Positions 1 to 51,215 of a stretch of 51,215 nt of DNA are shown piece after piece. Numbering within the stretch: position 1 is the stretch's first letter; each line of letters starts with the position of its first letter. The stretch comes from a virus, in the IMG/VR virus record IMGVR_UViG_3300030333_004761, positions 1-51,215 of that record; one strand, given 5' to 3'. The translations under genes were made by a program, and so were the position numbers. Under the pieces are notes generated by a model. It saw nothing but the letters and a program-made list of their open reading frames with translations, was not told the DNA's origin and did not search any database.

Positions 1-435
1 ATCTTGCCTTAAATACCATCCATCTGCTCTTAATGCAAATGCCAACATCCAAGGTATTCCAATTAAATCTTTCTCTTTATATCCATCTAATTTGTTAGCA
101 CGTTTGTTACTATTAGTGGGCAAATCTTGTCTAGTCTCACTAACACTTTGCTTAGGATAATTAGCACCTTTACCAGGACGATAGTTGTAATAACTATCAC
201 CTATATTTAACCATAATGTACCATCTTCAGTTAATATATTTCTAACTTCTCTGAACACATTCACCATTTCATTAACATATTCTTCTGGTGTTTGTTCTAA
301 CCCTATTTGATTATCTTCTCCTCCATAATCTCTTAGTCCGTAATATGGTGGACTTGTTACACACATTCTAGCACTATTTGGTAGAAATGCTGATAATGTC
401 TTACGACAATCTCCAAATAAAATAGTATCTTTCAT
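1..435 (-). CDS. DNA methyltransferase, N4/N6 type (partial, N-terminal part)
   Basis: This is the N-terminal 145 residues of a site-specific DNA methyltransferase that runs off the left edge of the window. The sequence opens with a typical segment (MKDTILFGDCRKTL) followed by TSPPYYGLRDYG, where SPPY is the catalytic motif IV of beta-class amino-MTases that methylate the exocyclic amine of adenine or cytosine. A WLNIGDSY segment follows near residue 84, as is common in this family. The ATG overlaps the TGA of the upstream Dam-like gene by 4 bases (ATGA), so the two are probably translationally coupled. Target sequence and whether adenine or cytosine is modified cannot be read from this fragment. 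The role could be self-protection against host restriction or epigenetic control. Confidence 0.85.
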   Translation of the reverse strand, partial: MKDTILFGDCRKTLSAFLPNSARMCVTSPPYYGLRDYGGEDNQIGLEQTPEEYVNEMVNVFREVRNILTEDGTLWLNIGDSYYNYRPGKGANYPKQSVSETRQDLPTNSNKRANKLDGYKEKDLIGIPWMLAFALRADGWYLRQD

Positions 436-1325
436 AGTTTCATTATAAGGATTTCATGTGATTCTTTAGGTGCATTACCTACATCTTTCTTATTCTTTCC
501 TACTCTAGTTTCACCTAGAGCATAAGAATAATGCCACTCAGGAAATATTTGATCGAAATCTTTATAATACTCCCTAATAGTCTCACAATTATTATAACTT
601 AAAATGAAAGATCCATTATGAGAATGTAATAAATCTCTCAATCTTTCATGGTTAAATCCTGAATGATGTACATCTATATTAGCATTAGGATAGATACCTT
701 TAAACATTTTATTGTCTTTATCTTTCTCTAAGTAATACGGTGGATCAAGATATAAGAACTCTGTATTAAATTCTGTTATAACATCAATAAAATCACCCTT
801 CTCTACATGTAACTTAGGATTACTATAATTTCTGATCTTATCTATCATTTTATCCCATTTCTTTTGAGATTGATATATCTTACTCATCCATCCTAAGTAC
901 ATTGGACCATATGAAAGATTGTGATTAAAATAATAATATGCTGCTGCTGTTAAATTATCTAAATCAATTCCATCCCTTCGATAATAATCTGTATGCCAAT
1001 CTTTAAGCATACGTTGAGTATAATTCCACTCAAGTAGTTTATCTTTAACTCTCTTATATTCTTTCTTAGTTGGAGATAACTCTGATAATTTATCTGCTAA
1101 TTCTATATTATTATATAATAATTGATCCCAAAAAATAACTAGGGCATCAAAAATATCAAACCCTAGTACTTCTATTCCCAACTCACTTGACCATCTTGAT
1201 TCTAAACTACCACCACCCATAAAGGGTGATATTATCCTATTAGGAATAGGTAGTTTAGGTATTTGTTGGGTTATAATATCGTATGCTTTTGATTTACCAC
1301 CAGCATACCTAATTGGTGTTTTCAT
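432..1325 (-). CDS. dam: DNA adenine methylase (Dam/D12 class)
   Basis: A complete 297-residue adenine-N6 methyltransferase of the D12 class, the usual length for Dam. The N-terminal motif RYAGGKSKAYDII corresponds to the AdoMet-binding motif X region, SPFMGGGS to motif I, and LYLDPPYYLEKD near residues 192-203 holds the catalytic DPPY. It is embedded in a minus-strand operon, overlapping both the upstream ParB-like gene and the downstream second methyltransferase by ATGA junctions. Related methylases in T4 and cyanophages protect phage DNA against host nucleases; GATC specificity is possible but not visible in the sequence. Confidence 0.9.
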   Translation of the reverse strand: MKTPIRYAGGKSKAYDIITQQIPKLPIPNRIISPFMGGGSLESRWSSELGIEVLGFDIFDALVIFWDQLLYNNIELADKLSELSPTKKEYKRVKDKLLEWNYTQRMLKDWHTDYYRRDGIDLDNLTAAAYYYFNHNLSYGPMYLGWMSKIYQSQKKWDKMIDKIRNYSNPKLHVEKGDFIDVITEFNTEFLYLDPPYYLEKDKDNKMFKGIYPNANIDVHHSGFNHERLRDLLHSHNGSFILSYNNCETIREYYKDFDQIFPEWHYSYALGETRVGKNKKDVGNAPKESHEILIMKL

Positions 1326-2467
1326 ACAGTAGATTGTTGTCTTAATTTCTCAAGTACATTAACATTTTTTGGTCTAATATACTTTTGATTAAATTCTTTT
1401 CCGTATGAATTCTCATCTTTACCCCATTTAGCATTATAAGAACCATCTTCTCTGATAATCATGTCTCCATCAAAACCATTTTTCCTGTTCTTTAATACAT
1501 TACCTACTTTTCTATCTGCTGCATTCTCAACATAACGTACAATCCAATAGAGATAATAATTATATGCTCTACGATAAGTATCATATTTTGCTTCAGAAGT
1601 CTTTCTATATACTTCATCACATTCTATTTGATCTGCTGCTTGTAATATCTTTCCTATTGCGTTAGTTGTTTTACCTCTATAATATTCTTTATCATTACAA
1701 GCATTAATTACCTCCTCAAAATAAGGATCATCAGCAAATGCTTTAGTTGCTGCTAACATTGCACATAATAAAGGTTGATCTATACCCTTATCTTTCTTTA
1801 AATTAAACTTATCTAAGTATCGTATTTGTGGTAAGAAATGTTGTAATTGTAATGCAGATGCTTCCCTTTTCTTTGCAGTTTTAGTTTCATTTGGACCTGC
1901 TTCAATTCCATTTATACCTTTATTTGTACCATATAAAGGTGCACCGTAAGTCCACATTGATGCAAAATTAAGAGCAGTACCTATTTGACCATCAATAAAC
2001 TTAGGTGAAACAGGATTAAATCCTAATAATCTATATGCACCAGTTAATGCTTCACCAGATGTTTCACATGAATCAGGAGAATCATAACAACTGTATATGA
2101 AATGAAGTTCTTTTAATGTTGATTTCTTATATACAATAGCAAGTAAATTTGGTGGTAGTTGATCTACATTACCATTTTTCCAATTACGTTTACGAGTATT
2201 AGCATCAAGAATAAAAGTTGAACCTGCTTTATATAATTGACCATCTTCATCAGTATCATCTTCAGTAAGGATACCAATAGCAACTAATAGGTGAGTATCA
2301 CCCAACTTGTTCATATGATTAGTTTTAGATTTTTCTATACGAAGTAGATCATCACGTTGCTTAATCCAAGGATCTAATTGTATAAAATCATCATAAGATA
2401 TAGGCATATAATAAGTATTTAATCCAACATGTTGTGCCTTTTGGATTATACTTTCAGTTAATGTCAT
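1322..2467 (-). CDS. ParB/Sulfiredoxin-fold-like hypothetical protein next to methyltransferases
   Basis: A 381-residue protein I cannot name with confidence. Residues about 55-100 contain GDTHLLVAIG and FILDANTRKRNW, resembling the ParB/Srx core in which a basic residue follows a D-x-N/G-x-T-R turn. Many phage and plasmid proteins with this core sit beside DNA methyltransferases. The rest is mixed helical with an aromatic segment YRRAYNYYLYWIVRY. It is the first gene of a coupled three-gene operon and lies directly behind a perfect sigma70 promoter, which suggests strong early expression. A DNA-binding, nuclease or NTPase role is inference only. Confidence 0.45.
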   Translation of the reverse strand: MTLTESIIQKAQHVGLNTYYMPISYDDFIQLDPWIKQRDDLLRIEKSKTNHMNKLGDTHLLVAIGILTEDDTDEDGQLYKAGSTFILDANTRKRNWKNGNVDQLPPNLLAIVYKKSTLKELHFIYSCYDSPDSCETSGEALTGAYRLLGFNPVSPKFIDGQIGTALNFASMWTYGAPLYGTNKGINGIEAGPNETKTAKKREASALQLQHFLPQIRYLDKFNLKKDKGIDQPLLCAMLAATKAFADDPYFEEVINACNDKEYYRGKTTNAIGKILQAADQIECDEVYRKTSEAKYDTYRRAYNYYLYWIVRYVENAADRKVGNVLKNRKNGFDGDMIIREDGSYNAKWGKDENSYGKEFNQKYIRPKNVNVLEKLRQQSTV

Positions 2468-2497
2468 AAAAAATATGTCTCATTAGAGTTCATTGGT

Positions 2498-2526
2498 ATT
2501 ATAATATTATAATATAATATTGTCAA
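2498..2526 (-). promoter_or_regulatory. Perfect sigma70-type promoter for the methyltransferase operon
   Basis: On the minus strand the sequence reads TTGACA (2521-2526), a 17-base AT-only spacer, then TATAAT (2498-2503). Both hexamers and the spacing are exact consensus. The predicted start near 2491 gives a leader of about 24 bases before the ATG at 2467. The -35 overlaps the stop codon of the upstream gene. Host RNA polymerase with its primary sigma factor should use it, so the operon is likely early. Confidence 0.85.
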
Positions 2527-3089
2527 CCTTTTGTTCTTTTTTGTTTGTAATCAGCAAAAGATTCACTAATATGAATAGGTATTGCTTCACCTCTTTCTTG
2601 GAAGTTCCAAATAGGTAATTTACCTGTAGATTCTTTATACTGACGTAAACATAATTGTTCTATTGCCTTTGCACTTACAGGAGTCCATACAAGTTCTTTA
2701 CCATAAAGACCAGGAACTTCAACTTGTATTTGATCCATGTAAATAAAATAGATTTTAATAGTATTATTTGAATCACGTTCTTCTCTCATCAAATAATTAA
2801 TAGTAAATCTATTTTGACCAGGATCATCTTGACCTGCACCCATATAAAAACTCATACATCCATGAATTCCATCTTCAGCAGATGATTGTCCTATTTTGAA
2901 TATTATATCATTGACTGTAATAATATACACCATAGAAACATGTTTCTTTCTAAGTTCCTTTGGAAACTTATCATCATATTCTAATACAAGTTTCTTATCA
3001 TATTTTACATAACGACTACCAGAATATGCTTTAGGTGCTTCAGCAACTTCACCAACATAAATGGCATTAGAAACTTCAGAGATGTGCAT
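2523..3089 (-). CDS. Hypothetical protein with a possible GIY-YIG/T5orf172-like core
   Basis: A 188-residue protein. The segment SMVYIITVNDIIFKIGQSS (about residues 52-70) resembles the beta-hairpin of GIY-YIG or T5orf172/MUG113 domains (VYII...KIGxS). It is followed by an Arg-containing helix region, a central Glu and a late Asn (LPIWN). If real, this would be a nuclease-like domain encoded just upstream of two DNA methyltransferases, as expected for a restriction-modification-like arrangement. The similarity is short and seen by eye; catalytic residues cannot be assigned securely. The gene ends inside the -35 box of the downstream promoter. Confidence 0.4.
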   Translation of the reverse strand: MHISEVSNAIYVGEVAEAPKAYSGSRYVKYDKKLVLEYDDKFPKELRKKHVSMVYIITVNDIIFKIGQSSAEDGIHGCMSFYMGAGQDDPGQNRFTINYLMREERDSNNTIKIYFIYMDQIQVEVPGLYGKELVWTPVSAKAIEQLCLRQYKESTGKLPIWNFQERGEAIPIHISESFADYKQKRTKG

Positions 3090-3091
3090 AA

Positions 3092-3172
3092 TTAATGAGG
3101 ATTAAATGATTTAAGATAAAGAGCATAGGTTATTATTATACCTATAATAAAAATAGTAAGTAAATTAATCAT
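3092..3172 (-). CDS. 26-residue single-span membrane peptide
   Basis: A short frame starting at ATG 3172, overlapping the TAA of the upstream 112-residue gene, and ending just before the next gene at 3089. The peptide begins MINLLTIFIIGIIITYALYL and is almost wholly hydrophobic over 20 residues, enough for one membrane span, with a short polar tail ending NPH. There is no clear Shine-Dalgarno, so translation would rely on coupling to the upstream gene. Tiny membrane peptides are common in early regions of T4-like phages. Function unknown. Confidence 0.4.
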   Translation of the reverse strand: MINLLTIFIIGIIITYALYLKSFNPH

Positions 3173-3503
3173 CAAGAGAACCATACCATGCGAGAAGAGC
3201 AAGTACACCACCTATTATAGCAAGTGGTAACCATAATTGTACAAGTAATATAATAAAAGCACCACCAACTAATATTGGAAACCAACCAAGCATTTTACCA
3301 AAATGAGGTCTACCAAAATTAGAATCATAACCAGAATTATCTTCTGGTTGTTTTGATTCTCCTTTCCATAGTACCCTTATTACAGGTAAACCATACATTG
3401 ATTCAGCAGTAGTTTCTGCTTCCTGTTCATTCCAACAATCGTGAATAAAGACAGTTTTGTTATGTCCACTTTCACGTTGTAATAGTACTTCATAAGTGTT
3501 CAT
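3165..3503 (-). CDS. Small membrane protein, two predicted spans
   Basis: A 112-residue protein with a soluble N-terminal part (MNTYEVLLQRESGHNKTVFI) and two adjacent hydrophobic segments at about residues 70-105 (GWFPILVGGAFIILLVQLWL and PLAIIGGVLALLAWYG), separated by no more than a tight turn. Its ATG overlaps the TGA of the preceding gene by four bases. It belongs to the early small-gene run and probably sits in the host inner membrane. No family recognised. Confidence 0.6.
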   Translation of the reverse strand: MNTYEVLLQRESGHNKTVFIHDCWNEQEAETTAESMYGLPVIRVLWKGESKQPEDNSGYDSNFGRPHFGKMLGWFPILVGGAFIILLVQLWLPLAIIGGVLALLAWYGSLDD

Positions 3504-3640
3504 AACTGATCCAAAACATCATAAATTGCATCATCTTCAGTACCTAATATTGATGATACCCACTCATCTTCCTGCTCTTGGCAGTTATCGAGTCTTTCAT
3601 CATATTCCACTGAGGGAACAAACAATTTTTTAGATGTCAT
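3500..3640 (-). CDS. Small acidic hypothetical protein
   Basis: A 46-residue acidic protein starting MTSKKLFVPSVEYDERLDNC. I chose ATG 3640 because GGAGG lies 8 bases upstream; a longer upstream reading lacks a better site. The C-terminal half is rich in Asp and Glu (EQEDEWVSSILGTEDDAIYD). It overlaps its upstream neighbour by 11 bases and its downstream neighbour by 4. No family recognised. Confidence 0.55.
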   Translation of the reverse strand: MTSKKLFVPSVEYDERLDNCQEQEDEWVSSILGTEDDAIYDVLDQL

Positions 3641-3818
3641 AACCAAAACCTCCGTTTTGTGCTTGTCGGGTAGATTCAACTTGCTTTCGTAAATCACGAA
3701 GAGAAGTTTTCAATTTAATCAATTCCTCCTCATTGTATAGAAAAGGATCTTGATCTGCTTTTTTTAAAGCATTTTTTAGCAGTTTAATCTGCATCTTGGT
3801 TGAGAAGAACTTTCTCAT
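3630..3818 (-). CDS. Small basic helical hypothetical protein
   Basis: A 62-residue protein, Lys/Arg-rich at the N-terminus (MRKFFSTKMQIKLLKNALKK) with a heptad-like run LIKLKTSLRDLRKQV that could form a coiled coil, and a Gly-rich tail. It is the first gene behind the intergenic stretch 3819-3881 that holds a candidate promoter. Function unknown. Confidence 0.55.
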   Translation of the reverse strand: MRKFFSTKMQIKLLKNALKKADQDPFLYNEEELIKLKTSLRDLRKQVESTRQAQNGGFGYDI

Positions 3819-3853
3819 AGTCTTAATATAGTATAGAATGAATGATCTGTGTT

Positions 3854-3882
3854 AAGATAGTGTTCACTTTGTCAACTGTCAC
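3854..3882 (-). promoter_or_regulatory. Candidate sigma70-type promoter
   Basis: Minus strand: GTGACA (3877-3882), 17-base spacer, TATCTT (3854-3859). Five of six and four of six positions match consensus. It fits the start of the gene at 3818. A TTGACA within the spacer offers an alternative -35 without a good -10. Confidence 0.4.
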
Positions 3883-4088
3883 TATCTGTCTATTTCTCCA
3901 GTAATATCAAATACTTCCCTAATCTTTCTTAAAATTATATGATACTTCTCTGTATCATCTTCAGGTACACATACTGATTCTGCTATGATTGAATCATATA
4001 TTATTTCCCATTGTTCATCATTAAAGTATTCACGAATTGAATCGTATTCATCATACTTTAAATTGTCAGGTGTAATTACAACCTTCAT
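3882..4088 (-). CDS. Small acidic hypothetical protein
   Basis: A 68-residue acidic protein (MKVVITPDNLKYDEYDSIRE...) with several Tyr and Asp residues and a C-terminal helical part (YHIILRKIREVFDITGEIDR). The ATG overlaps the upstream TGA by 4 bases. It is last in a chain of overlapping minus-strand genes starting at 4740. No family recognised. Confidence 0.55.
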   Translation of the reverse strand: MKVVITPDNLKYDEYDSIREYFNDEQWEIIYDSIIAESVCVPEDDTEKYHIILRKIREVFDITGEIDR

Positions 4089-4282
4089 CTTTTATACAAC
4101 TCCTTCAAATGTAATTTGTCAGTAATTTCATCAATATCTTGCATCCTTGCACTATACTCATCAAAGGATATTAATTTATCTCTGAAGTATTGTTTCTGTA
4201 GTTGGCAAACATACATGATGAGAGAATCTTTAATAATCAATTTTTGTTCAAATGTTAGTAATTGTGTTTTAGTTCCGATCAT
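4085..4282 (-). CDS. Small hypothetical protein
   Basis: A 65-residue, mostly helical protein (FEQKLIIKDSLIMYVCQLQK ... EITDKLHLKELYKR). Both ends overlap neighbours by ATGA junctions, which supports it as a real coupled gene. A plus-strand reading through the same region (4116-4403) is a shadow. Function unknown. Confidence 0.55.
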   Translation of the reverse strand: MIGTKTQLLTFEQKLIIKDSLIMYVCQLQKQYFRDKLISFDEYSARMQDIDEITDKLHLKELYKR

Positions 4283-4479
4283 CTTCGGAGTGTTTTTGTG
4301 TACTCTACTATATTATCACGAACTTCCATCAATTCAACAAAACATTTTTGATTATGAGCACATCCACGTAATTCGTGGTCTGGTTTATGTAAGGACTCAA
4401 TAAAAAGGTCGAGACCTCGGTTCCATTTCTGGTCTTTGGTCTCGTTATCTTCTATTGTCGCTTGATCTTTAGATGGCAT
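4279..4479 (-). CDS. Small hypothetical protein with two cysteines
   Basis: A 66-residue protein (MPSKDQATIEDNETKDQKWN...) with a GCAHNQKC segment. The two Cys and one His could bind metal, but a second Cys pair is missing, so a zinc finger is not supported. It is coupled to both neighbours in the early small-gene operon. Confidence 0.5.
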   Translation of the reverse strand: MPSKDQATIEDNETKDQKWNRGLDLFIESLHKPDHELRGCAHNQKCFVELMEVRDNIVEYTKTLRR

Positions 4480-4562
4480 TAACTTTGTGTAGTGTATTCT
4501 ATTTCAACTCCATCATATGAAGCATCATCATATTCTATATCGTCAAAATCATCATCAAACAT
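4479..4562 (-). CDS. 27-residue acidic micro-protein
   Basis: A short frame from ATG 4562 to TAA 4479-4481, reading MFDDDFDDIEYDDASYDGVE then IEYTTQS. Of 27 residues, 11 are Asp or Glu. It overlaps the upstream basic-protein gene by 8 bases, and its stop overlaps the next ATG (TAATG). No good Shine-Dalgarno is visible, so expression would depend on coupling. The extreme acidity beside a strongly basic neighbour is notable, but it may be an untranslated spacer. Confidence 0.35.
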   Translation of the reverse strand: MFDDDFDDIEYDDASYDGVEIEYTTQS

Positions 4563-4740
4563 CCCAATCTTTTTGGTAGACATCATACTTTCTTTTTGAA
4601 TTTTTTCTTGATCCATAGTCATAAGAAGATTCCTCCCATTTAGTACGATTAGTAGCATTTTTTTGCCTTTTATCTCTTAGTGATTTGCCTGGAGAATAAT
4701 ATCCTCTCTCGGAACCACCTCGTCTAAAAGTTTTGCCCAT
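4555..4740 (-). CDS. Small basic, Ser/Arg/Tyr-rich hypothetical protein
   Basis: A 61-residue, highly basic protein (MGKTFRRGGSERGYYSPGKS...) with RDKRQKNATNRTKW and RKNSKRKYDVYQKDW. Composition suggests nucleic-acid binding, but no domain is recognised. It is first behind the TTGACA promoter at 4778-4806 and heads the overlapping chain down to 3882. Confidence 0.55.
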   Translation of the reverse strand: MGKTFRRGGSERGYYSPGKSLRDKRQKNATNRTKWEESSYDYGSRKNSKRKYDVYQKDWDV

Positions 4741-4777
4741 GAGTTGACTTTATAGTTTAACTGAACTACATCTGTAT

Positions 4778-4806
4778 ATATTAGATGAGAAATGCTATAT
4801 TGTCAA
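4778..4806 (-). promoter_or_regulatory. Sigma70-type promoter
   Basis: Minus strand: exact TTGACA (4801-4806), 17-base spacer, TAATAT (4778-4783; four of six). It precedes the gene starting at 4740 and fits the early promoter style of this end of the window. Confidence 0.6.
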
Positions 4807-5069
4807 GTTTCATCTTTATATACCGTATTGGTATTTTTAGTTACTTTTTCAGAGAGAAACACAACACCAGAATCATTAATTCTTGGATCTTCTAATGATG
4901 AATCATCTATATGTGATTCATTAGAAATTGATAAACTATCAAAACAAAATCCAACACCATGAAGGAAATCAGATACATGTTCAATAGCATCACTTAAATA
5001 GGATGAATCAAATTCTTTTGTTGTTACTACGTCATCTTCATCCGTAGCAGTTAATAAAAAACGAGGCAT
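4803..5069 (-). CDS. Hypothetical acidic protein
   Basis: An 88-residue protein starting MPRFLLTATDEDDVVTTKEF. I chose ATG 5069; a TTG four codons upstream (5081) is possible but would lie only a few bases from the predicted transcription start. Acidic, with a possible two-beta/one-helix layout (FLLTATDEDD, EHVSDFLHGVGFCFDSLSIS). Function unknown. The stop codon sits beside the -35 of the downstream promoter. Confidence 0.5.
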   Translation of the reverse strand: MPRFLLTATDEDDVVTTKEFDSSYLSDAIEHVSDFLHGVGFCFDSLSISNESHIDDSSLEDPRINDSGVVFLSEKVTKNTNTVYKDET

Positions 5070-5091
5070 GGAATTATCCAAATACCTCGTA

Positions 5092-5122
5092 ATTATAGCA
5101 CATATAATGCCTAGTTTGTCAA
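5092..5122 (-). promoter_or_regulatory. Sigma70-type promoter with extended -10
   Basis: Minus strand: TTGACA (5117-5122), 19-base spacer, TATAAT (5092-5097) preceded by TGC, an extended -10. The long spacer is offset by the extended motif. It marks the boundary between the fibre genes and the early-type region. Confidence 0.6.
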
Positions 5123-5136
5123 GTATGTGCCACTAA

Positions 5137-6312
5137 TTAAATTGCATATCGGAGAATGACTACTCCACTACCTCCATTACCTCCTTGTCCTGAGTCTTCA
5201 CCACCACCGCCACCACCAGTGTTTGCATCACCATTACCAGGATTAGTGTTAGGAGATTGTCTACCTCCAATACCACCGCCACCTTTACCACCATCACCAA
5301 CTTGACCAGATGATTCGACTCCACCGCCTCCACCACCTGCTAACCAATAGGTACCACCGTCTAAATCACCTATTTGTGTTGCAGCACCAAATGGGTTAGG
5401 TAGTCCATCACCACCATCTCCAGCGACATTATAACTTGGTGCATCTTCTCCTTTTTCGCCAGCACCACCGCCGCCACCTTCACAATAGTTAGGTGAACTA
5501 CGACCATTACCACCACTAAATCCTTGACCAGCAGTACCTTGACCAGGACTACCATTAGCAGTTGCACCACCACCTGATCCACCAGATCTACCAGTACCAG
5601 ATGACCATGAAGCACCTCCACCACCACCGATTGAAACTATACCATTGAATGATGAATCGTTACCGTCGTCTGCTCTACTACTAGAACTATTACTACCAGA
5701 ACCACCATTACCAACTACTACATTATAACTACCAGGACTAATTGACATTACTGGTTCATTGGAAGAATTTCCACCAGATGTTGCACCAGGAGCATTGGTT
5801 CTAAATCCACCAGCACCGCCACCGCCACCAACGTCTCCTCCACCGCCACCGCCACCACCAGCGACAATAACGTATTCAATGTTTCCTGTACCAGCAGTAA
5901 TGGTAAATGTACCATTAGATGTAAATACATGGTATCTATATCCACCAGTAGTAATAGTACTATTACCTCCAGTTGCTTGTAAACCTGATAAACCAGGAAA
6001 TACTTTCCACTCAGTTCCATCATATACTTGAACCTCATCTGTGGTTGTATTCCAACCAATTAAACCAGTAGCAGGAGATCCAGGTCTTGTTCCATCAGTC
6101 CATGTCTCAAATTGTCCAGAAGTTCCGAGTGGAGACCATGCACTTCCAGAATAGACTTCAACTATTTTCTCTGTACTATTAAATATCATTTGACCTACAG
6201 ATGGAGATCCAGGTCTTGTAGCAGTTGTAAACGTAGGTACCGTAATAGGTCCAGACACCATATTACTTGCTGTACCTGTTGTGATATTAAGTTTTCCTAT
6301 ATTTAATCCCAT
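5137..6312 (-). CDS. Fibre-tip/adhesin-like virion protein with polyglycine domain
   Basis: A 391-residue protein and the last of the fibre array. Residues about 25-105 hold two copies of the array's peg module (TRPGSPSVGQMIFN...VYSGSAW and TRPGSPATGLIGWN...VYDGTEW). From about residue 120 the protein begins a YRYHVFTSNGTFTI strand and then a long Gly-rich region with runs such as AGGGGGGGGDVGGGGGAGG, alternating with short Asn/Ser segments, ending GGSGVVILRYAI. Known phage adhesins of the S16 gp38 type use glycine-rich stretches packed as polyglycine-II helices. By analogy this may be a receptor-binding tip, but that is inference. Confidence 0.65.
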   Translation of the reverse strand: MGLNIGKLNITTGTASNMVSGPITVPTFTTATRPGSPSVGQMIFNSTEKIVEVYSGSAWSPLGTSGQFETWTDGTRPGSPATGLIGWNTTTDEVQVYDGTEWKVFPGLSGLQATGGNSTITTGGYRYHVFTSNGTFTITAGTGNIEYVIVAGGGGGGGGDVGGGGGAGGFRTNAPGATSGGNSSNEPVMSISPGSYNVVVGNGGSGSNSSSSRADDGNDSSFNGIVSIGGGGGASWSSGTGRSGGSGGGATANGSPGQGTAGQGFSGGNGRSSPNYCEGGGGGAGEKGEDAPSYNVAGDGGDGLPNPFGAATQIGDLDGGTYWLAGGGGGGVESSGQVGDGGKGGGGIGGRQSPNTNPGNGDANTGGGGGGEDSGQGGNGGSGVVILRYAI

Positions 6313-6316
6313 ATTC

Positions 6317-7417
6317 TTAACTCAATAAAACATATACTGCTGAACTATAATCCCTTCGATCAGTGTTATTACCTTCTCTATTAGGGTATATATCCATAAA
6401 TGATCTTCTGCTATCATCATATCCAAATTGTGTCATAACAGATTCATCTTGTCCTGAAGTTGAGTTAGAAGAATCAACTGCAAATTTAGCATCACTAGCA
6501 TTATGGAAATATAAACTATTACTTGGTGATGTAAAATAAGACTCGTCAATGGTTACATCAGTATCAGACATTTGCATGAAGTTGAAACCTGGATTAGACC
6601 ATCTTTCCCTACTATCATATGCACCATTAGTTGCAAATCCATTTCTTCTTACTCTAGGCATACCTGAAGATTGTCCAGATGTCCAGAATCTCTTAAATGC
6701 ACGACCTGAAGGTACACCAAAGTACCAATCAAGATTTCTAGTATTTGCCCAGTTAGTAATATCATTAGTACCAATAAATCTCTGGAATTGAGGTTGATAA
6801 TCACCAAAGTCAGCAGATATTACCGTACCTGAACTATTATCTACTGTACCTCTTGCAGTAGTAATTGGATTATTTGCAACTGTATTAGATGCGTCAGCAG
6901 CAAATTTACCCATAACCATCCATCCTCTATTATTAGAGAAGATGCAGTAAATCTGTGTAACACCACCATTAGCAGTATCAATCCAATACAATCCATCAGA
7001 GATTGTAGGATCTGCTTCGTATATTGCTTGAGCATTAACCGCAGGATTATTTTGATCTAATCCAGGTGTATTAACTGGTGCATTAGTTCTAACTCCAACC
7101 CATTTAGTACCATTATATACTTCAAATTTTTCTAATTCTGTGTTCCAACCAAACTGACCAGTTGATAAATTAGTACTAGGTTTAGTTGACTCTGTATGTG
7201 AGGGAATAGGTCCACCTCCTTGGGCGTTCCATCTTGATCCATCCCACATTTCTATTGACTCATTACTATTATTCCAAATCAAAGCACCAGCAGCATCTGA
7301 AAATGGTCTATTATTGGTTGTAGTATATGGAAGTTTTACTCCATTAGTACCAGTCAACAAACCAGATGCTTCAATGCTTGCTGCTTCAATATCTCCAGTA
7401 ACTGCTAGATTTGACAT
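6317..7417 (-). CDS. Fibre-like virion protein with fibrinogen-type tip
   Basis: A 366-residue protein with two peg modules at about residues 30-110 (NNRPFSDAAGALIWN...MWDGSRW; TKPSTNLSTGQFGWN...VYNGTKW). After these, DGLYWIDTANGGVTQIYCIF followed by GWMVMGKF matches the opening of fibrinogen C-terminal (FBG/ficolin-like) domains (GxYWI...YCxF...GWxVM), which bind glycans or proteins in other organisms. It ends in a Ser/Asp-rich region and YVLLS. The position in the array and shared modules indicate a late virion fibre or baseplate-attached adhesin. Confidence 0.65.
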   Translation of the reverse strand: MSNLAVTGDIEAASIEASGLLTGTNGVKLPYTTTNNRPFSDAAGALIWNNSNESIEMWDGSRWNAQGGGPIPSHTESTKPSTNLSTGQFGWNTELEKFEVYNGTKWVGVRTNAPVNTPGLDQNNPAVNAQAIYEADPTISDGLYWIDTANGGVTQIYCIFSNNRGWMVMGKFAADASNTVANNPITTARGTVDNSSGTVISADFGDYQPQFQRFIGTNDITNWANTRNLDWYFGVPSGRAFKRFWTSGQSSGMPRVRRNGFATNGAYDSRERWSNPGFNFMQMSDTDVTIDESYFTSPSNSLYFHNASDAKFAVDSSNSTSGQDESVMTQFGYDDSRRSFMDIYPNREGNNTDRRDYSSAVYVLLS

Positions 7418-7438
7418 ATACTTACGCTATTCCTCTAA

Positions 7439-7446
7439 TATTTATC
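7439..7446 (-). promoter_or_regulatory. T4-type late promoter element GATAAATA
   Basis: Minus-strand GATAAATA, 22 bases upstream of the ATG at 7417. It fits the NATAAATA late element used by gp55/gp33-directed polymerase in T4-like cyanophages. Confidence 0.6.
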
Positions 7447-8518
7447 AACTTTGAGTAAAAATGTAAAATGTATAATTAGTTGAACTTATTTGTTGCCCCC
7501 AATAAAAATATTGAGAAGGTCCAGATGTATCACCAGCATGATAGTTTTCACAACCATAACTTCTTGAAGAGTTTGCATTTAATCTAGGACCAGGTGCATC
7601 ACCATTAACATCACCTTGCATAGTAAATCCCCAGACACCGTCATCAGCAGAGAATCTACTGGTGTCACGGTAACCATTACTATTCATCTGAGAGTTATCT
7701 GAATAGTATGTTCTGGCACTACCTCCATCATCAGAAGTTTCAGTTCCATCAGCATTTATTACAAAACAATATAAATTCTTCCATTCAACTGGATAGAAGA
7801 AATCTTTAACAGCAGCACTAGAATAATCTCTAAACATATTGATAGAGATACCATAAAATGTACTACCATTATATGCTGCCATTGCATACCAAGGTATACC
7901 ATTAAAGGTGTTATTGGCAAATCCTGAAGTATTAACAATAGTGGCACCAGTATCAAAATATGGTGCATCAAAATATCCTCTACCAGTTATAGGACTTTGA
8001 CTAGACATAGATTCACAAATACCACCATAAGTTGCAGTAGCAAATACTTTATAACCATTAGAAGTAATAGTATTAATAATATTAGTATCGTCTGTATGTC
8101 CGTAACTTTGTAAAGCAGGTAAAAGAACATTCTTTAATGTAGCATATGTTCCTGCTATTGGTGGTTCACCAAGAGTATACCATTGTGCTTCATTAGAATC
8201 ATTTACACCATTATAGATTTCTAGTTGTCCTGAATCAATGTTTAAACCCCAACTACCTATTTCTAAACCTGTTGTTGGTCGATTATCTGCATCTGCCCAT
8301 GTATCAACAGTACCATCATCACCCAATTCTTTCCAAGCACTCCCACTATAAACCTGTGCTAAACCAGCATCACTATTCCAAATTAAAACACCAGCATCAG
8401 TTGATCCTGGTCTTGTAGCATTTGTAAAAGTAGGTATTTGAATCCCAACTGTTGATGTTACTTTTTTTGTTGCTGTAATGTTTGTAGCATTTACAGTGGT
8501 TACATTTAAATCTGGCAT
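7445..8518 (-). CDS. Fibre-like virion protein, unknown tip domain
   Basis: A 357-residue protein. An N-terminal start (MPDLNVTTVNATNITATKKV) leads into two peg modules (TRPGSTDAGVLIWN...VYSGSAW; NRPTTGLEIGSWGLN...IYNG). The C-terminal 220 residues contain NGYKVFATATYGGICESM, VWGFTMQGDVNGDAPGPR and a final YYTFYIF-like strand (NYTFYIFTQS). This tip resembles none of the sister genes and I do not recognise it. A late promoter lies upstream. Confidence 0.6.
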   Translation of the reverse strand: MPDLNVTTVNATNITATKKVTSTVGIQIPTFTNATRPGSTDAGVLIWNSDAGLAQVYSGSAWKELGDDGTVDTWADADNRPTTGLEIGSWGLNIDSGQLEIYNGVNDSNEAQWYTLGEPPIAGTYATLKNVLLPALQSYGHTDDTNIINTITSNGYKVFATATYGGICESMSSQSPITGRGYFDAPYFDTGATIVNTSGFANNTFNGIPWYAMAAYNGSTFYGISINMFRDYSSAAVKDFFYPVEWKNLYCFVINADGTETSDDGGSARTYYSDNSQMNSNGYRDTSRFSADDGVWGFTMQGDVNGDAPGPRLNANSSRSYGCENYHAGDTSGPSQYFYWGQQISSTNYTFYIFTQS

Positions 8519-8540
8519 TTTGTACTATAAATCCCCAAAG

Positions 8541-8547
8541 TATTTAG
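8541..8547 (-). promoter_or_regulatory. Late promoter element CTAAATA
   Basis: Minus-strand CTAAATAC, 23 bases upstream of the start at 8518, within the gap between two fibre genes. Confidence 0.6.
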
Positions 8548-9738
8548 TTATTTAATCCACCACCACAAAGGAGTGGTTGTGATTGCTCCATTGTTTCCAG
8601 CGTTGCTACTACCATCAGTTGTAGCACCACCCCAATTTGTATTATCATCATTACCAACTTTTGCACCAATGTTATTGTCATTGTCCTGACCTGTAAGATC
8701 AATACCAGATCCATTTGTAGGAATTGCTAAAGTTCCGTCAGTATCACCACTAGATCTAGCAGAATAGTTAGCAGACCTACCAACATAGAACCATTCAAAT
8801 TGATTACCACCACTTGATAAAGCATCCCAAACATTAAACCAACCATTAACAGGGGCATTACCACTACCTACAACACCATAACTATAGTCAGCAGTATCAG
8901 TTCTACTATTAGTATAACCATAATCAGTTATGTTATTATATTTGTGATTAGGATTATTATAACCCCATCTTATATTATAACTATTATCAAACTTTCTTAT
9001 ACAAGTTCTCTGAACACTAGGATTACTAGCATTAGACAAGTAATGTTGAGTATTATTCGTTGGTGCCCAAACTTGCTTCCACTTAATTGCAGTATTCCAA
9101 TTATAATACCAATCTGCTGATGCCCCACTTCCTAAACTACTACCAGAAGCAATAGTTGAGTTTGAAGTACATCTAAACATATTCATATCCATATCAGCAA
9201 AATTAGCAGAAACAGGATATGAACCAGCAGATGTTGGTCCTACAACATCTTCTGTAGTAATAATATTCTGACCATCACCACCCCATCTATATCCTTCTTG
9301 AAAAGCAGCAACTAACATCCATCCAGACTGACCATTAGCATCATTAGTATCAAAGTCACACCATACTTCTTTAGGACCATTTGATGTCTCAATCCATAGA
9401 AGTTCTTTACCAGATGTTTTTACACCATTATCATATAACCACTTAGCAGAAGGTGCTGCTGAAGCAGCAGATGTACCGTCAACACCAGAACCTACAGGAA
9501 ATGATTCCCAATCAGTACCATTATATACTTCACAAACATATGTTTGAATATTAAACCTAATCATTCCAGCATTAGGTGATGCAGGTCTTTGTGCTGTAGT
9601 TCCACAAGGGATAGACATTTGACCATTATTAATAAGTGATAGTACACCAGCAATATTCAAATGATTAGGACTATCCATCCTAATTTTGAAGTCTTCCTTC
9701 TCTGGTCCAATTATGTTATCTACTTCTAATATACTCAT
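8548..9738 (-). CDS. Fibre-like virion protein with fibrinogen-type tip
   Basis: A 396-residue protein. One peg module at about residues 42-80 (TTAQRPASPNAGMIRFN...VYNGTDW). Then SAKWLYDNGVKTSGKELLWI...KEVWCDFDTND...GWMLVAAF resembles a fibrinogen C-terminal subdomain, followed by a long Asn/Gly/Tyr-rich region and a C-terminus PLWWWIK. Its start overlaps the stop of the upstream gene by one base, so the two are co-translated. Likely a host-recognition fibre component. Confidence 0.65.
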   Translation of the reverse strand: MSILEVDNIIGPEKEDFKIRMDSPNHLNIAGVLSLINNGQMSIPCGTTAQRPASPNAGMIRFNIQTYVCEVYNGTDWESFPVGSGVDGTSAASAAPSAKWLYDNGVKTSGKELLWIETSNGPKEVWCDFDTNDANGQSGWMLVAAFQEGYRWGGDGQNIITTEDVVGPTSAGSYPVSANFADMDMNMFRCTSNSTIASGSSLGSGASADWYYNWNTAIKWKQVWAPTNNTQHYLSNASNPSVQRTCIRKFDNSYNIRWGYNNPNHKYNNITDYGYTNSRTDTADYSYGVVGSGNAPVNGWFNVWDALSSGGNQFEWFYVGRSANYSARSSGDTDGTLAIPTNGSGIDLTGQDNDNNIGAKVGNDDNTNWGGATTDGSSNAGNNGAITTTPLWWWIK

Positions 9739-11099
9739 TAGTTTTTCTTTAATAATGCCCAGTTAAATACTAATTGATAGTTATTTGATGCACCAAAATT
9801 AGTACCATGCAATCTCCAATATCTATATGCAGTACCATCATTATGTAATGGAATCCATTTACTAGTATCATTTATAGTATTACTATAAGTATGATTACCC
9901 TGATTATATATTAAATAACCATCTGCATTACCACTACCATTATGATACTTCCATTGTCCTACTGCTGTCCAATTACTACCATCATTTGATCCTTCAACAT
10001 AATTTTCATCACTCCAATGATTATCACCAGGATAACCAATGGCAAATGTATAATCAAAACTTTGTGGTGAAACTAAATCTACTTGAATATATCTATTGTC
10101 ACCATTTTGCTGGAAACCATAACTTGACCAACTGCCAGTAGTTGTTCTATCAATAGTATCAGCAACCATATTAGGATTACCACCAAGACCACTACTACCA
10201 TCATAAGTCCAAGTAAAGTTTTGTGCATTACCTATTGGACCTGTTGGTGTTAGATAATTTGTATAATCAGTTGCTATCGGGTTTGCCTTACTATTAGCAG
10301 TTTCAAGATATACTAATAAGGTATCACCAGTATTACCACCACCCGATCCAGAATGAGGATAGACAGTATTTAATATACCACCATAATTACTAGTGCTATC
10401 TATCTGACCCCAAACCATACCATTACTCCATACGTTAGTATTACTAGCAAGAGTAACAATATCATGGGTTTCTCCACCACCATTATTATGTTGAAAATAC
10501 ATAGTATCTCCAACCCTTCCAGATGATCCTGGAGCAATAACAACCGATTGTCCTTGATTAACACCCATACTCCAAGAAGCATAAGGATTTAATAATGATT
10601 GAAGAACATTATTTATTTCACTGCCCCTCTCAATCCTGTACATAACACTAGGATTATTGACACTTGTAAATTTAACATGTGTCCAAGTACTTAAGGCATC
10701 AACTTCTGCCCACGGAACTGCTTCAACACTATTTGCTGTTGCAGCATTCATTGATCCTAAAATTCCAGTGTTAGGTGATCTTGCATCACCACTTGATGAA
10801 TGAAAGTAAATTAAATATTCTGTTATACCCGACTCTGTAGTATAATTTCCTGTACCAATATCAACCCAATCACTACCACTATAAATTTCTACTTTATTAG
10901 TATCTGTATTATATCTTACATACCCTGCTGCTGGACTTCCTGGTCTATTAGCAGTATTTCCCGTTGGTAACTGTAATGCACCCGTATTAGTAGACATATC
11001 CAAATTACCATCAACCTCAAATGTATGACCAGCAGGTATAGAAACCTGCCCCAAAGTTGATGGTATTCCTTTTAATTTGGCGGTTGACAGTTTACTCAT
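9738..11099 (-). CDS. Fibre-like virion protein with discoidin-like C-terminus
   Basis: A 453-residue protein. One peg module (TANRPGSPAAGYVRYN...IYSGSDW) near residues 47-85, a middle region of unknown fold, then from about residue 290 a stretch resembling F5/8 type C (discoidin) domains: NRYIQVDLVSPQSFDYTFAI, EGSNDGSNWTAVGQW and YRYWRLHGTNFG. Such domains bind carbohydrates or lipids on cell surfaces. It ends FNWALLKKN. A late element lies just upstream. Confidence 0.65.
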   Translation of the reverse strand: MSKLSTAKLKGIPSTLGQVSIPAGHTFEVDGNLDMSTNTGALQLPTGNTANRPGSPAAGYVRYNTDTNKVEIYSGSDWVDIGTGNYTTESGITEYLIYFHSSSGDARSPNTGILGSMNAATANSVEAVPWAEVDALSTWTHVKFTSVNNPSVMYRIERGSEINNVLQSLLNPYASWSMGVNQGQSVVIAPGSSGRVGDTMYFQHNNGGGETHDIVTLASNTNVWSNGMVWGQIDSTSNYGGILNTVYPHSGSGGGNTGDTLLVYLETANSKANPIATDYTNYLTPTGPIGNAQNFTWTYDGSSGLGGNPNMVADTIDRTTTGSWSSYGFQQNGDNRYIQVDLVSPQSFDYTFAIGYPGDNHWSDENYVEGSNDGSNWTAVGQWKYHNGSGNADGYLIYNQGNHTYSNTINDTSKWIPLHNDGTAYRYWRLHGTNFGASNNYQLVFNWALLKKN

Positions 11100-11121
11100 A
11101 TTACCAATTATTTTATAGTAT

Positions 11122-11128
11122 TATTTAG
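11122..11128 (-). promoter_or_regulatory. Late promoter element CTAAATA
   Basis: Minus-strand CTAAATA, 23 bases upstream of the ATG at 11099; it overlaps the stop codon of the upstream short peg gene. Confidence 0.55.
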
Positions 11129-11364
11129 AGTGGTTTCCAAAGAGAACCTGTCCAAATTTCCAAGTAATTACCGTCAGTATTAAATCTTAATGAACCCATA
11201 ATAGGGTCAGGATTTCTATCTGTAGTTCCATTTCCTCCTGGAAATGGTATATAATTCTGACCATTTACTCTAAGATCAGATGACATCTCTAATGTTGCTT
11301 CAGAATCTAAAGTAACTTTAAAACTAGGTGAGTTACCTCTAATAGTTGCTACACCTAATTCCAT
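11125..11364 (-). CDS. Short peg-module-only fibre protein
   Basis: A 79-residue protein that is essentially one peg module with a short lead-in, ending at its closing strand (GSLRFNTDGNYLEIWTGSLW). Start ATG 11364 was chosen because the upstream gene stops in TGATG there and GGAG lies about 9 bases ahead. Unlike its sisters it has no tip domain. It may be a connector or a tip-less remnant. Confidence 0.6.
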   Translation of the reverse strand: MELGVATIRGNSPSFKVTLDSEATLEMSSDLRVNGQNYIPFPGGNGTTDRNPDPIMGSLRFNTDGNYLEIWTGSLWKPL

Positions 11365-11780
11365 CAGACTACACTCCAAGAACCACCACTTTCTATGGTG
11401 ACTGTAAAACCATTTGCTATAGTTATTGGTCCTGCACTCATTCCATTAGCATACTCACTACCAGCAGTCGGTCCTACAGTAATATTTTCTGAAATAGTTG
11501 TTGCATTAGTTCTAATAACACTTTTATCACCTAATGCTGGTCCACCACCTGATACTGCTGCCCATCCCGCACTACCAGTTCCATCATCTGCTTTATAAAT
11601 TTCTGCTGCATCATTATCAGTATTAAATCTCAGAGTACCAGGAGATACACCTGTAGGTCTTTGAGCAGTAGTACCTGATGGCATCCTTAATACACTATTA
11701 GAATTCAAGAAACTAAGTGTAGTAATAATTGCTTCGGTTGCTGTGGAAATCTGATTTCCACTAATTCTTGAAATTGCCAT
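11364..11780 (-). CDS. Short fibre-like virion protein
   Basis: A 138-residue protein. A peg module spans about residues 35-80 (TTAQRPTGVSPGTLRFNTDN...GWAAVSGGG). The C-terminal part ENITVGPTAGSEYANGMSAG then PITIANGFTVTIESGGSW resembles a short right-handed beta-helix rung set seen in phage fibres. It is translationally coupled to the short gene downstream. Likely a trimeric connector, by inference from sisters. Confidence 0.6.
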   Translation of the reverse strand: MAISRISGNQISTATEAIITTLSFLNSNSVLRMPSGTTAQRPTGVSPGTLRFNTDNDAAEIYKADDGTGSAGWAAVSGGGPALGDKSVIRTNATTISENITVGPTAGSEYANGMSAGPITIANGFTVTIESGGSWSVV

Positions 11781-11801
11781 ATCTCTTTAGTTCCTCATGT
11801 A

Positions 11802-11808
11802 TATTTAG
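11802..11808 (-). promoter_or_regulatory. Late promoter element CTAAATA
   Basis: Minus-strand CTAAATATAC, 22 bases upstream of the ATG at 11780. Confidence 0.55.
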
Positions 11809-14800
11809 ATAGGTAATTCTAAAATATGAACAGTATCACTTGCTAAAGGTGCATCACCAGAGTTAAATACAATATTTGCTCCATTTGCATCTACTGTGTA
11901 ATTAGTACCTGCAATTTGTGCTACGCCATTAAGGAATACCAAACATGAATCATCAGTGTGTTGAATACCACCTGTATAAGTGGTAAGTGCAAATGTTAAA
12001 GTAGTTCCATCACCTGCATATGTTTTAGTAATATACTTAGAAGCAGCAACACCACCTCTACCAGTAACAACTAAATCACCATCAACTCTTGCAGAACCAT
12101 TAACATCTACTCTATAAGTTGAATTTGCTGCGATTCCAAGACCAATATGACCACTGGTAGCATTAGTACCATCACCCATATTAATATCACCAGTATCAGT
12201 TAAACCAAATTCCTTCCATACTTGACCATAATATATCCATCCAAGTGATTTTCCTGGTGACCAATTAATATTATATACTAAATCACCATCAGCAGGTGTA
12301 GTATATGTTGGAATATTAGAAAAATCAGGTAATCCATTTGCTAATTCTGGTGCAAGTAATGTTTGCTTAATTACCGTACCATCTTGGTTATAATATGATA
12401 CCTTTCTTGCTTGAATATTATCTGTAAATGTTGTAAGTCCTTGGAATGTAACAGGACCAGTAAATATAGATTCTAATTGGTTAGATGCACCACCGATTAC
12501 GGTTAGTTTATCAGTAAGAACCAACTCAGAGAATGTCTCGATAGTTGTGTTCTCTTCACCAATAACATTTAATTGTGCTATATCCTCATTAGTGATCTGA
12601 CCTGTAACTGGGTTAATAACTTGGTTACCAATGAATAGGTCACCATTTGAGTTAAGTCCAGAATAGAAAGCAACTCCTGCTTCTTCTTTAATAGACTGAG
12701 AGAATCTTATTTGATTTTGTGATAGAGTCTCAACCTGAGTTTGAGGGAATGCAGTAGAATAGTTACCAGGACCGAAACCAAGATACTCAAACGTATGATT
12801 ACCTGATCTAAGGATCGAGTGTCGTCTGAACTCGACATTAATTGGTGCGACTGTTCCGTCATTATTCTGTCTTATATTAATTTTTCTTACTTCCTCATCA
12901 CCTGCTCTTGCAGTTAATTCTACATTAGATAATCTGCCATTGACAGAATCATAGTTAGGTGTAGTACCTGGTTGAGTCCATCCAGTATCACTTAACAAGA
13001 ACTCAGTTGCTTCCTTAGTAATAGAAAGTTTAGGATCTTTATTAGGTGTAGGTGTAGCACCATCAGTTGCATTAACCAATCCAATCGTTTGATTATCTGC
13101 TACAGATTGAGCAGCATTAGGATCGGCAACAGGATTATCTCTATCAAATGTAGGATATACCTCATTAACATTTTGTGAGAAGAATCTATCATTAAAGTTA
13201 GATGTTGAAGGTGCTATAGATGCACAAAGTAGTGTTAGGTAGTATATACCATCATTAACACCTCTTTCAAATTCCTGAACAACTTCAATATTATAAATGT
13301 AATAACATTTTGCTAACTTATAAGAAGTAGTATCACTATTAAGTGGTTGTAAAACATAACCACTCAACGGATCTCTTGGTAATGGATTAGTTTTATCCTT
13401 ATCAATTACATATCTTACACGATAAGTTCTATCATCTAAATCTCTTGGGTCAGGTATTCTCTTAAGGAATGTAGTTGGTGTAAAGTTAACTGTATTATAA
13501 GTTGTAGTATTACTAGAAAGAGTATTATATATCTCGTTATTAGTAGCACTTACAGATAGATACCAACCTCCAACTTGATCTGTTGTTCCACCTATTGTAT
13601 AAGTTGCACTATCAAATTGAATTGGAGAACCAGAAACACCAGCAGAAAGACCAGAAACACTAGGTCCATAAGGTGAAATACTTGCTGATTGTACTGTTGC
13701 AGAAGTAGCACCTTGAGCAACTAACAAACAATTAATCTTATCTGCTATTGCACTATTACCAGTACCATCTTGTCTTGCACCGATTGTATAACCCTGTACT
13801 CTTGTTGTTGGTGGTGATGCCTCACTTGTATAACCATAGAGATATAATCTAGTTCCAGGAGTTCCACCCTGTCCTGCTAATGCAGAGTTAATTGTTTTAG
13901 TTCTTTGTATATCAATATTAACCCAGTTTACAGATGTCTCTTCACCAAATATTACATTACCATTAACAGTATCTGAGTTGACAGCAGTTAAAGTAACAAC
14001 TCTAGTATTAGTATTAACCGTACCAACCGTTGCACCAGTACCAATACCAGTACCATAAACAGTCATACCCTGAATAACACCATTGATAGATCCATCATTG
14101 GCAAGAGTAATTGTTCCTGCTCCACTTGTACCAGTTGCAGTAGTTGAGATAACATTTAATGCTTTAGGTGGTATGATATGAGTTATAGCACCTGCTTTAT
14201 CTTTAGAAAATGCTTTTGCTTTAAATCCAGCAGATCGGAGTGCAATATTACCGAAGTTAGAGTTACTATTAGTAATAGACATGTCAGCACCTCTAAGTGC
14301 TGTAAAATGTCCTTCAAATCCAACAGCGAACACAGAAACTGCCTGAATGAAAGCATCATCAGAACACATAATATGTTTATGTCCCCATCCCTTACGATAT
14401 TCAGCAAAACCATCTAAGTGAGCACCATCTCCTGAGGTTGCTACATCATAGTTACCAGTTGATGCGTTATATCTTACAAATGCTCTGTCATCTTTTTGTA
14501 GTGATAGTCCAGTAAACTGAGCAACAACCATTGATTTGAAACCAGTTGCCTTAGAACCATTAGCGTGCATTCCATTCATACCCCACACACTTCTTAGTGA
14601 TAGGTTGAATGCGTATGGTGATGCTGAGTCAACAGTATCAATTTCTGTTTTTACAGTGACATTAGAACCAACAGCATTACCAGTTGGTTCACCTTGCATT
14701 TGGTATGTAAATACATTACCACTAGCAGATGTTACAGTAAATGATCCATTATATAATGATGCATCAACTTCTGATTGAGGTCCAGTTGATCCAGTAACAC

Positions 14801-15776
14801 CAGATACATTAATATTAACACCAACAGAGAATCCATGATCTCTTGGGTTATCAAATTCATCAACAGTAACAGCAGTTGCAGTTTGTCCGTTTCTTGTTAT
14901 TTGTAATATTCTATATTCATCACTAATAGGACCAACAATTCTGTTCTCTTCAACTCTTGCCTGTATTTGGTCAGTTGCTGGATCACCAGATGTATCAGGA
15001 ATTGTAGCAAATGCCTTAGATACTTTCTGATAGTATATTTCTAGGTCAGTTCTTTCTAATATATTTGGTACAGCAGAGTAATCTGCATTAGGTACAGTAC
15101 CTTGAGTAATAAGAGTTGATAATGGATTTAAACCATCAGCAAACTCAAAACATGTAAGTCTATGATGTGAATACTTAGGTGCTAATGTCTCTACACTATC
15201 AGGTTTGAAATATACACCTTCTTCTGCACCATCAAAGAATGAGAATTGCCAGAAGTAAGTACCACCAGTTACTTTGAAGATTGCTGTGCGTGGGGGAACC
15301 TGATCTTCTGTATTAATACCTTTAGAAGCAAGAGTTGTAGGATATGGAACGTATTTTGGAATTATTTTAGTTCTTCTAAGGTCTGTACCAACAACAGAAC
15401 AACCTCTAGGTACAATGACACCACCTTCTGAGGAGTTATATTTGTATAATACATTATTAGGAGAAGATAAATCTAAATTTGAATTGGAATCAAGAGGAGC
15501 AACGTTTGTATATAATACTTCACCAGGTCTATTATCTATTTGATATTCAGCAGGATAGAGCATGATACTAAAAGCATCAAACTCGTCATTACTCAAACCA
15601 ACTCTATATGAGAACCTTGCTACTTCAAGAAATGCTCTTTGTAAAGATTTAAATGGTCTTAATGCAGAGTTTCCTCTATTATCAATAGAGTCTGAAGCGT
15701 CAAAGTCATCAGGATTGACGTATATAATACGTCCCGTACGGGACGTAATAATATTCTTTAACCTAGTTAGTGACAT
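11805..15776 (-). CDS. Large virion structural protein (cyanophage long fibre/baseplate-associated type)
   Basis: A 1323-residue protein. The N-terminal part (RTGRIIYVNPDDFDASDSID and RGNSALRPFKSLQRAFLEVA) matches my recollection of a large structural protein conserved in T4-like cyanophages, sometimes annotated VrlC-like; I am not certain of that name. The body is rich in Thr/Ser/Gly beta-type sequence. A peg-like unit occurs late (ADGDLVYNINWSPGKSLGWI), and the C-terminus LVFLNGVAQIAGTNYTVDAN resembles short modules found at fibre ends. A late promoter precedes it. Probably a tail-fibre or baseplate-linked protein. Confidence 0.65.
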   Translation of the reverse strand: MSLTRLKNIITSRTGRIIYVNPDDFDASDSIDNRGNSALRPFKSLQRAFLEVARFSYRVGLSNDEFDAFSIMLYPAEYQIDNRPGEVLYTNVAPLDSNSNLDLSSPNNVLYKYNSSEGGVIVPRGCSVVGTDLRRTKIIPKYVPYPTTLASKGINTEDQVPPRTAIFKVTGGTYFWQFSFFDGAEEGVYFKPDSVETLAPKYSHHRLTCFEFADGLNPLSTLITQGTVPNADYSAVPNILERTDLEIYYQKVSKAFATIPDTSGDPATDQIQARVEENRIVGPISDEYRILQITRNGQTATAVTVDEFDNPRDHGFSVGVNINVSGVTGSTGPQSEVDASLYNGSFTVTSASGNVFTYQMQGEPTGNAVGSNVTVKTEIDTVDSASPYAFNLSLRSVWGMNGMHANGSKATGFKSMVVAQFTGLSLQKDDRAFVRYNASTGNYDVATSGDGAHLDGFAEYRKGWGHKHIMCSDDAFIQAVSVFAVGFEGHFTALRGADMSITNSNSNFGNIALRSAGFKAKAFSKDKAGAITHIIPPKALNVISTTATGTSGAGTITLANDGSINGVIQGMTVYGTGIGTGATVGTVNTNTRVVTLTAVNSDTVNGNVIFGEETSVNWVNIDIQRTKTINSALAGQGGTPGTRLYLYGYTSEASPPTTRVQGYTIGARQDGTGNSAIADKINCLLVAQGATSATVQSASISPYGPSVSGLSAGVSGSPIQFDSATYTIGGTTDQVGGWYLSVSATNNEIYNTLSSNTTTYNTVNFTPTTFLKRIPDPRDLDDRTYRVRYVIDKDKTNPLPRDPLSGYVLQPLNSDTTSYKLAKCYYIYNIEVVQEFERGVNDGIYYLTLLCASIAPSTSNFNDRFFSQNVNEVYPTFDRDNPVADPNAAQSVADNQTIGLVNATDGATPTPNKDPKLSITKEATEFLLSDTGWTQPGTTPNYDSVNGRLSNVELTARAGDEEVRKINIRQNNDGTVAPINVEFRRHSILRSGNHTFEYLGFGPGNYSTAFPQTQVETLSQNQIRFSQSIKEEAGVAFYSGLNSNGDLFIGNQVINPVTGQITNEDIAQLNVIGEENTTIETFSELVLTDKLTVIGGASNQLESIFTGPVTFQGLTTFTDNIQARKVSYYNQDGTVIKQTLLAPELANGLPDFSNIPTYTTPADGDLVYNINWSPGKSLGWIYYGQVWKEFGLTDTGDINMGDGTNATSGHIGLGIAANSTYRVDVNGSARVDGDLVVTGRGGVAASKYITKTYAGDGTTLTFALTTYTGGIQHTDDSCLVFLNGVAQIAGTNYTVDANGANIVFNSGDAPLASDTVHILELPI

Positions 15777-15794
15777 TGCTTATATACTTTTAGT

Positions 15795-15802
15795 TATTTA
15801 TT
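15795..15802 (-). promoter_or_regulatory. Late promoter element AATAAATA
   Basis: Minus-strand AATAAATA about 19 bases upstream of the start at 15776, overlapping the stop codon of the upstream gene. Confidence 0.6.
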
Positions 15803-17243
15803 ATGATCCAAATACTCTTGTAGGAAGAGCAGTACTCGCATCCTCAAACCCAATAAAACTCATTGCATTATTGGCAGTTGCAGATTTAACAAGTAACCTT
15901 TCACCAGGTCCAATTACAACAGATGTTGTCTTATCTATGTTATTGGCAGAATTTGATTTTCCAATAATAATATAATTTTCATTACCAACAGCAGCAGTTG
16001 CAACATCAACACTACTTACAGTAACTGTTGATCTTGTTGCTGTATTACTTGCTGGTACATCCTGAAAAGTATCCGAACCCGCAAAATCAGCAGATCCAGT
16101 TCCTTTTATAACCCTTAAAGTTGTACCACTATAAGAACGAACATATCCTATAGGACCAGCAGTTTGTCCTGTTATAGTATAGGTAGTACCACCAACAGTA
16201 AATGTATCAGTAGAATTAACTAATGTACCATCCTTCTCATAGATATAAAATTCTGTATATTCAACGTTTGTAGTAGTTTGGAATTGACGATCTGTACCAC
16301 CATATGCTGAATTTGCAGCAGTACCAGTAGTACCTTCATAGAAATATAATGTTGTAGGTGTAGTACTCTGACTAAAGTCATATTGAATATAAGCACCACC
16401 AGAACCTGCTGTGCCATTGGTAGTTTTACCAGTGGTAAATTCTGTACCATCGTCAGAGTTACCAGCAGTATTATCAGGACCCCATTCACCATTTACTGTT
16501 GTTGAGAATTTAAAATCTTTACTCGCCATTGATCCATCAGAAACATCAAAACGATATACTCTATCAGAGAATAATATCATATTGGTACCATCAAGGTTTA
16601 GATCATATGTTCCACCAGCAGTTGTACTAGAAAAAACAAATTCCTGTACACCTGTAGCAATACCACCACTAGAAATAGTTGCAGTTGCACTTCCACTAGA
16701 AGTAAGACTATCACCAGCAGCAAATTCTGCTCCACTACCATTAATAGTTGAAGGACCAATAAAGATCACATTCTCACCTTTACCAAATACCGTTGCAACT
16801 GTATCATTAGGAGAAGTACCTGTAGATACTGTCTGACCAACTTCAAAAGTACCAGTTACAGATTCTATACTTATTTGTCTTATTAAAACATCTTTAATAT
16901 AAATTGTCGTTGTAGGTGGAACATAAAATGATTCCCAATTAAATTTCTTCTCTCCATCATCAGTCGTAATTAATTGTCCACCAAAAAATCCTGCTGCTGC
17001 TGTAATTGGAGTATTGACTGCTACTCTATATCCAGATATAATATCTCCCTTATGAAGTTTATATGTACTTGCATCAAGTGTTAATTCTTGATCATAATCT
17101 TTTATAGCAGCATCATATGCTGCACCAGTTCCATCATTTACTACATTAAGCACTGCACTTGCCGAGGCATTAATCGGAGCAGAGTATAGAGTAGCAAGTG
17201 AATTGCCTGGTTTAAGTTGTCCTAAGATTCCTTGGTCTGCCAT
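15801..17243 (-). CDS. Virion structural protein
   Basis: A 480-residue protein. N-terminal NSLATLYSAPINASASAVLN and YKLHKGDIISGYRVAV are typical of a conserved cyanophage virion protein of unknown role. The middle contains repeated short beta units (FEVGQTVSTGTSPNDTVATV; EFAAGDSLTSSGSATATISS) of the kind found in fibre shafts or decoration proteins. It lies 9 bases downstream of the 439-residue fibre gene and is probably co-transcribed from the late promoter at 18600. Confidence 0.6.
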   Translation of the reverse strand: MADQGILGQLKPGNSLATLYSAPINASASAVLNVVNDGTGAAYDAAIKDYDQELTLDASTYKLHKGDIISGYRVAVNTPITAAAGFFGGQLITTDDGEKKFNWESFYVPPTTTIYIKDVLIRQISIESVTGTFEVGQTVSTGTSPNDTVATVFGKGENVIFIGPSTINGSGAEFAAGDSLTSSGSATATISSGGIATGVQEFVFSSTTAGGTYDLNLDGTNMILFSDRVYRFDVSDGSMASKDFKFSTTVNGEWGPDNTAGNSDDGTEFTTGKTTNGTAGSGGAYIQYDFSQSTTPTTLYFYEGTTGTAANSAYGGTDRQFQTTTNVEYTEFYIYEKDGTLVNSTDTFTVGGTTYTITGQTAGPIGYVRSYSGTTLRVIKGTGSADFAGSDTFQDVPASNTATRSTVTVSSVDVATAAVGNENYIIIGKSNSANNIDKTTSVVIGPGERLLVKSATANNAMSFIGFEDASTALPTRVFGS

Positions 17244-17252
17244 AGCTATTAA

Positions 17253-18572
17253 TTAAAAACCTGCGTAAAAGAATTGTTGTAATCGGGTCATACCCGTTAA
17301 GTTTTGTGCTCCAATACCAGCACCAAAGTTTACGTCATCTAAAGTAACGTTTTCGGTAGATAATAAAGTAGCATCTGCATCTGGGAACCTAATAGTTCTA
17401 GGAGCAGATAAGTTATCAGTATTTAAAGTAGCAGACCCAAGTTGATTACCTGTTGCTTTAAGAACAGGTGCATATAAAGTTTTACTCTTTAATTCTTGAG
17501 TTGCATCCTCTGTAACAAAAGTATTATTACCTTGATTATTTAGATCATTTGTTGGTGGAACTTCAAAAACCTGATTTGATAATGGGTTTTGATTAGCAAC
17601 ATTAAATGTTATCTTCTTTGATCCATCACTTGTATCCTGTAAAACAAGAGATTCTATTGATTTATTCTGAAGTACTTGTGTTGCATCAGTACCAACCATA
17701 GTAACGTTAGTATCAGGTATTGCTATTGTCCTATCTGCTGTTAATGCATCAGTATTAAATTGAGCAGAACTTGTGCCAACGTCAGCATTAGCAGCAAGTT
17801 TTGGATTAACAAAAGTTTTATTTAATGATGTTTGTTCTGCTTTAGTATCAAGTAAAGTAGATGAGGTAGCAGTAGGTTCTAATGATGTTGTTACTGTACC
17901 ACCATCAGGTAAGAAATATGATCTTCTAGTACCAGAGGTTTCTGACCAATTAATTTGAAATATTGCTTCTTCAGTATTATCTACAATAACAAAATTATCC
18001 TCATCAATAAGAAGAGTTTTATTCGTTAATGTCTGAGTTGTATCAGCACCTACAATAGTAGTTCCATTACCTTGAGTAATAGCAGGGAATGTAAAAATAC
18101 GAGTATTAGTTCCCGTACCAACGTTACTTACCTCAAATCTTGCTTTTGGACCTTGTGCATCTTCAAGAATAAATGTTTGATCAGATACCACAAAATTACC
18201 AGTTACCTTAACAGCACCAGTTCCTTTAGGAGATAATACAATATCAGCATTTGATGCAACATCATCAACAGCAGTCATATACAATGATACACTACTATTT
18301 CCATTATCCAACCTAGTCATATAAAGACCACCATCACCAAAAGCAATACCTATTTGATCGTACGCATTCTGATATAGTCCTGAATCTCGATCAAGGTCAA
18401 AACATAGACCAGGATCTGTTTTTGTTCCTTGCCCTAAACCTTTAAATAATTGATTTACTTTTGCCTTTCTGTTAGGAATCAAAGGGTCAGATACAACAAC
18501 TGGGAGAATCGCTTCTCCCGATAAGTTGGAATCTGAAATTGTTTCTAACTGAGAAATCTTTCTGGTTCCCAC
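17253..18572 (-). CDS. Tail-fibre-like virion protein with tandem repeats
   Basis: A 439-residue protein starting at GTG (GTR KISQLETISDSNL). It carries several imperfect copies of a fibre repeat: TQTLTNKTLL, ATQVLQNKSIESLVL, ATQELKSKTLYAPVL, each followed by a strand such as RTIAIPDTNVTMVG or RTIRFPDADATLLS. These NKTL-type repeats are common in cyanophage tail fibres. A perfect TATAAATA late element lies 28 bases upstream. The C-terminus is MTRLQQFFYAGF. Likely heads the fibre operon. Confidence 0.65.
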   Translation of the reverse strand: MGTRKISQLETISDSNLSGEAILPVVVSDPLIPNRKAKVNQLFKGLGQGTKTDPGLCFDLDRDSGLYQNAYDQIGIAFGDGGLYMTRLDNGNSSVSLYMTAVDDVASNADIVLSPKGTGAVKVTGNFVVSDQTFILEDAQGPKARFEVSNVGTGTNTRIFTFPAITQGNGTTIVGADTTQTLTNKTLLIDEDNFVIVDNTEEAIFQINWSETSGTRRSYFLPDGGTVTTSLEPTATSSTLLDTKAEQTSLNKTFVNPKLAANADVGTSSAQFNTDALTADRTIAIPDTNVTMVGTDATQVLQNKSIESLVLQDTSDGSKKITFNVANQNPLSNQVFEVPPTNDLNNQGNNTFVTEDATQELKSKTLYAPVLKATGNQLGSATLNTDNLSAPRTIRFPDADATLLSTENVTLDDVNFGAGIGAQNLTGMTRLQQFFYAGF

Positions 18573-18599
18573 GAATAATCACACTTATTGCTACAGGTC

Positions 18600-18607
18600 T
18601 ATTTATA
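18600..18607 (-). promoter_or_regulatory. Late promoter, exact TATAAATA
   Basis: Minus-strand TATAAATA, identical to the T4 late consensus, 28 bases ahead of the GTG start at 18572. Confidence 0.8.
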
Positions 18608-18815
18608 CGGTAACAGAGTCGCTATTGTTGAGTAGAGTGTTATAAAGATCACTTGCCCTTTCTAGGCAATCACTATGGTATTTAATTTTTGTTTCTAACT
18701 CACATAAAAGATCTTGATAACAAACATCTACATCACTCTCGATATACTGATCAAGTACATCAGATAGAACATTTCTAGTAGATGCAGTTCCTGGTAATTG
18801 AATTAAATTAGTCAT
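18603..18815 (-). CDS. Small hypothetical protein
   Basis: A 70-residue acidic helical protein (MTNLIQLPGTASTRNVLSDV...LETKIKYHSDCLERASDLYN). GAGG lies about 8 bases upstream of the ATG. It follows the 73-residue gene by 9 bases and ends inside the late promoter of the fibre operon. Function unknown. Confidence 0.55.
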   Translation of the reverse strand: MTNLIQLPGTASTRNVLSDVLDQYIESDVDVCYQDLLCELETKIKYHSDCLERASDLYNTLLNNSDSVTV

Positions 18816-18824
18816 AATGATACC

Positions 18825-19046
18825 TCATTGTAAAAAAGAAAGTTGTCGTTCAAGTTCATACTTGACTGTATACAATGGTCCTTCCATTGCCTTTGCCCAC
18901 TTATTACCCTTTATTGTAGTGATAACACTATCAATTTGTATTAGAGCAATTTCAGTAGCAGCTTTTGATGTACCAAATACTCCAATATCATTGTCGATAT
19001 CTTCATAATTTGGATCTTCTATCCTCCTCCACTCTTCATTTGGCAT
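18825..19046 (-). CDS. Small hypothetical protein
   Basis: A 73-residue protein (MPNEEWRRIEDPNYEDIDND...WAKAMEGPLYTVKYELERQL) with an acidic N-terminus and amphipathic C-terminus. The start overlaps the stop of the upstream 44-residue gene (ATGCCAAATGA). The WRRIEDPNYE opening is reminiscent of small conserved cyanophage proteins, but I cannot name it. Confidence 0.5.
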   Translation of the reverse strand: MPNEEWRRIEDPNYEDIDNDIGVFGTSKAATEIALIQIDSVITTIKGNKWAKAMEGPLYTVKYELERQLSFLQ

Positions 19047-19170
19047 TTTTTTCCTCTTTGATATCTTGGTGCAATCTTTCTAATGCCTTAATCACATCTG
19101 GAGTTTCCTCCCATTCCCAAGTCGATTCACGACCTTTTTTGTCCACTGTTTTAAACGATTTTTTAGTCAT
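19036..19170 (-). CDS. 44-residue hypothetical protein
   Basis: Starts at ATG 19170 with a strong TAGGAGT Shine-Dalgarno and ends at TGA 19036. The sequence starts MTKKSFKTVDKKGRESTWEW and ends ERLHQDIKEEKNAK. It is highly charged with no recognised domain. Good ribosome site and 11-base overlap with the next gene support it. Confidence 0.55.
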   Translation of the reverse strand: MTKKSFKTVDKKGRESTWEWEETPDVIKALERLHQDIKEEKNAK

Positions 19171-19177
19171 TTTACTC

Positions 19178-19747
19178 CTATTTAAATGGTGGTCCTTGAA
19201 TCCAAGCAACTAAAGAAATACGTTTTCCTGATGTTACTGGGTTTACTTTATGTGGTAACCAAGAAGGGAAAATTATACATTCTCCTCTTTCTGGTTTATA
19301 AGATTTATGAAATATATTATCATACTCAAACTCTAACTCTCCTCCCTCATATTCATTAGGACCAGAAATAAGGAGAGAACAAGATAATTTTCTCTCCTTA
19401 TTTGATCCACTTTTTATAACCGAATTACTAGTATCTACATGCCAATTATAATGATCTCTCTTATCTGCCGTATACACCGTTGACTGAACCTTAGAATGAA
19501 AATAATCTAAATCATATTCAAAATATTCATCATTCGCAGACATCATCATATTATAGATTATACCAGGTAACCATTCATCCCAATTAATCCATGCGTTCTT
19601 AGAAGAACGTACTTGTCCTCCTTGACCACCATCAACACCAGATTGTATATAAGGTAAAGTATCAAGATACTCTACTATAGATTCAATTAGTTTGTCAGGT
19701 AATTTTGAAGGAACCTTGTAAATGAGTTTATCGGTGAATGATTTCAT
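19178..19747 (-). CDS. 2-oxoglutarate/Fe(II) oxygenase (PKHD/P4H-like)
   Basis: A 189-residue protein of the double-stranded beta-helix dioxygenase family. The iron site appears as HYNWHVDTSN (HxD) with a distal HKVNPVTSGKRISLV supplying the third His and the 2-oxoglutarate-binding Arg. ECIIFPSWLPHKV is the usual strand before the distal His. ATG 19747 was chosen over GTG 19756 because of better spacing from GAG. Such enzymes are abundant in cyanophages; substrate unknown. It is one of six cupin-fold genes in the window. Confidence 0.8.
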   Translation of the reverse strand: MKSFTDKLIYKVPSKLPDKLIESIVEYLDTLPYIQSGVDGGQGGQVRSSKNAWINWDEWLPGIIYNMMMSANDEYFEYDLDYFHSKVQSTVYTADKRDHYNWHVDTSNSVIKSGSNKERKLSCSLLISGPNEYEGGELEFEYDNIFHKSYKPERGECIIFPSWLPHKVNPVTSGKRISLVAWIQGPPFK

Positions 19748-19788
19748 GGTGGGCACTCTTTCTAGATAGAGATCTTTTGTACTCCCAC

Positions 19789-20346
19789 CTATGTTGTTGC
19801 TAGATCGAAGTTTACTGAAAACGTCTTTCTAACCTCATCACTCTTATGAGGAGTAACACCATGTAACATATGACCAGGAAAGAAAATAACCTCACCTGCT
19901 TCATAATCAACGTGATGTGTATTTTCGTATTGTAGCAGTTGTTTCATACTTTGGTCAAGGCATGTGTTGTTTCTGTCATAAAAGTAAAAACTTGAAAAAT
20001 CTGGACCTTTATTAAAAAACATAACACACACTAAAGAATTTTCAGTATGATCGTGAATTTCCTGATATTGATTACGTTTATAAAAATTTATCCAAGGATT
20101 AAACATCTTATATCTAAAATTTCTACCAATATCCTTACCCCATATATCTAAACTGGGTTGTACTAAACTTTGATAATCTTCATATGATAACGGTATTCTA
20201 TCACAATCACAAGTACTACCCCAATTAAATTTTGTATTATCAACATCCTTCTCAGTATAAGTTTCTATTTTAGAAAGAAACTCATCAAAATTGGGGATCT
20301 TATATCTCCAATAGAAATAAGATCCCCAAGCAACATTATAACTCAT
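19789..20346 (-). CDS. 2-oxoglutarate/Fe(II) oxygenase-like protein
   Basis: A 185-residue protein with the layout of phage 2OG-Fe(II) oxygenases. Candidate metal residues are QEIHDHTENS and GEVIFFPGHMLHGVTPHKSD followed by EVRKTFSVNFDL, giving the distal His and the Arg. The start overlaps the stop of the preceding 48-residue gene. Substrate unknown; nucleic-acid or protein hydroxylation is possible. Confidence 0.75.
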   Translation of the reverse strand: MSYNVAWGSYFYWRYKIPNFDEFLSKIETYTEKDVDNTKFNWGSTCDCDRIPLSYEDYQSLVQPSLDIWGKDIGRNFRYKMFNPWINFYKRNQYQEIHDHTENSLVCVMFFNKGPDFSSFYFYDRNNTCLDQSMKQLLQYENTHHVDYEAGEVIFFPGHMLHGVTPHKSDEVRKTFSVNFDLATT

Positions 20347-20489
20347 TTTAAAAATGTCCTCAAAAATTTTTCCTTAAAAACCTTGACACGTTTTTTTGCC
20401 TGGCGTAATTTTTGAGGTTTCAAGTGCCTCTTTGCCTCTTTTTTAGAATGGTGCTGCCAATTTGGAACTTTCATCGTCCTAATTTGCAT
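20343..20489 (-). CDS. Small strongly basic hypothetical protein
   Basis: A 48-residue protein from ATG 20489, chosen because GAGGA lies 6 bases upstream (MQIRTMKVPNWQHHSKK...). About 40 percent of residues are Lys, Arg or His, including KRHLKPQKLRQAKKRVK. It overlaps the upstream gene by 11 bases and the downstream oxygenase gene by 4. Possibly nucleic-acid binding; unknown. Confidence 0.45.
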   Translation of the reverse strand: MQIRTMKVPNWQHHSKKEAKRHLKPQKLRQAKKRVKVFKEKFLRTFLK

Positions 20490-20700
20490 TTGGTTCCTCA
20501 AATTGTTTTTTAAACTCTTCAACCTGATCAATTACTTCCTGATCTATAGGGGGACCAGATTGTATAACAGGAGATAACAAAGCAACAGAACCATCCTCTC
20601 TTTTAATTCTCCAAACAGTACGATTCCTTTCAGTCATTGTCAAAAGAAAAGAAAGATTTTTAACTGCTTCTTCTTCAGTTATTTCTTGAATATTAGTCAT
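20479..20700 (-). CDS. Small hypothetical protein
   Basis: A 73-residue acidic protein (MTNIQEITEEEAVKNLSFLL ... IKREDGSVALLSPVIQSGPP ... VEEFKKQFEEPNAN). ATG overlaps the stop of the preceding gene. The centre suggests a small beta hairpin. No family recognised. Confidence 0.5.
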   Translation of the reverse strand: MTNIQEITEEEAVKNLSFLLTMTERNRTVWRIKREDGSVALLSPVIQSGPPIDQEVIDQVEEFKKQFEEPNAN

Positions 20701-20918
20701 TTGTTATGCTCCAAAGCAGCAAACATGTAAGTAACCTGTTCTTCAGGCATTGTTGAAGAAATCATATGAACAGTTTCGGCAAAACCTTCTGTTCCCTCTT
20801 GATCCCATTTCCATTCAACAACCTTATCATAACCTTCTTCGTCAACAATTTTAATTTGACGTTTTGAAAAATTAATGAAAACGTGCTCCACGTAATGTTC
20901 CTCATCAGGTTCAAACAT
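20697..20918 (-). CDS. Small hypothetical protein downstream of gp5
   Basis: A 73-residue acidic protein starting MFEPDEEHYVEHVFINFSKR. ATG 20918 was chosen because GGAG lies 9 bases upstream; a TTG at 20933 would include that site. It contains alternating charged and hydrophobic residues (RQIKIVDEEGYDKVVEWKW), likely a small beta-rich fold. It follows gp5 at short distance, so is probably late. Unknown. Confidence 0.5.
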   Translation of the reverse strand: MFEPDEEHYVEHVFINFSKRQIKIVDEEGYDKVVEWKWDQEGTEGFAETVHMISSTMPEEQVTYMFAALEHNK

Positions 20919-20937
20919 TATAGCATACTCCAATAAA

Positions 20938-23487
20938 TTAGTTTAAGAAAATAGACGATCCTGTGATTGTCACAGCATCCTCTGCATTGATACCAATAGC
21001 AGATTCTGCCTTAATGGTGGTGTTAGATCCTGAATCAGTCTGGATAGCAGTTTCTACATCAACAAATAATGAACCTTCTACTACATCTACTGTAGCACCA
21101 GTATTTCCACATGTCAAGGCAAAAGGACCACTTTCGTTATTAATCGTATACTGAGGAATTGCAGCAGCAGTAGAACCATCTGGATGTAAGGTATCTACAA
21201 TGCTACCATAAACCTCACGATATATTCCAGTTGTTGCTGCCTCTTTCTTCTCAATATTAATATTTGTTTGCTGAGTTAAAGTATTAAGAGTATAAGAATT
21301 TAATGCTGTATGAATTTCATCTCCACTATTATATTTCTGAGTTTGATACTTAGATTCAAAATCATTACCAGTTATAAACATTTTAGGAGCACCAATATTA
21401 TATTCACTTGCTTCAAATCTAAGTGCTGCACCATTTACTGCAAAATCAACATCAGAATTAAATGATATAGTATGTTTTTGAATCTTCTCATTCTTTTTCT
21501 TACCCTTCTTATCCTTTAACTTAGGTGAAGCAGTAGCAGTGATAAACATTGCTCCACCAACTTCTAAATGGAAATCACCAGTAACCTTTAATCTATAATC
21601 ACCATCAACAGTAGTATCACAATTAGCATCAACTAACTTACATTCATCACCATGAACTTCTTTTGTAAAATTACCAGCATAAGTTGTATGGTCAGCAACT
21701 AAAGAACCAGTATCACCTTTTCCACCAGTTTGTTCTTTTCTATAAGATTCACACTTCTTAGCAATCTCTTCCTCTGACATATCAGGATTTTGCTCTCTCA
21801 TTGTCTTTCGACAAACATGTTTTGCAAACTCACTATTGTTAATATTAACAGACGTATGTGTAGTACCACTTGGTTTACGACTTATAGTTGCTTGCCTACC
21901 AGGTGTACCAACATGCATATCATATGCACCATTAATTTCAGTTTTTGCAGACGCTAAGAAAGGATCAACCTCATGTAAAATTGAATCAATTAATGATCCA
22001 CCTTTACTATCACCACCACATGTACCTCTATCACTACCTCTAATTTTATTAATTTCTGCTAATTCTTCTTCAGAGCAATTAGTAGTACCAAATAAAGGGA
22101 ACCATCCAGAATCATCTGTTCCTCCATCAGGTTTTCTATCACAATTACTCTTAATAAACTTCATAAACATTTTTAGAAGTCCAGCAAGAAGATCTACAGC
22201 ACTCTCGGCATTTTTAAATAAGTCTGTTGCTTCTGAGAAAATATTATCTGCTTTTTTCCATTGATCTAAAACTTCCTTCGCCTCACCACCACCAGCAGAA
22301 TCTATAGTACTAGTAACAGAACTAATAATACCTTGTGCCTTTGATATCATACTTTCTACACCACATACAATATCATTAATACTTTCATCTACTGCTTGAT
22401 CTACAAATTCTGTTTGATCTATTAATCCATCCAAATAATCATCTAATATACCTGTTACAGTTTGAATAGGATTACTGACAAGTGATTGTAATTGACTATC
22501 AACTCCACAAAGAGAACCTAAAATCTCTGATGCTGCTTGTTGTACTGCTTGAAGAATAACAAAAGGTGTTCCATCTGCTTGTTCCTGTACATTAGATTCT
22601 TGCAAATCTTCTGCAAGGTTTGCCATTGATTTACGAATAGCAGCAGTAACCTGCGTCATAATACCACCAATAGCATTCTCTAAATTTGCAGTTAATTCTT
22701 CTTTAGTTACCGATTTACCTGTAGTAATATTAGTATATGTACCACTCTCATTTTTAACTAACGTAGATGCTGTCTGAGATATATCTTCTATTCTTCTTTT
22801 TAAATCTCTTTTTACATTCTTAACTGGTCCACCCACACCATTAGCAGAAGGTATAGGTTCTTCTGGATTCCTAGGTTTTAACGGATTACCACCACTTCCA
22901 CCAAGTATAGTACCAATGTTAGAAGGAGATCCAGGTCCACCAGTAGTGGCAGACTTCATTGAAGGCATCTTAACTGTATTAGTCGGTCCTTGTCTTTTGA
23001 ATCCTTCATCCTTACTACTTGCTTGAGAAGAATTAGGAAACATTGGATTCAATGAGGAAGCATTAGGAGCAAGTCCTGGTTCCATATCTTCACCAGTAAA
23101 TGCAAACTTCTTCTTATCAATAGTATCATCAGATTTTTTAACTCTCATAACACCTATAACAATAGGCATTTGAGCAGATTCTCCATCCATGAAGAATCCC
23201 ATAACAATAGCACCAGGTTGTAATTGACCTGATGATTCACCTTGACCGTCATTACCTGCTTGAGATGTATGTTGTAACACACTAGCCCAAGGTAAGTGCT
23301 CTGTAGGCAGATCTCCCGTTGTTCCTCCACGGAAATTAGTATAATATCCAAGCACACGAACTTTGACCCTACCTAACTCCATAGGATCTTCATTATCCTC
23401 TACTTCACCAACCCACCAGAAAAATCCGTCTTTACCAACGAAATTAATATTAGGTTCGTTTAAAATACCGTCTAAGGTGTCTGCCAT
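20938..23487 (-). CDS. 5: gp5 baseplate hub / central spike protein (without lysozyme domain)
   Basis: An 849-residue T4 gp5 counterpart. Residues 1-125 form the OB-fold domain (FFWWVGEVEDNEDPMELGRV, LPWASVLQHTSQAG, PGAIVMGFFMDGESAQMPIV). A long helical middle follows, with Cys residues and a repeated QAVQQAASEIL-type helix. The C-terminal third (from about residue 600) shows the VgrG/gp5 beta-helix style (VDGDYRLKVTGDFHLEVGGA; EAGINAEDAVTITGSSIFL-type ending). In T4 gp5 forms the membrane-piercing spike. I see no T4-type lysozyme domain between OB and helix. A late element lies upstream. Confidence 0.85.
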   Translation of the reverse strand: MADTLDGILNEPNINFVGKDGFFWWVGEVEDNEDPMELGRVKVRVLGYYTNFRGGTTGDLPTEHLPWASVLQHTSQAGNDGQGESSGQLQPGAIVMGFFMDGESAQMPIVIGVMRVKKSDDTIDKKKFAFTGEDMEPGLAPNASSLNPMFPNSSQASSKDEGFKRQGPTNTVKMPSMKSATTGGPGSPSNIGTILGGSGGNPLKPRNPEEPIPSANGVGGPVKNVKRDLKRRIEDISQTASTLVKNESGTYTNITTGKSVTKEELTANLENAIGGIMTQVTAAIRKSMANLAEDLQESNVQEQADGTPFVILQAVQQAASEILGSLCGVDSQLQSLVSNPIQTVTGILDDYLDGLIDQTEFVDQAVDESINDIVCGVESMISKAQGIISSVTSTIDSAGGGEAKEVLDQWKKADNIFSEATDLFKNAESAVDLLAGLLKMFMKFIKSNCDRKPDGGTDDSGWFPLFGTTNCSEEELAEINKIRGSDRGTCGGDSKGGSLIDSILHEVDPFLASAKTEINGAYDMHVGTPGRQATISRKPSGTTHTSVNINNSEFAKHVCRKTMREQNPDMSEEEIAKKCESYRKEQTGGKGDTGSLVADHTTYAGNFTKEVHGDECKLVDANCDTTVDGDYRLKVTGDFHLEVGGAMFITATASPKLKDKKGKKKNEKIQKHTISFNSDVDFAVNGAALRFEASEYNIGAPKMFITGNDFESKYQTQKYNSGDEIHTALNSYTLNTLTQQTNINIEKKEAATTGIYREVYGSIVDTLHPDGSTAAAIPQYTINNESGPFALTCGNTGATVDVVEGSLFVDVETAIQTDSGSNTTIKAESAIGINAEDAVTITGSSIFLN

Positions 23488-23505
23488 CTTACTAGGGTTT
23501 TCTAA

Positions 23506-23513
23506 TATTTATT
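23506..23513 (-). promoter_or_regulatory. Late promoter element AATAAATA upstream of gp5
   Basis: Minus-strand AATAAATA, about 19 bases upstream of the ATG at 23487, overlapping the end of the upstream oxygenase gene. Confidence 0.6.
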
Positions 23514-24117
23514 GATTCACCTGAGGTGCTTCTGCACTAAAGTCATCTCTAGTCAATGGTTTTTTCTCTAAACCAGATTGATATGCTTTCATTACATCTT
23601 CACCCATAATATTAAAAGAAACAACAACTCTCTGTTTAGTACTTCTATTAATTGGTGCTTCATGTAAAATGGATGATGGAAATAATATAAGATCTCCTTC
23701 TCTAACAACTGGTTGGAAATCTACCAAATCTCCATTTGCAGGATCAGGGAATGGTGAGAAAAATCTAGTAGGTTCATGGGCAGCAGAATCATAATCTACA
23801 TAAATTATTCCAGAATACCCAGTTTGACCATGATTATGTGGACCATGACCATCAAATCTCATAGATTTTTCATACCAGAGTGATGTTATATAAACTGGAC
23901 AAGGATAATTCTCAGCAAAATCTTGCATATGAGGGCTAATTATTTCACCAACCGCTTCCATATATGCTGGTATCCCTCTTTCTCTATTCTCATAGAAATC
24001 GCTAAATCCGTATTCAAATGGTATTGCATCCATTAATACTTTCTTTTTGATTTCCCAGTTATCAATAGAGTACTGCTTATATGGTACTCTAAACATTGTA
24101 GTGCTATTGTTGCTCAT
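23509..24117 (-). CDS. 2-oxoglutarate/Fe(II) oxygenase-like protein (TIGR02466-like)
   Basis: A 202-residue protein matching the layout of phage and cyanobacterial 2OG-Fe(II) oxygenases of the TIGR02466 kind. Candidate ligands are GHGPHNHGQTGYSGIIYV and the distal DLILFPSSILHEAPINRST with R in KQRVVVSFNI. It overlaps the preceding cupin-type gene by 14 bases and is part of a run of three cupin-fold genes after ho1. Substrate unknown. Confidence 0.75.
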   Translation of the reverse strand: MSNNSTTMFRVPYKQYSIDNWEIKKKVLMDAIPFEYGFSDFYENRERGIPAYMEAVGEIISPHMQDFAENYPCPVYITSLWYEKSMRFDGHGPHNHGQTGYSGIIYVDYDSAAHEPTRFFSPFPDPANGDLVDFQPVVREGDLILFPSSILHEAPINRSTKQRVVVSFNIMGEDVMKAYQSGLEKKPLTRDDFSAEAPQVNQ

Positions 24118-24583
24118 AATTAAGAATTGCTGTACTTAGTGTTATTCTAGGACTATGGGGATAAGGATCATGATATACACCTTTCGGTATAAAGAGACTA
24201 TCTCCAGGTTCTAATCTATGTATTGATTCATCATCAAACTTATATGATACAGAACCAACTGCCTGTGTAATTAATACATCCACTTTATCTTTGTGTCTGC
24301 CAAACGTTACACAGTCACTACCAAACGAAGTATATACATGACAAGTTTGAATTATATATCCCTTTTCTTTTAGTTCTTCTACTGAATCAAATATAGTTCT
24401 AGGTAAATTTTCATTATGCAATATCATTATAGGACATTTCCATTCCTTTGCATCTGCTATACCTATTTTAATAGTTTTTGTCTTAAATTCATTATCAATC
24501 TTTTTTATACAATCATCCCAAGTAACTAATTTAGCTTTTTCAGAATGATTTCGTGTTAATGTTACTCCTGGTTTTTCCATCAT
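24104..24583 (-). CDS. Cupin/JmjC-like protein
   Basis: A 159-residue protein. The segment TFGRHKDKVDVLITQAVGSV and then LEPGDSLFIPKGVYHDPYPH are the two halves of a cupin or JmjC-type metal site (HxD followed by distal His). RBS GAGGTGAA precedes ATG 24583. The DVLITQ...YKF pattern is typical of JmjC-like ribosomal-oxygenase relatives. Likely an iron enzyme; substrate unknown. Flanked by two 2OG oxygenase genes. Confidence 0.65.
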   Translation of the reverse strand: MMEKPGVTLTRNHSEKAKLVTWDDCIKKIDNEFKTKTIKIGIADAKEWKCPIMILHNENLPRTIFDSVEELKEKGYIIQTCHVYTSFGSDCVTFGRHKDKVDVLITQAVGSVSYKFDDESIHRLEPGDSLFIPKGVYHDPYPHSPRITLSTAILNYEQQ

Positions 24584-25197
24584 TTCACCTCAATTTCTAA
24601 ACCAGCAAGACGTTCAAAATTACCAATCTTACCAGAAGGAAATGTATTAAATGCTATTGTATATCTATCTTCTTTATCTGTATGGTCACCTACACTATGT
24701 TTTATCTGTGAAGGAAATAAAATTAAGTCACCAGCAATACATTCTTGATCATGAAAAACCATACTATCATTTGGATTACCAGATACTTTAATAGTTTGAA
24801 TATCTTTATCTGTATAAAAATACCATTTATTTTCTATCCCAAGAGCAGTAGGAGTATTAGTATCATTTAAATAAAAAATTCCACTAATCATAGAATTAGG
24901 ATGATAATGAGGATGATGATGTTGCATCATACCAGTTTTATTTCCCCAACACTGAGTTATTTTAATTTTTTCACAATGTAATTGTAAATCAACTCTAATT
25001 TCTTCTAAACATTGTTCAAACCAATTAGATAACTTATGATATTCTTCCTTTTTGTGAATATCTGTACGGTCAGTCATAAAATTAAAATTATTCTTAACCC
25101 ACTTTTCTGCCTTTAATAAATTAAAGGCACTAGAAAGTATCTCCTCATCACATTTAAACTTATAAAGTTTTTGAGGAAGAATATTAATAATTTCCAT
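24580..25197 (-). CDS. 2-oxoglutarate/Fe(II) oxygenase-like protein (TIGR02466-like)
   Basis: A 205-residue protein. GMMQHHHPHYHPNSMISGIF carries an HxH-type metal segment and DLILFPSQIKHSVGDHTDKE followed by DRYTIAFNTF carries the distal His and Arg. This layout fits TIGR02466 putative 2OG-Fe(II) oxygenases, which are common in cyanophages. It starts at the stop codon of ho1's downstream boundary (one shared base) and belongs to the late cassette behind cp12. Substrate unknown. Confidence 0.75.
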   Translation of the reverse strand: MEIINILPQKLYKFKCDEEILSSAFNLLKAEKWVKNNFNFMTDRTDIHKKEEYHKLSNWFEQCLEEIRVDLQLHCEKIKITQCWGNKTGMMQHHHPHYHPNSMISGIFYLNDTNTPTALGIENKWYFYTDKDIQTIKVSGNPNDSMVFHDQECIAGDLILFPSQIKHSVGDHTDKEDRYTIAFNTFPSGKIGNFERLAGLEIEVK

Positions 25198-25880
25198 TAA
25201 TTACCTGTAATATAATTCCAAATAACTTTCCATAATGACTTAGTAGCATTTCCTTGAATCTCATCAAAGATGTACATATTAAGTTTAAAAGCATAATTTG
25301 CCTCATCAACTAAAGCACGAATCTCAACATCATCTAAGTCCAAAGAATCTAAATCAGAACGATATCCATCTTTAAATTCTTTAGCATCAGGTACTCTAGG
25401 AAACTCATAAAACATTAAACCTGACCCTTTAGCAGGTTGTAGTGCTTTCTGAGCAATATTCTTAAGAATTTGTCCACCAGATAAATCACCAATATAACGT
25501 GTATAGTGATGTGATATAAGAAGAAATGGAGATTTCTCTGCTACTTCATTAAGTCTGTGTATATAAGTTTTACATGCTTCTGACCCACCATGAGAAACCT
25601 CATTTCTCCACATAGGTCCATAATAATATCTAAGATCGTGTTCAAGAAAATTAGTACGATTAAGTTTTGATTGATATTTTTGTAGAGTTTTAGCAAGAGG
25701 ATCATTTGTCTTACTAATCAAATCCTCCATACAACTATAAACATAATAAAAATCCGTAAGTAACTTACGGTATTCTTCTTCATTTACAACACCTTTAAGA
25801 AAACCCCTTACAAATTTAGTGTTTTCTGCTGCTGAATGGGACTTTTTAGTCCCTTCTTTTAATTCTTTTGCTAGTCCCAT
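25197..25880 (-). CDS. ho1: Heme oxygenase (biliverdin IXalpha-forming)
   Basis: A 227-residue heme oxygenase that opens heme to biliverdin with ferredoxin electrons, the first step of bilin synthesis. The N-terminal LAKELKEGTKKSHSAAENTK holds the proximal heme-ligand His region, and HHYTRYIGDLSGGQILKNIA is the HO signature with the GDLSGG distal helix. I chose ATG 25880 (MGLAKELKEG) by family alignment; it lies directly after the cpeT stop. An upstream ATG at 25910 has a GGGG-type site but lies inside cpeT. Neighbouring cpeT makes a bilin role clear, but no pcyA or pebS is in this window. Confidence 0.93.
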   Translation of the reverse strand: MGLAKELKEGTKKSHSAAENTKFVRGFLKGVVNEEEYRKLLTDFYYVYSCMEDLISKTNDPLAKTLQKYQSKLNRTNFLEHDLRYYYGPMWRNEVSHGGSEACKTYIHRLNEVAEKSPFLLISHHYTRYIGDLSGGQILKNIAQKALQPAKGSGLMFYEFPRVPDAKEFKDGYRSDLDSLDLDDVEIRALVDEANYAFKLNMYIFDEIQGNATKSLWKVIWNYITGN

Positions 25881-25881
25881 A

Positions 25882-26337
25882 TCAAACTTTATTAAATTTG
25901 TAAATTTCATCTGCACCCCAGATGATTCTTCCTTTTGAATCTAAGAATCTATCTCTCATATGTAGTTTATTTTTATAGAGACCAAGTTCTGCATGACCAG
26001 TGATTATTTCACCACTTTCTGTCATGCTAGTATCAAATTGACCCATCCATGAACTACCATCAAACTTTAATATCATATCACAAGTTTCGTCACGTGTCAA
26101 TCCACTATAAGTACCACCCCAATGCTCAAGTATAACTTCAGTATCAGAGATTACTTTTAATTTTTTATTAGTTTTTAAATATGGACTATTCTCTTCCTTT
26201 CTACTCCAATGAATAGAATGAATAAAATCTTCGTCTTGCTCCCACCTTACAAAAACTGATCTATAAAGGTGGGGGCTAGACTGTGCTTGTAGTTTATTTG
26301 ACCAAGTTCCAAGTAACCATGATAAAAAATTAGTCAT
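25882..26337 (-). CDS. cpeT: CpeT-type phycobiliprotein chromophore lyase
   Basis: A 151-residue T-type bilin lyase, shorter than the roughly 200-residue host versions, as known for phage CpeT. LSWLLGTWSNKLQAQSSPHL aligns with the LAG-x-F/W-x-N-x-x-Q opening of CpcT/CpeT. The C-terminal half follows the family plan TCDMILKFDGSSWMGQF, then YKNKLHMRDRFLDSKGRIIW and WGADEIYKF (host WGS...GPFxF). These lyases attach or carry bilins on phycobiliproteins. The gene shares the TAATG junction with cp12 upstream and precedes ho1, so supply and handling of bilins are co-expressed. Confidence 0.85.
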   Translation of the reverse strand: MTNFLSWLLGTWSNKLQAQSSPHLYRSVFVRWEQDEDFIHSIHWSRKEENSPYLKTNKKLKVISDTEVILEHWGGTYSGLTRDETCDMILKFDGSSWMGQFDTSMTESGEIITGHAELGLYKNKLHMRDRFLDSKGRIIWGADEIYKFNKV

Positions 26338-26564
26338 TAATCGTCATAAACTAAACATTCTGGTTCGTCAGGATGCATTTCGCAAAATAATTCTAGGCAA
26401 TTAGGATCATGATGATCTCCTGCATCTATCTCGTCATGATGGTGCTCTGCATAAACTTCTAGCTCATGCAACTCTTCCTTATAATGGCGACGTGCAGCAG
26501 GGTTCAAAGTGGGATCAGAAATAAGATCTTTATCATGCTGAATATGCTGTTCTATGGTTTGCAT
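26337..26564 (-). CDS. cp12: CP12, Calvin-cycle inhibitor
   Basis: A 75-residue CP12, the small disordered protein that ties up GAPDH and phosphoribulokinase and so blocks the Calvin cycle. The C-terminus has the characteristic C-x8-C loop (Cys61, Cys70) ending ECLVYDD, close to the family ECRVYDD tail. The helical middle is ARRHYKEELHELEVYAEH. The N-terminal Cys pair of full-length CP12 is absent, as in other phage and some cyanobacterial forms. ATG 26564 was chosen over TTG 26576. It is first behind a late element and heads the cp12-cpeT-ho1 cassette. Confidence 0.9.
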   Translation of the reverse strand: MQTIEQHIQHDKDLISDPTLNPAARRHYKEELHELEVYAEHHHDEIDAGDHHDPNCLELFCEMHPDEPECLVYDD

Positions 26565-26588
26565 TGTTTTTACCAAAGAGTGTATAGT

Positions 26589-26596
26589 TATTTATT
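26589..26596 (-). promoter_or_regulatory. Late promoter element AATAAATA upstream of cp12
   Basis: Minus-strand AATAAATA about 25 bases upstream of the cp12 ATG, overlapping the stop codon of the gp27-like gene. It suggests that the cp12-cpeT-ho1 genes are expressed with virion genes. Confidence 0.6.
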
Positions 26597-27968
26597 ATAC
26601 TACCGAGTCTTTAAGTAGCATCATCTCTGTGTGTAATTCCTCATTTACTAACTTATGTACTACTGTTTGAATCAAATATCTACCACTATATTTCGCATCA
26701 ACTATAGTATTTTCTCCTGTTTTTACAGTTGCAGGTACAACAATATTAACTCCTTTACCTGAATAAAGATCAAGATTACCAGGAACTCTAACCAACATTT
26801 TAACAGATTTAAGTGATTCTATACGCATCCATTGATATGCTTGCAATTCAACCAATGCTTCATAATTTTTTTGAGGATTATCTTTAAACTTTGGATCAAA
26901 AATTTGATTTGGCATTATAGTATAACGAACTCTTTTAGGATAATCAATCAAAGCTTGAATATCAGTATCCATTTGTTTTAAAATACTTTTCTCCTTTTTT
27001 CCACCAAGATGAGACATTTTCTGCCAAGATTCAGAAATACTATAACGGTAAGCATCAATAGACATATCAGTACTCAACCCCATTTTAGATTGTGAAATAG
27101 TTACAGGATCAAATCCTACACTATAACCAGACCAATCACCATCACGTAATCCTAATAGAAAATTTCTTTCTTGAGGAAAAGATAATCCTAAGATTTTAAA
27201 AGGATCTGAAGCACCAGCATCTGATCCCCTAGTTGCAAAGGTATAAGTATGAGTCTTTGCCTTTCCTGAAGTAAAATTAGTATCTTCCTCACCTTGTTCA
27301 TTAACTTCATCAATCATTTTATCAAGTGACTTAAAATTAAATCCTAAGGCATTTTCCCAAAATGCAAATCCATTTTGTAATGTTCCACCCTTCTTTGCTT
27401 TACGAATACTACGCTGTGCTATCCAATAAATTGTATCAAAAGGTCTCCAGTTACTTGCAACAAAATTTTGTTTATTAATAGTTTCTTCACCAAAGAATCT
27501 TTTTCTAGTTCCAATATATTTTTTATCTTTAATTAAATCTTTAACTATTGCATTTGATTCATTATTCTTTTTAAAAATAACAGATGTATTACCAAATACG
27601 TTTTTAACTTCATTCCTAAGAAATTCATCAGAAACCAAATTCACTATAAATGTATCAGTAAATTCATTTACTTTAGTTCTAGATTTAATCTCATATGATC
27701 TGAAATAATAATCTCTATCCATAAGATAACTTGAGATCTGAAGTCTAAATTTTTCAGATCCTGTCATTACACCAAGATATCCACCACTGTCAGTAAAAGT
27801 AAGAGTAGCTTCCATACATGATGAAGTTATACTCTCAAAAATTTCTACACTCATAACAAAAGAAGAAAAATTATAATTCCCATCCTGTTCTAACCTTTCA
27901 CCATTCCTAAAAATACTAAGGGTAAAATCTGCCTTACTGGTTTCTTCTCTTATTCTATTTCCTGCCAT
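26595..27968 (-). CDS. 27: Baseplate hub protein, gp27-like
   Basis: A 457-residue structural protein. Its position between the tape-measure-like genes and the gp5 block, and the style of the N-terminal (FTLSIFRNGERLEQDG, CMEATLTFTDSGGYLGVMTG, FRLQISSYLMDRDYYFRSYE) and C-terminal parts (MLVRVPGNLDLYSGKGVNIV, YLIQTVVHKLVNEELHTEMM) resemble gp27/GpD-type hub proteins that form the ring on which the spike sits. T4 gp27 is 391 residues. The assignment rests on order and fold-like motifs rather than strong identity. Confidence 0.55.
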   Translation of the reverse strand: MAGNRIREETSKADFTLSIFRNGERLEQDGNYNFSSFVMSVEIFESITSSCMEATLTFTDSGGYLGVMTGSEKFRLQISSYLMDRDYYFRSYEIKSRTKVNEFTDTFIVNLVSDEFLRNEVKNVFGNTSVIFKKNNESNAIVKDLIKDKKYIGTRKRFFGEETINKQNFVASNWRPFDTIYWIAQRSIRKAKKGGTLQNGFAFWENALGFNFKSLDKMIDEVNEQGEEDTNFTSGKAKTHTYTFATRGSDAGASDPFKILGLSFPQERNFLLGLRDGDWSGYSVGFDPVTISQSKMGLSTDMSIDAYRYSISESWQKMSHLGGKKEKSILKQMDTDIQALIDYPKRVRYTIMPNQIFDPKFKDNPQKNYEALVELQAYQWMRIESLKSVKMLVRVPGNLDLYSGKGVNIVVPATVKTGENTIVDAKYSGRYLIQTVVHKLVNEELHTEMMLLKDSVV

Positions 27969-27970
27969 AA

Positions 27971-30900
27971 TTAGGTACTCTTCATTACGTTTTGATTAGA
28001 ATTCATCTGAGATGCAGTACTAGCTACTTGAGTACCACCACCAGTAGAGATAAATTGTGTTTGCCGTTGTGATCCTGCTAATTGTAAATTTGATATTGTT
28101 GCGTGTGCATCTCTGATGATTTGTTGATTATATTGATTTGATAATGCAATTTGATTCAAAGCTTCTTGTACCATCTGTTGTGTAGATTTATTTATTTTGG
28201 CACGTGCATCATTTCTTTTATCAGAAATCCTCTTAATACTTGCTACTTCTTTTTTAGAATCTCCTCCTGCTTGAGCACCACCACTAGAACGATCACTTGC
28301 TCCTATAGTTCTTCCTGAAGTAGTACCATCAGTAAATCCCGCCCATGATCCACCACTACCAGGTGTTCTACCTCCAGTCCATGACTTATGTTCAGTACTT
28401 GAAGGAGCTGAAGATACATTACCTCCACCACCAGAACTAATTCCACCTAACTGAATAGTTGCAGCAGAACCGATTGTAGGATCTTGAGGACCAATTAAGA
28501 ATTGATTATCCCATATACCTCCACGCCATTTAGAGTCATAAAATTTACCATCTTGCCCCATTTGACCTTGAACAATTCCACGGTCAAGATAATATTGAGG
28601 GGCTGCTCTAAATTCCAAAGCACCACCAACAAATTGAGCAGAAGCATCTCTATATCTTTTATTTCTTATATCATCAAGATATCCTTTAATTTCATCTGGG
28701 GTTTTTCCTGACCACTTAACAGCATCATCTAAAGTTTTTATAGCTTTATATTGTCCAACTCCTCTATCATATACACCAGCAAACTGACCAGGTTCTCCAA
28801 ATATACTGGTAAAATCATTACCACCATAATTACCCGATTTAATTCTATTCGCTGCAACTTGAAGGACATCAGTCGCAGAAACACCTCTACCTGCTTCAGT
28901 AGATAATGCAGCAGCTATACGATACTCTTCAGCAGTTGCTTCTCCACCTTCAGAAGTTGGTATAGTAATATCTGCTGCACGCATACCTTCTTTCTCAGGA
29001 TCTTTACCAGCAAAGAAATCAGTTATTCCTGATACTGCTCCTGATACTCCTTGAGTAAGATTATTCCAAGTATTTTTAAGCCATCCACCCACACCACCAA
29101 AAGGATCAGGTTGTTCTACCCTTTGTGCTTCAAACTGAGGTACTTCTGTTGCTTTCTCACCCAAGACAACAGACCCCATTCCAGGTATCATAAGAGTTGC
29201 CTTTCCAGCAAGTCCACCTAAGTTATTAAACCAACCACCTATACCAGTTTTTAAACCTTCTAAAACACCACCTAATTTACCAAAAGGATTGAATGATTGT
29301 TGAGGTTGAGGTTGTGACTGTCCACCACCACCACCTAAACTACCAAGTAATCCACTAAACAGAGAACCAATGCCACCACCTTGTTTTGGTGCGGGTGCAG
29401 GTTTAGGTTGTTCTTTCTTACCACCTAAAAATGGTAACTTTTGCCACCATCTACTCTCATCTTTAGTTTTACCACCGCCAAATGGCATCTTCGTAATATT
29501 ACTTTCTTTATTACCACCAAATATATTTTTTACACCACTAATAAGTCCACCAAGAAAATATCCAGGTGGTGCCCCATAACCTTGTCTTTTCGCTTCATCT
29601 GCTCTCTGAGAAGTAAGATGAGGATTATTCCTAGTTGCCCTATTGTCTAATGGTACAACATATCCAGTCCCATTATTTTTAACTCCAACCCATTCAGTAC
29701 CATGAGCAGTAATAGTAGTACCAGCAACATCTACATTATATCCAGAATCTGGACCACTAATAACACCACCTTCATTTAAAGAAGGAATTGTACCTCCTTT
29801 TTCAAATTCTCCACCATATTCTTTAAATATCCCACCAAGAAGATTCTTTGCACCACTAACAAGATTTCCAAAGAATCCACCACCAGTTTTATTAGCAGAT
29901 TCCCCACCTTCTGGACCCCAATGTTTGTAGTCTTTATCTTTTGGGGTTGATCTAAATATCCATTTTTGTAGATCTAGAGGAAGGTCTTTGCTTGAACTTG
30001 ACTCTGTTGTTGTAATAGTTTTAGTTTGTGTTTTACCAAAATTTCCAAAGAAACTAGTAATACCCTTTATTCCTTTAGCTAATGGACTTTCTACAAATTG
30101 CTCTTCAAATGAATCTAATGACTTTTGCCATGAAGATGGTAGTTCATTGTCAGTAAAAATAGTTTTTAAATTTTTATCAATTCCTCTAATACTTTCTACT
30201 AATTTTGGATCAATTAAATTGTCAGCATTAATACCAATAGAAGACAGTGGTTTTTTATTGTTTAATACGTCTGTTAAAGTCTCAAAATTCTTTTTCCTTT
30301 CTCCAGGATCATTAATATTGGATAAGAATTTTTGGAAGAAATTATCATCACCTGTTTTATCCTGACCAGTAACTAATACTGGTTTTCCATTATCAATTCC
30401 AAGTATCCCCTGATCACCCTTGGTAAATCCCCATTCATCAATTAGAATATTATTATTCTTATTCGGCTGTGTTCCATCTGAGAAACCACCCCAAGTTTTT
30501 CCACTATTAAATGTAGGTCTACCACCATCAGCAGCACCAAAATCATCTCCACTTTCATCACCAGTAAGGGCATTTATACCCCACATACCTAAACCAACAG
30601 TTCCTCCAACAGCAAGAGTATTAGTTAAGAAACCTCCCCATCCTCTTCCTCTTCCTCTTCTACCTCCTGTAATAGGAATACCACGACCTCCTCTGAGACC
30701 TCTGGTACTAACAAAGGCAACCAGTGCTCTAATACTACTATAAATTCCTTTAATTAATTTGGCTGGGTTTAAAAGGTATGGTAAGGCTATTAAAAGTGTA
30801 CCTAAACCTAATACTACCTTTCCAAATCCAACTATTTTTTCCCACCAACTTGTTTCATCAGATAACAATGCATACAGTCCATCAATAGTATTAGTAAGAC

Positions 30901-31372
30901 CAAATTTAGCTACTCCAGCAATAAATTTAATAATTGAAGTTGCTATTTTAATACCATTAGCTAATGCTTTTTGATTCCTAGGATCTTGTATCCATTTTAA
31001 TATTGGAAGAGCAACAAATAATTTGAATAAACCACTCAACATCCCAACAATAGATTCCCAGAATCCCTTAACACCTCCCTTTGCTACATTTGTTAAGAAA
31101 TTAAACCCTACACCTTTATTATCTTTCTTTGTATAAACTGCTTTAAATTTCTCTCTCTGATTCTGTAATTCAGTTAATCTATTTAATTGTATAGTTTTAA
31201 TACTTTGAACTGAAGAAGCAATACCATTAAGAGTTTCACCTAAATTATTAACTGCTTCTGTATTAGAATAAATGGATCTAGCTACAACAGCATCTTCTGT
31301 CTTGCCAGAAACATCCTTTGTATCTACAAACTTATAAAAATTTATTTTAGAACCTTTTTTTACAGTTGCCAT
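27971..31372 (-). CDS. Tape-measure-like virion protein with SleB-like hydrolase domain
   Basis: A 1133-residue protein. Near residues 40-80 lies a coiled coil (VQSIKTIQLNRLTELQNQRE), then a hydrophobic block (LFKLFVALPILKWIQDPRN, VVLGLGTLLIALPYLL) typical of tape measures. Gly/Pro-rich linkers follow. At about residues 810-960, AAALSTEAGRGVSATDVLQV, AANRIKSGNY and EPGQFAGVYDRGVGQY match the SleB-type cell-wall hydrolase plan (E-A-x-G...VxNR...PxQF), with a candidate catalytic Glu. The C-terminus is Gln/Ser-rich. Very similar in its first third to the 1119-residue neighbour. Probably a tail-lumen protein that opens peptidoglycan at injection. Confidence 0.65.
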   Translation of the reverse strand: MATVKKGSKINFYKFVDTKDVSGKTEDAVVARSIYSNTEAVNNLGETLNGIASSVQSIKTIQLNRLTELQNQREKFKAVYTKKDNKGVGFNFLTNVAKGGVKGFWESIVGMLSGLFKLFVALPILKWIQDPRNQKALANGIKIATSIIKFIAGVAKFGLTNTIDGLYALLSDETSWWEKIVGFGKVVLGLGTLLIALPYLLNPAKLIKGIYSSIRALVAFVSTRGLRGGRGIPITGGRRGRGRGWGGFLTNTLAVGGTVGLGMWGINALTGDESGDDFGAADGGRPTFNSGKTWGGFSDGTQPNKNNNILIDEWGFTKGDQGILGIDNGKPVLVTGQDKTGDDNFFQKFLSNINDPGERKKNFETLTDVLNNKKPLSSIGINADNLIDPKLVESIRGIDKNLKTIFTDNELPSSWQKSLDSFEEQFVESPLAKGIKGITSFFGNFGKTQTKTITTTESSSSKDLPLDLQKWIFRSTPKDKDYKHWGPEGGESANKTGGGFFGNLVSGAKNLLGGIFKEYGGEFEKGGTIPSLNEGGVISGPDSGYNVDVAGTTITAHGTEWVGVKNNGTGYVVPLDNRATRNNPHLTSQRADEAKRQGYGAPPGYFLGGLISGVKNIFGGNKESNITKMPFGGGKTKDESRWWQKLPFLGGKKEQPKPAPAPKQGGGIGSLFSGLLGSLGGGGGQSQPQPQQSFNPFGKLGGVLEGLKTGIGGWFNNLGGLAGKATLMIPGMGSVVLGEKATEVPQFEAQRVEQPDPFGGVGGWLKNTWNNLTQGVSGAVSGITDFFAGKDPEKEGMRAADITIPTSEGGEATAEEYRIAAALSTEAGRGVSATDVLQVAANRIKSGNYGGNDFTSIFGEPGQFAGVYDRGVGQYKAIKTLDDAVKWSGKTPDEIKGYLDDIRNKRYRDASAQFVGGALEFRAAPQYYLDRGIVQGQMGQDGKFYDSKWRGGIWDNQFLIGPQDPTIGSAATIQLGGISSGGGGNVSSAPSSTEHKSWTGGRTPGSGGSWAGFTDGTTSGRTIGASDRSSGGAQAGGDSKKEVASIKRISDKRNDARAKINKSTQQMVQEALNQIALSNQYNQQIIRDAHATISNLQLAGSQRQTQFISTGGGTQVASTASQMNSNQNVMKST

Positions 31373-31374
31373 AT

Positions 31375-34300
31375 TTAACTAACCCTAACCTGTGCAGAAG
31401 ATGGTGAAGCAATTACATAGTTAGTGCCAATATTTATTGGAACAGGCACTGGCATTGGTGCTAACTTCTCTAACATCACTATAATTGGCATAAATTCTAC
31501 TTGTTGTTGCATAGCCCATTGAGCAGATATCCCATCTTTTTGATTTCCTAAATTACTAGTTACAGCTGTTGCAGTTTCATTAAAAACACCAAGTACTTTA
31601 GGATCAATGCCTAATTTGGTACCTAAAGATGTAATAGCACTCTTATAATCACCTCCCATAACTGCATTAAGAGCACCTTTTAATCCAAAATGATCGGCAA
31701 GTTGCCCTACCATTGCCATAGGATTAAATCCACCAGACATAATATTTCCTACTGCCTTACCGAAATCTGGATTAATACTACTAGCAAATGTTCCAATAGC
31801 ACCACCAATATCACCAGACATAATTGATCCAAGCATCTGACCAACACTACTATTTTTTATAGAATCCATTCCAGGTATCATACTAATACCTTGACTAAAT
31901 GCTCCAGCAAGATCACCACTAAGAGCCTTACCAGCAATCTCTCCTATAGGACTATTAACTATACCATCAAGGAAATTATTTGCACCAGGAATCATACCCA
32001 ATCCTGATGATATGGCACCACCAATATCACCAGACATAAGTCCTTTTCCAATACCCATAATACCTTGACCAATAGAACTATCCATAAAACCAGATACTGC
32101 ATCTTGAATACCGCCACCAAATATACCACCAGTAGCTGCACTAAGACCACCAGTTACAGCTCCCATAATATCTCCACTAGCAAGAGAGGAAACAGCGTTA
32201 ACTGCTGCCATAACTGGAGCAACACCAGGAATGAATGATGCTACAGTTTGTACTACAGGATTTTTAACAACTTCTTTTACAGTATTAACAACACCACCAA
32301 CTGCTTTACTAACACCCTTTACAACACCACTAACTGCTTTACTAACACCTTTAAATATCTTACCAAAGAAAAATTCTTTAGGTTTCTCTACTATACCACC
32401 TAATTCCTTTTTACCCCATGTAAATGGATTCCACCATCTTCTACGATTATCATCTTTCTTCTCATTATTTTGATTTTGAACTTTAGTCTTGGTGGAAGTT
32501 GAAGTTGATGGTGCAGATTTCTCATTTGCAAATACATCAAGAAAATCCCACCATTGATTTTTTCCACCATTACTTGTATATTGCTTCTCATGACGTTCTA
32601 CACCGTCTGTAGACCAATCATATTCACCTTCACTAAAATCAGTATTTTCATCAAATAAACCATTTTCTCTACCCATCAAAGTATTGAAAATGTGACCAAT
32701 ATTAGGAAGTTGATCAAACATAGACGATATTTGTCTATTAACCCATCCTAAAAGAGGTAAGTTATTAAAGATAGCATCTTCAGTATCTCTAATTCCAGTT
32801 ACATCAAAATCACGTGCAAATAAGAATGCATCAAGTGCAGTAGAAAATGGCCAACTAACACCAGCAAAATCTAAAATACCAGCAACAGTTTCTAAAGTAG
32901 CACCCCAAGGGTCTCCTTGCGAAAGACGATCATATGCAAAAGCAAGGTTAACAAGACCACCAATCCAAGGTATTATAGCAGCTGCTCTCTTACCTATTTT
33001 TTGTCCTGCATCAGCAAAAGACTTAATACCCTTTGATTCGAGAAACTGTGTACTTGCTCTCCATAGCGGAGTCTCCCGAATTGCCCTCATAAATGAATCA
33101 ATTTTAGGTCTAATATAATCAACAATAGGATTAAGTATTGGATCTATTGTTGGTCTTATAGTATCAGTAAACCATTTTTTAGAAGCATTACTTATACTAT
33201 CCCAACCACCTTTTAGTTTAGCAGGAATATCTGCTAATCCTTGTCCTACTCTTGTTCCAAATCTCTTTAAATTTTCAAATTGTTTACCAACGAATTCGTT
33301 GGTCATTCTGATTCCTGTTCTACCTAGTTCAACACCTTGTCCTATCTTTTTACCGCCCCAATCAGTAAAATTACCCCAACCTGTTTTAATATTACGCCAG
33401 ATTGAACCACCAGTATCACTTAACCCTTCTCCTATCTTTTTACCTGTACCTGTTACACTTTCAACAATATTATCCCAGATATTTTTTGTACTCTCTAAAC
33501 CCTTGTTAATGAGATTTCCAGTACCTGTCCTAGTATTGGTTATAAAGTCACCAAATCCTTTTCTTATATTCTCAAGAATACCACCTGTTTCACCACCTGT
33601 AACCTTAGAACCAAATATTTTTTTGCCTTGATTAGAAAACCAATCACCTATTTTTCCAAATATACCTCTATTTCCTTCTGCCCCACTTATTGTAATCTTA
33701 TCACCAAAAGCCCATTTTCTTACATTACCAACTGCATCACCAAGCCAATCTACAATCTTTCTCTTATTTGACTTAGTACCTTCAATAAGATCACCAGTTA
33801 TATTAGTACCTATTCTAAAAGTATCTTTTATTTTATCGGTTAACTTACCTAACCAATTTTTCTTTTTAGGTACATCACCAGTAATTTCTGCTGGTTTTCT
33901 CCAAAATTCCCACCACTTCTTTTTTCCTTTTCCACCTTCTGTAATAGGAACACGTTTTTTTGGTCTTGGTCCATCAACCCAATCACTTACACCACCACCA
34001 ACCATTCCACCAACAGTTAATAAAGCACCAATACCAGAAATAGCTAATGCTATTTGGCCAAATGCCGTTAACCTTTGTGCAAATGTTTTCTCTTCTCCAA
34101 GCAAATTGTCAACGGTAGTCATTATACTACCAGTTAACCAAGTAGAGAAATCATAGAATTTTTGGAAAACAAATGCAGTTTTTCTAATAAATTCTGTTAG
34201 TTTTTCTGTATTACGTGGATCTTGTATCCATTTTAATAATTCAGTACCAAGAATAAACGAAGCAAATTGCATTGCTAACGTTGTAAATGGTGCAAGAATT

Positions 34301-34734
34301 TCTTCTAACCATCCAAAACCTTTAGAAAAACCTTTTGCTACTTTAGTTTTTTCAGATCCTTTTAACTTGGGTGTTTTATTCTTAAACCGATTTTCCTGAA
34401 TTCTTTCTGATTCTGCATCAAGTTCTCTTCTTCTTTGACGACGCTCTAATTTATCTTGTAATTGCTCTTCTGTTAATTGTTTTTCAGCAATATCCTCAAT
34501 ATCATTTACAACTTGACCAATACTTGTTAGTGTTAAACCTAATCTATTAATACTATAGGTAACTGTTTTAGCTGCAGAAATTGTAGGAGACTTTACACCA
34601 GAAGTACCCTTTAAACTGACTAATTTGTAGGCTTTAAGCTGTGCCACTATTGTTTTTTCTGCTGCTCTTTCATTCGCCTTTGCTCTTCTTCTAAGAATTG
34701 CATTAACATATTGATATAAATTTCCTTTTCCCAA
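31375..34734 (-). CDS. Tape-measure-like tail protein
   Basis: A 1119-residue protein with TTG start at 34734 inside the gp51 frame. A charged coiled coil (LTEEQLQDKLERRQRRRELD and on) is followed by a membrane-like block with LLKWIQDPRNTEKLTEFIRK, shared with the next gene. The C-terminal part (about residues 845-1010) has tandem Gly/Ile-rich repeats (SGDIMGAVTGGLSAATGGIF, SGDIGGAISSGLGMIPG, SGDLAGAFSQGISMIPG, SGDIGGAIGTFASS). Gene order relative to T4 (26-51-27-28-29-48-54) places it at the gp29 position; gp29 is the T4 tail-length protein (590 residues). I call it a tape measure on position and composition. Confidence 0.6.
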   Translation of the reverse strand: MGKGNLYQYVNAILRRRAKANERAAEKTIVAQLKAYKLVSLKGTSGVKSPTISAAKTVTYSINRLGLTLTSIGQVVNDIEDIAEKQLTEEQLQDKLERRQRRRELDAESERIQENRFKNKTPKLKGSEKTKVAKGFSKGFGWLEEILAPFTTLAMQFASFILGTELLKWIQDPRNTEKLTEFIRKTAFVFQKFYDFSTWLTGSIMTTVDNLLGEEKTFAQRLTAFGQIALAISGIGALLTVGGMVGGGVSDWVDGPRPKKRVPITEGGKGKKKWWEFWRKPAEITGDVPKKKNWLGKLTDKIKDTFRIGTNITGDLIEGTKSNKRKIVDWLGDAVGNVRKWAFGDKITISGAEGNRGIFGKIGDWFSNQGKKIFGSKVTGGETGGILENIRKGFGDFITNTRTGTGNLINKGLESTKNIWDNIVESVTGTGKKIGEGLSDTGGSIWRNIKTGWGNFTDWGGKKIGQGVELGRTGIRMTNEFVGKQFENLKRFGTRVGQGLADIPAKLKGGWDSISNASKKWFTDTIRPTIDPILNPIVDYIRPKIDSFMRAIRETPLWRASTQFLESKGIKSFADAGQKIGKRAAAIIPWIGGLVNLAFAYDRLSQGDPWGATLETVAGILDFAGVSWPFSTALDAFLFARDFDVTGIRDTEDAIFNNLPLLGWVNRQISSMFDQLPNIGHIFNTLMGRENGLFDENTDFSEGEYDWSTDGVERHEKQYTSNGGKNQWWDFLDVFANEKSAPSTSTSTKTKVQNQNNEKKDDNRRRWWNPFTWGKKELGGIVEKPKEFFFGKIFKGVSKAVSGVVKGVSKAVGGVVNTVKEVVKNPVVQTVASFIPGVAPVMAAVNAVSSLASGDIMGAVTGGLSAATGGIFGGGIQDAVSGFMDSSIGQGIMGIGKGLMSGDIGGAISSGLGMIPGANNFLDGIVNSPIGEIAGKALSGDLAGAFSQGISMIPGMDSIKNSSVGQMLGSIMSGDIGGAIGTFASSINPDFGKAVGNIMSGGFNPMAMVGQLADHFGLKGALNAVMGGDYKSAITSLGTKLGIDPKVLGVFNETATAVTSNLGNQKDGISAQWAMQQQVEFMPIIVMLEKLAPMPVPVPINIGTNYVIASPSSAQVRVS

Positions 34735-34856
34735 GGCATCAAATTATCAATATACTCTATTTGCCACTTATGATGATGTATTAGAGCAAAATTGGTTTCA
34801 TAGTAAATTGCTAGGTTCGTATGAAGAAGAGCTACTCGAAAAAAGCTGCTAATCCC
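34647..34856 (-). CDS. 51: gp51-like reading frame without a standard start, probably reached by -1 frameshift from gp26
   Basis: This frame is open from 34856 (just after an in-frame TGA) to TAG 34647. It encodes ETNFALIHHHKWQIEYIDNL then MPWEKEIYINMLMQFLEEEQ and a basic tail, matching the HHK...LPxEKxxYxxxLxxxL style of small cyanophage gp51 (baseplate hub assembly). No ATG, GTG or TTG precedes the conserved part; the only ATG (34739) lies within it. The frame overlaps the 3' end of gp26, where T TTT TTC occurs, so a gp26-gp51 fusion by -1 slippage is the likely product. An ATT start at 34808 or 34853 is an alternative. Confidence 0.6.
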   Translation of the reverse strand, partial: GISSFFRVALLHTNLAIYYETNFALIHHHKWQIEYIDNLMPWEKEIYINMLMQFLEEEQRRMKEQQKKQ

Positions 34857-35545
34857 TCAAGAATAATTTCATTCTCTTTTTTTGTATTAGGATTAACCAC
34901 CTTAACAGTATGCTTCAATTTAGGCATAGTATCAAAGAAATCTTGTATTAATTTAAATTGCTTACTACTAAGCCCTTCAAAGAATTCAATAATTTCTTCT
35001 TGTGGTAGTTCCTTACAATCATGAACCTCATCTTCAGTTGCAATGCTTGATACACATCCAGCTGCCATTTTAAAAATTTGTTCCATACCAACTTGTTGTC
35101 CATCTTGGAAATTCATTTCTACAAATGATTCAAGACTAGGATAACACATATTAACAATCACTTCATCAGATAATTTAAGTTCTTTTTTATGACCTCTAGT
35201 CTTTTGAACTTTGATGTCATCTAAAGGAATTTTAACTTTAACTGTTGTTTCTCCATCATCAGGACAAGTTACCATTAAATCAACACTTTCACCAACAGAT
35301 TTAGTACGAATCTGAAGAAATAAAAATTCAATATCAAATGTAGAAAGTTGATCTACATCCTTAATATCAGTACATGTACTGATAATATCCTTAATTGCAG
35401 TGATTATATCTGCAGTTTGTCCTGTTTCAGTTGCTAAAAGAAGCAACTTCTCTTCTTTTACAAGAAAAGGTCTATAATTAACAACCCTACCATCAGAAGG
35501 TAGTTTCATTTTGTACTTAGGTACATTTAATTTAGGTAATGCCAT
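34832..35545 (-). CDS. 26: gp26 baseplate hub protein
   Basis: A 237-residue T4 gp26 family protein (T4 gp26 is 208 residues). The opening MALPKLNVPKYKMKLPSDGR and NYRPFLVKEEKLLLLATETG are diagnostic. The middle includes QLSTFDIEFLFLQIRTKSVG and a CPDDGE turn, and the C-terminal half is helical (EEIIEFFEGLSSKQFKLIQD). T4 gp26 acts in hub assembly. The last codons run across a TTTTTTC stretch into a TAG, and a second frame (gp51) continues beyond. A CTAAATA late element lies upstream. Confidence 0.88.
   Translation of the reverse strand: MALPKLNVPKYKMKLPSDGRVVNYRPFLVKEEKLLLLATETGQTADIITAIKDIISTCTDIKDVDQLSTFDIEFLFLQIRTKSVGESVDLMVTCPDDGETTVKVKIPLDDIKVQKTRGHKKELKLSDEVIVNMCYPSLESFVEMNFQDGQQVGMEQIFKMAAGCVSSIATEDEVHDCKELPQEEIIEFFEGLSSKQFKLIQDFFDTMPKLKHTVKVVNPNTKKENEIILEGLAAFFE
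34838..34844 (-). promoter_or_regulatory. Candidate -1 programmed frameshift site (T TTT TTC)
   Basis: In the gp26 frame the minus-strand mRNA reads GCT TTT TTC GAG TAG; the heptamer T TTT TTC fits X XXY YYZ. A -1 slip gives TTT TTT CGA GTA GCT and continues in the gp51 frame for 60-odd codons. The gp26 TAG falls two codons after the site, as is common for recoding signals. Confidence 0.6.
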
Positions 35546-35566
35546 AGAAATTCAATTCAGTATAAT

Positions 35567-35573
35567 TATTTAG
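35567..35573 (-). promoter_or_regulatory. Late promoter element CTAAATA upstream of gp26
   Basis: Minus-strand CTAAATA, 21 bases upstream of the ATG at 35545, near the stop codon of gp54. Confidence 0.6.
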
Positions 35574-35576
35574 CGG

Positions 35577-36410
35577 TCATGCAAAGATGGTATTAAAAAT
35601 ATTTCCGAAGAAATCACCCAACCAATTGTTTACTGTACTGGTGTTAGTCCTTGATGTATCACCTCCAGTAAAATTATCAATATTATTTGGAAGGGTTATT
35701 GTATCAGCATCTCTAGTTTCATCAAATAGTTGTTCTCCATAAAAACGATATCTTTCATAATAGAAGGAGACTGGTAATGTCATCACTTTCGCATTGCTGT
35801 TATCCAACTGAGCAGATCCAATATTAAAGGGAAATACATTTTGTAATACCCAACAACCAGTTATCCTATATTTTTGGAAAATATTTACACCTTGACCTTG
35901 AAGTGCTGAAATAATCGCTTGATCTGTAATAGCAAATCCACCACCACCTCTTTCCCACTTATATATTAATACTCTAGGAGCACAATAAGTTTCATAAAAT
36001 TCAGTTAGATTATTAGCATCATTTGCCATTAATGATGCCCATCTTTCAAAGAATATTCTTGTTTTTTGACTTGCTGGCATCCTAAAAGTCATTTGAAATT
36101 GACTAAAAGAAGATCCAGTAGCATATCTATACGCATTACCTATATTCAATACAGTACCAGTAGTAATCTGCTTACTTGGTAAATTTACATTTTCAGCATA
36201 ATAATCCAAAAGAAATGATAAATCACCAGTTTCAGCCTGTAAATTAGATCCTACAACTGCTCCACCTGGATATAACATAGGTGGAGATGTGAAATGTACC
36301 GACCATAAGTTAGTTAAAGCGGGACTCATATCCCTTTGCTTTATACTAGACTGAAAAGCCTGTAAAGATGGATATAAAGCAGATTGTTTTTGATTTGACG
36401 TAATTCCCAT
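35577..36410 (-). CDS. 54: gp54-like baseplate tail-tube initiator
   Basis: A 277-residue protein (T4 gp54 is 320). SPALTNLWSVHFTSPPMLYP near the N-terminus and VMTLPVSFYYERYRFYGEQL near the C-terminus match the tail-tube-like fold of cyanophage gp54, which caps the baseplate and seeds the tube. The FSQFQMTFRMPASQKTRIFF segment is another typical strand-helix pair. It abuts gp4 by one shared base. Its neighbours gp4, gp26 and gp48 support a tail-completion role. Confidence 0.75.
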   Translation of the reverse strand: MGITSNQKQSALYPSLQAFQSSIKQRDMSPALTNLWSVHFTSPPMLYPGGAVVGSNLQAETGDLSFLLDYYAENVNLPSKQITTGTVLNIGNAYRYATGSSFSQFQMTFRMPASQKTRIFFERWASLMANDANNLTEFYETYCAPRVLIYKWERGGGGFAITDQAIISALQGQGVNIFQKYRITGCWVLQNVFPFNIGSAQLDNSNAKVMTLPVSFYYERYRFYGEQLFDETRDADTITLPNNIDNFTGGDTSRTNTSTVNNWLGDFFGNIFNTIFA

Positions 36411-36832
36411 TATTCTTTAAGTTCTTTTTCTGTAATTAACATAAATTCCATCCCATAGTCTTTACAAAACTCTTTTGCTGCTTTCCATTTAGCATCATTA
36501 ATACTATATGTAATAACCTCATTAATATATCTCTTAGTCACTCTTGTTTGTTTTTTTGGTTGTTTAGTTTGTTTAAGAGGTTTAACTTCAACTATGTATT
36601 TCTTTCCTTTCACCTTTACATAAAAATCTGGATAATATCTATGCCGTTTACCGTCAATAGGAGATATATAAGGTATTATTATTTCTTCACTTCCCCATTC
36701 AGTCACAGACGTTGTTCTATCACACCAATGCATGAATTTTAACTCCCATGACGACCTATAATTTATATTCAAATAATTACCTTTATATTTACCAGGACGT
36801 GTAGGAATATACTTTCCTTGTTTATAACGCAT
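36410..36832 (-). CDS. 4: gp4 head completion protein
   Basis: A 140-residue T4 gp4 homologue (gp50/4 family, usual length about 150). Diagnostic: YRSSWELKFMHWCDRTTSVT, WGSEEIIIPYISPIDGK and YYPDFYVKVKGKKYIVEVKP. The PDFYV...VEVKP part is a PD-(D/E)xK-like nuclease core, and a second conserved part INDAKWKAAKEFCKDYGMEF follows. In T4 gp4 is needed to complete DNA-filled heads. It is divergently transcribed from gp48 with back-to-back late elements. Confidence 0.9.
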   Translation of the reverse strand: MRYKQGKYIPTRPGKYKGNYLNINYRSSWELKFMHWCDRTTSVTEWGSEEIIIPYISPIDGKRHRYYPDFYVKVKGKKYIVEVKPLKQTKQPKKQTRVTKRYINEVITYSINDAKWKAAKEFCKDYGMEFMLITEKELKE

Positions 36833-36837
36833 AAATA
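36830..36837 (+). promoter_or_regulatory. Late promoter element CATAAATA (toward gp48)
   Basis: Plus-strand CATAAATAC, 32 bases before the TTG start at 36869. It overlaps the first codon of gp4 on the other strand. Confidence 0.6.
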
Positions 36838-36853
36838 CATAGAGATCACATAG

Positions 36854-36860
36854 TATTTAG
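36854..36860 (-). promoter_or_regulatory. Late promoter element CTAAATA (toward gp4)
   Basis: Minus-strand CTAAATAC, 21 bases ahead of the gp4 ATG at 36832. Together with the plus-strand element it forms a compact divergent late promoter pair of about 30 bases. Confidence 0.6.
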
Positions 36861-36868
36861 GTCGAAAA

Positions 36869-37918
36869 TTGTCAATTTACACCTACCCAATTAAACCACC
36901 TGTAGCTGGAGATGGAGATTTAGACGAAGCTCCTACCCAGGCGGTTGATTACGTATGTTTTCGCCGTAAAAGAATTTTATACGATCATAATAATAAAGAA
37001 AGGTATTATGGACTAAATGTTCCTGGAAATAACCCGACATTTAGAATGAACAATGATATTGTTTATCTAGCAATGCCACCCCAACTATCAACTTCATATA
37101 CACCTCAATGGTCACAAGCAAATATGGGTATTGCTGGTATATTTGGATCACAAATGATGAACCAACTTGATGGTGGAGACAGTCTTTCTCCAGAGACTAT
37201 TGCTTCAGCATTACAAGATGCAGCTGCATCAGCTTTACCTCAATTTACACAAGGCACATTAATGGCAACAATTAATTCTGCTGCTAATGCTTTTGGTCTT
37301 GGTGGAAGTGCTGGATTAAATGATGCCAAGCAAATGGCAAATGGAAGTATATTTAATCCATATATGGAACAAACCTTTAAGAATATGGGTTTCCGTACAC
37401 ATGCTTTCAATTTTAAATTATTTGCAAAGAATCAAGAAGAATCAAAAATGATCAAAAAGATTATTGATTACTTCAAAGAAGGTTCTTTACCAGAATACGA
37501 ATCAATGCAAGAGGCATTTGATACTTGGAATAGTGCAGGATCAGATAGAATTACTGAGCGTGATAATGCAGAGTACGGAAACAGAGAAAGAGAGACAGTC
37601 ACAAGAGTGAATGATCTTACCTCATCATCCAGATTCTTTAAAATACCAGATTACTTTGAGATAAAGTTCTTACGTCATCATCCCAATGGTCCTTTAACTG
37701 AATGGGAAGCTGGTAATAATATGGGTGGTATACCATTACATTTTAAAATTAAAACTTCTGTTTGTAATGGTATAGGAGTAAATTATGCCCCTGATGGCAC
37801 ATATAACTCTATGAAACACTTAAGTGGAGATAGAATGGATGTTCCTGCAATTCAATTGCAAATGAGATTTACAGAAACTCAACTAGTTACTAAACGAGAT
37901 ATATCAGCAGGATACTAA
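36869..37918 (+). CDS. 48: gp48-like baseplate tail-tube cap
   Basis: A 349-residue plus-strand protein (T4 gp48 is 364). The start is TTG (TTG TCA ATT TAC), with a weak AGGT ahead. GVNYAPDGTYNSMKHLSGDR and AIQLQMRFTETQLVTKRDIS near the C-terminus are typical of gp48, and the N-terminal half has DDIVYLAMPPQLSTSYTPQW-type strands followed by an Ala-rich helix. It works with gp54 to start the tail tube on the baseplate. It shares one base with the gp53 ATG (TAATG), so they are co-translated. Confidence 0.8.
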   Translation: MSIYTYPIKPPVAGDGDLDEAPTQAVDYVCFRRKRILYDHNNKERYYGLNVPGNNPTFRMNNDIVYLAMPPQLSTSYTPQWSQANMGIAGIFGSQMMNQLDGGDSLSPETIASALQDAAASALPQFTQGTLMATINSAANAFGLGGSAGLNDAKQMANGSIFNPYMEQTFKNMGFRTHAFNFKLFAKNQEESKMIKKIIDYFKEGSLPEYESMQEAFDTWNSAGSDRITERDNAEYGNRERETVTRVNDLTSSSRFFKIPDYFEIKFLRHHPNGPLTEWEAGNNMGGIPLHFKIKTSVCNGIGVNYAPDGTYNSMKHLSGDRMDVPAIQLQMRFTETQLVTKRDISAGY

Positions 37919-38808
37919 TGGCATATTTTCAACAATTCCCAAATGTATACGTAGGAGAAGGTGTTAAAGACGATGAACCCTTTAAATATCGTCTTATAAA
38001 AAATCTTTTCCGAAGAGTAAAGGCAAGAGAAGATCTTGATCAATATACAACATTATTTGAAGTATATGAAATTAGAGATGGTGAGACACCATCAATTTTA
38101 GCTCAAAAGTTCTTTAGTGACCCATTTTATGATTGGGTGATACTGTTGGTTAATAACATAACAGACGTATATTCACAATGGCCTAAAGATAACGAGAGTC
38201 TTAGTAATTACGTAAATGACAAATATAACGATCCTGACGAAGTTCACCATTATGAAACTAATGAAATAAAAGACGAAAACGATGATATTTTCTTTCCAAA
38301 GGGAATTCAAGTAAATAACACATTTCGCATTACTATGCCAAATGGTGATGTTAAGACAGAAGCAGAATCTATATATCCAGTCTCAAACTACGAATACGAA
38401 TATTACGAAAATGAGAAAACAAGACAAATTAGAATACCCATAGGTTCTATGGTATCTAAAATTGTTGAAGAAATGGCTGATATTATAGGATATGAGTCTC
38501 ATGCTGAATTAGACGAATCTAACAATAAACTAACACCAGCAAATATTGCATCCAGATTCTTGAACAACACTGGATATGTAAGTGGAAGTATTGAAGTTAA
38601 TAATAGTGTAGGTGCTGTAACTTCATGGGATAATGGTGATGGAGTAACAATCACACCAGCAGTATACGCAGATTCTACAACATCCAACACAACTACAGCA
38701 AGTGCAACTCCAACAAGTACTACTACAACTACTACCACATCTGCAACAGATTCTACTCCATCCAACGTTGGTACTTTTGATGGAGGAGAAACAGTTAGCG
38801 GTTATTGA
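37918..38808 (+). CDS. 53: gp53-like baseplate wedge protein
   Basis: A 296-residue homologue of T4 gp53 (196 residues). The conserved part is N-terminal: MAYFQQFPNV, NLFRRVKAREDLDQYTTLFE, YEIRDGETPSILAQKFFSDP and FYDWVILLVNNITDVYSQWP. The C-terminal 60 residues are an extended Thr/Ser-rich tail (SNTTTASATPTSTTTTTTTS) that explains the extra length. gp53 joins wedges together into the six-fold baseplate. It is followed by a strong terminator. Confidence 0.85.
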   Translation: MAYFQQFPNVYVGEGVKDDEPFKYRLIKNLFRRVKAREDLDQYTTLFEVYEIRDGETPSILAQKFFSDPFYDWVILLVNNITDVYSQWPKDNESLSNYVNDKYNDPDEVHHYETNEIKDENDDIFFPKGIQVNNTFRITMPNGDVKTEAESIYPVSNYEYEYYENEKTRQIRIPIGSMVSKIVEEMADIIGYESHAELDESNNKLTPANIASRFLNNTGYVSGSIEVNNSVGAVTSWDNGDGVTITPAVYADSTTSNTTTASATPTSTTTTTTTSATDSTPSNVGTFDGGETVSGY

Positions 38809-38833
38809 GAAAAACCCTACAGGCGAAAAAATA

Positions 38834-38859
38834 CCCCGAATTTTTTTCGGGGTTTTTTT
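38834..38859 (+). terminator. Intrinsic terminator after gp53
   Basis: Plus-strand CCCCGAA, a T-rich loop, TTCGGGG, then TTTTTTT. A near-identical hairpin ends the psbA transcript at 50994-51023. It also faces the convergent gene at 38891. Confidence 0.85.
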
Positions 38860-38890
38860 GTAACTAAAAGTCGAATAATATATGAGCTTA

Positions 38891-39094
38891 TCACTCTTGC
38901 ATTGCACTACCTGTCCTGTACCGTGCATTAACAAACATACTTTCAATCTCTAGTATGTAATTAGTGTTATGCCACCTGGATTCTTTAATTTCATCCATTG
39001 CTGCAGAAACTTTACAATATTGGTTTAATGTTTCTTTTCCGTGTTTAGTATAGTACTTAGAAGGTTGATTACCATGAAGATTATCGCCTGACAT
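38891..39094 (-). CDS. Small hypothetical protein
   Basis: A 67-residue protein from ATG 39094 (MSGDNLHGNQPSKYYTKHGK...SRWHNTNYILEIESMFVNAR). A longer upstream reading would run into the hairpin at 39132, so I do not use it. It converges on gp53 and shares its bidirectional terminator. No family recognised. Confidence 0.45.
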   Translation of the reverse strand: MSGDNLHGNQPSKYYTKHGKETLNQYCKVSAAMDEIKESRWHNTNYILEIESMFVNARYRTGSAMQE

Positions 39095-39131
39095 TGTATT
39101 GTGTTGAATTCTACACACTATTTTATATGAG

Positions 39132-39154
39132 GAAACCCCCATAAAGGGGGTTTC
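39132..39154 (-). terminator. Terminator-like hairpin
   Basis: Perfect inverted repeat GAAACCCCC / GGGGGTTTC with a 5-base loop, downstream of the exported glycine-zipper gene. The following T-run is short on both strands, so it may work as terminator in either direction or as an mRNA stabiliser. Confidence 0.55.
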
Positions 39155-39186
39155 TTAAGGATATCTTTTGGTTTCCTTTACTTAGA

Positions 39187-39609
39187 TTAACCACCAGCAG
39201 CATCACATCCTATAGCACTACCAACCACTGCACCTAATGGAATTGCCCACCAACGTCCATCTCCTCTGGACATAGCAGCACCAGCAGCACCACCTAATAA
39301 ACCACCAGCAATCTTTCCATCAGTACAATCATTAGTATCTACTTCCTCGTATACCGTAACGTTTCTACGATAGGTGGGTGTTCTTCCTACATTTGGATGT
39401 GGATCCCTATAAGGTTCAACTTCACAAGGAACTTCAATAGTTTCCTTCCATGATCTTACATATCCAGGATCATCTTCCGTACCTGGAATATATTCTTCAC
39501 GATACTCACTTCTAAAGCAGGTACGTTCATGTGAATAACCTGGCTGATATTCACCTGCTGTAGCAGGTACTGAAGTTAGTAAAAGAGCAGCAGCAAGTGC
39601 AAGTTTCAT
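39187..39609 (-). CDS. Exported glycine-zipper protein
   Basis: A 140-residue protein with a clear signal peptide (MKLALAAALLLTSVPATAGE, likely cleaved after ATA). The mature part has several Cys and Tyr residues. Residues about 100-138 form a glycine-zipper segment (IAGGLLGGAAGAAMSRGDGR then AIPLGAVVGSAIGCDAAGG), seen in outer-membrane-associated 17-kDa antigens and cyanobacterial envelope proteins. Location is periplasm or outer membrane. An AGGAG site and an extended -10 precede it. A role in envelope disruption or superinfection exclusion is only inferred. Confidence 0.65.
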   Translation of the reverse strand: MKLALAAALLLTSVPATAGEYQPGYSHERTCFRSEYREEYIPGTEDDPGYVRSWKETIEVPCEVEPYRDPHPNVGRTPTYRRNVTVYEEVDTNDCTDGKIAGGLLGGAAGAAMSRGDGRWWAIPLGAVVGSAIGCDAAGG

Positions 39610-39632
39610 AAATCTCCTTTGTTTATACTATA

Positions 39633-39641
39633 ATTATATCA
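39633..39641 (-). promoter_or_regulatory. Extended -10 promoter for the glycine-zipper gene
   Basis: Minus-strand TGATATAAT (TGn-TATAAT), 24 bases ahead of the ATG at 39609. No convincing -35, because that position is taken by the gp32 terminator hairpin. Confidence 0.5.
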
Positions 39642-39642
39642 T

Positions 39643-39668
39643 AAAAAAAGGGGGTCGAAACCCCCCTT
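39643..39668 (-). terminator. Intrinsic terminator of gp32
   Basis: Minus-strand GGGGG(G)TTTCGACCCCC followed by TTTTTTT, 15 bases after the gp32 stop. Gene 32 in T4 also ends at a strong terminator. Confidence 0.85.
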
Positions 39669-39682
39669 GTGACAGTTTATTT

Positions 39683-40597
39683 TTAGTCCTCTTCAGCGAG
39701 TTTAGCAAAATAAGACAGAGTATCTTCTTCATTGTCTAAAGGTGAAGCAGCAACTGCCTTTTCCCTAAACTCAGATACTTCTTTACCCCAATTCTGAGGT
39801 CTCACTTCTTCATCCTCTTCAGGTACAACAACTGGTGCTGGACGTGAAGACTTACCAAGTACAAGATCTAAACGCTTCTTCAAATCTTCATAAGATTTAA
39901 AGTTCTTAGCAGCTTCAAACTCAGCGAGTGAGTAAGATTGCTTCCAGATCTTTTCTAATTTATCGTCAGATAGATCACCTAGAGTACCAGGTGCAGCAAA
40001 TTCTGACTTATCATAGTTCCAGTAACCATCAACCTTTCTAATCTTAACCTTGAAATCAGCACCCTTCCATAGATTAAATGGATCGAGTGGAGTCTCATCA
40101 GCAAAAGCAGGTTGCATTGCTTCGACTAATTTGTCAAAGATTTTCTTACCATACTTGTACAAAAAGACTTTACCTTCATTCTCAGGATGAGCAGGATCAG
40201 AGACAACATAGATGTTAGAGTAGTAAGAAAGCTTACGCTTCTGTGCTCTAGCAACTTCTTTGTCAGACTCACGTCCACTATTCCAAAGTTCTCTGTTCAG
40301 TTCTCCAACAGGATCATCCTTACCAATAGTAGTAAGAGAGTTCTCGATGTACCACTGACCACCAGGTCCTTTGAAAGCGTGACTCCATATCTTTGCCCAA
40401 GGCATGTCCTCTCCATCTGGAGCAGGAAGGAATCTAATAACGGCATAACCGTTACCTGCCTTATCTAATTCAGGTTTCCACAGACGCTCATCAGCACCTG
40501 CACCTGCTTGAGGTTGATTTAGTTTTTCAATCTCTTGCGTGAGTTTAGCAAGACTACTGCCAGCAGCAGAAGACTTCTTGAGTGTTGCAAAAGACAT
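39683..40597 (-). CDS. 32: gp32 single-stranded DNA-binding protein
   Basis: A 304-residue gp32 (T4: 301). The basic N-terminus (MSFATLKKSSAAGSSLAKLT) is the cooperativity region. The core includes YAVIRFLPAPDGEDMPWAKI and WYIENSLTTIGKDDPVGELN, and RAQKRKLSYYSNIYVVSDPA is typical of this family. The acidic C-tail (DNEEDTLSYFAKLAEED) is where partner proteins bind in T4. ATG 40597 was chosen because GGAG lies about 9 bases upstream; a longer upstream reading has no such site. Coats ssDNA in replication and recombination. Confidence 0.93.
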   Translation of the reverse strand: MSFATLKKSSAAGSSLAKLTQEIEKLNQPQAGAGADERLWKPELDKAGNGYAVIRFLPAPDGEDMPWAKIWSHAFKGPGGQWYIENSLTTIGKDDPVGELNRELWNSGRESDKEVARAQKRKLSYYSNIYVVSDPAHPENEGKVFLYKYGKKIFDKLVEAMQPAFADETPLDPFNLWKGADFKVKIRKVDGYWNYDKSEFAAPGTLGDLSDDKLEKIWKQSYSLAEFEAAKNFKSYEDLKKRLDLVLGKSSRPAPVVVPEEDEEVRPQNWGKEVSEFREKAVAASPLDNEEDTLSYFAKLAEED

Positions 40598-40641
40598 AAT
40601 TGTATTCTCCGTATTGTGTAGTGTATAATTGCTACTGTGTA

Positions 40642-40670
40642 ATCGTAGCATACTATTTATGCAGTGTCAA
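40642..40670 (-). promoter_or_regulatory. Dual promoter of gp32: sigma70-like with late element in the spacer
   Basis: Minus strand: TTGACA (40665-40670), 17-base spacer, TGC-TACGAT (-10 at 40642-40647). CATAAATA, a late element, occupies 40654-40661 in the spacer. This would allow expression both before and after the late switch. Confidence 0.55.
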
Positions 40671-40989
40671 GCTGCCCTTTTTGTGCATTATCTAACGTAA
40701 CTATCATAGCATCCATACAATCCATCAGTGTCTTATATCCAAACGCTTGAGTTAATTGATTAATCTTATTCTTCATGTCTTCTGCTTCTTTATCTTCCTT
40801 AGCAGCAAGTTGTAATCTAAAATAAAAAGTCTTTTGTTTATCGATCAGTCCTTTACATTCTTCTATATGCTGCAACTTTTCTTCTTTATTCATACTAGAC
40901 AGTCTACTAGTTTTAGATGCAATTTCCTGATAAGTATAAAATATACTTTGTAGATTCTCTTGTACTAGTTCTGAATTAAAGAAACTCAT
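40657..40989 (-). CDS. DUF1825-like cyanobacteria/cyanophage protein
   Basis: A 110-residue helical protein. The opening MSFFNSELVQENLQSIFYTY and the later DKQKTFYFRLQLA resemble DUF1825, a family found in cyanobacteria and their phages (MxFFxSEIVQ...). It overlaps gp33 by an ATGA junction, and lies in the gp32-gp33-exonuclease cluster. Function unknown; a replication-linked role is suggested only by context. Confidence 0.65.
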   Translation of the reverse strand: MSFFNSELVQENLQSIFYTYQEIASKTSRLSSMNKEEKLQHIEECKGLIDKQKTFYFRLQLAAKEDKEAEDMKNKINQLTQAFGYKTLMDCMDAMIVTLDNAQKGQLDTA

Positions 40990-41237
40990 AGAGGTAATAC
41001 TCCTTTTGATGTTTGCTTCATATAATTTAAGCGTTGAGCTTCATGTTTTAATCTTTCCTTTAAAGGCTTAGATACTAATTTAGAAACAGTTTCAAGTTCA
41101 ATCTCATTCTCTTGGCAGTACGTTACTACTGCTTCAATGTATGTAATTAAACCTTCACTCTTCTTAACTAACCTTTCAATTTCTTGTGAAAATTTAGTAG
41201 GAGTTAAAAAGTTTTCCTCTACTTGTTCTTTAGGCAT
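40986..41237 (-). CDS. 33: gp33 late-transcription coactivator
   Basis: An 83-residue gp33. The start is ATG 41237 (MPKEQVEENFLTPTKFSQEI), overlapping the exonuclease stop by 8 bases. Segment FSQEIERLVKKSEGLITYIE and CQENEIELETVSKLVSKPLK and on to QRLNYMKQ match the T4 gp33 family, which bridges RNA polymerase and the sliding clamp at late promoters. T4 gp33 is 112 residues. It fits with the many TATAAATA/CTAAATA elements seen here. Confidence 0.8.
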   Translation of the reverse strand: MPKEQVEENFLTPTKFSQEIERLVKKSEGLITYIEAVVTYCQENEIELETVSKLVSKPLKERLKHEAQRLNYMKQTSKGVLPL

Positions 41238-41907
41238 TTTTTCCCCTAACAAATTCTTCAATATAGGACTTGAGTAATCGTAAATAGTCATCGAGATTGT
41301 ACTTTTGAAATACTTGAACAGATCCCTCTTCAGTTGCGATAAGTGTGACAATTTTCTTTACCTCAATGCCTGAACGCTCAAGGAACATCGCTGCGTATGC
41401 AGTTTCTTGAACAAAGTAATGTTCAATATAGTTCTCTTGTTTTTGTTTGGTAGAAGTTTTAAAATCGATTACCGCTAACTCACCTTCATACTCAGCTATA
41501 CAGTCTACACGACCAGCAAGACCAAGGTAATGAGAGTAAAGAAAAGTCTCTAAACAATGGATGTTATCAATTTTATCCAGTTCAGACTTCGCTGTCTGAA
41601 ACATTCTAACAGACAAAGGATTGTTATCCAAATAACTGTTAAGATTTAATTGATCTTTGAAATAATCCTCAGCAATACTATGAAATGCAGTGCCTCTTTG
41701 TGTAGCTCTCGCAGTAATTCGATTAGCCTCGTCTTCACCAATTTTCTTTCTCCATTTTGAGAAGAAAGCAGCGTTCTTAAACGATGTGATTGAGGTAATA
41801 CTCGGATAATATTTATCCGCACCTGGAATAGGGTAAAACCGAACTCCATCTTGATTCACAGGTTCGACCTCTGGAGTATTGAGATCTACATCAATAAATT
41901 TAAACAT
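41230..41907 (-). CDS. PD-(D/E)xK exonuclease (RecB/MGME1-like)
   Basis: A 225-residue nuclease. The N-terminal ADKYYPSITSITSFKNAAFF and FFSKWRKKIGEDEANRITAR is typical of small phage RecB-like exonucleases. The core GRVDCIAEYEGELAVIDFKT holds catalytic Asp, the D-F-K motif and Lys, followed by QETAYAAMFLERSG with the QxxxY motif. It lies between gp33 and phoH with short overlaps. It probably degrades host DNA or trims replication intermediates. Confidence 0.82.
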   Translation of the reverse strand: MFKFIDVDLNTPEVEPVNQDGVRFYPIPGADKYYPSITSITSFKNAAFFSKWRKKIGEDEANRITARATQRGTAFHSIAEDYFKDQLNLNSYLDNNPLSVRMFQTAKSELDKIDNIHCLETFLYSHYLGLAGRVDCIAEYEGELAVIDFKTSTKQKQENYIEHYFVQETAYAAMFLERSGIEVKKIVTLIATEEGSVQVFQKYNLDDYLRLLKSYIEEFVRGKNA

Positions 41908-42677
41908 TAAAATCCAAGACTGAGTTTGGTAATTAAATAAGATTTGACTAGACCTGACCTAACGATGTCATCAATACCAAATTCAACACAAGTAAATTCT
42001 TTCATTTCTTGTAAGATACTAATGAAATCAGACACACCTGTCTTCTCATTTTCTCTTGTTAAATCGGTTTGAGTGATGTCACCACAGAACATAATCTTAG
42101 AGTCCTCACCTATGCGAGTGATCATTGAATCAAGTTCATGAAAGTTCAAGTTACTAAACTCATCTACAATAACAATAGTATTATCCAAGGTAACACCACG
42201 AATAAAACTCGTAGACCAGAAATCAATAGTGTCTTGTGCTCTGAGGTTGTCATATAACATCTCAAAAGAATTATCATCTGGCATACTAAACATATACCTG
42301 ACCATATTCTTGTATGGTATTTGATAGAGATAGGACTTGTCCTCATGATCTCCTGGTAGGAAACCAATCTCTCTTGTAGGTACTAGAGACCTTACAATAA
42401 CTATTTTATCATAAACTGAGGATTCGTCAAGTACTTCTTTTAATGCCAGATACAATGTGATAAATGTTTTACCTGTACCAGCAGCACCATGAAGTAATAA
42501 ATGTTGACCTTCAGAATACTTTTCAAAGACAACCTTTTGATTGTCAGTAAGAGGCTTGATCTCAGTCATGTATGACTTATCAATAGGCTTCTTGCGTTTC
42601 ATCTGCTTCTTAGACATTGGTTGAATGGGTGCAACACCATTCCCATTACCGTTAGATTTTTTTCTTGCTCTTGGCAT
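41907..42677 (-). CDS. phoH: PhoH-like P-loop ATPase
   Basis: A 256-residue PhoH protein. Walker A GAAGTGKT at residues 64-71, EIGFLPGDHEDK motif, Walker B VIVDEFSN, and FCGDITQTDL are the family signature. The basic N-terminal 35 residues (KKQMKRKKP) may bind nucleic acid. phoH is widespread in marine phages, often linked to phosphate stress, but the biochemical role is uncertain (RNA helicase activity has been suggested for relatives). Stop and start overlap with the exonuclease (TAATG). Confidence 0.92.
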   Translation of the reverse strand: MPRARKKSNGNGNGVAPIQPMSKKQMKRKKPIDKSYMTEIKPLTDNQKVVFEKYSEGQHLLLHGAAGTGKTFITLYLALKEVLDESSVYDKIVIVRSLVPTREIGFLPGDHEDKSYLYQIPYKNMVRYMFSMPDDNSFEMLYDNLRAQDTIDFWSTSFIRGVTLDNTIVIVDEFSNLNFHELDSMITRIGEDSKIMFCGDITQTDLTRENEKTGVSDFISILQEMKEFTCVEFGIDDIVRSGLVKSYLITKLSLGF

Positions 42678-42908
42678 TTATGTAAACCTACTCAAGTTAG
42701 CACGAGGATGTGCTGATTGCACCTTAGACATCACTTCCTTAAAACCATCCTCAACTTTAGGAGTACCATAGGTAACACCACCAGCACCTTGAGACCAATC
42801 TTTATCCCAGTCTGGATTATCCTTTCTCCAATCATCATACTCTTTCATAGTCATAACTAACTCTTTAGTTTCACCTGTCTTTAGATTTTTTATAGGATAA
42901 GTTGGCAT
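42678..42908 (-). CDS. FmdB-type small protein without the zinc cysteines
   Basis: A 76-residue protein from ATG 42908 (MPTYPIKNLKTGETKELVMT), directly after the thyX stop. The N-terminal MPTY and the following strand layout are those of FmdB regulatory zinc-ribbon proteins, but the CxxC pairs are absent. Such Cys-less versions are common in T4-like cyanophages as hypothetical genes. The sequence MKEYDDWRKDNPDWDKDW is another family landmark. Function unknown. Confidence 0.6.
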   Translation of the reverse strand: MPTYPIKNLKTGETKELVMTMKEYDDWRKDNPDWDKDWSQGAGGVTYGTPKVEDGFKEVMSKVQSAHPRANLSRFT

Positions 42909-42909
42909 G

Positions 42910-43548
42910 TTAAATCCACTCCAATGCTGTTGCGATAGTTGGGAATTGCTCAATGAAAACTCTCTTTACATCGTTAGCAATATCCATGTGTTCTTTTTGT
43001 GTTCCATTAGCGGAACGTAAATCTATATAGTGAATCCATGACCGAACACTACCTGTCATGTATAGTTTGGTTGGTGTAGCAAGAGGTAATACAAACCGAG
43101 CACACTCCTTTGCTATACCTGCTTCAAGCATCTCCTTATAGAGTTTCATTCCATCAACAAAGTGTCTCTGCATTTTAATCTCAAAGTCTTGTTGTGTCAA
43201 TGGATCAATATCATCAATGCTATTCTGTCTGTTCTTTGTATCCTGACGACGTAATGCTGGTAAAGGAATCTCCTTTGCTAACATACTACTATCAGCATAT
43301 CTCTGAGAGAACTCTTGGTATGTAAATGATCTGTGCCTTAGTATCTGTGCAGCAAGACCACGTGTAGTTGATATCTCTACAGTCATATGTGCCTGTTCAA
43401 ATACAGACCAATGACCATGCTTAATACAATAACTTAATAACCCTGCTACATTAGGATTCTCTTGATTTTTTGGGTTAGATACCCTAGCAATATAACCAAT
43501 AGTTTTCTCTGCATCAGGTGTTACAGAGATCAAAGATACATTATTCAT
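42910..43548 (-). CDS. thyX: FAD-dependent thymidylate synthase
   Basis: A 212-residue ThyX, which makes dTMP from dUMP using FAD and methylene-tetrahydrofolate. The signature RHRSFTYQEFSQRYA (RHRx7S motif) is intact. HGHWSVFEQAHMTVEISTTR is the other conserved part, and TGSVRSWIHYIDLRSANGTQ near the C-terminus holds the substrate-binding Arg region. Length matches the family. Provides dTMP for phage DNA. ATGA overlap with the upstream gene. Confidence 0.95.
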   Translation of the reverse strand: MNNVSLISVTPDAEKTIGYIARVSNPKNQENPNVAGLLSYCIKHGHWSVFEQAHMTVEISTTRGLAAQILRHRSFTYQEFSQRYADSSMLAKEIPLPALRRQDTKNRQNSIDDIDPLTQQDFEIKMQRHFVDGMKLYKEMLEAGIAKECARFVLPLATPTKLYMTGSVRSWIHYIDLRSANGTQKEHMDIANDVKRVFIEQFPTIATALEWI

Positions 43549-43787
43549 GGATGTTTAAATAAAAATCGAGCAAGTAAATAGATACCAAATGCTTGCCAAT
43601 ATGTAATAGTTATCAACCCAAAAACACTGGGAGCTAACCAGTTCCATAATAGCATAATGATACCTGCTTTGGCAAATCCACCAAGGATTTTACCTAAAAC
43701 TTCAGAACCTTTTTCTTTACGACCTTGATCTAAGATCATATTATCTTCTTTTTTCTCTTCAATTTTTCTATCAAGATAGACCGTCAT
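43545..43787 (-). CDS. Small membrane protein
   Basis: An 80-residue protein. A charged N-terminus (MTVYLDRKIEEKKEDNMILD) is followed by two hydrophobic segments (GGFAKAGIIMLLWNWLAPSV; ITYWQAFGIYLLARFLF). Start ATG 43787 overlaps the upstream TGA; an internal ATG at MILDQ (codon 17) is an alternative. It lies between two conserved cyanophage genes. Function unknown. Confidence 0.6.
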   Translation of the reverse strand: MTVYLDRKIEEKKEDNMILDQGRKEKGSEVLGKILGGFAKAGIIMLLWNWLAPSVFGLITITYWQAFGIYLLARFLFKHP

Positions 43788-44047
43788 TTTGATTTCTTTT
43801 TCTTAGGTTTCTCTTTCTGACCATCATTCCATAAGGTTGGGTTTACCCTACCTGCTGATTGTTTAAATGTTACAAAATCTTTTTTATAAAGATCATAATA
43901 ATAATCAAAAAGGTCTACTGCTCTACTAGCAATAGACAAATCATGTCTTTCTTCACCATCAACCTTGTACGTTACAAGATAACATGTATAAGGAAGTTTG
44001 GTATCATCCGCATCTTCCTTTTGACAATTTTCTTTAATGATCCTCAC
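43784..44047 (-). CDS. Conserved small cyanophage protein
   Basis: An 87-residue protein (MRIIKENCQKEDADDTKLPY...) with a YTCYLVTYKVDGEERHDLSI strand pair, a helical FDYYYDLYKKDF segment and a Lys-rich end (KEKPKKKKSK). Coupled by ATGA at both ends. The style matches small hypothetical genes located near thyX and phoH in T4-like cyanophages. Function unknown. Confidence 0.55.
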   Translation of the reverse strand: MRIIKENCQKEDADDTKLPYTCYLVTYKVDGEERHDLSIASRAVDLFDYYYDLYKKDFVTFKQSAGRVNPTLWNDGQKEKPKKKKSK

Positions 44048-44511
44048 GATCTACCACCCCATTCTATCTGTGGGAATGCCTCAGATACAACGGCTTTAGT
44101 AATACGTTTATAACCTTTATTCATTTGACCATCCTTAACTAAGACTAGAAGTTCTGCTTCTTCAGCAGCAAGTCCTTCAAGGAGTTGAACAAACATAGAC
44201 TCACGTTTCAAAGCAGGTAATTTACTATCACCTCCTTGGAAGAACCTATAAAGACCTCTATACTCTTGCTCTAAGCGAGTATGATCTGTTCCTACGGGTG
44301 CATCGTTAGGTGTGTATGGAACATCACCTTCAGGAAGCAAAGAAATAACACTCTCATCAAAATTAATAATCAATAGTTGCCTTAAAGCAACACTATTATT
44401 CTCCCTGAGAATCTTTATTTTTTCTGCTTTTGTTTTAGCATTAGAGACCTTACGTAAGATCTCACTAATAAGTAACCTAGGGTTACTATTTTCAAGTGAT
44501 TTTTTTGGCAT
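44044..44511 (-). CDS. DUF6433-like phage protein
   Basis: A 155-residue protein. SEILRKVSNAKTKAEKIKIL then RENNSVALRQLLIINFDESV is the recognisable start of a conserved T4-like phage family, which I believe is DUF6433. The rest includes YRGLYRFFQGGDSKLPALKR and LLEGLAAEEAELLVLVKDGQ. T4-like phages carry it near replication genes. Function unknown. Confidence 0.65.
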   Translation of the reverse strand: MPKKSLENSNPRLLISEILRKVSNAKTKAEKIKILRENNSVALRQLLIINFDESVISLLPEGDVPYTPNDAPVGTDHTRLEQEYRGLYRFFQGGDSKLPALKRESMFVQLLEGLAAEEAELLVLVKDGQMNKGYKRITKAVVSEAFPQIEWGGRS

Positions 44512-44513
44512 AA

Positions 44514-44744
44514 TTAATCCTCATCATCAGTTTCAAACTCATTTTCTCTACGAAGGTAGAGATACTCATCATGAATCATGTTGCCATTTTCATCCAACAT
44601 TTCTGGATGTATAACTGCTCTTGTATAAGCAGCATTCTCAACATAATCTTCGACATAGCCTTTGGCTAACCAAGAAACAGTTATTCCAAGAATAAATGCT
44701 CCTATTACAACTAGGACAACGAGTGCGATAAGCATTGGTTCCAT
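44514..44744 (-). CDS. Membrane-anchored small protein
   Basis: A 76-residue protein with one N-terminal span (LIALVVLVVIGAFILGITVS) and an acidic soluble tail (EMLDENGNMIHDEYLYLRRE...). CGGAG lies about 7 bases upstream of the ATG, and a CTAAATA late element about 22 bases upstream. Probably inner membrane, tail facing cytoplasm or periplasm. Function unknown. Confidence 0.6.
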   Translation of the reverse strand: MEPMLIALVVLVVIGAFILGITVSWLAKGYVEDYVENAAYTRAVIHPEMLDENGNMIHDEYLYLRRENEFETDDED

Positions 44745-44765
44745 AGTTTTCTCCGTAGCTATTTT

Positions 44766-44772
44766 TATTTAG
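44766..44772 (-). promoter_or_regulatory. Late promoter element CTAAATA
   Basis: Minus-strand CTAAATA in the gap between the glutaredoxin and the membrane-anchored protein gene at 44744. Confidence 0.55.
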
Positions 44773-44779
44773 AGAGATT

Positions 44780-45016
44780 TCAAATAAGTTTTTTATTCCT
44801 TAGATATCTCACGGCTTCAGTACAACCTCCAAGATTTTCTCCACCGAGAACAACTTGAGGGAAAGTAGACCCTTTACCGAATTGATTATAGAATGCTTCT
44901 CTTTGAAAGTCAACACCTAGTTTATATTCAGCATAATTATATCCCTTACCAGATAATACTTGCTTTATCTGAGTGCAATAAGGGCACCCATCTCTTGTGT
45001 AAACAGTAAAATTCAT
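44780..45016 (-). CDS. grx: Glutaredoxin
   Basis: A 78-residue glutaredoxin. The redox motif CPYC is at residues 11-14, the cis-Pro is in TFPQVVLGG, and GGCTEAVRYL is the glutathione-binding C-terminal helix start. It is the expected length for phage glutaredoxins (T4 nrdC family). A likely electron donor for ribonucleotide reductase or a thiol exchange factor. A late element lies about 42 bases upstream, overlapping the terminator of the porin-like gene. Confidence 0.93.
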   Translation of the reverse strand: MNFTVYTRDGCPYCTQIKQVLSGKGYNYAEYKLGVDFQREAFYNQFGKGSTFPQVVLGGENLGGCTEAVRYLRNKKLI

Positions 45017-45031
45017 AAGTTTTTTTAGAAT

Positions 45032-45058
45032 AAAAAAGGGTATCCGAAGATACCCTTT
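45032..45058 (-). terminator. Intrinsic terminator after the porin-like gene
   Basis: Minus-strand AAAGGGTATC, TTCG loop, GATACCCTTT then TTTTA: a 10-bp perfect stem with a stable UUCG tetraloop, 22 bases after the stop at 45080. Confidence 0.85.
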
Positions 45059-45064
45059 ATTTAG
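45058..45064 (-). promoter_or_regulatory. Late promoter element CTAAATA upstream of glutaredoxin
   Basis: Minus-strand CTAAATA that abuts the terminator stem, about 42 bases before the glutaredoxin ATG. Confidence 0.45.
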
Positions 45065-45079
45065 ATATAAATCGTACCC

Positions 45080-45472
45080 TTAGAATACGAACTTAGCACC
45101 TACTTTAGCACCCCAGTCAACGATGTTGTCGCCAGAAGCGTCTTCACCATTAGAGATTCCAGAAAGCTCACCATAGAAAGCTAAATCTTCTGTAGCAGCA
45201 ACAGAAGCACCGATCTTACCAGAAAGTTCTGTTTCTGTATCATCAGTAGAATCTGAATGAACTAGAGAAGGACCACCTTGTACATAGTAAGCAACTTTAC
45301 CACCTTCGGTAACACCTTCGTAACCAATATGAATATCTGATGTAGCAGAGCTGTAGTCGCCATCAGGATATGATAGGTTTGACTCGACATTCACATATGG
45401 ACCAGCAAAAGCTGCACCAGCGAGTAGGAATGGAGATGCTGCAACAGCAGCGATTGTTGATTTAATAGACAT
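45080..45472 (-). CDS. Exported porin-like small beta-barrel protein
   Basis: A 130-residue protein with a signal peptide (MSIKSTIAAVAASPFLLAGA then AFA, cleavage likely before GPYVNVES). The mature part is a series of alternating strands (VNVESNLSYPDGDYSSATSD, KVAYYVQGGPSLVHS, LSGKIGASVAATEDLAFYGE) and ends WGAKVGAKFVF. The aromatic C-terminal Phe is an outer-membrane barrel signal. About 108 mature residues are enough for an 8-stranded barrel. Gene has its own structured leader, dual promoter and strong terminator, and no obvious Shine-Dalgarno. Role unknown; surface modification of the host is possible. Confidence 0.7.
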   Translation of the reverse strand: MSIKSTIAAVAASPFLLAGAAFAGPYVNVESNLSYPDGDYSSATSDIHIGYEGVTEGGKVAYYVQGGPSLVHSDSTDDTETELSGKIGASVAATEDLAFYGELSGISNGEDASGDNIVDWGAKVGAKFVF

Positions 45473-45590
45473 GTTTTTTGTTAAGTGTCTCGCAAGGATA
45501 CAAAAAGACCCTGCGGATGATAGACTTCCCCGACATGGGAGTCTGTTTTGTCCAACACAGGGTTACGATAGTTTCGAGTCCTTTGTTAAG
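45473..45590 (-). ncRNA. Structured 5' leader RNA of the porin-like gene
   Basis: The 118-base untranslated leader folds, by eye, into an outer helix ACCCTG (45558-45563) with CAGGGT (45508-45513) enclosing a hairpin at about 45522-45544 (AGACT-CCC ... GGG-A-AGTCT with one bulged base). The long gene-free leader is unique in this dense genome. It could be a riboswitch-like element, an mRNA stabiliser or a small RNA; I do not recognise a known class. Confidence 0.5.
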
Positions 45591-45593
45591 AAG

Positions 45594-45627
45594 TATTTAT
45601 AATAACACAGACCTTATTTCTTGTCAA
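45594..45627 (-). promoter_or_regulatory. Dual promoter: sigma70-type plus exact T4 late element
   Basis: Minus strand: TTGACA (45622-45627), 17-base spacer, TATTAT (45599-45604) and, overlapping it, TATAAATA (45594-45601). The -35 sits in the last codons of the upstream 55-residue gene. Confidence 0.7.
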
Positions 45628-45781
45628 GTGTGCCAGTTTTTGAACTGGTTTCTTTCTGGTTTTCCTCATGTTTAATACGCCACTTAACTTGTTTAGCATA
45701 CCGTACTTCTTCTGGTGTGTACCAATCAGGATGTTTCTTTGCTCTCTTTAGTATTTTCTTTGCTGCTTTTTTGTCGTTCAT
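45614..45781 (-). CDS. Small basic conserved protein
   Basis: A 55-residue protein from ATG 45781, overlapping the end of the upstream gene by 56 bases in another frame. Begins MNDKKAAKKILKRAKKHPDW and continues YTPEEVRYAKQVKWRIKHEE. The HPDWYTPEEVxYA segment resembles a small conserved protein of cyanophages. Length and base use look coding; function unknown. Confidence 0.6.
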   Translation of the reverse strand: MNDKKAAKKILKRAKKHPDWYTPEEVRYAKQVKWRIKHEENQKETSSKTGTLDKK

Positions 45782-45986
45782 GTTTAGCTTTAATTGTATA
45801 TTCTGTTAATTTCTTTCGTGCTTCTACAAGTTGTCTTGCTGTCTCCAATCTCTCATCAAAATATTTTTCAGGATCATATGAAAGATAATCTTCTTGACCA
45901 AGATAATCAAACTCAGCATCATTATTACCAAGCAACTTCTTTAGCTCTTTAGGTAAGTATTTATTCCTGATCTTTGGTAATTCCAT
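45726..45986 (-). CDS. Small hypothetical protein
   Basis: An 86-residue helical protein (MELPKIRNKYLPKELKKLLG ... DERLETARQLVEARKKLTEY) with a Lys/Glu/Ser-rich end. It follows the oxygenase gene by one base and overlaps the next gene by 56 bases, an unusually long overlap here. Function unknown. Confidence 0.55.
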   Translation of the reverse strand: MELPKIRNKYLPKELKKLLGNNDAEFDYLGQEDYLSYDPEKYFDERLETARQLVEARKKLTEYTIKAKHERQKSSKENTKESKETS

Positions 45987-45987
45987 A

Positions 45988-46539
45988 TCAAATATAAGTT
46001 GCTACTAGTACAATTCTTTTATCCTTTTTAGGAAGCATGAAGTAATGCTCACCAGTAAATGTAATTATATCATCCTCTTTAGGATCAAATACTTCACCTT
46101 CACAAACTGTCTGACCCCCACTAGATGTCAAATATATTATCAAATTATTATGAGGAAATTTATGGTCTGTATGAGGAATAGTTTGTTGCTTCCCTTCTTG
46201 AGGGAAAACCATATTAGCATTCATCCTATACAAACAATTTAATTCTATATTATTATGATTAAAAATTTCTACTAATACATTATAAAAAGGTTCAACATAA
46301 TTTGAACCAGGATAACTATACTTTCTATTATCTAAAGGTCTAGTAAGAACATCATGTGATAAAAATGAAGTCTCTGAATACTTACTTACATCATCGCCTC
46401 TATCAATAAGTTTATTATAAGATGGACTATCTTGATGAATAAAATATTCATTATAAAACCATTGAAAATATGGTCCAAGTACTAAAGACTTTAAACTATT
46501 ATAACTATCAGTCTTAGGATTTTCTAATTGTATAATCAT
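45988..46539 (-). CDS. 2-oxoglutarate/Fe(II) oxygenase-like protein
   Basis: A 183-residue protein from ATG 46539 (MIIQLENPKTDSYNSLKSLV), overlapping the TGA of the large virion gene; a TTG at 46560 is an alternative. TIPHTDHKFPHNNLIIYLTS supplies the HxD, and DIITFTGEHYFMLPKKDKRI supplies the distal His and Arg. This is the sixth cupin-fold gene in the window and the only one at the right end. It is probably co-transcribed with the virion gene. Substrate unknown. Confidence 0.75.
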   Translation of the reverse strand: MIIQLENPKTDSYNSLKSLVLGPYFQWFYNEYFIHQDSPSYNKLIDRGDDVSKYSETSFLSHDVLTRPLDNRKYSYPGSNYVEPFYNVLVEIFNHNNIELNCLYRMNANMVFPQEGKQQTIPHTDHKFPHNNLIIYLTSSGGQTVCEGEVFDPKEDDIITFTGEHYFMLPKKDKRIVLVATYI

Positions 46540-49500
46540 TGTGTTGTTGAATATTCCCAACCTATAGCCATCCTAGTATGCCAAGTTAAATTGCCATCAC
46601 CAGTATGATTCAAGTCAAGTGATGATGCTATTATAGCATTAGTTGCGGTAAATGTGCCAACTGTTATGTCAGCTTTACATGGAGTGTCTTGAGTTGACAA
46701 TGAAGAAGCAACAATAGTATTCTGAGGATCACGTAGAATCCACCCTACTCCTGCAGGATTTAAGTCCCATGTATCCCACTGATTTGATATGTTGTTTATT
46801 GTAGCAGATATTGCATAGGTTCCAGCAGTAACATTATTAACACTAAAGAATGAAGATGTGTTATGAGATGAAGTTACTGTTGTAGTACCAATCAAACTAC
46901 CTTGCCATGATATAGTTGCTTGATTGTCTGCTTGAACCTCAAATACATATGTTCCTGCTACTGATACAGTAATAGTCCAGTTAGCAGTAAAGGTATTACC
47001 AACTAAAGGTTGAGTATTTGATGGATAGATACCATAATTTTTTAATATTGGACCCCATAAATTAGTAGCAGAAGTTGAGTTACCATCAATAGCTTTAACC
47101 CAACCATCAGAATCTTTAAAGCAAAGTTTCTGTCCACTATTTTGTACTACAAATCCATATGGATTGTTTAATATCACTGCTGGATATGTCTTATTACCCT
47201 TAACGTTAATAGTAACTGATGCAGATCCAGTCTCTGCTGCTCCTTGTGTAAGGGTTTTCCCTGCTATAGCATAAGTTCCTAAAGCTTTCGTGGGATTTAA
47301 TGTAGTAGTACCAGATTGATTTGTAATTGTTCCTACAACTACAGAAGCATTACAATCTTCACCATGTCTATCTTTAAAACAAATCTTAGAACCACCATCT
47401 CTAATAGTAAATCCACCAGAATTATCAATAATAGTAGCAGTATAAGTTTGTCCAGCAGTTACATTAACTGTAGCAGAATCACTACCAGAATAAGATCCTC
47501 CCTGTGTAAAGGATGCACCAGCAACAGAGTAAGTTCCTAACGCAGTACCAGCAGTACTAGGATTATCAGCCCAAGAAAAGTTTAATTGTACATCAGCAGT
47601 ACCTGATCCACTTGCAACTAGGTTACCTGCTCCATCAAAATAAACAGATACATTACTACTATAAGAATAGGTTTGTATATCTTCATCCCAACTTAGATCC
47701 AAATCTAAAGTACCCTCACCAGCACCTGTTGTTACTAGATTACCATTACTATCAAATGAAACACTTAAAGTATTCTGAGAAGATTGTTGACGTAAGACCC
47801 ATGCTACACCTGCAGGATTATTACCCCACCTATCATCATTAGGTCCAGTAGCATTATTAACAGCAGCAGTTATTATATGGTTACCTTCAGTAAGTCCTGT
47901 TAAGGTATAAGTTGTACTAGTTTGAAAAGAAGAAACAGTTCCTTGATTAACACCATCAAATCCAATATCAACAGTATTATCTCCTTGTACTTCTAACTCA
48001 TAGTTTCCAGGTGCAGGAATATTAACATTCCAAGTAGCATTTTGAGTAACACCAGCATGTGTATTTTGATTTGAAGAAAATACCGCATAAGTATTCATAA
48101 AATCAGACCAATCCATATGAGGACTAGACCTAACCCATGCAACTGAAGTAGATGAAGCACAGAGTCCACCCTTACATATTTTAATATAATAACCACCAGG
48201 ATTTACATCCCAATTAAATGGATCACCTCTATAAAGATTAACAACACTAAACTGCATCCTATGATTACCAGCAGAAAGATTACCTAAATTAATAATCTGT
48301 GTTCCTAAACCAGCAGTATAATCTATGTCCTGATTAAAAAGTATCCCTTCAGTAGGTCCATATAAAATAAACTTAGATTTATTATCAGATTGAAATTCAA
48401 TAGTATATGATCCTTCAGTTGGTATATTAATAAAAGTTTCTGCTTTTTGCCAAGAATTAATATAAGGATCTATCTCTGTATCAGCAGGTTTAATCGAATA
48501 GATTGCATAATCATCTAAAAATTGTGTCCAAGGAACATCAGCATTACTAGGTGGTCCTGTTCTAACCCAATCTGATGTGCCAAGTTGACCTGTATTACCA
48601 GCAGCAGTACATTGAAGTGATGATGCTACAATACTATTACCAGAATCTCTTACAACCCAAGCAATACCTGCTGGATTAACATTCCATGTGTTATCAGAAC
48701 CATAAGAATTAGTAATCCTTACTGTCATATCATTCTCACCAGCATTGAGAGAAGTAGTAGCAGTATATGGTGTAGATAATGGACCAGATCTAAAAATTCC
48801 TCCTTCAGCAGTCATGAAGGCAGAATTACTACCATTTAAAAATATTTCAGCATTATCATCACAACCAAAAGTAAATCCATATGTAGTTGTTTCTGGAAGA
48901 TTAATCTTATAGGAAATTTCTTGTACTAAACCAGGTAATGTACAAACTTCTGGGTTGACCCAAACAGCGTACGTATTACCTTCCTCACTCCAGTGCCCAC
49001 CAATATTAGTTTGAACATCCTCAGTATTAACCTGACCTATACGTACAGTAGCATTACAATCATTACCATGTAAGTCTTTAAAACAAAGTGTCTTACCTTC
49101 ATCTCTAACTTCAAACCCACCACTATTATCAGTAATAGTAGCAGTGTAAGTATTATTATAAGTGGGACCACTACCACTAGATCCAGACGTTACAGATACA
49201 GAAGCTTGTGCTGTACCATGTCGTACACCTGGTGTCTGAGTAAATGTAATACCACCAACACTATAAGTTCCTAATGCAGTATCATATGCATTAGGATTAT
49301 CACTCCATTCAAAATCTAAAATAACAGTACCAGAAGTTGATGCAGTATCACTAGTAGCAATTAAATTACCACTGGGATCAAAGGATGCAGATAAAAGGTC
49401 ATCACTAATAATAGATTCTGCTTCAGAAGTTACAGCGAAAGTAACTGGTGTTGATTTTTGCTTCTTATATCGAGTTACAGCAGTACCATTAGGTAGAAAG

Positions 49501-49940
49501 AATTTTATTGGAAGTATATTAATATCTGGATCATAATCAACACAAGTATCTGGTGTTAGAATAGGAACCTGAAAATTATCATCTAAACCAAAAGTATCTT
49601 TATTATATGGTGACCATGCATAACAAATACCTTCTGGATCAATGCAAGTTTTCCAACTTAAATCATCGTCATCATAACCATCCCAATCATTAACACAATC
49701 ATAATATTCTGTAGTACCATCCTTTAAAGTTCTTTCCTTACATCTACGTTTAGTTTTCCAAGGTTTTCTTCTACCATAAATGTCCTCCCAGATTGTCCAA
49801 TCAGGATGGCCATAATCAATGACAGTAATATACGGATCAGGATCAGTGACAGGTGTTGGTCTTAATCCTTTCTTCTGTTCATCTGTTAAAACAACATCAC
49901 ATACTGGTCCCAATGGACCTGATGGATAATAATAACCCAT
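46536..49940 (-). CDS. Large repeat-built virion protein (PA14-like modules)
   Basis: A 1134-residue protein starting MGYYYPSGPLGPVCDVVLTD. The body alternates two module types. One contains YEL/EVQGDNxxxIxxxG, AGENDMTVRITNS and ends WDxNPAGxAWVLRD (at least four copies, e.g. NTWNVNPAGIAWVVRD, DRWGNNPAGVAWVLRQ, DTWDLNPAGVGWILRD), reminiscent of PA14-like carbohydrate-binding folds. The other has LGTYSVAGxxFTQG ... TYTATIIDNSGGFTIRDGGS, CFKDxHGxDCNA (three copies). Likely a long adhesin or tail-associated protein. A hairpin and late element lie directly upstream. Confidence 0.65.
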   Translation of the reverse strand: MGYYYPSGPLGPVCDVVLTDEQKKGLRPTPVTDPDPYITVIDYGHPDWTIWEDIYGRRKPWKTKRRCKERTLKDGTTEYYDCVNDWDGYDDDDLSWKTCIDPEGICYAWSPYNKDTFGLDDNFQVPILTPDTCVDYDPDINILPIKFFLPNGTAVTRYKKQKSTPVTFAVTSEAESIISDDLLSASFDPSGNLIATSDTASTSGTVILDFEWSDNPNAYDTALGTYSVGGITFTQTPGVRHGTAQASVSVTSGSSGSGPTYNNTYTATITDNSGGFEVRDEGKTLCFKDLHGNDCNATVRIGQVNTEDVQTNIGGHWSEEGNTYAVWVNPEVCTLPGLVQEISYKINLPETTTYGFTFGCDDNAEIFLNGSNSAFMTAEGGIFRSGPLSTPYTATTSLNAGENDMTVRITNSYGSDNTWNVNPAGIAWVVRDSGNSIVASSLQCTAAGNTGQLGTSDWVRTGPPSNADVPWTQFLDDYAIYSIKPADTEIDPYINSWQKAETFINIPTEGSYTIEFQSDNKSKFILYGPTEGILFNQDIDYTAGLGTQIINLGNLSAGNHRMQFSVVNLYRGDPFNWDVNPGGYYIKICKGGLCASSTSVAWVRSSPHMDWSDFMNTYAVFSSNQNTHAGVTQNATWNVNIPAPGNYELEVQGDNTVDIGFDGVNQGTVSSFQTSTTYTLTGLTEGNHIITAAVNNATGPNDDRWGNNPAGVAWVLRQQSSQNTLSVSFDSNGNLVTTGAGEGTLDLDLSWDEDIQTYSYSSNVSVYFDGAGNLVASGSGTADVQLNFSWADNPSTAGTALGTYSVAGASFTQGGSYSGSDSATVNVTAGQTYTATIIDNSGGFTIRDGGSKICFKDRHGEDCNASVVVGTITNQSGTTTLNPTKALGTYAIAGKTLTQGAAETGSASVTINVKGNKTYPAVILNNPYGFVVQNSGQKLCFKDSDGWVKAIDGNSTSATNLWGPILKNYGIYPSNTQPLVGNTFTANWTITVSVAGTYVFEVQADNQATISWQGSLIGTTTVTSSHNTSSFFSVNNVTAGTYAISATINNISNQWDTWDLNPAGVGWILRDPQNTIVASSLSTQDTPCKADITVGTFTATNAIIASSLDLNHTGDGNLTWHTRMAIGWEYSTTQ

Positions 49941-49942
49941 AA

Positions 49943-49972
49943 AAATAGAGGGTGTGTACCCCTCTATTTATT
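49943..49972 (-). promoter_or_regulatory. Late promoter AATAAATA and 10-bp hairpin at the start of the large virion gene
   Basis: AATAAATA (49965-49972) overlaps the 5' arm of a perfect 10-bp stem (AAATAGAGGG / CCCTCTATTT, 49943-49969) whose 3' arm ends three bases before the ATG. The only Shine-Dalgarno-like sequence (GAGGGG) is inside the 5' arm. It could be a terminator for the gene at 49972 or a translational control hairpin. Confidence 0.5.
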
Positions 49973-50157
49973 TAAGACTGGTCAAACCCCTTTTTTCTTT
50001 TCCAATCAGCATACATGCTACCAAATATCATACCTTCATGAGATTTTATATCATCACCATCAAGAATTTCTTTTTGACGTTTAGAAAGACTAACTCCTTT
50101 CATAGTGGGATATTCTTTTTCCCAATTCTTAATATCATTTATCATTTGTTCTTTCAT
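49972..50157 (-). CDS. Small hypothetical protein
   Basis: A 61-residue protein from ATG 50157 ([20 protein letters not shown]...), with AAGGATA ahead; a TTG at 50169 is an alternative. Contains LSKRQKEILDGDDIKSHEGM, a helix-turn-helix-like stretch but too short to call. Stop codon of the upstream gene overlaps (TAATG). Confidence 0.5.
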   Translation of the reverse strand: MKEQMINDIKNWEKEYPTMKGVSLSKRQKEILDGDDIKSHEGMIFGSMYADWKRKKGFDQS

Positions 50158-50438
50158 TATCCTTGCCAAATCATATCAGGCATTGGTTGTTGCCCTGGTC
50201 TATTAGTTATCAATAATATAAAGTACCCTACAAACCATATTATATTAAACAACCATGCTTGTCTCCAGAGATACTTCCGTACTCCCATAGCAAGGAACAC
50301 ATTCCTTACTGCCTTAGGATCATCTTCATTACCTATTGATCTAAGAATTTGTTCTATTATAACAGCAACTATTGTTCCTATCACCAATGGATAAAAAACA
50401 AAATTTGCGAATGACATTATTGAGATTAAGAAAATCAT
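50157..50438 (-). CDS. Membrane protein coupled to pyrE
   Basis: A 93-residue protein with two hydrophobic segments ([20 protein letters not shown] and [26 protein letters not shown]). ATG overlaps the pyrE TGA by four bases. Pro-rich end (RPGQQPMPD). No family recognised; a small inner-membrane protein of unknown role. Confidence 0.55.
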
Positions 50439-50971
50439 TTGAAATCCTCTAAAGTAAATAAACTTATTAATTCTATACCTGCATCATAAAAAGTAAATGG
50501 ATTATGTTCTTGTCTATCAACAATAGATATGATACGTTCAACAGTATATCCTGCATCCCTTATCTTCTCTACTGCTTTTAAAGATGATCCACCAGTAGTA
50601 ACTACATCTTCTAAGATTGTAACACGTTGACCCTGTAATGGCAATGGACCTTCTATCCAAGCATCCGTACCATGACCTTTAGATTGTTTACGAACTATCA
50701 ATGCATTAAGAATACGTTCTTGAGTCCATGCTGCGAGAGCAACACCACTTACAAGAGGATCAGCACCAAGAGTAAGTCCTGCAACAGCAACAGAATCATC
50801 TTCAACCTGTTCTAACATCATAGATGAAGTTAATGCAAGACCTTCTCCACTTAAAATAACAGGCTTACAATTTATATAATGTTCGCTAGTCTTACCAGAA
50901 GAAAGTTTATATTCACCTTTACGGTAAGCCCTATCCTTTAATAATTTTAATAAATCTTCTCTATAAAACAT
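50435..50971 (-). CDS. pyrE: Orotate phosphoribosyltransferase
   Basis: A 178-residue OPRTase, which joins orotate to PRPP to make OMP in pyrimidine synthesis. The N-terminal [20 protein letters not shown] is the substrate-side loop and [20 protein letters not shown] is the PRPP-binding motif (DVVTTGGS). Length is slightly shorter than bacterial PyrE (about 210). With thyX it indicates active pyrimidine supply for phage DNA. It is flanked by the psbA terminator and by a coupled membrane protein. Confidence 0.9.
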
Positions 50972-50993
50972 AGTTTATTTTTTATGTAGGTTC

Positions 50994-51023
50994 AAAAAAA
51001 TACCCCGATTTTTTTTCGGGGTA
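50994..51023 (-). terminator. Intrinsic terminator after psbA and the 25-residue peptide
   Basis: Minus-strand TACCCCGA, A-rich loop, TCGGGGTA then TTTTTTT. Near-identical in stem sequence to the terminator after gp53 at 38834-38859. It separates the psbA unit from pyrE. Confidence 0.88.
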
Positions 51024-51039
51024 TCTGGGAATTAAAAGG

Positions 51040-51117
51040 TCAATTTCCTTTTGGGGTCATCTTCCATGCACCGAGTGCAGCACCGCCAACAGCAGCGACT
51101 ATGATTAAGATTTCCAT
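51040..51117 (-). CDS. 25-residue membrane peptide coupled to psbA
   Basis: From ATG 51117, sharing one base with the psbA stop (TAATG), to TGA 51040. The peptide starts [20 protein letters not shown] and ends TPKGN. A single 15-18-residue hydrophobic helix with a Gly-zipper-like GGAALGA, then a short basic tail, resembles the size of one-span PSII subunits (PsbI, PsbT, PsbM), but I recognise none of them. It sits before the psbA terminator, so it shares the psbA mRNA. Confidence 0.5.
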   Translation of the reverse strand: MEILIIVAAVGGAALGAWKMTPKGN

Positions 51118-51215
51118 TAACCTACAGCAGGTGCTGTAAGTGCAACCTCTGTAGTCTCAGCAGATGCTAAGTCTAGTGGGAAGTTGTGTGCATTTCTTTC
51201 ATGCATAACTTCCAT
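51117..51215 (-). CDS. psbA: Photosystem II D1 protein, C-terminal end (partial)
   Basis: The last 32 codons of psbA, running in from the right edge. [20 protein letters not shown] is the diagnostic D1 C-terminus, including His and Glu/Asp ligands of the manganese cluster region ([13 protein letters not shown]) and the processing site after Ala. The remaining [12 protein letters not shown] is the cleaved extension. Phage D1 keeps host photosynthesis running during infection. Its promoter is outside the window. Confidence 0.97.

Follow-up and report, generated by a model that had tools for sequence, protein, structure and literature searches.

The window analysed here is a 51,215-nucleotide stretch of viral DNA (IMG/VR record IMGVR_UViG_3300030333_004761) whose minus strand carries gp26, the gp51 coding region and a long gene that probably belongs to the tape-measure region (Table 1). 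The last codons of gp26 read GCT TTT TTC GAG TAG. As the first-pass annotation had noted, this places a T TTT TTC heptamer in phase near the gp26 stop, with TTT in the P site and TTC in the A site, and a −1 slip would leave both codons able to pair again as TTT. From position 34856 the −1 frame runs without interruption through the gp26 stop to its own stop at 34647, and the gp51 translation in this frame starts with FFRVALLH and ends with QQKKQ before a TAG codon. The GTG start of the next gene at 34647 overlaps this stop as TAGTG. As at lambda G/GT-type loci, an in-phase heptamer of the form X XXY YYZ is accompanied by a −1 frame that remains open past the stop of the short gene.

Table 1. 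Features of the gp26–gp51 locus and the adjoining gene (positions in the window)
Feature	Position	Strand	Basis or remark
gp26, short form (TAC-N-like), ATG to TAG	34832..35545	(-)	237 aa; PF12322 T4_baseplate E=2e-71, phrog_150 E=1.2e-83
Slippery heptamer T TTT TTC, in phase	34838..34844	(-)	sequence; T TTT TTY in phase in 170/170 readable contigs
Shine-Dalgarno-like GAGGG, 9 nt 5' of heptamer	34854..34858	(-)	anti-SD duplex energy, synonymous codon bias; probable stimulator
gp26 TAG stop	34832..34834	(-)	read through in the −1 frame as part of GTA GCT
gp51 coding region, C-terminal part of the long form, −1 frame	34647..34844	(-)	phrog_634 E=6.7e-29
Predicted frameshift product, ~299 aa	34647..35545	(-)	gp26 residues 1-236 + 63 residues of gp51
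Next gene, GTG start, ~1090 aa	31375..34647	(-)	phrog_790 E=1.5e-176; tape-measure phrog_9959 E=3.7e-5; probable tape-measure-region protein

To follow the slip site across relatives, as the first-pass annotation had proposed, we used 173 matching viral contigs. The gp26 stop is present in 171 of them; one (L102) was excluded because its gp26 reading frame ends early, well 5' of the slip-site region, leaving 170 readable metagenomic homologues. Every one carries T TTT TTC or T TTT TTT in phase near the end of gp26, with the A-site codon as the second-last gp26 codon in 161 contigs and as the last in 9. The heptamer is also found in phase in 11 isolates (P-SSM2, HTVC008M, KVP40, phiN3, Atu_ph04, pf16, AS-yj, BUCT-ZZ01, Milchi, IC12 and S-CRM01). 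When 32 clusters formed at 90% identity were compared and Met and Trp columns were excluded, 60 gp26 columns had an invariant amino acid, but only two of these, the slip-site pair TTT and TTC, were invariant in codon as well. These counts are uncorrected for relatedness, and the other 58 invariant columns serve as the internal control. Elsewhere in gp26, phenylalanine is encoded by TTT 265 times and by TTC 106 times, and the codon that precedes the slip codons ends in T in every case. Conservation of the heptamer is beyond chance, since it occurs in all 170 contigs and its two codons are the only codon-invariant columns.

The −1 frame also bears a coding signature close to the slip site. Standard start codons are absent from the first 17 codons 3' of the slip site in 27 of 40 unique sequences from the window's own group. 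Pairwise differences among these 27 (codons 2-16) are 0.138, 0.199 and 0.486 at the first, second and third positions of −1-frame codons, which is a protein-coding pattern. As judged by these substitutions, the pattern shows that the −1 frame is under coding constraint upstream of any start.

Two kinds of candidate frameshift stimulator were found near the heptamer. A GGAGG-like element ends ∼9–10 nt 5' of it and has a mean predicted anti-SD duplex energy of about −7.6 kcal/mol over 75 representatives. Although this element is partly forced by Glu-Gly residues in the protein, synonymous choices also favor an SD-like sequence: GAG is used at the element in 56 of 72 cases versus 470 of 1650 elsewhere, and leucine codons just 5' of it are TTG or CTG in 36 cases versus 266 of 1147 elsewhere. 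The second candidate is a downstream hairpin of up to 11 bp, beginning 5 nt 3' of the heptamer, that is common to 28 representatives of a P-SSM2-like group. Its mean z is −3.9 against 0.0 in a control window, a value that is partly selected because the class was chosen by its pairing, and the base pair at +20/+34 varies in a compensating manner (T-A 17, G-C 7, A-T 2). P-SSM2, which lies outside this 28-contig class, has a hairpin of its own with z=-5.1. RNAalifold run over mixed groups gave no common RNA structure because stems differ between groups; division into classes yielded the one clear hairpin class. Sequences of the window's own group give a weak signal for downstream structure (mean z between about −0.8 and −1.0; z=-0.84 for the window itself). 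The stimulator that we propose for the window is the SD-like GAGGG, which is a probable one, and not a hairpin.

Comparison with phage T4 also bears on the predicted fusion. PF12322 covers residues 1-201 of T4 gp51 (249 aa) and phrog_150 covers almost its full length, whereas T4 gp26 (208 aa) matches PF12322 only. When six T4-type gp51 proteins were aligned with six T4-type gp26 proteins, hhalign gave E=2.3e-20 over 192 columns, with a C-terminal extension present only in gp51; T4-type gp51 also matches cyanophage gp26 (hhalign E=2.7e-15). A profile of twelve −1-frame tails, with T4 sequences kept out of it, aligns in the expected register with the gp51 C-terminus (E=3.3e-11) but does not match T4-type gp26 (E=0.16). 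This T4-free profile replaced an earlier comparison that was dropped as circular, one of its sets having included T4 gp51. With an HMM of the tail only, T4 gp51 ranked first of 495 sequences (E=0.0012). The paralogy of T4-type gp51 and gp26, together with tails that match only the gp51 C-terminus, shows that T4 gp51 is the natural in-frame equivalent of the predicted fusion, namely a gp26 paralogue joined to the tail that is called gp51 in cyanophages.

The T4 and cyanophage proteins belong to the same family (PF12322 plus the gp51 tail, phrog_150/634), and the short and long forms share the N-terminal domain. They differ in that T4 has two separate, divergent genes without a slip site, whereas the cyanophage has one gene and a −1 slip. 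The short/long pair is therefore supplied by predicted frameshifting in cyanophages and by genes 26 and 51 in T4. The two-gene solution is also present in Aeromonas phage 31, Acinetobacter PhT2 and Proteus phiP4-3, and in RB43 the two genes are in tandem.

The best explanation for these data is that a T4-like cyanophage encodes its pair of tail-assembly chaperones here and that the long form is produced by a −1 slip on T TTT TTC, with the SD-like GAGGG probably helping. We hold this reading, which is in essence the gp26–gp51 fusion that the first-pass annotation had put forward, with high confidence because of the invariant in-phase heptamer, the coding constraint on the −1 frame, the stimulator-like elements and the in-frame T4 gp51; the occurrence of the shift itself is what we infer from them. 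Most ribosomes would end at the gp26 stop and yield the short form. A fraction would move back one base on the heptamer, probably assisted by the upstream element, and would read through the gp26 stop in the −1 frame to give a gp26–gp51 long form of ∼299 residues. The two forms would probably cooperate on the tape measure during assembly of the hub and tail tube, in the manner of lambda gpG and gpGT and of T4 gp26 and gp51, which are encoded by separate genes.

The layout of tail assembly chaperones is a short form and its −1-frameshifted long form, encoded upstream of the tape-measure region, and lambda gpG and gpGT act together on the tape measure. Xu, Hendrix and Duda are said to have described such −1 frameshifted chaperones of long-tailed phages in 2004. 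The cyanophage locus resembles lambda G/GT in having a short form and a predicted frameshift-extended long form 5' of a probable tape-measure region. It differs from other chaperone families in having no detectable sequence match to them in Pfam or PHROGs, and its slip site is T TTT TTC. The AlphaFold model of gp26 has a pLDDT of 86.9; a fold search of this model against the PDB returned nothing better than E=0.59, with the HK97 chaperone 2ob9 at E=1.7, and a PDB sequence search gave no convincing relative. The C-terminus of the T4-type gp51 model is of low confidence. From homology and layout we infer a short/long chaperone function, and these lend support to the lambda-like arrangement suggested at first pass.

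A different function could be imagined for the same products. The frameshift might be real while gp26 and its extended form are structural or regulatory parts of the hub, as database names such as baseplate hub and hub assembly catalyst imply, and some earlier T4 genetics put gp26 in the hub (PMC3004832). The neighboring gene had been called tape-measure-like, and this stands only in part: the tape-measure profile phrog_9959 does match, but weakly and as the best tape-measure profile found, while the top profile, phrog_790, is labeled endolysin. Moreover, the next annotated gene in BUCT-ZZ01 is a late sigma factor. Nevertheless, the short/long layout 5' of a probable tape-measure region fits known chaperone loci, and in HTVC008M a putative tail tape measure, annotated as such and supported by profile, follows the same pair after one small intervening gene. 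T4 gp26 and gp51 are listed among hub-assembly chaperones, and gp51, although needed for assembly, is not part of the finished particle (PMC3004832). T4-like chaperone genes have also been identified by Vladimirov, Gautam and Davidson (2022), as cited in PMC10885494 and PMC12846349. We consider it unlikely that the products are hub parts rather than tape-measure chaperones.

Even less probable, in our estimation, is that gp51 is translated independently, through translational coupling with re-initiation at AUG or another codon close to the gp26 stop, and that the heptamer is only part of a conserved Phe-Phe. Start codons in suitable places do exist in many relatives, where ATG or GTG occurs between −1 and +14 nt around the gp26 stop (ATG from +2 to +14; GTG at −1). 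The claim that gp51 lacks a start of its own is thus correct for the window but not for the family. In the window there is no ATG, GTG or TTG until 92 nt past the gp26 stop, and the first one lies inside the conserved part, where about half of gp51 has already been read; 54 contigs have no start before +50. Homologues with their own ATG, which the first-pass annotation had listed as evidence against a fusion, are common (ATG at +5 in 73 contigs), yet the slip site is invariant in them regardless. In these relatives gp51 might also be produced as a free protein. An unconventional start is not favored either. Codon 1 after the slip, whose TA also belongs to the gp26 stop, is ATA in 75% of window-group sequences but GTA in the window and GTA or CTA in others, so that no near-cognate start is conserved among the window-group sequences. 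Conserved residues begin directly at the slip site, the two Phe codons are nucleotide-invariant, and T4 makes the fused form in frame, all of which argue for the frameshift.

The Vibrio phages D510 and 1.255.O speak for independent translation. Loss of the slip site had been named at first pass as evidence that would count against frameshifting; the site is retained in all 170 contigs but is absent from these two phages, which have a TAATG restart instead. This stop-start overlap is a third way of expressing the second frame. In the same phages (L193 2297-3253; L194 2312-3204), the gp26/gp51 pair, which has no slip site, adjoins anaerobic ribonucleotide reductase genes.

A sequencing error would produce a one-base shift of frame like this one, and gene decay is another conceivable source. 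Both are refuted by the same −1 relation and invariant heptamer in 170 contigs and 11 isolates, and we assign them a negligible probability.

Tape-measure chaperones were for a long time the missing piece of T4 tail assembly. Vladimirov et al. reportedly found in 2022 that several T4-like groups have conserved frameshifting, with genes 26 and 51 serving in T4. Earlier, a 2016 review had named T4 as the exception among long-tailed phages, in which the G/GT frameshift is otherwise conserved (PMC5009743). According to PMC10885494, which cites the 2022 paper, some T4-like phages have one short gene and one fused long gene, and poly-T slippery signals in TAC-N genes of T4-like phages are mentioned in PMC12846349. 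The latter source describes TAC-N/TAC-NC pairs of Vandenendeviridae and Andersonviridae in which the short form likewise ends in a poly-T slippery site and the C-terminal part is commonly annotated, wrongly, as a gene of its own; these are different phages, however, and their motif is given as GTTTTT. The arrangement is already known in kind, and the reinterpretation of T4 hub-assembly genes proposed at first pass is not new, as papers citing the 2022 work indicate. Because the link between cyanophages and T4 was published then, the remaining value of our analysis is practical. What it adds is the scale of conservation, the likely stimulators, the exceptions, the annotation gaps and a faint indication of a third T4 paralogue, gp28. 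The cyanophage locus represents the one-gene version and helps in understanding the two T4 genes. The relatives also form a natural series of ways in which the ratio of short to long forms might be set: slip alone, slip with a hairpin, slip with an ATG, restart without a slip, and two genes.

The relationship of T4 gp28 is far less clear. T4-type gp28 matches T4-type gp26 with hhalign E=3e-5 and a probability of 73%, and phrog_1140 matches T4 gp26 at E=9e-4, which bears on T4 gene 28 (L088 6349-6879). Profile comparison of T4-type gp28 with cyanophage gp26 gave no match. It is conceivable, though we rather doubt it, that gp28 is a third, highly diverged chaperone paralogue and that genes 26, 28 and 51 all derive from one ancestral frameshifted gene of the kind still present in cyanophages. 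If this were true, three T4 hub-assembly genes of unclear role would share a single descent.

Several cyanophage and Aeromonas records omit the gp51 gene or place its start wrongly. It is absent from the entries deposited for Syn30, ACG-2014b and Aeromonas AS-yj, and that of S-CAM22 begins it ∼50 nt past the gp26 stop (the four regions are L089 2025-2206, L090 2025-2206, L087 3250-3418 and L091 2076-2213). These omissions and late starts occur because gp51 has no usable start.

Several other genes in the window were noted. The two long genes that follow gp51 (27971-31372 and 31375-34647) share a homologous N-terminal region of ∼200 residues (27.8% identity, E=1e-12), so that the tape-measure region looks duplicated; PHROGs labels both families endolysin. 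Several small putative 2-oxoglutarate/Fe(II) oxygenases, recognized by sequence motifs, cluster around the gp5 hub gene at 19178-25197. Two adjacent genes at 25197-26337 are haem oxygenase-like and CpeT-like bilin lyase-like by translated sequence, and bilin genes of this sort are known from cyanophages.
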